DNA of 34,661 bases from Planctomycetota bacterium (lineage in GTDB: Bacteria > Planctomycetota > Planctomycetia > Pirellulales > Pirellulaceae). The DNA is taken from NCBI GenBank assembly GCA_014381825.1, contig JACNKX010000219.1, forward strand, positions 1 through 34,661. The letters are read 5' to 3'. Below, one piece after another: positions 1 through 34,661 of the stretch. Made by a program: the position numbers and the translations under genes. Below the pieces are notes generated by a model. The model was not told where the DNA came from. It did no database searches and saw only the letters and a program-made list of their open reading frames with translations. Within the stretch, counting starts at the first letter, position 1, and each line of letters begins with the position of its first letter.

Positions 1-450
1 GGGGGGGCAGGATTTGGGAGGGGAAAAAGATTTTTTGAAGAGCCAAACCCAGTACGCCGCCGGGGCGAGAAAGGACGTGTTTGCGTGGCGGAAAGAGAAG
101 GGCGGGTGCCCACCCGGGGGCTCGTTTGCGGGGAAAGGAAAACAATGCGGCACGCCCTACGCACCGCTTTTGCTACCCGTCAACGATGTTCGGCTGAGCA
201 TCTACAACCGCCGGTCGCCGAAGTTGCCGCGTGACGACGCCGGGCCTTGAACTGCGCTCGTTGAATCGATTCGCTCTCAAGAGCCATGGCTGGACTCGCG
301 GGGCTGCCAGCAGTCGAGTCTTGGTTCTTTCAGTGCCGATGTGCTTCCTGTTACGCGTCATCTTCGAATCGTCGTCGCGCCGATCTATTCTGGTAGTGTT
401 GAGTGTACAATTGTTAAAAGCGCCAACTTCTATCCAGAGAAGCGATCGAT
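1..450. other. Window edge without a supported gene
   Basis: No open frame here looks like a real protein. The first ~150 bases are rich in G runs and poly-A/T patches and resemble a low-quality contig end. A short hairpin (CGGGTG-CC-CACCCG, about 104-118) is visible. Bases 150-250 could encode a short peptide, but its residues do not resemble a family I know and the frame has no convincing start. The stretch 390-450 must hold the promoter and leader of the thioesterase at 451; I see only an AGAGAAG-like Shine-Dalgarno about 10 bases before its ATG. Confidence 0.5.
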
Positions 451-843
451 ATGAAACGCAGTCCGAAGATCGGCGAGATCGGTGAGCTGTCATTCGTCGT
501 GACGGACCAGCACATTATCGACTTTGCCGACGACAAAATGCCGCCGGTTCTGTGTACGCCTTGGTTAGTGTGGTTCCTCGAACATGCTGCCCGTGAAGCA
601 ATGCTGCCGTTACTGGATTCGGATGAAAGTACCGTCGGCGTCCAGGTTGACGTCGAGCATCTGGCACCGACACCACCAGGCCAGCGAGTAAGCTGCACCG
701 CACGAGTCATCAACACGGACGGCCACCTAATCACGTTTCAGCTCTCTGCCAGCGACCGGCACGAACGTATTGCTCAAGGCATTCACAAGTTGCGCGTGAT
801 CCGCTGCGAGCGCTTCGCCAGCAGAGTCCGAGCGAAGGCATGA
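451..843 (+). CDS. FlK-like hotdog thioesterase
   Basis: A 130-residue cytosolic protein of the single-hotdog thioesterase type related to fluoroacetyl-CoA thioesterase FlK. The sequence shows a CTPWLVWFLEHAA segment followed by VEHLAPTPPGQRV. Candidate catalytic residues are Thr36, Glu44 and His70; their spacing (8 and 26 residues) equals that of the FlK triad Thr42/Glu50/His76 known from the family. The expected role is hydrolysis of an acyl-CoA thioester, probably housekeeping or detoxification; the true substrate cannot be read from sequence. No signal peptide. The ATG is preceded by AGAGAAG. It stands alone, 90 bases before the DUF1549 gene. Length is normal for the family. Confidence 0.8.
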   Translation: MKRSPKIGEIGELSFVVTDQHIIDFADDKMPPVLCTPWLVWFLEHAAREAMLPLLDSDESTVGVQVDVEHLAPTPPGQRVSCTARVINTDGHLITFQLSASDRHERIAQGIHKLRVIRCERFASRVRAKA

Positions 844-933
844 CGACTCCGGCGGCACGCGATCGATGGCTCGACGCAGGAGGAATCGCAAACATCGATT
901 AGAATCTTGCGCTGCCGATCGCAATTGGTTAGA

Positions 934-3723
934 ATGGTTTGCATGGAGACAACCCCAATACGCGTTGTGATTACGCTGATCGTTCTGTGTTGCTGCCTAA
1001 GTGGCATGGCGGGCGAGGTGCGTTTTGATGAACATATCCGCCCGATTCTGGCGGAGCATTGTTTGCAATGTCACGGTCCCGATGAAGAGCAACGCAAAGG
1101 TGACTTGCGGCTCGACATCGAACGCGATGCCAAGCTACTCGCCATCGTGCCTCACAAGCCTGACGAAAGCTCGTTGGTCGAGCGGATCACGTCCGACGAT
1201 CCGGATCTTAAAATGCCGCCCGCGGAGACGGGCAAGCCGCTGAACGCAGAGCAGATCGCACAGTTACAACAGTGGATTGCCAAAGGTGCTCGCTACGAAG
1301 GGCATTGGGCGTTTGAACCGATTGAGAAGCCAGAGGTCCCAATCCCCAAGACGGCAACCCCGACAGATATCGACCGTTTCATCGTCGCTGCTTTGGAAAG
1401 ACACGGACTCAGCTTGTCGCCTCGCATCAGTCGGCAGCAGCTGATTCGACGAGCCACCTTCGATCTGATTGGGATTCCGCCCACATGGGATGAAGTCGAA
1501 GCGTTTGTAGGAGACCAATCGTCGCACGCCTTTGCGAAAGTAATCGATCGATTGCTCGATTCGCCTCGTTACGGTGAACGTTGGGGGCGCCACTGGCTTG
1601 ATATCGCTCGGTATGCCGACACGCATGGTGGCAGCGCGATCGGATTCACGAAATTTCCGTTCTCGTACACTTATCGCGACTATGTCATTCGGGCGTTCAA
1701 CGCCGATCTACCTTACAGCCGTTTTGTGACGGAGCAATTGGCTGCCGATCAAATGAATCTTGATGAAAACGATCCGGCTCTGGCGGGACTCGGGTTCCTA
1801 ACGATCGGAATGCAGTTCCGGAATCCGCACGATGTGATCGACGACCAGATTGATGTCGTAACGCGTGGCCTGATTGGGCTGACGGTTGCATGTGCTCGCT
1901 GCCACGACCATAAATATGACGCGATTCCCACCGCAGATTACTACTCGCTTTATGCGACGCTGGCCAGCAGTCACCAGCCCGACTTGCTGCCAACCGTAGG
2001 TCAACCAGCCGACTCCGAGGCCTTTCGCACCTATCAAACCGATCTGTCCAATCGCCAAGTGATTCATGAAGACATGGCTCGCGATCAGACGCAAGTGATG
2101 CGAGGCAGGTTACGGATGCAAGTCGGTCTGTATCTGCGTGAAATCGCTAAGGGGACTCCCGAGCAAGATCTTTCAGCCGCGTTTCTTTCGTATCGAACCG
2201 ATGACCTACGACCGCTCGTCGTTAATCGTTGGCGAGACTACATGGCGAAGATGCCAAAAGACGATCCCGTCTTCGGACCTTGGGTCCAACTTGCGGCACT
2301 CGAATCGGACGGGTTCAAGCAGAAGTGCGATGAGTTGTTGGCGTCTTGGAAGACCGCAAACGGTGATCCAGCAAAGTTTGCCGACACGCATACGTTCGCT
2401 ACCACCGCGCCACCATGGAATCCAAGAGTCTTGGATGCGATCGAGAAACAGCAACCGTCGTCGATGCTGGACGTCGCCGATTCCTATGGAAGGCTCTTTG
2501 CAGACGTCCATCGCCAATGGCTGACTTCACTGCTCGCGGCTTCGCTGGAGGCTGGGGCCGGCGCAGATGTCATCCCGGATCAGGACAAGCGTCACGCCGA
2601 GATCAACAGCGCCATCAATTGTCAAATTCGACGTCATCTCTACCAACCCGATACGCCTACCGCCATGTCGGATCAAATTGGCACAACGCTGCTTAACCGA
2701 ACCGTTCGAGACAATGTGAGTGGGAAAAAGGGAGCGATCCACGACCTACATCTCTCGTCGACTGGGTCGCCGCCACGAGCGATGGTTCTGCGAGAACAAA
2801 CAGTTCCCGAGACTTTCCATATATTCCGTCGCGGCAATCCTATCGATCGAGGCGAAGTTGTTCAAGCGAGTTTTCTCACCGCGCTGTCGCGGTCCGATGG
2901 CGAGCCGTTTGCCGACGGTCGTCGACGTCTTGGGTTGGCCGAAAGGATCGTCGATCCCGAAAACCCACTAACGCGACGGGTGATCGTCAACTGGGTGTGG
3001 CAGCATCACTTTGGTCGAGGTCTAGTTCGCACTCCCGATGATTTTGGAACGCGTGGCGACTCGCCGACGCACCCGCAATTGCTCGACTATCTCGCAGTCA
3101 AGTTATTGGAAGATGGCTGGTCGTTGAAGAAGCTTCATCGGCGGATAATGCTTACTGAGACATACCAACAAGCCGCTGCCGAAGACGTCAATTCGCGTGT
3201 CGCAGATCCGAACAACAAGTTGCTCTGGCGAGTGCCTCGGCGCAAACTCGATTTGGAAGCAATGCGCGATGCCATGTTGGCGGTCTCTGGAGAACTCGAC
3301 GTAGCAGAAATCGGCGGCCGTCCGTTTGACTTCCTGTCAAATCCCGTCGTGCCGCGGCGCAGCGTGTATGCTTTCGTGAACCGCGACATTGTGTCGAGTC
3401 TTGCGAGTACGTTTGATGGCGCAAATCCGAGTTCCTGTACGGCAGAACGACCAGAGACAAGTGTACCTCAGCAAACGTTGTTCGCGTTGAACTCGGAATT
3501 CGTTCAGAACCGAGCAGCCGAGCTGGCGAAGCTGACAAGTGAAGCGGACAGCGACGAGTCACGAGTACGTTGGATGTATCAGCGGGCGTTTTCACGCGAT
3601 CCTGAACCTGAAGAATTGCAGATAGCGCTGCGTTACATCAGCGCGGACGAGAACAGCGAGGACCGGTGGCAACAACTGGCTCACGTATTGTTAGCAGCCA
3701 ACGAATTCGTTTTTGTGGATTGA
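934..3723 (+). CDS. DUF1549/DUF1553 protein with N-terminal cytochrome-type domain (PSCyt1/PSCyt2/PSD1)
   Basis: A large exported planctomycete protein. After a signal peptide (ITLIVLCCCLSGMAG) comes a planctomycete cytochrome C-type domain with a CLQCH heme motif (residues 43-47 from this start) and the typical HGPDEEQRKGDLRLD continuation. A DUF1549 domain follows (IDRFIVAALERHGL through a second CxxCH-like motif, CARCHDHKYD, near 320), then a DUF1553 domain in the C-terminal third (ERIVDPENPLTRRVIVNWVWQHHFGRGL). The biochemical role is not established; such genes usually sit beside a DUF1501 gene and are often linked to polysaccharide or sulfatase loci, as here. I chose ATG 934; ATG 943 is equally possible, and a TTG at 907 seems too early for the signal peptide. 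No clear Shine-Dalgarno precedes any of these starts. Confidence 0.9.
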   Translation: MVCMETTPIRVVITLIVLCCCLSGMAGEVRFDEHIRPILAEHCLQCHGPDEEQRKGDLRLDIERDAKLLAIVPHKPDESSLVERITSDDPDLKMPPAETGKPLNAEQIAQLQQWIAKGARYEGHWAFEPIEKPEVPIPKTATPTDIDRFIVAALERHGLSLSPRISRQQLIRRATFDLIGIPPTWDEVEAFVGDQSSHAFAKVIDRLLDSPRYGERWGRHWLDIARYADTHGGSAIGFTKFPFSYTYRDYVIRAFNADLPYSRFVTEQLAADQMNLDENDPALAGLGFLTIGMQFRNPHDVIDDQIDVVTRGLIGLTVACARCHDHKYDAIPTADYYSLYATLASSHQPDLLPTVGQPADSEAFRTYQTDLSNRQVIHEDMARDQTQVMRGRLRMQVGLYLREIAKGTPEQDLSAAFLSYRTDDLRPLVVNRWRDYMAKMPKDDPVFGPWVQLAALESDGFKQKCDELLASWKTANGDPAKFADTHTFATTAPPWNPRVLDAIEKQQPSSMLDVADSYGRLFADVHRQWLTSLLAASLEAGAGADVIPDQDKRHAEINSAINCQIRRHLYQPDTPTAMSDQIGTTLLNRTVRDNVSGKKGAIHDLHLSSTGSPPRAMVLREQTVPETFHIFRRGNPIDRGEVVQASFLTALSRSDGEPFADGRRRLGLAERIVDPENPLTRRVIVNWVWQHHFGRGLVRTPDDFGTRGDSPTHPQLLDYLAVKLLEDGWSLKKLHRRIMLTETYQQAAAEDVNSRVADPNNKLLWRVPRRKLDLEAMRDAMLAVSGELDVAEIGGRPFDFLSNPVVPRRSVYAFVNRDIVSSLASTFDGANPSSCTAERPETSVPQQTLFALNSEFVQNRAAELAKLTSEADSDESRVRWMYQRAFSRDPEPEELQIALRYISADENSEDRWQQLAHVLLAANEFVFVD

Positions 3724-3733
3724 GTTTTGGAGT

Positions 3734-3759
3734 GCGGTGACTTGTCACCGCTTTCTTTT
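3734..3759 (+). terminator. Terminator-like hairpin, probably a dispersed planctomycete repeat
   Basis: A perfect 8-bp stem GCGGTGAC / GTCACCGC with a TT loop (3734-3751) is followed by the T-rich tract TTTCTTTT. It has the textbook form of a Rho-independent terminator and begins 10 bases after the stop of the DUF1549 gene, yet lies between this gene and its usual DUF1501 partner on the same strand. From memory, the sequence around this hairpin recurs in many planctomycete genomes, so it may be a mobile repeat serving as a terminator. Confidence 0.7.
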
Positions 3760-3797
3760 AGAATGGACTTCGAAACTGAGCGGAAGTGGAATGAGAG

Positions 3798-5216
3798 ATG
3801 ATGTGTCTTGAAAAAGAAAGCTCTGACAAGTCGGAGCACTCCAAAGGAAGACGTACCTTCCTTAAGCAATGTGGCATGGGGTTCGGTTCATTGGCGCTCG
3901 CGGACTTGCTATCGAGTGATGGCCTGGCAACAGAATCCGGCACTCACTTCCCGGGCCGAGCGAAGCATGTGATTCATGTCTTCCTAAATGGAGGCATGTC
4001 GCAGGTCGACACCTTTGATCCAAAGCCGGAACTTACCAAACGCGGCGGCCAGATGCTGCCGTTTGAAAATCTGAAGACGGAGCGTCGAACGGGAGTCGCA
4101 TTGCCATCGCCATTCGAGTTCACGCAGCATGGCAAAAGCGGCATTCCAGTCAGCGATCTCTTTCCGCATCTATCGAAATGCGTGGATGAGATGGCAGTCG
4201 TTCGCTCCATGTACGCGGAGTTGCCGAATCATGAGATGACACTGATGTTGATGAACACGGGCGATCAGCGTCTGGTGCGTCCGAGTCTTGGTTCCTGGCT
4301 GACATGGGGAATGGGCAGCGAGAACCAAAATCTCCCAGGCTTCATCGTCCTGTGTCCCGGTGGTTTACCGGTCGGCGGTGCTGGCAATTGGCGTTCGGCC
4401 TTTCTGCCGGGCGTGTATCAAGGAACGTTGGTTGATACCTCCAAATCCGATCCGACCAAGTTGATTGAGAATATTCGTAACGAACGCCTGTCCGCGGACG
4501 GGCAACGCGAGCAGTTCGAGTTACTTCAAGCAATCAATGCTCGCCATCTCGCCCAGCGTCCCGGAGAAGCCAGCATTGACGCACGTATTCGCTCCTTCGA
4601 GCTGGCGTATCGGATGCAGACCGAAGCGACGGATGCTTTCAATGTGGATGACGAGCCGGAACACATTCTGAAGCTGTACGGAGAAGGTCCGCAAAATCGC
4701 CAGTTATTGATGGCTCGGCGGTTGGTCGAGCGTGGTGTTCGTTTCGTTCAAACGTGGCATGGCAATATGCAACCGTGGGACAGTCATTCCAATATCAAGA
4801 CCGAGCATCGCAACGTGGCGAACCAATGCGACCAGGGGCTCGCCGCACTGATCGTTGATCTCAAACAGAGAGGCTTGCTCGACAAGACGCTGATCCTTTG
4901 CACTGGCGAGTTCGGCAGAACGCCATCGGTGGAGATGGGACAGAACGGTTCTGGTGCATCTCAGGGTCGCGACCACAATCACTGGGGATTTTCGCTGTGG
5001 ATGGCCGGAGGTGGCATCAAGGGCGGCACGATCCATGGAGCCACGGATGAGTTCGGCTTTCGAGCGGTTGAGGATCCGGTCTCGATACACGACTTACATG
5101 CGACGATGTTGCACTTGCTCGGCTACGATCACAAACGTTTGACGTATCGCTACGCCGGTCGAGACTTTCGGCTGACCGACGTTCACGGCAGCGTCGTCAA
5201 GAAAGTCTTGGCCTAA
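3798..5216 (+). CDS. DUF1501 family protein, Tat-exported (first copy)
   Basis: A 472-residue DUF1501 protein, a family related to the alkaline phosphatase/sulfatase fold. The twin-arginine export signal is visible as KGRRTFLKQCGMGFG (RR at 18-19). Family hallmarks include HVFLNGGMSQVDTFDPKP near the N-terminus, WDSH, CTGEFGRTP and the GRDHNHWGFSLWMAGGGIKGG segment, which carry likely metal-binding Asp/His residues. It follows the DUF1549/DUF1553 gene by 74 bases, the standard pairing in planctomycetes. Enzymatic activity is unproven for the family. Start at the first of two adjacent ATGs, preceded by a purine-rich ATGAGAG. A second pair is found on the minus strand at 11496-16242. Confidence 0.92.
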   Translation: MMCLEKESSDKSEHSKGRRTFLKQCGMGFGSLALADLLSSDGLATESGTHFPGRAKHVIHVFLNGGMSQVDTFDPKPELTKRGGQMLPFENLKTERRTGVALPSPFEFTQHGKSGIPVSDLFPHLSKCVDEMAVVRSMYAELPNHEMTLMLMNTGDQRLVRPSLGSWLTWGMGSENQNLPGFIVLCPGGLPVGGAGNWRSAFLPGVYQGTLVDTSKSDPTKLIENIRNERLSADGQREQFELLQAINARHLAQRPGEASIDARIRSFELAYRMQTEATDAFNVDDEPEHILKLYGEGPQNRQLLMARRLVERGVRFVQTWHGNMQPWDSHSNIKTEHRNVANQCDQGLAALIVDLKQRGLLDKTLILCTGEFGRTPSVEMGQNGSGASQGRDHNHWGFSLWMAGGGIKGGTIHGATDEFGFRAVEDPVSIHDLHATMLHLLGYDHKRLTYRYAGRDFRLTDVHGSVVKKVLA

Positions 5217-5318
5217 ACATATTCGTAGGACGCGATACCTGCGCATACGCTCTCGTTTCCGATTACACTGGCGGCGACCAGCTTTGCCATTCAGATCAAC
5301 AACCAGGAGCCGCTCGTC

Positions 5319-6308
5319 ATGAAGAAGGACGATACCAATCAGATGAATCGAAAGGTCCTACCTTGGCTAATCATGACGTTGCTGGTAATTCTGCCGTCAC
5401 TGATGTCGACCGTCGTACCCTGCAAAGCGATCGCTGCCGATGAAGCAACCGTGAAGCACTCGTTTCTCGGTGCCGGCAAAGCCAACAAGGCAGTCATTGT
5501 CGGTGAAGATGGTAAAGTGCAGTGGAGCGTTGATTTGCCTGCAAGTGACGGGTGGGTCTTGCCAAACGGTAACGTGTTGTTGGCTCTTTACGGAATGAAA
5601 GGCTTTCCCAACGGAGGTGCCGTGGAAGTCGATCGCACCACAAAGAAAATCGTTTGGCAGTACAAAGGAAAACAGAAAGAAACAAGCACGGTGCAGCCCT
5701 TGGCGGACGGTACGTTTCTCCTTGCCGAGTTAGGTCCGCAACCGCGTGCGCTCGTGATCGATCGAACCGGAGAAGTTGTCAAAACAACGGCGCTGCAATG
5801 TCAGACAACTAACTTCCATATGCAGACTCGCATGCTGCGCGTGCTTCCCAACGGCAATTACATCGCGCCTCACTTGCTTGATTTCGCAGTCAAGGAATAT
5901 GACGCTGACACTGGCAAGGTGCTGCGTACGTTTGCGACGGACGACCGGGGACGAGAAAAGCGAGACTGGCCCTTCACGGCGATTCGCCTGAAGGGCGGCA
6001 ATACGTTGATTGCTTGCACGAACGGGAACCGCATCATCGAAGTCGACGCGGAAGGCAAGATCGTCTGGAGTGTTACGAACGACGACATCGGCGAGAAGCT
6101 GTTCGACGACGCCTGTGGTGCGCAGCGATTGCCGAATGGCAACACGGTCATCTCCAGCTATCACGCCAAAGGTGATTCAGTGAAGTTGTTCGAGGTTACA
6201 CGCGAGAAAAAAGTCGTGTGGCGTTACGCGGGAATGAACGCGGGCTTCCATCACTTCCAAATCCTGACGACGAATGGAACGCCGGTCGAGCCGAACACTT
6301 GGAAATAA
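5319..6308 (+). CDS. Secreted PQQ-like beta-propeller protein
   Basis: A 329-residue protein with a hydrophobic N-terminal segment (residues 13-40, ending near CKAIAADE) that fits a signal peptide. The rest consists of repeated blades with a LPNGN or LKGGN turn (WVLPNGNVLLAL, LPNGNYIAPH, LKGGNTLIACTNGNR, LPNGNTVISSYH) followed by strands such as IVWQYKG, IVWSV and VVWRYAG, the pattern of PQQ/arylsulfotransferase-like propellers. No catalytic residues can be assigned; a ligand-binding or scaffold role is as likely as enzymatic activity. The Shine-Dalgarno CAGGAG lies 9 bases before ATG 5319. It may be co-transcribed with the sialidase-like gene downstream, though a large hairpin separates them. 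Confidence 0.78.
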   Translation: MKKDDTNQMNRKVLPWLIMTLLVILPSLMSTVVPCKAIAADEATVKHSFLGAGKANKAVIVGEDGKVQWSVDLPASDGWVLPNGNVLLALYGMKGFPNGGAVEVDRTTKKIVWQYKGKQKETSTVQPLADGTFLLAELGPQPRALVIDRTGEVVKTTALQCQTTNFHMQTRMLRVLPNGNYIAPHLLDFAVKEYDADTGKVLRTFATDDRGREKRDWPFTAIRLKGGNTLIACTNGNRIIEVDAEGKIVWSVTNDDIGEKLFDDACGAQRLPNGNTVISSYHAKGDSVKLFEVTREKKVVWRYAGMNAGFHHFQILTTNGTPVEPNTWK

Positions 6309-6329
6309 CTCCGCGACGCATAGTCCCTT

Positions 6330-6396
6330 GTAGCTGAAGTCGCCAAGGCTTCAGACGCACCACGCAAATCTCTGAAGTCTTGGCGACTTCAGCTAC
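6330..6396. repeat. REP-like inverted repeat (two mirrored copies of a ~25-bp unit)
   Basis: The arms at 6330-6354 and 6372-6396 are reverse complements at 24 of 25 positions, separated by 17 bases. Each arm is itself a small palindrome, CTGAAG-9 nt-CTTCAG, so the element can form either one long stem or two small hairpins, as in REP/BIME elements. It fills the gap between two plus-strand genes and ends 18 bases before the next start. Confidence 0.85.
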
Positions 6397-6414
6397 TAGA
6401 ACGCGAGCACGCTC

Positions 6415-7443
6415 ATGCAATCGAGACTTCACGACTTTCGATACTTGTCACTCGTTGCACTTGTGCATTTCATCGTTTTATCTCTTGCACATCAAGCCAC
6501 GCTCGGAGCTGACAAACCGGTTCTGGTTGAATCGCAGCGCATCTGGGACAAGGCACCGCATAATGCTTTTACCGACTTGCTGCGATATCGCGATAAGTGG
6601 TATTGCGTTTTTCGTGAGGGCAAAGCACACGTATCGCCGGATGGTGCGTTGCGAGTCATCACGTCCGACGATGGAGAACATTGGCAGTCGTTGTCATTAG
6701 TGACATCGCCTGAATACGATCTTCGCGACGCGAAGATTACGACCACACCCGCTGGCGAATTGATGCTCAACGGAGCTGGCATGATCGCGGATGCCGATGT
6801 GCGTTACTACTCGAAGAGCTGGTTCTCGTCGGACGCCGGTCGGACATGGGACGAAGGATACGTGATCGGCGATCCAGGGTTCTGGTTGTGGCGAACACAT
6901 TGGCACGAAGGAACTGCGTATTCGATGGGGTATCATACGCTGCGCGATCGAACGCAGCGCACGCTACGGCTTTATAGTTCAAATGACGGGAAACAATTCG
7001 AAACGCTTGTCGCACGTGTCCCCGCACCAAATGGTTGTGGCGAAGACAAGATCTTATTTCTCGAAGACGGCTCGGCGATTTGCCTATTGCGCCATGAGAC
7101 GGGCAACAAGCTGGCTCAGCTTGGCACTGCGAAGGCACCGTACACCGATTGGACTTGGCGCGATCTGAATCTCCGCATCGGCGGACCTAATATGATTCAG
7201 CTCTCCGATGGTCGGATTCTCGCGGCGACTCGTCTCTATAACGGTGGCACTCGTACTTCGCTCTCGTGGCTCGATCCAGAAAAAGCGACGCTGACCGAAG
7301 TACTCAAGCTCCCCTCCGGCGGCGACACCAGCTACGCAGGCATGGTGATGCACGAAGGATTGCTTTGGGTCAGCTACTACTCATCGCACGAGGGAAAAAC
7401 GAGCATCTATTTAGCGAAGGTGCGAATTCCAGCGGCTGACTGA
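6415..7443 (+). CDS. Secreted sialidase-fold (BNR/Asp-box) protein
   Basis: A 342-residue protein with a signal peptide (YLSLVALVHFIVLSLAHQATLGA) and a six-bladed sialidase-type propeller. Asp-box-like motifs are visible: TSDDGEHWQS, SSDAGRTWDEG and SSNDGKQFET. The early RIWDKAPHNAFTDLLRYRDKWYCVFREG segment is typical of exo-sialidase-like proteins common in planctomycetes. Substrate unknown; true sialidase activity should not be assumed because the arginine triad and the nucleophilic Tyr/Glu pair cannot be assigned with certainty. Likely periplasmic and connected with the breakdown of sulfated glycans along with the nearby sulfatase. Its stop codon lies in a perfect 16-bp palindrome (7441-7456). 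Confidence 0.78.
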   Translation: MQSRLHDFRYLSLVALVHFIVLSLAHQATLGADKPVLVESQRIWDKAPHNAFTDLLRYRDKWYCVFREGKAHVSPDGALRVITSDDGEHWQSLSLVTSPEYDLRDAKITTTPAGELMLNGAGMIADADVRYYSKSWFSSDAGRTWDEGYVIGDPGFWLWRTHWHEGTAYSMGYHTLRDRTQRTLRLYSSNDGKQFETLVARVPAPNGCGEDKILFLEDGSAICLLRHETGNKLAQLGTAKAPYTDWTWRDLNLRIGGPNMIQLSDGRILAATRLYNGGTRTSLSWLDPEKATLTEVLKLPSGGDTSYAGMVMHEGLLWVSYYSSHEGKTSIYLAKVRIPAAD

Positions 7444-7486
7444 TCGACGTCGATCAACGGATTATATGTTTGCTCATCTCGATGAG
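7441..7486. terminator. Palindrome and small hairpin between convergent genes
   Basis: TGATCGACGTCGATCA (7441-7456) is a perfect 16-bp palindrome that includes the stop codon of the sialidase-like gene. A further CTCATC-TC-GATGAG hairpin lies at 7473-7486. The sulfatase gene converges from the other side (stop at 7538). A role as bidirectional terminator is possible, but no T-tract follows either hairpin. Confidence 0.35.
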
Positions 7487-7537
7487 GAGATTGAGTACGG
7501 AGCCAGTCTTCATTCACGCTAGGGTTTTCACTGTGAC

Positions 7538-8974
7538 TTAGTTCAGGTCACGCGGTATCGGCATCGCCGCGTTGGTTTGAACTCGCCAAGCAACCAACTT
7601 CTGCCGCAATCGATTGGCAACGTCTGGCATGTCTTCGGCCAAGTTGTGTTTTTCACTCAGATCACTTTTCAAATCGTAGAGCTCAACGGAGTTGTCATCA
7701 AAGCGTTCGATCAGCTTGTACTTGCCGTCGCGGATCGCGCCGCCCAGCCGATTCGAACGATGCCATGCATAGTTCGGATAGTGAAAGTAGATCGCATCAC
7801 GATCAAGTTCGCCGTGGCCGTGTAACAGCGGCATCAAGCTGATGCCGTCCGGCGATTCTGAATCGCTCCGTTTCACTTTCGCAGCATCGAGGAGTGTGGC
7901 GTAGAAGTCCATGCTGATCACCGGGGTGTCGCAAATCGTACGTTCGGCGGCTTGTCCTGGCCAACGAACTATCAGTGGTACTCGAATGCCGCCTTCGTAC
8001 AGATGGCCTTTCGCCGTTCGGAGCGGTCGATTGTCGGAAACGCCCGCAAAGCCCCCGTTGTCGGAAGTGAAGATGACCAGCGTGTTGTTGGCTAGTTCCA
8101 GTCGATCCAGTTCTTCCAGGACGCGTCCAATCGAAGTATCCATCGCCTCGATCATGGCGCCGTAACGAGTGTCGTTCAGACCGGGCCCCTTTCGATCAGC
8201 GTATTTTGTTAGCAGCGATTCGGGAGCCTCCATCGGCCAATGAACGGTGTAGTTCCACAAGAACGCGGCAAACCGCTTCTCGCGATTGGTTCGAATGAAG
8301 TCGATCGTCTCGTCGGCCAAACGGTCGGGAAGGTACTCGCCCTTCCGCCGGTCCTTAATCGTGGGAATTCGGTAGGGATCGAAGAATGTTGGCGGTCCAC
8401 CGAAAGCACAACCTCCGACATTGAGGTCGAAGCCTTGATGCTCGGGATAGAAGTCAGGATTGCCACGTCCAGCGAGGTGCCATTTACCGAAGAAGCCTGT
8501 CGCGTAGCCTGCTTCTTGGAGCCGCTCGGCAATCGTCGTCTCCTGCAGTGAAAGCCGATCGAACACCTCCGCCGGATCGAGCTTTGCATTGGGTGGAGTG
8601 AACTGCGGTCGATCCGGAATGTGATTGGTGATTTTCAGTCGCGCGGGTGCTTTGCCTGTCATGATCGCGGCCCGCGTCGGCGAACAAACGGGCGCCGCAG
8701 CATAGGCATCTGTGAATCGCATCCCTTGGGTTGCCAAGCGATCAATGTTGGGAGTCTCGACGAGCTTATTGCCTTGACAAGCCAAATCCATCCAGCCCAG
8801 GTCATCGATCAGGATGAACAAAATGTTAAATGGTTTCGCAGCCTCGACTGGCTTCTCCTCAGCTGCGGTCAGCGTCGGAGGAGCTAACAGCAACAGCGCC
8901 AGAACCGCCACCCAGTGTCTCGAAGCAACCAGTCCGATAACGGATCTGGTCGATATCGCTTGCGTAGTTCTCAA
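7538..8974 (-). CDS. Cys-type sulfatase (arylsulfatase family), exported
   Basis: A sulfatase of the type that hydrolyses sulfate esters. The formylglycine signature is intact: VCSPTRAAIMTGKAP, Cys-Ser-Pro-Thr-Arg, with the Cys expected to be oxidised by a formylglycine-generating enzyme. The N-terminal metal-site strand NILFILIDDLGWMDL carries the two adjacent Asp residues, and FTSDNGG is the second metal-binding segment. A signal peptide ends at PPTLTAAEE. I chose the TTG at 8974 because an AAGGAA Shine-Dalgarno (8982-8987) sits 7 bases upstream and the signal peptide then begins normally; an in-frame GTG at 9037 would add 21 residues. Divergent from the propeller-PHP gene. Substrate is probably a sulfated polysaccharide (inference). 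Confidence 0.92.
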   Translation of the reverse strand: MRTTQAISTRSVIGLVASRHWVAVLALLLLAPPTLTAAEEKPVEAAKPFNILFILIDDLGWMDLACQGNKLVETPNIDRLATQGMRFTDAYAAAPVCSPTRAAIMTGKAPARLKITNHIPDRPQFTPPNAKLDPAEVFDRLSLQETTIAERLQEAGYATGFFGKWHLAGRGNPDFYPEHQGFDLNVGGCAFGGPPTFFDPYRIPTIKDRRKGEYLPDRLADETIDFIRTNREKRFAAFLWNYTVHWPMEAPESLLTKYADRKGPGLNDTRYGAMIEAMDTSIGRVLEELDRLELANNTLVIFTSDNGGFAGVSDNRPLRTAKGHLYEGGIRVPLIVRWPGQAAERTICDTPVISMDFYATLLDAAKVKRSDSESPDGISLMPLLHGHGELDRDAIYFHYPNYAWHRSNRLGGAIRDGKYKLIERFDDNSVELYDLKSDLSEKHNLAEDMPDVANRLRQKLVAWRVQTNAAMPIPRDLN

Positions 8975-9085
8975 TAGTCCGTTCCTTGATTTCAAACGCG
9001 AGGATAACCGGCAAGAATTGGTATCGCGCCAGATCACGATGGATTATGATCCTTATCCGGCTCCCAAATCAACTGGATCAATACC

Positions 9086-11476
9086 ATGACTGAGCGTAGC
9101 GCGTTTCTGATAATCGCTGTCACGAGTTGCGCGGTCCCATTAATTGGGATAAGAGCAGAAACGGTCGAACTCAACCCGGGCACGACAACCTACGATGACC
9201 GTCCTTCGATCTCGGTTGCACAAGATGGCACTACATGGATCGCGTTGCATACGTATCAGAACGGAAGTGACGGAGTCGCGGTGCGACGAGTCGGTCGTGA
9301 TGGCCGAGTTGACAAGCTCCGCACAATCAGCGAGACGGGCGACACGCACGGCCCACCTACGATCGTTGCTGACTCGGTCGAACATGCCTACGTCGTTTGG
9401 TCGGCGAAAGTCGAAGGGTACTGGCATGTAGTGCTTCGGGAGTGGAAAGATGACGATTGGTCCGATCGTCGGCTTGTGTCGGATCCAACACGCAATGCCA
9501 TCTTTCCCACTGCGATGCTCGTTGGCGAGAAGCTGCTAGTCGCTTGGTCCGAACGAATTGGTAAAAACTTTGTGATTCGCGGGTGCTACATCGAAGGCAC
9601 AGCGCGGCAAGTGTTCGACATTTCCGACGAGCACATCAACTCGTATCGGCCAGTGCTGATTCAACATGGCTCCGACATCTGGGCGTTCTGGGATCAATAT
9701 CGCAAGCCGAACTACTCGATTCATGGGCGCCGATTACTTCCAACACTCGATCCGATTGAGCAAATTTCGCCAGCTGACGAATACTGTCTAACACCCACGG
9801 CGGTTTCGCATTCAACCGGTATGCACGTTGCGTGGCTTCGCAAGATCGATGTGATTGGTGGTCCGGGTGTGGTCAGCCAGTGGCATACGCTGCACGCGGC
9901 AGTGCGCACCGGCGACAACTGGACTTCGATTAGCGACACAAGCGGCAAGACGGAAGCGGCTGAGTTGACACAAGGTTTGATGGCGAAGATCGATCCGAAG
10001 TCGGTCGCGACTGGCGGATATCTCGGTTCGCGCGTGCGGCCGATGCTGCAGGCGGCTGGCGAGCAAGTCTGGTTACTGTGGGAACGCAAGTCGGATCATC
10101 GCGGCAGCACGCCAAAAGTTCCGGGAGATCTAGTCGGCCGATTGATCAAAGGGGGCCAGTGGCAGACGCCGAAGGTTCTTAATCGAGGTTACGTCGATTA
10201 TCACGTTGTGCATACAGGAACCAGTGGTGACGAAGTTGTCACCGTAGTCGCTTCAAAACTCCCTCGGCAGGCAATGCGAACATACGAGCGATTCGCTGTG
10301 AACCCTGCGGATGCAAAGCCTTTCGAGCAGGAAGCGTGGACCGGCTGGAATCCGATCCAACTGCCAGTCGAATCTGAAGTGACACCTCGACGTGAAATTG
10401 AGATCAACGGCAAGAACTACAAACTGTATTGGGGTGACTTGCACTGCCATAACAATCTTTCTGCGGATGCCGAGGGCGAAGCGGATGAGTTGAATCACTA
10501 TGCGCGAGATCGTGCCGGACTTGACGTCGTTGTGTTCACGAACAACGACTTCTACAACGTGCCCCTTACCCAGTACGAGTATGAAGTTGGCAACCTCTTC
10601 GCCGACAGTCACTCCGTCGAGCGAGAGTTTGTGTCGCTTCCCGGCTATGAATGGACGTCGCGAATTCCTGGAGTTGCGACGGCGAAACTGAGCGACTCCG
10701 GCAACTGGTTGCCACCCTATCGCAACCGCTCCTACGCGAATCATCGCAGTGTGATCTATCCGCCTCCTGGAGGTCCTCTCGTACATTTCACGGAGGTCGG
10801 CAACGACATTGCGAAGTTGAACGAAGCCGTTGCGAGCGCGGGTGGCATTACGCTATCTCAACATCCTACGTTCAAGCTGAGCGGCCACGCGGTGGAAGTC
10901 GGGCTCGAGTTGACATCCGGTTGGAGCAACTATATTTTTCAAAAGCCGCAGCTCTTCCACAGCTCGTTGGACCAAGGCTTGAAGGCGAATGGCGCTCGAC
11001 TCGGATTTGTGGCCAACGGAGATTCGCATCGACGAGCGCCTGGACTGAGCGGAGCGCTGACTGGAATCTATGCCGAAGAGTTGACTCCAGAGGCTATCTT
11101 AGACGCGTTACGTCACCGTCGCTGCTTTGCCACTTCTGGTTCGCAGATCTTTATGGACGCTCGCGCCGGCGATTCATTCATGGGCGAAGAAACAGTAGCT
11201 CGAAATGGGAAGATCACATTGAGGCTTCACGCGATAGGCACACGCTCGATTACCTCTGCCACGTTGATTCGCGACGGCAAAGAGATCTGCAAAGCTGGCC
11301 TCACGGGACGACGAGACTTTCGCGTCAAATTCACCGACGAGAACTTAGCTCCAGGTACGCATTGGTACTACTGGCGCGTGAGCCAAGACAAATCCGCCCC
11401 TACCTTACCCGGAAACATGATGATCGCGCACGGACACCTCGCTTGGTCGTCTCCGCATTGGGTTGTTGTTAAGTAA
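9086..11476 (+). CDS. Secreted beta-propeller fused to a PHP/DUF3604-like metallohydrolase domain
   Basis: A 796-residue protein with a signal peptide (FLIIAVTSCAVPLIGIRAE). Residues ~25-400 form propeller-like repeats (SISVAQDGTTWIALHTY, PTIVADSVEHAYVVWSAK, FPTAMLVGEKLLVAWSE, PVLIQHGSDIWAFWDQYR). From about 445 comes a PHP-type domain: YWGDLHCHNNLSADAEG (DLHCH, first metal motif), VVFTNND, LPGYEWT, SQHPTF and FVANGDSHRR, ending with RHRRCFATSG and a C-terminal beta domain (~700-796). The first blocks match the PHP/DUF3604 superfamily of metal-dependent hydrolases. The combination suggests a secreted enzyme with a substrate-docking propeller; the reaction is unknown. Divergent from the sulfatase, which may share its regulatory region. 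No clear Shine-Dalgarno. Confidence 0.78.
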   Translation: MTERSAFLIIAVTSCAVPLIGIRAETVELNPGTTTYDDRPSISVAQDGTTWIALHTYQNGSDGVAVRRVGRDGRVDKLRTISETGDTHGPPTIVADSVEHAYVVWSAKVEGYWHVVLREWKDDDWSDRRLVSDPTRNAIFPTAMLVGEKLLVAWSERIGKNFVIRGCYIEGTARQVFDISDEHINSYRPVLIQHGSDIWAFWDQYRKPNYSIHGRRLLPTLDPIEQISPADEYCLTPTAVSHSTGMHVAWLRKIDVIGGPGVVSQWHTLHAAVRTGDNWTSISDTSGKTEAAELTQGLMAKIDPKSVATGGYLGSRVRPMLQAAGEQVWLLWERKSDHRGSTPKVPGDLVGRLIKGGQWQTPKVLNRGYVDYHVVHTGTSGDEVVTVVASKLPRQAMRTYERFAVNPADAKPFEQEAWTGWNPIQLPVESEVTPRREIEINGKNYKLYWGDLHCHNNLSADAEGEADELNHYARDRAGLDVVVFTNNDFYNVPLTQYEYEVGNLFADSHSVEREFVSLPGYEWTSRIPGVATAKLSDSGNWLPPYRNRSYANHRSVIYPPPGGPLVHFTEVGNDIAKLNEAVASAGGITLSQHPTFKLSGHAVEVGLELTSGWSNYIFQKPQLFHSSLDQGLKANGARLGFVANGDSHRRAPGLSGALTGIYAEELTPEAILDALRHRRCFATSGSQIFMDARAGDSFMGEETVARNGKITLRLHAIGTRSITSATLIRDGKEICKAGLTGRRDFRVKFTDENLAPGTHWYYWRVSQDKSAPTLPGNMMIAHGHLAWSSPHWVVVK

Positions 11477-11479
11477 CGA

Positions 11480-11493
11480 TTCGCAAAAGCGAA
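11480..11493. terminator. Short hairpin between convergent genes
   Basis: TTCGC-AAAA-GCGAA forms a 5-bp stem with a 4-base loop in the 19-base gap between the propeller-PHP gene and the convergent DUF1501 gene; it is the only structure there. Possibly a weak bidirectional terminator. Confidence 0.4.
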
Positions 11494-11495
11494 CG

Positions 11496-12968
11496 CTACG
11501 CAATCACGTCATGGATCGGCTTGCCGAAGTCGATGTCGAGGCGTTTGTGGCCGGGGACTTCAAGCTTGCGCGGATCAAGGCCAAGCTGATGCAGCACGGT
11601 CGCATGGATGTCGGTGACGTAATGTCGGTCTTCCACTGCGTGAAAGCCGATCTCGTCCGTGGCACCGTGAGCAACGCCGCCCTTTAAGCCACCTCCAGCC
11701 ATCCAAACTGAGAAGCCGTACGGGTGATGGTCCCGCCCGTCGGATCGCTCGGCACCCGGCGTACGACCAAACTCAGTCGCCCAAACCACAAGCGTCTCGT
11801 CGAGCAGCCCTCGTTGCTTCAAATCTTTGAGCAATCCGCCGATTGGCTTGTCGACGCGACCGCAGTTCCGCGTGTGGTTGTCTTTGAGTTTTGTGTGGGC
11901 ATCCCAACCACCGCCGCCGCCGCCACCATCATAGATTTGCACGAAGCGTACGCCGCGTTCGACCAATCGTCGCGCGGCCAAAGCTTGGCGGCCCATTCCT
12001 TGAGTGGCTTTCTCATTCAACCCGTACATTTGTTGTACGTTGTGTGTTTCGCGATTCATATCGACAATGTCCGGCACTGACATCTGCATGCGGAACGCAA
12101 GTTCATAGGCTTTGATCCGCGCTCTCAACTTCGCATCGTGAGGATATTCGACGGCAGTCAATTGGTTGAGATCGCGTAACAGGTCGAGCTGATGGCGCCG
12201 TTCGCGCACGGTGACTTTGTCGCCCGGTGTGCCAAACGGCAACGGGTTCTTTGGATCGAGTGCCATGCGAACGCCAGCGTGCTCGGGCCCGAGATAACTG
12301 CCGTCGTGAGCCCCCACGCCACCGCAACAATCCCCTGGCGGAGGTCCCATCACGACGAATTGCGGCAAGTTCTCGTTGATGCTCCCCAGTCCGTAATGCG
12401 CCCAAGAACCGATCGACGGGTAGAAGCCATCGAAGATGTGCCGCCCGGTATGAAACTGTAACTGTGCCGCATGATCGTTGTCGGTCGTCCACATCGATCG
12501 AACGACTGCAATGTCATCAATACAGCTGCCCACGTGCGGCCACCAATCGCTCACTTCAATGCCGCTTTCGCCACGCTTTCGATAGCCGACCTGGAGCGGA
12601 TAGACCTGAGCCATCAGCGCTCGCGGTTTACCGGCAAAGTCGCGAACGTTCTGGCGATAGTACGGTGAATCGAGCACGGTTGACTTGTAGGGCGATTCGT
12701 CGATCGTAAGGCCCGCGTACCGGTTCAACGCCGGCTTCGGATCGAACGACTCTAGGTGGCTTGTTCCTCCATTCATGAAAAACCAAATGACACTCTTCGC
12801 CTTCGGCGCGAAATGCGGCAGGCCCGTCGGCTGCACCGCCTCGGCTCCCTCGCCCTCTTGTTGCAACATCGCGCCGAGTGCGAGACCCGTAAAACCGAGG
12901 CCGCAGTCCGCGAGGAACTGGCGCCGCTGAACTTGTCCGCAGGGAAAGTCGTTGGTCGGGTTCATCAA
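11496..12968 (-). CDS. DUF1501 family protein, Tat-type signal (second copy)
   Basis: A 490-residue DUF1501 protein. The N-terminus has [20 protein letters not shown], a twin-arginine-type signal. Family motifs are [33 protein letters not shown] and [21 protein letters not shown], the same set seen in the copy at 3798-5216. A run of seven glycines directly precedes the WDAH motif, encoded by a GGN-codon tract at 11907-11927, where the other copy has HGNMQP. Located 28 bases downstream of the DUF1549/DUF1553 gene on the same strand, so the two are very probably an operon. Activity of the family is not established. Confidence 0.92.
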
Positions 12969-12996
12969 TTCGGCTCCAGATGGAACGCAAGTTTGC

Positions 12997-15900
12997 TTAT
13001 CTTATTGTGACGAAATCATTGTGCAGTAGCAGCACGTGGACGAGATTCTCTCGCGCACGCAGCTGTGGTTCGCTCGAAGGGCTACGTTTTGCCGATCCGC
13101 CGGCTGCGAAGGCCTCAACATCCTTGTCGTTGAATTCGATGGCTTGTTCAGCGAGAAACTTTTGACAGCGCGATACTTCTTCGGTGGTTGGAGCACGCGC
13201 CAAGATGGTCTCGAAGGCTCCGGAAACGAAGTCCGTACCGGTTGCGGTAAGTTGTTCCGCGATAATGCGCGCATGATCGATCGTCAAGCCGCTGTTCATC
13301 ATCGCCAATGACTGATGGGGAACGACACTCTCTTTGCGCACGTAGCAGGAATTTGGATCTGCCACATCAAAAACTTCCAGCATCACCATCTTCTCGTTCG
13401 GTGTATTGCGGAAGTACATGCTGCGTCGCAAAACGCTTTCGCCATCGGTTTCCGGGATCTCGGGGCCACCGAACTGCATGTTCAACTGATCGGCCAAGTA
13501 CAACGTGCTGTCCCGAACAACTTCGGCTTCCATGCGACGCGAGTTCATGCGCCAGAGAAGTAGATTCTCAGGATCGTCGGCCAGCGCAGCCTCGGAACCT
13601 GCCGCGTGCGATGACATGCGATACGTACTCGACAAAACGATTTGTCGATGCAACGGCTTCATGTTCCAATCGTTTGCAATCAACTCGGCGGCCAGCCAAT
13701 CGAGAAGTTCCGGATGAGTCGGTTTGCGACCGTTCAGACCGAAATTCTCGGGCGTGGCGACCAGTGGTTGGCCGAAGTGGCGGCCCCACAAATGATTAGC
13801 CGCCACGCGAGCCGTTCGCGGATTAGAAGAGCTGGCTATCCAAGCAGCGAGAGCCGAGCGGCGACCAGTACTCGTCTTTGGAAATTGTTTACCGAGTGGC
13901 GTGAATGATTCTGTCGGCTTCTCCGCCGCTTGCCGCGCAGCGCTCAGCTTCTCTTTCGCCTTGTCCAGTGCTTCGTTTGCGGTGTTCTCTTCTAGCTTGG
14001 CAAGTTCGAGTTCTGCTGTGAGGACACCGACGTGTTGCTCCGCTGCAGACGCTTCAACCGCAAGCTGTTTCGCCAGTTCTGCGTCCTCTTTCAAGTTTGT
14101 TGCGATCGCAGCTGCAAGACGACTCTCCACAGAGCTTGCCTGCGCTCGTGCAAGTTTGAGTTTGGCTTTCGCCAGTACTATTGCACGGTTTGCCTGCCGC
14201 TCGAGTCTCTGAAGTGTCTCGATCGACTCGACCTGCTCGGTGATCTTCAGCTCCAGAAACTCTGCCGATCCCTGATGTACCCACAGCGCGAACTTGCCGT
14301 CCCGTCGTTCGAGCGGCATCGTGTATTCCAACTTCCGATCGCCGTTTAGTTCAATGATTAGCTGTGATCCTTGAACGTCGACATCAATCGTCGCTTCTTC
14401 GCCTACCTTGAGCTCGGTGTAGACGATTCCTGCTTGCGGATAGGCTTGTTTGCCGCCGGTGCGATGAAACGCTTGCACCGACTGGCGCCGGTCGTTGGTG
14501 CTGGTGTAGACGTCTTGCGAGTTACCCTGATCGCGGTAGTCGAAGCTGAAGCCGATCGAGCGATAATCGCCGGGTTCCAACGGGCGATAACGCAAGTGGA
14601 CTTTGAAGTCGCTCGGGTGATCCGCCTTGGTGACAATCGTTGCAAAGCTTGTTACCGCCGTTTCGACGAGCTTCTTGTCTTCGTACACCCATGTTCCGCT
14701 AACCGTTTTCCAGACGTCTGGCTTTGCCTTGGAGAAATCATCGTGCAAGAAGGTCTGAGGCTCTTCTGACGACTTGGTTGCCGAGTCATTGGCTGCCTGC
14801 AAATTGGCACGTGCCGAAGCAGCAGTCGTTTCCGCCTCGTTCAGCTTGGCTTGGGCTGCGGCAACTTCCTGCTGAGCCTTCTCGATCAGTGATTCTCGAA
14901 GGCCAACTCGCAGCGTCGGGTACCAAGCCTTAGGCGGCAGGTCGATGGCGACGACTTTAAGCTCGTCACCTCCGAGTGCAGCCGGCACGCCGGGATCGAT
15001 CGGCTTCGACTCGTCGGGATAGCGGTTATCGCCTCGTTCGAATCGATACGTCGGAACATCCGGCTCTTTGTCGTAGACCAAAGCAATCCCGTCGGTAAGC
15101 ACTTGTCCGAGCGTCGCATCTTTCTGTGTCGTGGTTAGCGCCGAGATGGGATCGGTGCGAACATGATGGGGCTCGAAAAAAGCACGGAAGCGATAGTAAT
15201 CTTCCTGGCTGATGGGATCGAACTTGTGATCGTGACATCGGCAGCAGCGGAGTGTCAGACCGAGAAAGGCTTCGCCCGTTCGCTCAACCGTTTCGAACAT
15301 CCACACGTTGCGATCGAACTTGTACCAGCTGCGGCCAAGATACCCAGTCGCCGGCAGCACGGCAGGATCGTCGCCAGCGATCTCGTCCGCCGCCAGCATC
15401 TCGCGGATCATCTGATCGTAGCCTTTGTCATCGTTAAGCGACGATACGATCCAATCGCGCCATCGCCAGATATGTCGTTGACTGTAACGAATCTCGTTGA
15501 TCCCGCGACTGCCGTACCAATCGCTGTACCTCCACACATCCATCCAGTGCCGCCCCCATCGCTCGCCGTATTGAGGGCGCGACAAGAGATCATCGACGAC
15601 GGCTTCGTCGGCCGCAGCAGATTCGTCGGCGAGAAATCGATGTAATTCGACGCGAGTCGGTGGTAGACCAATGAGATCGAGATACACACGCCGCAGCCAA
15701 ACCGTCCTCGACGCTTCGCCGACGTGCGACAGCTGCTCGTTCTCTCGCTTCGCCGCCACAAAGTGATCGATCGGATTGCGACACCATTGGCGTGCATTTA
15801 CTTCAGGAACGCTTGGTCGGACAATCGGTCGGTACGACCACCAAGTCTTCGGATCGGCTTGAGGTTCTTCGTCGGTTGGTGCCGCTGCGCCGTCAGCGAT

Positions 15901-16242
15901 CCACTGGCGAACGATGTTTAGCTCTTGTTCGGTGAGCGGCGTTCCTTCGTTCTCAGGCGGCATGCGAAAGCCCGCATCGCCTGTGAGGACGTCGATCAAC
16001 AGACTTTCGTTCGGCTCGCCGGATACAATAGGCGTTCCCGAATCTCCACCTCGCTTCAGTGCGACTGCCGTATCCAATCGCAGGCCCGCTTGCTGTCGGA
16101 ACGCCCCATGACATGCGTAGCACTTGTGTTCGAGGAGCGGCTTGATCTGTTGCTCGTATTCAACGTCACCGTTCGCAGCTGCGAGTTGCGTCGCACAGAG
16201 TGCAATGCCAAGGATCATTGATCGGGAGTGGGAGAGATGCAT
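12997..16242 (-). CDS. DUF1549/DUF1553 cytochrome-type protein with internal lectin-like domain and coiled coils
   Basis: A 1081-residue exported protein. Visible order: signal peptide (1-25); cytochrome-type domain with CYACH (41-45); DUF1549 (~155-360) with a second motif [10 protein letters not shown] (333-340); first coiled coil (~452-490, Ala/Glu/Lys-rich); a jelly-roll, DUF1080/LamG-like domain (~497-668, beginning [19 protein letters not shown] and ending [18 protein letters not shown]); second, longer coiled coil (~670-775); DUF1553 (~780-1065, [16 protein letters not shown]). The copy at 934-3723 lacks the lectin-like insert. The insert suggests binding of a carbohydrate or surface ligand (inference). 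Start ATG 16242 is followed by a good signal peptide; no Shine-Dalgarno seen. Divergent from the amidohydrolase pair and co-oriented with its DUF1501 partner. Confidence 0.9.
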
Positions 16243-16331
16243 AAGGAAGGCAGCAGCGGGGTTGGCGATGTATCATCTATATTGTGTTCTGATCCGACGG
16301 AGTTCACAACAGCATCAGCCGAGTTAAAAGT

Positions 16332-17219
16332 ATGCCAACGTTAGATCGTCGTGAATTGTTGCATGGAGCGGTGGCGGCTAGCGTTGTTGCTAACTTGTCG
16401 ACCGCTGTGGTTGCTGAGGATGGCTCGGCGCGCTCGGTGCAGCGGCGTGTTATCGACACAAACGTCAGCTTATTTCGGTGGCCGTTTCGCCGCTTGCCTT
16501 TGGATGAGACTGGTGAGCTGGTCGCGAAACTCCGTTCCCACTCGATCGAACAAGCATGGGCTGGCAGTTTTGAAGGACTGCTGCATCGTGATATCGCGGG
16601 TGTGAACTCGCGTCTCGTCGAGGCTTGCCGCGCGCATGGCGACGATTTGCTATTTCCGTTTGGTTCTGTGAATCCTGTGCTTCCAGACTGGGAAGAGGAT
16701 CTTAGGCGATGCCACGAAGAGCATCGCATGCTGGGCGTTCGGTTGCACCCAAACTACCACGGATACACGCTCGATGATCCTCGATTCGAGCGATTGATGC
16801 GCCTCGCCGCGGAACGCCGACTGACCGTGCAGCTTGCCGCTGCGATGGAAGACACTCGCACACAACATCCGCTGTTACAAGTTGCCGATGTCGATCTGAC
16901 GCCACTTCCGGAGATGCTGAAACGCGTGCCAGAGGCGAGGGTCGTCGTTCTTAATCATAAGGTGACGGGGGCAGAAGTCATGCAACTGTTAAACACCCCC
17001 GGAGCGTACTTCGATATGTCGCGAGTGAATGCCACCGACGGCGTTGCCCGCGTGATGCGCACCGTGCCGAAAGGCCGAGTTGTTTTTGGCACGCATGCTC
17101 CCTTTCTGATTTATGAGTCGGCGATGATCAAAGTGTACGAGTCGAATCTTACGGATGACGAAGACTCCTCGATATTGTATGAAAATGCCAAACGACTAGT
17201 TTCGCGAGCCTCCGTGTAA
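16332..17219 (+). CDS. Amidohydrolase-fold protein (Amidohydro_2 type), Tat-like signal
   Basis: A 295-residue protein with an N-terminal DRRELLHGAVAASVVANLSTAVVAE segment, resembling a twin-arginine signal. The remainder is a TIM-barrel amidohydrolase-2 type sequence: VIDTNVSLFRWPFRRLPLD, LGVRLHPNYHGYTLDDPRF, VVLNHKVTG, VVFGTHAPF, ENAKRLV. The usual metal pair HxH after the first strand is absent (DTNVS), and the final Asp of the family (normally GSDxPF) is His (GTHAPF), so either the metal site is reorganised or the protein is not a classical hydrolase. Its stop overlaps the next gene's start in TAATG. Substrate unknown. Confidence 0.78.
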   Translation: MPTLDRRELLHGAVAASVVANLSTAVVAEDGSARSVQRRVIDTNVSLFRWPFRRLPLDETGELVAKLRSHSIEQAWAGSFEGLLHRDIAGVNSRLVEACRAHGDDLLFPFGSVNPVLPDWEEDLRRCHEEHRMLGVRLHPNYHGYTLDDPRFERLMRLAAERRLTVQLAAAMEDTRTQHPLLQVADVDLTPLPEMLKRVPEARVVVLNHKVTGAEVMQLLNTPGAYFDMSRVNATDGVARVMRTVPKGRVVFGTHAPFLIYESAMIKVYESNLTDDEDSSILYENAKRLVSRASV

Positions 17220-18085
17220 TGACTGCTGCAACACAACCATTCGGTCTTCCTGCACCTGATAAACTTCGAAAATACAAAATCTGGGATTCGTACTTCCTCC
17301 CAGCGCATAGTGCTGACCCTCAGCGTTTCGCGACCGACATGAAGCGATCGCATTCGGCGATCGAGAAGGCCGCGATCGAGCGGTTGTGTGTATTCCTGCA
17401 CGTTGGATTAGGTACCGCCGATGCAGCGACCGAAGCGAATCTGCGGGAGAACCCGGAGGTAATCGTTGCACCGCTCAAGCAGTGGCCAGAGATGTTGCTC
17501 GGCATGATGCGATTGAATCCCATGGATGTCCGCCGTTCGCTCGACGCGTTGAATCGCTGGATGCGTGATGGGCCGATGGTCGGTGTCTACTTCGCGAGCA
17601 GTAAACAAGCATCACTGCCGTGCAATCATCGCAACTTCGATCCACTCGTACAAAAGATCGACGAACTCGGTGGCGTCATCATGCAACACACTTGGTTCAA
17701 GACGAGCGGCAAAGATAGCGCTGGTGAGTCAACTCCGTCGGAACTTGCGGAACTGGCCCAACGCTTTCCCGAGATCAAGTTTCTGTGCGCTCATGCCGGC
17801 GGCGAATGGGAGAAAGGCATCCGAGCAATCAGGGCCCATCCCAACATTCTGGCGGAAACATCCGGTTTTGATGCGACGGCGGGCTTCATCGACATGGCCG
17901 TTCGCGAACTTGGAGCAGATCGCGTCGTCTTCGGAAGTCATTTGCCGTCCCGTTCTCTCGGAACGGAGTTGAGCAAAGTCCTTAGCGCCGACATCTCTGC
18001 CACAGATCGCAAGAAGATCTTTGGCGAGAATCTCCGGCGATTGCTCGGTCCAATTCACGCGAAGCAAGGGATTCCGAAACGGTAA
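17219..18085 (+). CDS. Amidohydrolase-fold protein (Amidohydro_2 type), second gene of coupled pair
   Basis: A 288-residue protein of the same superfamily as its upstream neighbour, without a visible signal peptide. Motifs: IWDSYFLPAH in place of the N-terminal HxH strand, VIMQHTWFKTSG, FLCAHAGGEWEKG, ILAETSGFD, VVFGSHLPSRSLG and IFGENLRRLLG. As in the upstream gene the last-strand Asp is replaced by His (GSHLPS). The ATG shares one base with the upstream TAA (TAATG), implying translational coupling, and the two products may form a hetero-oligomer (inference). One partner having an export signal and the other not is odd; one of the two localisations may be misjudged. Confidence 0.78.
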   Translation: MTAATQPFGLPAPDKLRKYKIWDSYFLPAHSADPQRFATDMKRSHSAIEKAAIERLCVFLHVGLGTADAATEANLRENPEVIVAPLKQWPEMLLGMMRLNPMDVRRSLDALNRWMRDGPMVGVYFASSKQASLPCNHRNFDPLVQKIDELGGVIMQHTWFKTSGKDSAGESTPSELAELAQRFPEIKFLCAHAGGEWEKGIRAIRAHPNILAETSGFDATAGFIDMAVRELGADRVVFGSHLPSRSLGTELSKVLSADISATDRKKIFGENLRRLLGPIHAKQGIPKR

Positions 18086-18133
18086 CTGGGTGAACAGCTG
18101 GCGGCAATTGGCGTAGCAACGCGTATCCGATCG

Positions 18134-20059
18134 CTAACGTGCCGCGCGCCAAAGCCGAACCGTTCCATCGTTGCCACCGGTCGCTAGAGTGTTGCTCCCA
18201 GGAGCATACTGAATCCAAAACGTGAAGCTGTCGTGTCCATCGCACGACGCATATTGTGTCCACGTCGTTGTATCCCAAAGCCGTACTGAACCATCCCCAC
18301 GCCCAACTGCCATTGTGTTCCCGTCCGGCGACATCGCCAGCGCGCGGACCCACATTTCATGCTGCAGTGTCCGTTCTTCCTCGAAGGTTTCCAAATTCCA
18401 GACCTTGACGGCACCGGATGAATCGGAAGAGGCGAAGTGTTTGCCGTCCGAGGTAAAGACGATTGTCCAGACTGCAAGTTTGTGACCTTTGATCTTGGCG
18501 CGCACTTCCCCAGTTTTGAGATCCCACACGATCAGCTCACCTGGGTCGCCAGTCGTCCAGTTTCCACCACCCGTGATCAGCAACCTTTCATCTGGTGAAA
18601 TAATTGCGCAGTAAATCTGCTGCTTGTGCTCGCGCCAAGTTGCCTTCACTTCGCCTGACTCCACATCCCACACTTTGACCAGACCAGCATCACAGCCACT
18701 TACTAACGTCTTCCCGTCCTTCGTGAAGACTACCGAAGAAACCGCACCGCGGTGACGCTGCTGCGTCTCACGTGTCGAACCATCGCTGATGTTGTCTAGA
18801 AATATCTTTCCGGTGTCGCCACCTGTTGCGAGAATCTTGCCACCCGGGGAGAAAGCCGCACACCGCGTCGTTGGATGCCCTTCGCGCGAAAAGATTAGTT
18901 TCTTGCTCTCCATGTCCCACAGCTCGAACCGCGTCTTGGGGCCACCGACAAACAACTTCTTGCCGTCGGGCGAGTAGGCAATCGTCCAAACAGAATCGGA
19001 TCGTCCATCGATCACAGCGAAAGGCGCAATGCTTCGAACTTCCGGCAGCCAGTAGAGCAATCTGCCATCCAAACCAGCGGAGATTAATCCGTTCTCCGAA
19101 TCGAACACCATCGCCGCCACTGACTCTTCGTGTGTTTTCAAGGACTGAATCTCTCTCCACGTCGCTGTATCCCACAGTTTGATTGTTCCGTCCCAACTGC
19201 CCGTCGCCATTCGCTGGCCGCCAGGATCGAATGCAACCGACCAGATCGCAAATGGATGCGTCCCAAGTGCGATCGGCTCGCGAGCCTCCATCAAGTCGTG
19301 AACGGCGGCAGTTCCGTCAGCGGCTGCGATTACAAGGTGATCGCCATCGGGCGAGAAGGCGAGAGCCGTGACGCGAGAGCGTTCAATCTCAAACAATTGC
19401 GGCTCGGTCGTTGGTCGCGAACCGCCTCCCGCTCTGATGTCGTGCAGTTTTACTTCGCGCGAATGCGAAGCGATTGCCAGTTTCTCAGCGTTCGGCGAGA
19501 AAGCGATCGTTTGCACCGGACTTTGCTCCACTGTCAATTCGCGAATCACTTTGCCGCTGCGAACGTCCCATAGACGGACCTCACCTGCATCGGTGACTCC
19601 CGCCAACAACGCAGAGTTGGCAGAGAAACTCAGAGTCACCGTTCGATCTGACGTCGAAACGTCCCGGAACTTGATTTGATTCGTTTCGAGATCAAGCAGG
19701 GTGACGGTGCCGTCAGGATCGGCGAATGCCAACAACGTCGCATCACGCGAGAGAACGGCACAACCCGGCTCGCTGTCGATTTCTGTGACGAGTTCAGATC
19801 CACTGGATCGGCCAGCTGACCATTGCGATACGCGACCGTCGATATCAACGATACGAATGTGTTGATGGTTTGCCGACATAGCGATACTGAAAGTTGTCGG
19901 GAATCTCGACAGCATTTGGGGCGTGTTACGCAATCGAGTTGGTACCCGTACATTGGCGTCGAGTGCTTGGTATGTCGGGAGATCGTCAGCAACCGTGAAT
20001 TGCCCCCACAAGCATGCCGCTAACAACACAGCGCTGAACTCAAATCGATCGCCGATCAT
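18134..20059 (-). CDS. Exported WD40-repeat beta-propeller protein
   Basis: A 641-residue protein made almost wholly of WD40 repeats after a signal peptide (AVLLAACLWGQFTVADD). Repeat ends are clear: VRLWDVRSG, VKLHDIRAG, IKLWDTATW, FELWDMESK, VKVWDVESG, LIVWDLKTG, VKVWNLETF, VRLWDTTTW and VRLWRAAR, with matching AFSPDG or VFTKDG turns. The count suggests two propellers. The likely role is protein-protein scaffold in the periplasm. The start is only 24 bases downstream of the second, 'restored' stop (20084) of the M56 fusion gene, so it is probably the third gene of the BlaI operon. Confidence 0.88.
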   Translation of the reverse strand: MIGDRFEFSAVLLAACLWGQFTVADDLPTYQALDANVRVPTRLRNTPQMLSRFPTTFSIAMSANHQHIRIVDIDGRVSQWSAGRSSGSELVTEIDSEPGCAVLSRDATLLAFADPDGTVTLLDLETNQIKFRDVSTSDRTVTLSFSANSALLAGVTDAGEVRLWDVRSGKVIRELTVEQSPVQTIAFSPNAEKLAIASHSREVKLHDIRAGGGSRPTTEPQLFEIERSRVTALAFSPDGDHLVIAAADGTAAVHDLMEAREPIALGTHPFAIWSVAFDPGGQRMATGSWDGTIKLWDTATWREIQSLKTHEESVAAMVFDSENGLISAGLDGRLLYWLPEVRSIAPFAVIDGRSDSVWTIAYSPDGKKLFVGGPKTRFELWDMESKKLIFSREGHPTTRCAAFSPGGKILATGGDTGKIFLDNISDGSTRETQQRHRGAVSSVVFTKDGKTLVSGCDAGLVKVWDVESGEVKATWREHKQQIYCAIISPDERLLITGGGNWTTGDPGELIVWDLKTGEVRAKIKGHKLAVWTIVFTSDGKHFASSDSSGAVKVWNLETFEEERTLQHEMWVRALAMSPDGNTMAVGRGDGSVRLWDTTTWTQYASCDGHDSFTFWIQYAPGSNTLATGGNDGTVRLWRAAR

Positions 20060-20083
20060 CGCTTACTCGCTTGGATAAGGTGT

Positions 20084-20269
20084 TTACTCGCGTCCGGCAA
20101 CGAAGAAACTTTCGTGAAGAAACCCGGTCAAGATGCGGCTGGCAGGATCATGTGTCCAGTAGTTACCGTCAATCACGAACTTGTAGCGATGCTCTCCCTC
20201 TTTGACGACCGTATCAACGTGATAGATGCCATCTCCATCTGAGTCATTCAATGGATTGTTCACATTGCT
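20084..20269 (-). pseudogene. In-frame continuation of the M56 fusion past TGA: rest of a CBM48-like domain
   Basis: Directly after the TGA at 20270-20272 the same frame stays open for 61 codons to TAA at 20084-20086. The peptide contains NDSDGDGIYHVDTVV, GEHRYKFVIDGNYWTHDPAS and FFVAGRE: the second half of a CBM48/AMPK glycogen-binding-like domain (YKFVIDG followed by W and DP is diagnostic). The first half (TIHLAGTFNE) is the end of the upstream reading frame. In the family, the residue after GxFN[DE] is Trp, so TGA replaces what would be TGG. This is either coding sequence reached by readthrough or the lost tail of the upstream gene. Confidence 0.85.
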
Positions 20270-23200
20270 TCATTCGTTAAATGTTCCCGCAAGGTGAATC
20301 GTCTTGGCTGGCCGATCGGGCTTGTAAGTAAAGCGCGCACGATAGTTGCCACCACCGATCGCCGTGAGTTGCGGTTCGGGTAACGTCAGATTTTGGTTGA
20401 GGAACACGCCTTCGAAGTATCCGATCATCATCTCTTCCCAAGTTTGTTCGCCCCATCGCACGGGAATCGTTGGGTCGGGATTCGATAGGTTGCGTTCTGA
20501 GTTGTCGAAGTAGGCGATGCATTTGAGCAACGTTCCCTCCGGCATGAATTTCGGCTTGGCGAGCTTGTAGGTATTCTGCCAATTGAAGTCGAACCGTGGG
20601 ACGTCAAGAAGAATCTCGCGTGAACCGTTCGGATACGTCGCCTCGAAGCGGAACGCTTTGCCTCGATAGTGCATGTGTGGGACAAGCGCGTGGAGTTCCA
20701 TATCGTGCGAGAACCGGTGAGCGGCTTCGACGCGATGGTTCTCCGCGTTAGGTGGGATTTCAAAATCCAGATTCGCAGCCACGCCGGTCTGCATCGTATG
20801 GCGGATTGTCTTTGAGTCGGCGAAATAGAGTCCGATTTGACTCTGGTCGTGACGCTCGCTGCCGTCAGGCGTGTAGTGAATTTGAAAGACCAGCGTCGAA
20901 CCAGGTGGGACGTATCGCGCGACGCCTTCTTCCATCTCCATCGGCGGTGAGCCAGGCACATATCCGCCGACCGTCTCGAACCCGACTCCACGCTCCTCCA
21001 AGATCGGATCTCCACCAGGTGGATTGATAAAGACGATGATATGATGAACGACACTTTGTACACCGGGGCGGATCTCGGAAGCCCGTACCCACGTGCCTTC
21101 GGTGAAGCCCGGATCGACGGTCACGTATTGGTAATCGACGACACCCGTCGCGGTGACCGTAATTGGTTCAGGCATCGTCAGCACTAGATCCGGCTCGCCC
21201 AACGCCCAACCATCAATGAACTCGCGTTTCGGTGGTAGATCTTCGTCGGAGCCCTTCGGCACGCCATTCTCAAGCCACTGATATAGCACTTGTTTCTCTG
21301 CTTCCGGCATCTGCTCGTCATTGGCGAAATGCCCATACTTCGGACTCGCATGCCAGGGCGGCATGCGCTGGTCTTCGACGACTTCACAAATCGTCTCTGC
21401 CCAAGCAGCCACCTCTTCGTACGATTGCATCGCGAACGGCGCGATGCCATCCTCGCGATGACACTCGACGCAGCGACGTTGCACGATCCGCGAAACTTGT
21501 TTCGCATAAGTGATCTCGCCAGTCGGAGCTACTCTCGTGACTCGACCAATGTGGCAACCAACGGACTCGGTCTGCGGCGTACTCACCGGTTCCCCGGCTA
21601 ACATCTCGTTGATCGCATCTGTCAAGTAATGCGTTTGCGGCTCGGCACGTGCATAGCCGATGCCAAATTGATCGTCGATGCGTCCCCAGTACCGGACGAT
21701 TCGTTCCGCGTCGAGCAGAAACACCTCGGGGGTTCTTTCGGCTTGGAATAGATCCGCGACACGATTACCCGGATCTTTCAGCAACGTAAATGCGATACCG
21801 TGCCTTCGTGCGTAGTGTCCAAGTTCGGTCGGCGTGTCTTGTTGATTGGAGCTAATGCCGACAAATGCCACACCCTGCGATTTATATTTTTCAGCGAGGT
21901 TCGCCAGGCGTGATCCATAAAGTTTCGCCAACGGACACTCCGTGCCGATAAACGCAACGACAACGATATCGCTGTCGCTGTCGCTCAAGGTATGCTCAGC
22001 ACCAAGATAGTCCAGCAGCTCAAAGTCCTCGATCCTGCGACCGATTTGCCTGTCTTCTGGAGTTGTCGACGCGTTTTCATCGCCAGCTCCTGCCGAAGCT
22101 TGCTGCGCCCAAGTCTGCAAGATCATCGGCGTGATTACAGCAGCGACAAGAACGACCAGGAACGTCGTCCATCCTGCTCTCGTTAAGCGGACGTTTGAAG
22201 GTTCTCTGTCGAGTAACCGTATGACACGGCGTTTGAAGTCCGATTGATTTCCACCAGATGCGGCGAGCGCGGCCGCTTGTGGCGTGGGCTCTCCACGCCG
22301 CAGCAGTGAAGAAAGTTCCGCCATTCGCACCAAGGCGTCCGCGTAATGCACGCGTTCCCAGCCGGCGGCGAGTACGATGTCGTCACTGGCGTTCTCACGT
22401 TCGACGTCGATTCGACGGCTGATATACCAAACAGCTGGATGGAAGAAAATCACCGCTTCCACCACACGTTGCAGCAGATTCATGAGCGGGTCGTAGCGGC
22501 GCAGGTGTGCCAACTCGTGCGTGATAAGCGTTTCCAGTTGATCTGGCGACAGACCGCTCGCCAGCGACGCCGGTAACAGAATCATCGGTCGTGCAATACC
22601 AACGACTACCGGAACGGAGATTTGCTCGCAGTAGGCGATCGCAGGTGCCACGCGCAACCCGATTCGTTTGGCTTGGCGTGCGATTCGATCGGGTAACTCA
22701 ATGTCGTTGATCGCGACAGCGGCTCTTCGCAACTTGTGGCCGCCCCATACGCCACTTGCCAAACGCACAATCATTGCGAGGACACAAGTTAGATAAGCAA
22801 TCGTGATATAAGGTGCAATCGCTGGAAGTAGCGAGCGGCGAACTTGCTCTAGTTCGTTGGCGGATGTTATCGGTACGTTGCGATTGGAGTTCGCCGTGCT
22901 GCCTCCTTCCAGAAGGACCGCCGCCTCAGCAACGTCGGTCTCCGCGCGAACTTGCCGACTCGACTGGTTGCGCTCCGGGATGGAGCGATCAGCGATCAAC
23001 GCTTCAGATATCTCTGTGAAGCCGTTTGCTGTAAGGACATTGCTTGCCTCATCTGTGCGGCCCAACCGCTCGCTCTCTCGGTTCAACGCTACACTCTCGC
23101 TGCTCTCCGAATGCGCGCCCAATAGAACAAACGTGATCGGAAGGCAAGTCAACATTGCCAGCATCGCAACGACGTTCAGTAAGTATCTCGATTGTGCAGA

Positions 23201-23329
23201 GCCGCGTCTGATCAGACAATCCAAGGTGAATGCGAGGATCGCAACAAGACTCCCCTGCCAAAGGAAATGAACTAACGTTTGCGCAAGTCGTAGCGAAAAC
23301 GAGTCGTCGAGCCAAAGAGATGGGTTCAT
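20270..23329 (-). CDS. BlaR1-like M56 peptidase fused to redoxin, CxxCH heme site and PHM-like copper monooxygenase
   Basis: A 1019-residue membrane protein. Residues 1-405 form an M56/BlaR1-type sensor: hydrophobic segments at ~13-38, 50-70, 168-192 and 388-405 and the zinc-protease motif HELAH (271-275), with ENASDD following at ~312. No penicillin-binding domain is present. Residues ~424-580 form an AhpC/TSA-type redoxin (GTECPLAKLYGSRL, FVGISSN); ~605-700 contain CVECH (620-624), a c-type heme motif; ~715-985 resemble copper type II monooxygenases (PHM/DBH family): VHHIIVFINPPGG (His762/763), QIHY (818), M846 and HALVPHMHYRG (885-887). The chain ends inside a CBM48-like domain at a TGA. 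It starts 9 bases after the BlaI gene, so BlaI is its expected cleavage target or repressor partner. The enzymatic part would sit outside the membrane (inference). Confidence 0.88.
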   Translation of the reverse strand: MNPSLWLDDSFSLRLAQTLVHFLWQGSLVAILAFTLDCLIRRGSAQSRYLLNVVAMLAMLTCLPITFVLLGAHSESSESVALNRESERLGRTDEASNVLTANGFTEISEALIADRSIPERNQSSRQVRAETDVAEAAVLLEGGSTANSNRNVPITSANELEQVRRSLLPAIAPYITIAYLTCVLAMIVRLASGVWGGHKLRRAAVAINDIELPDRIARQAKRIGLRVAPAIAYCEQISVPVVVGIARPMILLPASLASGLSPDQLETLITHELAHLRRYDPLMNLLQRVVEAVIFFHPAVWYISRRIDVERENASDDIVLAAGWERVHYADALVRMAELSSLLRRGEPTPQAAALAASGGNQSDFKRRVIRLLDREPSNVRLTRAGWTTFLVVLVAAVITPMILQTWAQQASAGAGDENASTTPEDRQIGRRIEDFELLDYLGAEHTLSDSDSDIVVVAFIGTECPLAKLYGSRLANLAEKYKSQGVAFVGISSNQQDTPTELGHYARRHGIAFTLLKDPGNRVADLFQAERTPEVFLLDAERIVRYWGRIDDQFGIGYARAEPQTHYLTDAINEMLAGEPVSTPQTESVGCHIGRVTRVAPTGEITYAKQVSRIVQRRCVECHREDGIAPFAMQSYEEVAAWAETICEVVEDQRMPPWHASPKYGHFANDEQMPEAEKQVLYQWLENGVPKGSDEDLPPKREFIDGWALGEPDLVLTMPEPITVTATGVVDYQYVTVDPGFTEGTWVRASEIRPGVQSVVHHIIVFINPPGGDPILEERGVGFETVGGYVPGSPPMEMEEGVARYVPPGSTLVFQIHYTPDGSERHDQSQIGLYFADSKTIRHTMQTGVAANLDFEIPPNAENHRVEAAHRFSHDMELHALVPHMHYRGKAFRFEATYPNGSREILLDVPRFDFNWQNTYKLAKPKFMPEGTLLKCIAYFDNSERNLSNPDPTIPVRWGEQTWEEMMIGYFEGVFLNQNLTLPEPQLTAIGGGNYRARFTYKPDRPAKTIHLAGTFNE

Positions 23330-23338
23330 AGTATCGTC

Positions 23339-23728
23339 CTAGGATTCTTTTAGCTTGCGGTTGATAATCCGCCGGAGCTCCTTTAGCTCGTCCGCGTCAA
23401 CGTTGTTTGCGTCGAACAACTTCAACAAAACGGCCGACGTCGAGCCGTCGAACACACGATCGACGACGTCGTTCAACATCCGCTCCGAAACGGTCGCCTC
23501 GTTCAATCGTGGCGAGAACAAGAAAGAGTTTCCTCGCTTCTTCCGCATCAGATACTGCTTATCGACCATCGTATTCAGCGTCGTGATGACAGAAGTTTTG
23601 GCCAATTCGCGTCCCTCGTCCGCCAGAACACCTTGGACTTCGCGGGCCAAAAGCGGCGACTCTCGCCATAGTACCTTGAGTATTAGAAGCTCTAACTCGG
23701 TGGGTTGCTTCGAAGCTGGTCGTGCCAT
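23339..23728 (-). CDS. BlaI/MecI-family winged-helix repressor
   Basis: A 129-residue BlaI/MecI/CopY-type regulator. The N-terminal winged helix shows PTELELLILKVLWRESPLLAREVQ, then the recognition region AKTSVITTLNTMVDKQYLMRKKRGNSFLFSP; the C-terminal helices (LNDVVDRVFDG, DELKELRRIINRKLKE) fit the dimerisation domain. In the known systems BlaI dimers repress their own operon and the adjacent BlaR1/M56 protein relieves repression by proteolysis. Here the M56 gene begins 9 bases downstream. Two matching 16-bp inverted repeats upstream are its likely operators. Start at ATG 23728; the Shine-Dalgarno is weak. Confidence 0.93.
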   Translation of the reverse strand: MARPASKQPTELELLILKVLWRESPLLAREVQGVLADEGRELAKTSVITTLNTMVDKQYLMRKKRGNSFLFSPRLNEATVSERMLNDVVDRVFDGSTSAVLLKLFDANNVDADELKELRRIINRKLKES

Positions 23729-23748
23729 GTCTTGCGCTCACATTGGAC

Positions 23749-23764
23749 GTCTAGTTTCATAGAC
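23749..23764. promoter_or_regulatory. Predicted BlaI operator 1
   Basis: GTCTAGTTTCATAGAC: inverted repeat GTCTA-N6-TAGAC, extended by one more C-G pair on the outside. It lies 21 bases upstream of the blaI-like start codon and overlaps the end of the predicted -10 box, where bound repressor would block transcription. Read on the minus strand it differs from operator 2 at a single base. Confidence 0.75.
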
Positions 23765-23791
23765 GATATACGCTTGCCCGGCACTCGTCAA
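23763..23791 (-). promoter_or_regulatory. Predicted promoter of the BlaI-M56-WD40 operon
   Basis: On the minus strand TTGACG (23791-23786) is followed after 17 bases by TATCGT (23768-23763), a sigma70-like -35/-10 arrangement with a good -35 and a fair -10. Initiation would fall inside operator 1. The position between the two operators supports autoregulation. Confidence 0.55.
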
Positions 23792-23808
23792 GCAAGTTCC
23801 ATAAAAAA

Positions 23809-23824
23809 GTCTATAAAACTAGAC
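23809..23824. promoter_or_regulatory. Predicted BlaI operator 2
   Basis: GTCTATAAAACTAGAC: inverted repeat GTCTA-N6-TAGAC. The centre lies 60 bp from that of operator 1, and the orientation is opposite: one operator is the reverse complement of the other with a single mismatch. It sits just upstream of the -35 box and could also influence the divergent oxidoreductase gene at 23959. Confidence 0.75.
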
Positions 23825-23841
23825 GATGGGTCAGGCGTGTT

Positions 23842-23862
23842 GCCTGATGCGAGTCATCAGGC
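23842..23862. repeat. Perfect 8-bp hairpin in the divergent intergenic region
   Basis: GCCTGATG-CGAGT-CATCAGGC. No T-tract follows on either strand. It lies between operator 2 and the oxidoreductase start; it could be a leader-RNA structure of that gene or another regulator's site. Function unknown. Confidence 0.4.
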
Positions 23863-23958
23863 GATGCTGTCCATCATAGATTCTCAAGGGCCAATCGACA
23901 GCGTAGAATCGTCCGCTCGCGCTGTGAGCAATCTGCGACTGAGTTCAGGAGTACAACG

Positions 23959-24951
23959 ATGTCTCGAAATAGTATTGCATCGGTCAAGGTTGGCGTTGTG
24001 GGGCTCGGCAGATTCGGGCGGCTGCATTCGTTGACCCTCGACCAACTCGCGGAAGCTGAATTAGTCGCTGTGGTGGCGCGTCGGCAAGAGAGCCTCGACG
24101 CCATGACCCAAGAGTTACCTGACGTGCAAGGTTGGACGAATTTGCAACAGGCGATCGATGAGTCCGATGCGGAGGCGTGGGTTGTCGCATGCACGACGGC
24201 GTCGCATGTATCTGTGGCGAGATTGTTGCTCGAAAGCGGAAAGACGGTGCTGTTGGAAAAGCCAATCGCTGACAACTTGGACGAGGCTCACAGTCTGGCT
24301 CCGCTGGTCGATGTTGATTCAAGCAATCTCATGATCGGGCACATCGTATTGTTCAATAGCGAGTATCAGCAGCTGCGCGATGTTGCGCGACAACGGGGGC
24401 CGATCTCATACATCAATTGTGTGCGTCATCGTCCGGCCAGCATCGTCCAGGACTTCCCCGGCGAAAATCCGTTGCATGCGGCGATGGTACACGATCTTTA
24501 CGCTACACAAGTATTACTCGATCGTGCCGAGCCAGATCATTTCAGTTCACAGTTTCGTCGCACGGAGAGTGGTGACATCGACCTAGCGTTGGCGCAGCTC
24601 AAGTGGGACGACGGTCCGGTCGCGTCGTTCGCCGCCTCGTATCTGACTCCGTCCGGAATGCCGCCACGAGGCTTTGACAGAACGGAAGTGTTCGGTGACG
24701 GTTGGTCGGCTCGAATCGAGCCGAATCCAAGACCAATCGAAGTATGGGACTCACAAGCGTCCTGGCCGTTGGCGCTAGAAGTCCGGACGGACCCGCCGAG
24801 CGGAATGATGGCTGAGGAATTGCGATGCTTTTGTCGGGTCGTACGCGGGTTGGAAGCCGTCCCAGTTGGAGCAACGTATGCGGACGCGATCCAAGTCCAG
24901 CAATGGATGGAGAAACTCTGTACCCCAATTCACAGACTACCTCCGACCTAA
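23959..24951 (+). CDS. Gfo/Idh/MocA-family NAD(P)-dependent oxidoreductase
   Basis: A 330-residue cytosolic oxidoreductase. The N-terminal Rossmann fold has VGVVGLGRFGRLH (GxGxxG), and the family motif EKP is at 100-102 (VLLEKPIADN). The C-terminal part has MVHDLYATQ, whose His is the probable catalytic residue. The family oxidises or reduces sugars, inositols and related polyols using NAD(P); the substrate cannot be told. A Shine-Dalgarno CAGGAG lies 8 bases before the ATG. Divergent from the BlaI operon, with a 230-base region between, and followed after 69 bases by the interrupted thioredoxin-like gene. Confidence 0.88.
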   Translation: MSRNSIASVKVGVVGLGRFGRLHSLTLDQLAEAELVAVVARRQESLDAMTQELPDVQGWTNLQQAIDESDAEAWVVACTTASHVSVARLLLESGKTVLLEKPIADNLDEAHSLAPLVDVDSSNLMIGHIVLFNSEYQQLRDVARQRGPISYINCVRHRPASIVQDFPGENPLHAAMVHDLYATQVLLDRAEPDHFSSQFRRTESGDIDLALAQLKWDDGPVASFAASYLTPSGMPPRGFDRTEVFGDGWSARIEPNPRPIEVWDSQASWPLALEVRTDPPSGMMAEELRCFCRVVRGLEAVPVGATYADAIQVQQWMEKLCTPIHRLPPT

Positions 24952-25020
24952 TGCAGTAGAGTGTTCGCAGGTGAGCGTGCGCATGCGCTCCGATCTGCAC
25001 TCGTTAAAGTGGGAGTTACA

Positions 25021-25602
25021 ATGTCGCGTGTGCTAATGATTGCTGTGGCTGTGTCGTTCGTAACAACGGCCGCTCCGGCCGCCGAGAAGATTGTGAGCGG
25101 GCCGCAAGCTGGCGAAAAGGTCACCGGTTTCTTTGACTTTAGCGGCGTGAAGTGTGGCGGTGCGACGGACCGCTATGCGGTTGGTACGAAGCCAAGGTAT
25201 TACTGAGCCTATCACGGTCTTGTCGTCCTGGTATTCACGCGGACGTTCGACGACAACTTGGCCAGTTTGGTCAAAGATATCGATGGTATCATTGAGAAAC
25301 ATCCCGAGAAAAAAATCGGCTCGTATGTCAATTTTTTGGGCGATGACATGGAGCAATTGACAGCGGCAGCAATGGAGTTTGGCGAGAAGCACACATTCAA
25401 CCGAGTCCCGTTGCTCGTGCCACATACCTTCAAGAACGGCCCGAAACGATTGAAGCTTCATTCAGACGCTGAGACGACGGTCATCGTCTACGAACTTATT
25501 CCCGGCCGCGTAGTCAAAGCGAATCACGCGTTCGGCGTAGGTGGGCTCAATCCGACCTCGATCAACGCGATCGTCGCCGACGTTGAAAAGCACTTACCCT
25601 AG
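25021..25602 (+). pseudogene. Exported thioredoxin-like protein interrupted by one in-frame TGA
   Basis: The frame from ATG 25021 encodes a signal peptide (LMIAVAVSFVTTAAPAAEK) and GEKVTGFFDFSGVKC, then meets TGA at 25204-25206 (codon 62) after RYY. The same frame continues without a further stop to TAG at 25600-25602: AYHGLVVLVFTRTFDDNLAS, EKKIGSYVNFLGDD, TFNRVPLLVPHTF, TTVIVYELIPGRVVKANHAF. This is a thioredoxin-fold protein seen in planctomycetes. In relatives as I remember them, a Cys follows the aromatic pair at this point, so TGA may stand for TGC/TGT; Trp is an alternative. The Shine-Dalgarno GGGAG precedes the ATG. A frameshift is excluded because the frame is unchanged across the stop. 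Either a nonsense mutation or sequencing error, or recoding (selenocysteine) occurs. Confidence 0.8.
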
Positions 25603-25695
25603 TCAGCTTCTCAATCGCTATCTGGCTTTTTCATGCCTGCCATGCTGAAATGGTCGGAAGCAATTCCGTAACAACCACTCACTTGGAATCAGGCG

Positions 25696-27069
25696 ATGAG
25701 CAATGTGCAACGATTCGGTGCGACCGGCGACGGCGTAACCGACGATACCGAAGCGATTCAACATGCGATCCGGGACGGTGATGGAGTGCTGCACTTTCCA
25801 CCAGGCAGCTACCGCATTACACAGCCGATCGAAATCGATCTCGCGCAATCCGGTCCGTTAGGAATTGATGGCACCAGCGGTACGGCTCGTGTGCTGATGA
25901 CGGGACCGGGTCCTGCCTTTCGTCTGATTGGCACACACGGTGGGACTGGCGATCCGACGTCCGTGAAAGGCAACGTTTATCCGAACCAGCGGTTGCCCAC
26001 GATCAAGAACATCGAGGTCGAAGGCGCTCATCCAGAAGCGGACGGGATCGAATTGATTCAGACGTTGCAGTCGGTCATCGAAGGCGTGTTAGTTCGTCGC
26101 TGCCGCCATGGAATTCGTCTAACTCAGCGAAATCGCAACGTCCTGATCAGCCATTGCCACATCTATTACAACACGGGCGTCGGCATTTTCTTGGATCAAG
26201 TCAATCTTCATCAAATCATTATCGCCAGCAGTCATATCAGCTATAACCGGCTGGGCGGCATACGAATCGAGGGCTCCGAGATTCGCAACCTGCAGATCAC
26301 GGGCAATGATATCGAATACAACAACCATGCTCAGCACGACATGGATGCTGAGCCGACAGCCGAAATATTCGTCGACACAACGGCACCGGGTTCGAGCGTT
26401 AATGAAGTCACGATTGCGTCGAACACCATTCAAGCTACGCTTTCTCCGGGCGGTTGTAATATCCGCATTCTAGAAACCGCTGACGGCTCGTCCCGCCCGC
26501 CTGGGCTGTGGTCAATCACGGGCAACATCATCGGCAGTCAAGAGAACAATGTTCACCTGACCGGTTGTTACGGCGTCTCACTCAGTGGCAATTGCATCTA
26601 CTCGTGTGGGAATCGAAATCTATTAATTGAAGACTCGCGCCAGATCAATGTTGGCACTAACACCTTTCGACGGCACACGCCGCGGATGGGGACAGGGATT
26701 CGCATCGTTCGTTCCGCGGACGTCACGATCACTGGTTGTTCGATCTTGGATGAGCATCCCGATGGTCAACCCTCCGGCGCTGCGCTCATGGATTTAGTTG
26801 CTTCCCAGCGGATAAATGTCTCCGGATGCCAGTTGCTTGACGGCGTGCCTTGCGGCATTGATGCAACTGATTGCAGCCACGTGAGCATTACGGGTTGTAC
26901 CATTCACGACACTCGGGAAGAAAGAAAGTCCGAGCACGCAATCCGTTTCACTGGGCAAGGCAAGGGCAATCTTGTCGGCATGAACTCGATCGGTCCTACT
27001 ATTATGTCGACTTTCGTGTTGGACGAGGCCGCTGGAGTCACCGTCGACGGGAATGTAGTGGAGTCTTGA
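25696..27069 (+). CDS. Right-handed parallel beta-helix protein (pectate-lyase-3 type)
   Basis: A 457-residue protein starting VQRFGATGDGVTDDTEAIQHAI, the classic N-terminal signature of the pectate lyase superfamily 3/GH28-like beta-helix proteins. Short repeating coils follow (VLISHCHIYYNTGVGIFLD, IIIASSHISYNRLGGIRIEG, LQITGNDIEYNNHA, VTIASNTIQATLS, VSLSGNCIYSCGN, VTITGCSILDEHP, INVSGCQLLDG, VSITGCTIHD). No signal peptide is visible, unusual for a polysaccharide-acting enzyme. Catalytic residues cannot be assigned. It may act on oligosaccharides in the cytoplasm, or be exported by another route. The Shine-Dalgarno is weak. Confidence 0.82.
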   Translation: MSNVQRFGATGDGVTDDTEAIQHAIRDGDGVLHFPPGSYRITQPIEIDLAQSGPLGIDGTSGTARVLMTGPGPAFRLIGTHGGTGDPTSVKGNVYPNQRLPTIKNIEVEGAHPEADGIELIQTLQSVIEGVLVRRCRHGIRLTQRNRNVLISHCHIYYNTGVGIFLDQVNLHQIIIASSHISYNRLGGIRIEGSEIRNLQITGNDIEYNNHAQHDMDAEPTAEIFVDTTAPGSSVNEVTIASNTIQATLSPGGCNIRILETADGSSRPPGLWSITGNIIGSQENNVHLTGCYGVSLSGNCIYSCGNRNLLIEDSRQINVGTNTFRRHTPRMGTGIRIVRSADVTITGCSILDEHPDGQPSGAALMDLVASQRINVSGCQLLDGVPCGIDATDCSHVSITGCTIHDTREERKSEHAIRFTGQGKGNLVGMNSIGPTIMSTFVLDEAAGVTVDGNVVES

Positions 27070-27178
27070 TTGTGAATCTCGGCGCCGACCGATCTTGAAT
27101 TATTAAGCTCTTTGCGGTAGAAGTCGCTCCTCTTTCTGCCAACATTCTCGACTCATCTTCGTGATTCAGTGTACGCAA

Positions 27179-27214
27179 CTTCCCTAATCTCTGCCTCGAT
27201 GTGGTTTAGGGAGG
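27179..27214 (+). promoter_or_regulatory. Hairpin that can mask the Shine-Dalgarno of the YheT-like gene
   Basis: The arms 27179-27187 (CTTCCCTAA) and 27206-27214 (TTAGGGAGG) pair over 9 positions, one of them U-G, with an 18-base loop. The 3' arm contains most of the GGGAGGAA Shine-Dalgarno that precedes the ATT codon at 27224. In the folded state ribosome access would be blocked. No riboswitch class is recognised. Confidence 0.5.
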
Positions 27215-27223
27215 AACTGCGCA

Positions 27224-28246
27224 ATTGACGATTTAGCCGACGTTGTTGATCGATTCCCCGCTTTCAAACCACACGCGCTTCTGCGTAGCGGCCATCTCCA
27301 GACCATTGTCGGGAACGTCTTTCGAAGCACTCAACATCCCTACCGGGCGGTCCGTCATCCGGTCCTGCTGCCGGACGGCGACATAGCGATGTTGCATGAG
27401 GACCGTCCGGATACGTGGGATGAGACTTCGCCGACAGCCTTCTTGATCCATGGGTTGGCCGGTTGTTATCAGAGCGCCTACATGGTCCATGCGGCTCGTC
27501 GGCTGAACGAAGCAGGCGTCCGAACATTTCGAATGGACATGCGGGCCTGTGGAGCGGGCGAGGGGCTTTCGCGTATGCCCTATCACGCTGGCTGTTCTGA
27601 CGACTTGTTCATAGCTCTCGAACGAGTTGCCGAACTCTGTCCAGTCTCGCCGATCAGTCTCGTCGGGTTTTCGATCGGCGGTAATATGGCGCTCAAACTG
27701 GCCGGCGAGGCCGCCGACAATCTACCTCCGCAACTCTGCCGATTGGTCGTCATCAACCCACCGATCGATCTGGCCGTTTGTGTCGAACGCTTCTCGAAGG
27801 TCGCGGGCGGTTTTTACGATCGCTATTTCGCCAGGGTGCATCATCGGCAACTAACGCGATCTGCTGCGTTGATCGAGCATGCGCCGCACGTCGTCGGCGC
27901 GTCGCGACCTCGGGGCCAGCGCGAGTTCGACGATTTGTATACGGCGCCGATATGGGGCTATGAAACGGTCGATCATTTCTATGCCGACACGAGTTCATAT
28001 CGCGCCATCGAGGACATCCGCATTCCAACATTGCTCATCGCTTCGCGGGACGATCCATTGGTTCCCGTCGAGCTGTTCAAGCCACTGGAGTCGCTGGATC
28101 TGATCAAGCAACACTTGACCGAACGTGGCGGTCATTTGGGCTTCATCGGGTGCCGCGGATCAGATCCGGACCGCCGTTGGCTGGACTGGCGAATCGTTGA
28201 CTATATAACGGCTGGTTGGGCGACGTCGGGTGCCGCGGCAGCGTGA
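27224..28246 (+). CDS. YheT-type alpha/beta hydrolase, probable non-canonical ATT start
   Basis: An alpha/beta hydrolase of the YheT/AB-hydrolase-1 group. The catalytic triad is visible: nucleophile Ser in LVGFSIGGN (~150), Asp in IASRDDPLVP (~277) and His in RGGHLGF (~304). The first ATG (27389) would start after the conserved family N-terminus, whose sequence FKPHALLRSGHLQTIVGNVF is encoded in frame upstream. From the in-frame TAA at 27185 to 27389 there is no ATG, GTG or TTG; the best start is ATT at 27224, 9 bases after GGGAGG. Rare AUU starts are known, as in infC. The reaction is probably esterase-like; the physiological substrate is unknown. It converges on the hydroxy-acid oxidase. 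Confidence 0.8.
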   Translation: MDDLADVVDRFPAFKPHALLRSGHLQTIVGNVFRSTQHPYRAVRHPVLLPDGDIAMLHEDRPDTWDETSPTAFLIHGLAGCYQSAYMVHAARRLNEAGVRTFRMDMRACGAGEGLSRMPYHAGCSDDLFIALERVAELCPVSPISLVGFSIGGNMALKLAGEAADNLPPQLCRLVVINPPIDLAVCVERFSKVAGGFYDRYFARVHHRQLTRSAALIEHAPHVVGASRPRGQREFDDLYTAPIWGYETVDHFYADTSSYRAIEDIRIPTLLIASRDDPLVPVELFKPLESLDLIKQHLTERGGHLGFIGCRGSDPDRRWLDWRIVDYITAGWATSGAAAA

Positions 28247-28295
28247 ACCAAAGAATCAGCGGAACAACAAACACGTTCGTACATCACGACAAACT

Positions 28296-29495
28296 TCATG
28301 CGATCAAGGACGAGTCGATGTCGCTGATCTTCGCACATCCCGAAGCGATCATGGCATTTTGCAACTCTTCGCGAAAGAGTTCGATGACTTTTGCGACTCC
28401 AGCTTCGCCGTCCGCCGCCAGCGCCCAGGCATAAGGTCGACCGATCAAGACGGATCGCGCACCTAACGCGAGCGCCTTAAGCACATCCGTGCCACGTCGA
28501 ACGCCACCGTCCATGAAGACCTCGGCCTTGCCGTCAACCGCTTTGACGATACTCGGCAATACATCGATCGTTGCTGGCATGCCATCGAGGCGTCGTCCAC
28601 CATGATTGGAAACGACGATGCCATCGAGCCCGATCAACACCGCCTTTATCGCGTCTTCGGGTCGCAACACACCTTTGATCAGCAGTGGCAACTTCGTGAT
28701 ACCGCGCAGCCTGTCGAAGAACTCCCAAGTCAGCGATAGGTCCCAAGCGTTGGCGTTAAACGCGACGATATCCTCGTAACTCATTTGGTCGGTAATCTGG
28801 TCGAAGCCAACGTCGCGGAGATGTTTCACCAACATTTCTTTGGGAAGCGAGAAGCGGTTCCTGCGGTCCGCGTCCTTCCACTCGCCGAGATCAACGGTAA
28901 CGATGATCGCATCGTAGCCGGCCCGCTCGACACGTTCGACGAGCTTCCGCGTAATGGCTCGATCTTTGGGAACGTACAACTGAAACCACTTTGGACCTTT
29001 GCTCGACGCGCCGATTTCCTCGACGCTATTGCCGACGCTGCTACTGACACCATAGATCGTACCCGCCGCCGCGGCAGCTCGCGCCGCAGCCAAGCCACCG
29101 TCGGCGTGATACATACGCTGTGCAGCTACAGGCGCGAGGATCACGGGAAGATTGATCTTCTGTCCGATTGCCGTTGTCGAGAGGTCAGCATCCGACACGC
29201 CTTTCATCAACGGCGGGTAAACACGCAACCGCTGAAAGGCCGCGAGATTCTCGTACAACGTGATCTGGTCTGCGGAACCGGTCGCGATGTAGTCGAAAGT
29301 GGCTTTCGGCAACTTAGCCTCAGCCAGCGCCCGGATGTCAGCGACATTCACTGGCTCTGGGTGAGCTTCTCGTTGTTTCGATTTTGGGGCGGGTGTGGCG
29401 TCCGCATCGTCTTTGTTCGCTTGCGCCGAAGCCTGCTGCAGGCCTAACGAACCCGCACCGATTGTTAGTAGTTGCGCAAATGATCGACGGTCCAT
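28296..29495 (-). CDS. FMN-dependent alpha-hydroxy-acid oxidase/dehydrogenase, Tat-type signal
   Basis: A 399-residue member of the lactate/glycolate oxidase family, which oxidises 2-hydroxy acids using FMN. The FMN-binding strand LPVILAPVA, Tyr173 (WFQLY), Lys274 (LLIKGV), the active-site His298 and Arg301 in VVSNHGGRRLDG, and the phosphate loop FMDGGVRRG...LIGRPYAW are all present. The N-terminus DRRSFAQLLTIGAGSLGL followed by a low-complexity linker to ~45 looks like a twin-arginine signal, so the enzyme may be exported with its cofactor; this is atypical for the family. A strong AGGAG (29502-29506) precedes ATG 29495. It lies 25 bases after the sialidase-like gene on the same strand. Confidence 0.9.
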   Translation of the reverse strand: MDRRSFAQLLTIGAGSLGLQQASAQANKDDADATPAPKSKQREAHPEPVNVADIRALAEAKLPKATFDYIATGSADQITLYENLAAFQRLRVYPPLMKGVSDADLSTTAIGQKINLPVILAPVAAQRMYHADGGLAAARAAAAAGTIYGVSSSVGNSVEEIGASSKGPKWFQLYVPKDRAITRKLVERVERAGYDAIIVTVDLGEWKDADRRNRFSLPKEMLVKHLRDVGFDQITDQMSYEDIVAFNANAWDLSLTWEFFDRLRGITKLPLLIKGVLRPEDAIKAVLIGLDGIVVSNHGGRRLDGMPATIDVLPSIVKAVDGKAEVFMDGGVRRGTDVLKALALGARSVLIGRPYAWALAADGEAGVAKVIELFREELQNAMIASGCAKISDIDSSLIA

Positions 29496-29520
29496 GGTCG
29501 TCTCCTGATATTGCGATCGG

Positions 29521-30624
29521 TCAATCGACAGACAATCGCACCCAGCGGGTATGTGTGACGCCTTGCGACGTACACCAAAAGAACGTCAGCAAAGTTCCAT
29601 CCGCAAGACAGATTCCTTGCGGCTTTCCAAAAGCGATCAGCATGTGTTCGGCAAGAAAATTCTCATGATCCGTCTGGCCAAACGTCGCTTCGGCTCCAGC
29701 ATCGAACACGACAACTTCTCTTTCTCGGTCGAAAGACGAGAGATCTTCGCTCAGCGCAACACGAATCCCCTGCGGTGCCGCGCGGTGATTGTAAATCGCA
29801 GCGAGCCGCCCATCCGGCAACGCGATAGGGCAACAGACTTGCCCCGGCAGGTTCGTTGGTTGCGGCTCGGACCAGGTCCGCCCTCCGTCGTCGGAAGTGA
29901 TTCCATGGACATCGAGATCTTCCTTGGTCCCATAGCGGTGCGTCCACAACATGACGAACAGACGTCCATCAGGCAATTGCGCGTTCATCTGATCCCACCA
30001 CAGCAGCTTGCCGTCGCTGTCGTCTGCCATGACCGTCAACTCGCCCCAAGTCTTCCCTTGATCCGATGAGACGACCGCCGCCGCCTTTTGATCGGGTGGG
30101 CCGTCGTACGCGTCCGGCTTCCAGGTCTCGAAGGGATATAGCCACCGCGATTGAGAGCACTGGATGAGTCGCCCCGCTTTGTTCCATGTATATTTTTCCG
30201 GCGGCAGATCAACGGGGACGATCTGAGGTGGCGACCAACTCGCACCTCGATCCGTTGACCAGAACAAGAGCATCTCGGGACGCTGCAAGCCTTCCGAATC
30301 AGGGTCAAACAGCGCAGCGTCCGTGACTTCGAACCGAGTTACTGTCATGACGAGTCGCCCATCCGGCAATGGTTCGATGTCCGGACCACGATATGCCCAG
30401 CTGTCATCTATCGCGTGGACACAGCCTTGGTTCTGCCACTCCTTGCCGTCCCTCGAACGCAGTACCTCGATACGGTTGTCCGCGGAAGCAAGTTCCCGTC
30501 CAACGTGCTGACAAGCGATCCACGTTCCGTCATCCAGCGAAGTAATCGATGGCATGTACGCACCGCGACTCGTGTCATGCGACAGCATTCCTTGGTCTAC
30601 GATTCTTAGCAGGCCACTTGTCAT
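29521..30624 (-). CDS. Cytosolic sialidase-fold (BNR/Asp-box) protein
   Basis: A 367-residue sialidase-superfamily propeller without a signal peptide. Asp boxes: RSRDGKEWQNQG, STDRGASWSPP, SSDQGKTWGEL and SDDGGRTWSEP. Bacterial proteins of this type are often annotated as exo-alpha-sialidase, but the substrate in planctomycetes is unknown. GGGAG lies 9 bases before ATG 30624. It is the first gene of a two-gene unit with the hydroxy-acid oxidase, and is divergent from the PhyH gene with a short shared upstream region. The lack of an export signal suggests an action on imported material (inference). Confidence 0.8.
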   Translation of the reverse strand: MTSGLLRIVDQGMLSHDTSRGAYMPSITSLDDGTWIACQHVGRELASADNRIEVLRSRDGKEWQNQGCVHAIDDSWAYRGPDIEPLPDGRLVMTVTRFEVTDAALFDPDSEGLQRPEMLLFWSTDRGASWSPPQIVPVDLPPEKYTWNKAGRLIQCSQSRWLYPFETWKPDAYDGPPDQKAAAVVSSDQGKTWGELTVMADDSDGKLLWWDQMNAQLPDGRLFVMLWTHRYGTKEDLDVHGITSDDGGRTWSEPQPTNLPGQVCCPIALPDGRLAAIYNHRAAPQGIRVALSEDLSSFDREREVVVFDAGAEATFGQTDHENFLAEHMLIAFGKPQGICLADGTLLTFFWCTSQGVTHTRWVRLSVD

Positions 30625-30694
30625 CTATAATCGCTCCCGGTGAAGTTTGCAGGATGAAGATAACCGACCGATCACTCGAATCCAAACGAAAACC

Positions 30695-31546
30695 ATGGCG
30701 AGTACTCCCGGCGAACGAATTGATCAGCGAGATTGGTCGGCTTTGACGCTCGGTGAGCGGATCCGGCAGATCGAAGTCGAAGGCTACTTTGTACTCCCGG
30801 ATTTGCTCGGGGCCGAGGAAATCGCCGGGCTCAAGGCTGAGACTACCAAGCTGCCAACGACGGCCGTTGATTACAGCGTGCATCAGCAAGTGTGCTCAGG
30901 GATTCAGTTCGCAGGCGGACGCATTACGCAATTGATCGCCCACGAGCCGACGATACAGTTCCTGCGAGAGTTGTTCGGCAGCGAAATCGTCTTGATGAGC
31001 TATGCCTACGCACGCAGCGAGCCCGGACACCCGGGAATCAGTTTGCACGCGGATGGTCAACCGTACGGTTCGGAAATTTTTGGCCAAGTAGGCAGTTGCC
31101 CCTGGCTGGTACGTGTGTTGTACTACCTCGACGATCTTACGCCGGAAGTGTCGCCGTTTCGCGTTGTGCCGCGATCACACCTGTGTATGCACGCCGCCGC
31201 CAATCCCTATTTGCGTTACGAGTCGCATCCGGAAGAAGTCATGGTTACTGCTCGGGCTGGCTCCGCCGTGTTGATTAACCATCGCGTGTTTCACGGTAAC
31301 TTTCCTAACACCGGAGATCGCTCGCGGGAACTGCTCGCCATCGCCTATCGACCAGCGTGGGCCGGACCAATCGCGGACGTCGACGAATGGAAGGAAGAGG
31401 AATTGGCAACTTTGCCCGAGTCCGTGCAACCGCTGTTCGCGAGCCGCAACAAACGAGTGTGGGACTTCGCTGGCGGCAACAAGCAGTCCAACATGCCACG
31501 TGAGGCGCCCGGAATGAACCCTAGCCGATGGGCCCGTGTTGAATGA
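30695..31546 (+). CDS. Phytanoyl-CoA dioxygenase (PhyH) family protein
   Basis: An Fe(II)/2-oxoglutarate-dependent oxygenase of the PhyH type. It starts IRQIEVEGYFVLPDLLG, the usual first helix and strand. The iron triad is visible as HADG (His and Asp, 31046-31054) and the distal His in NHRVFHGNFPN (31292-31294), followed by a 2-oxoglutarate-binding Arg in the DRSRELLAIAYRP region. It hydroxylates an unidentified small molecule. ATG 30695 is preferred; a TTG at 30647 would add 16 residues that do not look conserved. First of a probable operon: the aldolase begins 33 bases downstream. Confidence 0.85.
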   Translation: MASTPGERIDQRDWSALTLGERIRQIEVEGYFVLPDLLGAEEIAGLKAETTKLPTTAVDYSVHQQVCSGIQFAGGRITQLIAHEPTIQFLRELFGSEIVLMSYAYARSEPGHPGISLHADGQPYGSEIFGQVGSCPWLVRVLYYLDDLTPEVSPFRVVPRSHLCMHAAANPYLRYESHPEEVMVTARAGSAVLINHRVFHGNFPNTGDRSRELLAIAYRPAWAGPIADVDEWKEEELATLPESVQPLFASRNKRVWDFAGGNKQSNMPREAPGMNPSRWARVE

Positions 31547-31579
31547 CGGGATCATCGCACTTAATCAAAAGGAACACCT

Positions 31580-32350
31580 GTGCGAAAAAGTAAAACGCTT
31601 GCCAAATTGCGAGCCAACGAGCCGGTGCGAATGTGTGCTTTGGGACACTTCATTCCCGCGTTCATCCGTCACGCGGCTCATTTCGGGTACGACTGCATTT
31701 GGTTGGATCTGGAGCATCGCGCGATGAGCGATCGCGAAGTCCAGGCACTGCTCGCGTACTTCCATCTTTTCGACATCGACTGCATGCTGCGACCGCCCAC
31801 GCTGGAGAAGTCGCGACTCTATCGTTACTTGGAAGACGGCGCGACAGGGTTGATGATTCCCCATGTCTCGACCGCCGAGAAGGCTCGCATGTTGGTCGAC
31901 GCTGTCAAATTCCCGCCGCTTGGTGATCGCGGATTGGACGGTGCAGGATTGGACAGCGACTTCATTCTCTCTGGAGGTGAAGGATACACCGACGAGGCGA
32001 ACTGCGAGACATTTCTGGTGGTCCAGATTGAGACGCCGCAAGCCGTCGCGAATGTCGAGGAAATCGCTGCGGTCGAGGGCGTCGACGGTTTGTTTGTTGG
32101 TCCTGGTGACCTCGGTCTACGCATTAAGAAGACGGAAACGGAGCTGACGCTCGACGCCGCCTTTGAACAGGTCGCTGCTGCTGCCAAGCGACACGGCAAA
32201 GCGTGGGGCTGTCCGGGTGGTTCGAAGGATCGAGTCCAACAGCTCTGTAAACAAGGCGCTCAATTGATCGCCCACGGCGGCGACTTTCGCGCCTTTATGC
32301 GAGCTCTGGAACAATCTTCGTCGGAGTTGAATGACGCCTACGGGACATGA
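31580..32350 (+). CDS. HpcH/HpaI-family metal-dependent aldolase
   Basis: A 256-residue class II pyruvate aldolase-like protein (2-keto-3-deoxy-sugar or 4-hydroxy-2-oxo-acid aldolase type). Residues equivalent to the HpaI active site are present at nearly the same positions: His46 (WLDLEHRAMS), Arg71 (LRPP), metal ligands Glu151 (VVQIETPQ) and Asp177 (FVGPGDLG). It would cleave a 2-keto-3-deoxy acid to pyruvate plus an aldehyde, consistent with sugar-acid catabolism. The start is GTG, with AAAGGA ~6 bases upstream. It lies between the PhyH and aldo/keto reductase genes, gaps of 33 and 24 bases. Confidence 0.9.
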   Translation: MRKSKTLAKLRANEPVRMCALGHFIPAFIRHAAHFGYDCIWLDLEHRAMSDREVQALLAYFHLFDIDCMLRPPTLEKSRLYRYLEDGATGLMIPHVSTAEKARMLVDAVKFPPLGDRGLDGAGLDSDFILSGGEGYTDEANCETFLVVQIETPQAVANVEEIAAVEGVDGLFVGPGDLGLRIKKTETELTLDAAFEQVAAAAKRHGKAWGCPGGSKDRVQQLCKQGAQLIAHGGDFRAFMRALEQSSSELNDAYGT

Positions 32351-32374
32351 TCAATGCAACGCTGAGGTGAAGAT

Positions 32375-33364
32375 ATGAGATATCGAGTGCTAGGTTCGAG
32401 TGGTTTACTCGTGTCGCCAATCTGCCTGGGTACCATGACGTTCGGCGAACCTGTTGGCGAAGCTGACGCGATCGAGCTCGTTCACGGCGCGATCGACTTG
32501 GGCATCAACTTTGTTGACACGGCCAACGTGTATGAAGGTTATAAGCGTTTCCTCGGAAGTCCCGGTGGCACGGCGGAAGAAATTGTTGGCAAAGCTTTGG
32601 TGGGACGTCGCGATCAAGTGGTACTAGCAACAAAGGTGTGTGCGCCGGTTGGACCTGGACCTCAAGATCGCGGTTTGTCCGCCAGCCACATTCTGCGCGA
32701 AGTTGATCGCAGTTTGAAACGGCTCCAGACAGACTACATCGACTTGTACGTCATGCATTGGCCCGACAAACACGTGCCACTGGAAACAACGATGGCCGCG
32801 ATGGATCAAGCGGTTCGTCAAGGCAAGGTTCGATATGTTGGTGCATCGAATCACAACGCGGCGCAACTGTGTGAAATGCTCTGGTTGGCCGATAAGCGCG
32901 GCTGGCCAAAGATCGTGTCTTCGCAGATTCCGTTCAGCTTGCTGCGTCGCGAGTTCCAGAATGACCTCCCGTTTTGCGAACGCCATGCCATTGGTGTTAC
33001 CCCGTACCAGCCACTACAAGGCGGCTTGCTCACCGGCAAATATAAACGAGGCAACGAACCGCCAGTGGATTCCCGAGTTGCCGAAAAGCCGGAATGGATG
33101 TGGCCGTTGGACGATTTATTGTTTGATCGACTGGAGAGCATCGAAGCACTCGCGAAGGAAATCCAATCGCCGTTCGCCCAGTATGCATTGGCCTGGACGC
33201 TCGCCCAACGAGGCATGAGTTCGTTAGTCGTTGGATCCAAACGAATCGAGCAAATCCAAGACGCGGTGGCCGCTGCAGCGTTGGAATTACCAACTGAGCA
33301 TTTCAAGAAACTCGACACAATCTGCACGCCACCGTGGCAACAACCCGATCCGGTCCGAGGTTGA
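32375..33364 (+). CDS. Aldo/keto reductase
   Basis: A 329-residue NADPH-dependent aldo/keto reductase. The catalytic tetrad is visible: Asp48 (FVDTANVY), Tyr53, Lys87 (LATKV) and His128 (VMHWPDKH). The cofactor-end motifs (VGASNHN, GSKRIEQIQD) fit the family. A Shine-Dalgarno GAGGTG lies 5 bases upstream of the ATG. Third gene of the PhyH-aldolase-AKR unit; it could reduce the aldehyde released by the aldolase (inference). Ends before a strong inverted repeat. Confidence 0.92.
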   Translation: MRYRVLGSSGLLVSPICLGTMTFGEPVGEADAIELVHGAIDLGINFVDTANVYEGYKRFLGSPGGTAEEIVGKALVGRRDQVVLATKVCAPVGPGPQDRGLSASHILREVDRSLKRLQTDYIDLYVMHWPDKHVPLETTMAAMDQAVRQGKVRYVGASNHNAAQLCEMLWLADKRGWPKIVSSQIPFSLLRREFQNDLPFCERHAIGVTPYQPLQGGLLTGKYKRGNEPPVDSRVAEKPEWMWPLDDLLFDRLESIEALAKEIQSPFAQYALAWTLAQRGMSSLVVGSKRIEQIQDAVAAAALELPTEHFKKLDTICTPPWQQPDPVRG

Positions 33365-33384
33365 AATCCAGTTAGACAGTTGGA

Positions 33385-33448
33385 CCAGTGTAGCCATCAC
33401 TCTCCGAGTGATAAGCGCTCGTAACTCGGAGAGTGATGGCTACACTGG
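33385..33448. repeat. Perfect 25-bp inverted repeat between convergent genes (REP-like)
   Basis: The arms 33385-33409 and 33424-33448 are exact reverse complements with a 14-base loop. The left half also holds a small hairpin, ATCACTC-TCC-GAGTGAT (33397-33413). It is the only notable structure in the 144 bases between the aldo/keto reductase and the convergent membrane-protein gene. It may work as a bidirectional terminator, and its nested form resembles the element at 6330-6396, though the sequence is different. Confidence 0.88.
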
Positions 33449-33508
33449 CGGCCACCTAGTGTCTTCCGATGAAGCCCTACGTTTTCGATCGGCGTAATGA
33501 CGTCCCGC

Positions 33509-34387
33509 TTACTTATGGGCGAAGGCATGTCGGAAGAGATCGTCGTCAAACTCTCGCGGGATCGTTCCTTCGGCAGCGTACAGATAAAGCGCACCGATGA
33601 TGATGGTGTTCAGCGCAGACGAAATCAGAGAAACAACTAGCAACGACACCACTCCAATGACGATGGCGACGATACCTAGCGGAACAAGGCCCGCTCCGAT
33701 CGCGAACGCTCCCAAAACAATCGGAATGATTGCGAGCAGGTATCCAAAGAAGACTACAAATCCGATTCCGAAGTTAGCGCTCAGCGCCTCGCCCCATGTT
33801 CGCTTGAGAACTTGAAACGAACGCTTCGCCGCTTCGATCGGTCCTGCCTTTTCAACAACGATGACGGGCACCACGAAATACGTCACAGCCGACCAAGCCA
33901 TCCCGAGGAGCGAGGCAACGATCGCCCCCACTTTTTCCGAACGCGATTCGATCACGCGGAGAATCAACCCGACGGTCGCTGCGACAAGGGCCCAGCCCAC
34001 AATCTGTGGCAGACGCGACCAAGCGGCCGAGAAACCATCTCTGAGATTCGGATCACCACCCTTGAAACGAATGATCGCACACGCGACCAGCGCCGAATTG
34101 AAGAAGATAATGACGAAGTAGTTCACAAAGTAGTAAGCGAACAGAACGACGTATCCGATGAACTGGTCCATTTGACTGATGCCGTTTTCATCTCCGTTCA
34201 TCACGGTGTCAACGTAGCCAGATGCCCACAAAGGAACCGCGAAGCTCGCCATCACGAATATGCATGCGATTCCACTGATCAGCGGAAACACCAGCAGTTC
34301 CTTGTCGAGTTTCAAGACTCGCCAACTCTGCTGAGCCAAATGCCAACCATTCGAAGCTCGTTGAAACATCGCGCGACCAACTTTCAC
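33509..34387 (-). CDS. Multi-pass inner-membrane protein (DUF6159-like)
   Basis: A 292-residue protein with about six hydrophobic segments: ~31-54, 78-104, 126-146, 158-178, 202-235 and 240-270. The N-terminus RASNGWHLAQQSWRVLKLDKELLVFPLISG and the central VVPVIVVEKAGPIEAAKRSFQVLKRTWGE are characteristic of a bacterial family I associate with DUF6159. Function unknown. The start is the GTG at 34387 or the ATG six codons later (34369). A perfect TATAAT lies ~40 bases upstream on the same strand. Confidence 0.8.
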   Translation of the reverse strand: MKVGRAMFQRASNGWHLAQQSWRVLKLDKELLVFPLISGIACIFVMASFAVPLWASGYVDTVMNGDENGISQMDQFIGYVVLFAYYFVNYFVIIFFNSALVACAIIRFKGGDPNLRDGFSAAWSRLPQIVGWALVAATVGLILRVIESRSEKVGAIVASLLGMAWSAVTYFVVPVIVVEKAGPIEAAKRSFQVLKRTWGEALSANFGIGFVVFFGYLLAIIPIVLGAFAIGAGLVPLGIVAIVIGVVSLLVVSLISSALNTIIIGALYLYAAEGTIPREFDDDLFRHAFAHK

Positions 34388-34426
34388 AATAACTTTGGAC
34401 GAGACCCTCGAAAACGCTACCTCGCA

Positions 34427-34432
34427 ATTATA
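34427..34432 (-). promoter_or_regulatory. Possible -10 box of the membrane-protein gene
   Basis: TATAAT on the minus strand, about 40 bases upstream of GTG 34387. No good -35 is seen at 16-18 bases, so support rests on the -10 match alone. Confidence 0.3.
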
Positions 34433-34515
34433 TAACTCAGTGTGAATGTTCGGCGACGATTAGTTCTCCGCTTCGTGTTGCCTCACCTGAAGATGTTACC
34501 AAGAGTTTAGCGGCC

Positions 34516-34540
34516 CGCGAGACCCTTCAAAGGTCTCGCG
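34516..34540. repeat. Strong 9-bp hairpin near the window end
   Basis: CGCGAGACC-CTTCAAA-GGTCTCGCG: a perfect 9-bp, GC-rich stem with a 7-base loop. There is no T-tract on either side. It could be the terminator of a gene outside the window or another repeat hairpin. Apart from this and the -10 box, nothing was recognised in 34388-34661. Confidence 0.5.
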
Positions 34541-34661
34541 CGGACGCAGTAGCGCATCTCAGGTGTGGGTTCCGTTGGAGTCTCCCATTTTAGTCCGCCA
34601 ACTTTCGTAACAGTTTAGTTCAATTGCCAAGTTCTTCGGTGGTAGAAGTTGAGCGGCTGAA

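Follow-up and report, generated by a model that had tools for sequence, protein, structure and literature searches.

Within the window, a 34,661-nt stretch of planctomycete DNA, one gene encodes a BlaR1-type M56 membrane protease whose beta-lactam sensor is replaced, as the original prediction proposed, by a redoxin, heme and copper module; the gene is adjoined by its own blaI and by a pair of operator-like dyads. We lean towards reading this locus as a self-regulating BlaI-M56 receptor operon, the outer part of the receptor having once been a secreted copper-redox enzyme. The fused gene belongs to a varied set of M56 protease genes, in which different genes carry different outer parts, and is rare among them.

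Reading frame and tail of the fused gene

The frame had been predicted to cover 20084–23329, with its strand left unstated. One open frame does join all the named domains, and it lies on the minus strand, as do all the features described below; the plus strand of this interval is full of stops. It does not remain open down to 20084. An in-frame TGA (20270–20272), which had been read through, ends the protein at 1019 aa, so that the gene occupies positions 20270–23329. The rest of the tail continues in the same frame (20087–20269) and is closed by a TAA (20084–20086), giving a remainder of 20084–20269.

The TGA falls in a CBM48/AMPK1_CBM tail, the start of which covers residues 985–1019 (20273–20377). 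The CBM48-like tail that had been predicted is recognized where it is whole, with AMPK1_CBM matches in two related proteins, L012 (E 6.4e-11) and L013 (E 3.3e-8). Here, however, most of it lies beyond the TGA, and the part past the stop scores 23.8 bits against a cut-off of 26.8. The frame past the TGA is open to the same end as in L012 and is still conserved, as judged by 23.9 nonsynonymous differences over 143.3 sites and 32.1 synonymous differences over 39.7 sites. The stop would therefore be recent, or an assembly error, or a polymorphism. Alternatively, since L012 and L013 have this domain intact, a stop within it could mean that the gene is decaying and the fused protein no longer under selection; this is improbable in view of the conserved open frame past the TGA and of the intact M56 catalytic residues and metal ligands. 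Selenocysteine at TGA 20270 was considered as well, the genome having a tRNA-Sec gene, and was rejected because L012 and L013 show a non-cysteine residue in that column.

The M56 protease part

The M56 part covers residues 1–405 (22115–23329). As predicted, Peptidase_M56 (PF05569) is matched in the frame, at residues 158–370 (22220–22858; E 1.2e-32, 113.7 bits against a cut-off of 31), and the HELAH zinc/catalytic motif lies at residues 271–275 (22505–22519). In an alignment of 98 M56 rows, each of H271, E272, H275, E312, D316 and R368 is conserved in 97–100% of the ungapped rows; E312 is presumably the M56 zinc ligand. The NCBIfam model blaR1_generic reaches 66.2 bits against a cut-off of 400 and covers residues 168–396 only. 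The penicillin-binding/class D beta-lactamase-like sensor family was absent among the eight Pfam matches down to E 0.1. H201, E202, D246 and R294 of BlaR1 are named in PMC9834060, and the spacing from H271 to D316 equals that from H201 to D246.

Four hydrophobic segments were delimited by hydropathy (residues 15–40, 45–71, 170–188 and 386–404), the last of which (22118–22174) precedes the outer part. K and R are in excess on the predicted inner side at three of the four, and charges are even around 170–188. Hydropathy also flags 225–257 and 455–473, which were taken as parts of folded domains. The predicted topology of the fused protein would fit the N-out, C-out layout of BlaR1, and its long predicted outer loop (72–169) matches BlaR1 EL1 in position, both as described in PMC9834060. 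In a full-chain structure model computed with L012 as first row, only 2 of 40 rows cover the M56 part, which is poorly modelled (block pLDDT about 30–57); the domain arrangement was therefore not drawn from this model.

The redoxin, heme and copper domains

A redoxin domain occupies residues 429–600 (21530–22045; PDB 2cvb, E 1.4e-23). Pfam AhpC-TSA/Redoxin is matched at residues 429–547 (E 2.3e-17), in line with the prediction. Its CxxC carries a Gly in place of the first Cys, leaving the conserved Cys465 only, and the window redoxin has no TlpA/ResA-type CXXC active site.

The heme and PHM/DBH-like copper module follows at about residues 607–976 (20402–21511), and the motifs announced there, CVECH (620–624, 21458–21472), HH (762–763) and HMH (885–887), are all present. 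We aligned 52 family members (51 of 90 PHM ORFs and the window, with fragments and near-repeats omitted). The c-type heme motif and a downstream Met656, the putative axial heme ligand, are invariant in this alignment. The Haem_bd Pfam match of the single sequence is below cut-off (23 against 27 bits). Six copper-ligand positions, H762, H763, H818, H885, H887 and M967/M968, are likewise invariant in the 52 members; we take them to correspond to the PHM ligands (His-His, His, His-X-His, Met), some of which are named in the PDB titles of Foldseek hits.

Pfam gave no PHM or copper monooxygenase match for the window sequence alone, and to that extent the predicted PHM-like domain was not recovered. 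It was recovered, however, at family level: the profile of the 52 members matches dopamine beta-hydroxylase (E 2.5e-6), while Cu2_monoox_C is matched by 23 of the 52 and Cu2_monooxygen by 2 (E 0.01). With the predicted model as query, the best 31 Foldseek hits are all PHM or DBH, at 16–19% identity. The modelled fold and its ligands thus appear to be those of a copper type II monooxygenase.

A second fused gene and the origin of the fusion

L012, from a genome (G062) of another family of the same order, has the same junction, domain order and downstream WD40 gene at 66% identity; its M56 part starts at the end of its contig. An error of assembly or sequencing that joined two neighbouring genes, which would have undone the original prediction, might be suspected since unjoined copies of both halves are common. 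It is contradicted by L012 and is extremely unlikely, because both the fused chain and its WD40 neighbour recur there, in a second genome. In the window this neighbour (18134–20059) encodes 641 aa with a signal-peptide-like start, as judged by eye, and was identified from its ORF and Pfam; it is also found in L012 (58% identity) and L013 (48% identity).

The heme-PHM module is fused to M56 in two genomes only (L179/L012). Whole-protein searches retained the two best candidates per genome (E 1e-205 and 1e-195), and fusions with much diverged parts could have escaped them. The two fused proteins pair in an M56 tree (45 nearest of 98 rows; support 100/99) and in a redoxin-PHM tree (34 chosen rows; support 100/95), both midpoint-rooted for drawing only, which shows that the fusion arose once. 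Redoxin-PHM ORFs without M56 are common (91 counted, some loci counted twice), and in one genus stand-alone redoxin-heme-PHM-CBM genes adjoin the same WD40 gene. The stand-alone enzyme looks older than the fused form.

blaI, dyads and promoter

The gene 9 bp upstream of the fused M56 gene is a blaI (23339–23728, 129 aa), a member of the BlaI/MecI repressor family by its Penicillinase_R match (Pfam E 1.4e-26), which was aligned to MecI 1okr and BlaI 1sd4. Cleavage of the S. aureus BlaI occurs immediately before Phe102, a residue nearly invariant in BlaI according to PMC9834060. Here the residue aligned to it is Leu104, with Phe105 next to it, so that the usual cleavage site would be displaced or replaced. 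Leu occupies the aligned P1' position in 68% of the ungapped rows among 88 BlaI rows.

Upstream of blaI, pattern search located two operator-like dyads GTCTA-N6-TAGAC, one distal (23809–23824) and one proximal (23749–23764). A -35-like hexamer, TTGACG (23786–23791), lies between them and a -10-like hexamer, TATCGT (23763–23768), overlaps the edge of the proximal dyad. The exact dyad occurs three times in the 9.69 Mb genome, and two of these copies flank this promoter-like site. The shorter TCTA-N6-TAGA occurs at 22 sites, spread over 12 of the 42 regions upstream of a blaI, whereas shuffled sequence gives 0.17 sites on average. All ten double-dyad places in 98 genomes are directly upstream of a blaI, and TTGAC stands between the dyads in eight of them; the reversed double-dyad control gave one hit in each of 4 of the 98 genomes. 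The window operon is the only double-dyad place of its genome. The dyad is absent at the other ten M56 loci of the genome, and TCTA-N6-TAGA was not found in L219-L223, which carry redoxin-PHM genes without M56.

A single dyad also precedes, by 1 bp, the ATG of an ORF of 260 aa that has no Pfam match at 1e-5 (G000:C20:24936). As a further operator target it was left as weak; the reversed-pattern control also yields one site.

Outer parts of other M56 proteins

We surveyed M56 loci picked among the matches listed by similarity to the window M56, together with the genome's own M56 genes, which do not form a random sample. Of the 81 M56 ORFs in the genome and its relatives that are not truncated at a locus end, 75 lie directly downstream of a blaI and 6 do not. 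C-terminal parts longer than 120 aa number 89, of which 87 were tallied (L155:348-2510 and L237:5078-6484 left out), with the 25 commonest of 80 and of 49 families considered. They vary widely and include carboxypeptidase-regulatory, LRR, WD40, HEAT, PQQ, secretin, lectin and redoxin families. At least five further M56 proteins (L225, L250, L254, L280 and L276) match redoxin families, and three of these (L250, L254 and L280) show a CXXC.

An enzyme serving as sensor of a BlaR-type switch had been put forward as new. This novelty is narrower than proposed: in the genome and in related planctomycetes, the M56 proteins next to blaI bear many kinds of C-terminal part, redoxin matches recur in other M56 proteins, and only the heme-PHM module was not encountered in any of them. 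In openly licensed PMC literature, of which the longest result lists were viewed in part, none of the papers listed deals with BlaI-M56 fusions in planctomycetes or with M56 joined to a copper monooxygenase.

A possible enzyme-receptor switch

We infer BlaI binding, BlaI cleavage, the topology and the role of the module as sensor. By binding both dyads around the promoter, BlaI would repress its own gene together with those of the fused protease and the WD40 protein. The protease would face the cytoplasm, with the redoxin-heme-copper-monooxygenase-like module outward and held by the last membrane helix. If this module changed, be it in its thiols, in the redox state of its heme or copper, or by binding a substrate, the protease would be altered and would then cut BlaI; the derepressed operon would yield more enzyme-receptor and its exported WD40 partner.

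A less probable, though credible, alternative is that the redoxin-heme-PHM part acts as an effector enzyme and senses nothing, the fusion only anchoring it to the membrane under a BlaI-M56 switch, with the signal read either by the WD40 partner or by M56 itself (for instance through the 72–169 outer loop). The many M56-less versions argue for it, as do the retention of every metal ligand, expected of a working enzyme, the double dyad unique to this operon in the genome, and the resemblance in position of the long outer loop to EL1 (PMC9834060). It is opposed by the fact that the equivalent position holds the sensor in BlaR1, and by the many other domains that relatives carry there, which looks like sensor swapping.

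Beyond the receptor operon that we favour for this locus, we tentatively suggest, with rather less confidence, that planctomycetes possess a large and seemingly undescribed class of one-step proteolytic receptors: blaI-M56 pairs that regulate themselves, many via a paired dyad, and whose outer domain is freely exchanged. In the present case the captured domain would be a whole secreted copper-heme-redox enzyme, and its metal or redox state would directly gate both a cytoplasmic protease and the synthesis of the enzyme itself. Work on BlaR1/MecR1 treats it as a switch for beta-lactams; the same core with swapped outer domains would make a general receptor plan. If so, these domains would be natural sensor swaps for asking how a signal crosses the membrane, and the enzyme here would be its own receptor. 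Where it is present, the paired dyad also allows the likely target of each system to be read from its sequence.

Comparison with known systems

The locus resembles BlaR1/MecR1-BlaI/MecI in its M56 protease with the same catalytic residues, its predicted topology, its adjoining blaI and the dyads at a promoter-like site. It differs in carrying a redoxin-heme-PHM module without a penicillin-binding domain, and in a BlaI whose P1' Phe is not at the aligned position. The M. tuberculosis BlaR1 homologue, described in PMC9834060 as lacking the beta-lactam sensor and having no equivalent sensor domain, shares a similar M56 protease, whereas here a large module of another kind fills the sensor place. 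The BlaI-M56 genes of the genome and its relatives (L151-L178, L224-L283) have the same blaI-M56 pair, and the nearest share the TCTA-N6-TAGA double dyad, but their C-terminal parts match the range of families given above, redoxins included, and a heme-PHM part was seen in L179/L012 only.

Stand-alone planctomycete redoxin-CXXCH-PHM(-CBM) proteins (e.g. L013, Rhodopirellula sp. JC639) have the same domain order, ligands and tail and, in one genus, the WD40 neighbour. In contrast to the fused protein they possess a signal-peptide-like start of their own (by eye), and neither M56 nor blaI occurs in the stretches of DNA covered. Finally, PHM and dopamine beta-hydroxylase share the predicted fold and the six copper-ligand positions, whereas the present protein is bacterial, is 16–19% identical to the 31 Foldseek hits and has heme and redoxin domains attached.

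Extent and protease part of the fused protein

The fusion gene occupies 20270-23329 on the minus strand (ATG to TGA) and encodes a protein of 1019 aa. The original prediction had extended it down to 20084, across an in-frame TGA (20270-20272, minus strand) at which the protein ends. Past this TGA, the same frame is open until a TAA at 20084-20086 and codes for the remainder of a CBM48/AMPK1_CBM domain. The proposed CBM48-like tail is present in frame but lies mostly beyond the protein. When this stretch was compared with L012, a Pirellulales MAG locus carrying the same fusion, 23.9 nonsynonymous differences in 143.3 sites were obtained versus 32.1 synonymous differences in 39.7 sites, so that this stretch was constrained until recently. 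The TGA may be a real stop, a polymorphism or an error.

The expected M56 protease was recovered by Pfam (Peptidase_M56, residues 158-370, E 1.2e-32). Residues H271, E272, H275, R278, D280, E312, D316 and R368 are each kept in 97-100% of ungapped rows (98 aligned M56 rows). The downstream Glu serves as the third zinc ligand. The H271-D316 spacing (45) is that of H201-D246 in Staphylococcus aureus BlaR1, whose residues H201, E202, D246 and R294 are named in PMC9834060. Four hydrophobic segments (15-40, 45-71, 170-188 and 386-404) agree with the N-out, C-out layout of BlaR1 described in the same source; K/R are more numerous on the inner side of three of them, and the charges around 170-188 are balanced. 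Residues 225-257 and 455-473, likewise flagged hydrophobic, were taken as pieces of the folded protease and redoxin. These segments and this layout lead to a predicted topology with the protease in the cytoplasm and both the 72-169 loop and the redoxin-PHM part outside.

The redoxin, heme and copper module

The redoxin was also found in frame, as proposed (AhpC-TSA, residues 429-547, E 2.3e-17, Pfam), and resembles PDB 2cvb (E 1.4e-23). In contrast to 2cvb, the first Cys of the CxxC is replaced by Gly, while Cys465, in a column almost invariant among 40 aligned relatives, is retained. It is followed by the CVECH motif (residues 620-624), with sub-threshold Pfam heme matches near residues 610-687. 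We aligned the window sequence with 51 of the 90 PHM ORFs (residue number = alignment position + 599): C620, C623, H624, M656, H762, H763, H818, H885, H887, M967 and M968 are invariant in the 52 members. The copper-ligand positions follow one another as in PHM (HH, H, HxH, M), and the fused copy retains every one of them; several of the PHM ligand numbers appear in PDB titles of the Foldseek matches.

The PHM-like assignment was upheld by the family profile and by the predicted fold. The profile of the 52 members matched dopamine beta-hydroxylase (DBH; E 2.5e-6), and when residues 600-1019 were modelled with AlphaFold2 (mean pLDDT 86.3, pTM 0.84), the 31 best Foldseek matches of the model were all PHM or DBH, reaching E 4.9e-14 and a TM by target of 0.68. 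At E 0.01, Cu2_monoox_C matched 23 of the 52 members scanned but not the window sequence itself.

Origin of the fusion

Among 79 loci retrieved from genome_contigs, only L012 (66% identity) carries M56 in the same frame as redoxin-PHM; no M56 or BlaI match was found in the available stretch of the other 78. The L012 contig begins within the M56 part, so that any blaI ahead of it would lie beyond the contig end. In whole-protein searches, the fusion was limited to this genome and G062, whose contig agrees with L012 in length and match position, among 98 relatives (among the top matches listed), to the same two among 396 genomes of the order, and to the present genome among 392 of the phylum, these three sets overlapping.

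Many redoxin-PHM ORFs lack M56 (91, some loci counted twice), three of them in this genome itself. One redoxin-PHM-CBM gene without M56 (L182, G017:C260) has an in-frame TAG within the redoxin domain. In three loci of one genus (L013, L191 and L192, L191 apparently being the same genome as L013), the gene opens with a signal-peptide-like start of its own and has its tail and its WD40 neighbour in common with the fusion gene; neither M56 nor blaI was seen in the stretches covered. In the window, the WD40 gene (18134-20059) lies downstream of the fusion gene, 210 bp after the TGA and 24 bp after the TAA, with a start resembling a signal peptide by eye.

The window pairs with L012 in both the M56 tree (support 100/99) and the redoxin-PHM tree (100/95); in the latter, the WD40-linked copies then join this pair (100/100), with a further 11 tailed copies that lack M56 branching outside. 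Together, the trees and the WD40-linked copies are most simply explained by a single fusion of BlaI-M56 ahead of an existing enzyme-WD40 pair. As the roots are midpoints, the direction of this event was judged from how rare the fused form is.

BlaI-M56 pairs with varied outer parts

In this genome and its relatives, blaI lies directly upstream in 83 of 99 distinct M56 ORFs; for the 81 that no locus end truncates, the figure is 75. At E 1e-5, the C-terminal parts carried CarboxypepD_reg (35/87), AhpC-TSA (8/87, including the window and L179/L012) or LRR_4 (7/87); other outer-part families were HEAT_2 (4/44), WD40 (3/44), secretin (2/43), PSCyt2 (2/43) and S41 peptidase (1/43), these tallies giving the commonest families only. 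The redoxin has a CXXC in the M56 proteins of L250, L254 and L280, none was seen in that of L225, and that of L276 was seen as a Pfam match only. Variation of the outer part is thus usual across the M56 set surveyed, and the novelty that the original prediction saw in an outer part other than a beta-lactam sensor extends to this whole set.

Elsewhere in this genome, M56 stands beside blaI and in frame with a secretin or laminin-G lectin domain at L171 (G000:C151) and L163 10042-16317 (G000:C65), and in another M56 gene (L172 ~4295, G000:C75) an in-frame TGA falls within the early part of the M56 domain. Several near-alike M56 genes are clustered in one genome (G083:C42 and G083:C35; L235, L237, L240, L242, L243), of which L235, L242 and L243 are without blaI directly upstream.

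A putative BlaI operator

Between the end of blaI (23339-23728; Penicillinase_R, E 1.4e-26, Pfam) and the ATG of the fusion gene lie 9 bp. Upstream of blaI are two exact GTCTA-N6-TAGAC dyads (23749-23764 and 23809-23824) with a promoter-like pair, TTGACG-N17-TATCGT, between them. The 9.69 Mb genome holds three exact sites and one of the reversed pattern. Of 42 blaI upstream regions of this genome and relatives, 12 contain the looser TCTA-N6-TAGA, with 22 occurrences in all (mean 0.17, largest 2, in 500 mononucleotide shuffles). Two dyads 28-58 bp apart were found at 10 places in 8 of 98 genomes, versus one place in each of 4 of the 98 for the reversed control. All 10 are directly upstream of a blaI, followed by an M56 frame at nine; at the tenth, L211, none was seen in the available stretch. 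TTGAC lies between the dyads at 8 of the 10 and the complete promoter-like pair at 7. This arrangement suggests that the dyad serves this blaI subgroup as operator, pointing to self-regulation. None of this genome's ten other M56 loci has it upstream.

The third exact site (G000:C20:24936-24951; L218 4937-4952) sits 1 bp ahead of the ATG of an ORF of 260 aa, which contains hydrophobic stretches and matches no Pfam family at 1e-5; the site is possibly a second BlaI target, or due to chance.

The window also carries a probable thioredoxin-like selenoprotein gene (25021-25602, plus strand; TGA 25204-25206), in whose C-x-x-U motif the partner Cys is Arg. Among eight homologous loci of relatives, this column is TGA in L297, L303 and L304 and Cys in L299, L300 and L302, L298 and L301 being without a reading. 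A tRNA-Sec gene is present in the genome, scoring 67 bits where the gathering score is 47; ARAGORN calls it tRNA-SeC. Among the papers listed by a literature search, none was recognised as treating this selenoprotein gene.

Proposed mechanism and comparison with known switches

Most likely, BlaI would repress its own operon, a state change in the outer redoxin-heme-copper module would release the M56 protease, and the released protease would cleave BlaI, so that more of the fused protein and of its WD40 partner would be made; binding, cleavage and signal are all inferred. In the chief alternative, the module is an effector enzyme only, placed under the BlaI-M56 switch. A weak point of the mechanism is that the BlaI cleavage site may differ from that of S. 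aureus, where BlaI is cut before Phe102 (PMC9834060): this position aligns with Leu104 here, Phe105 being next, and Leu fills the column in 68% of ungapped rows (88 rows aligned).

Among the papers that literature searches listed, none dealt with a BlaR1-type protease joined to a PHM-like copper enzyme, or with how varied the outer parts of planctomycete BlaI-M56 pairs are. A BlaR1 homologue without a beta-lactam sensor is described in Mycobacterium tuberculosis (PMC9834060). The fused protein is a variant of the M56-BlaI switch and not a beta-lactam receptor, all of its parts being individually known.
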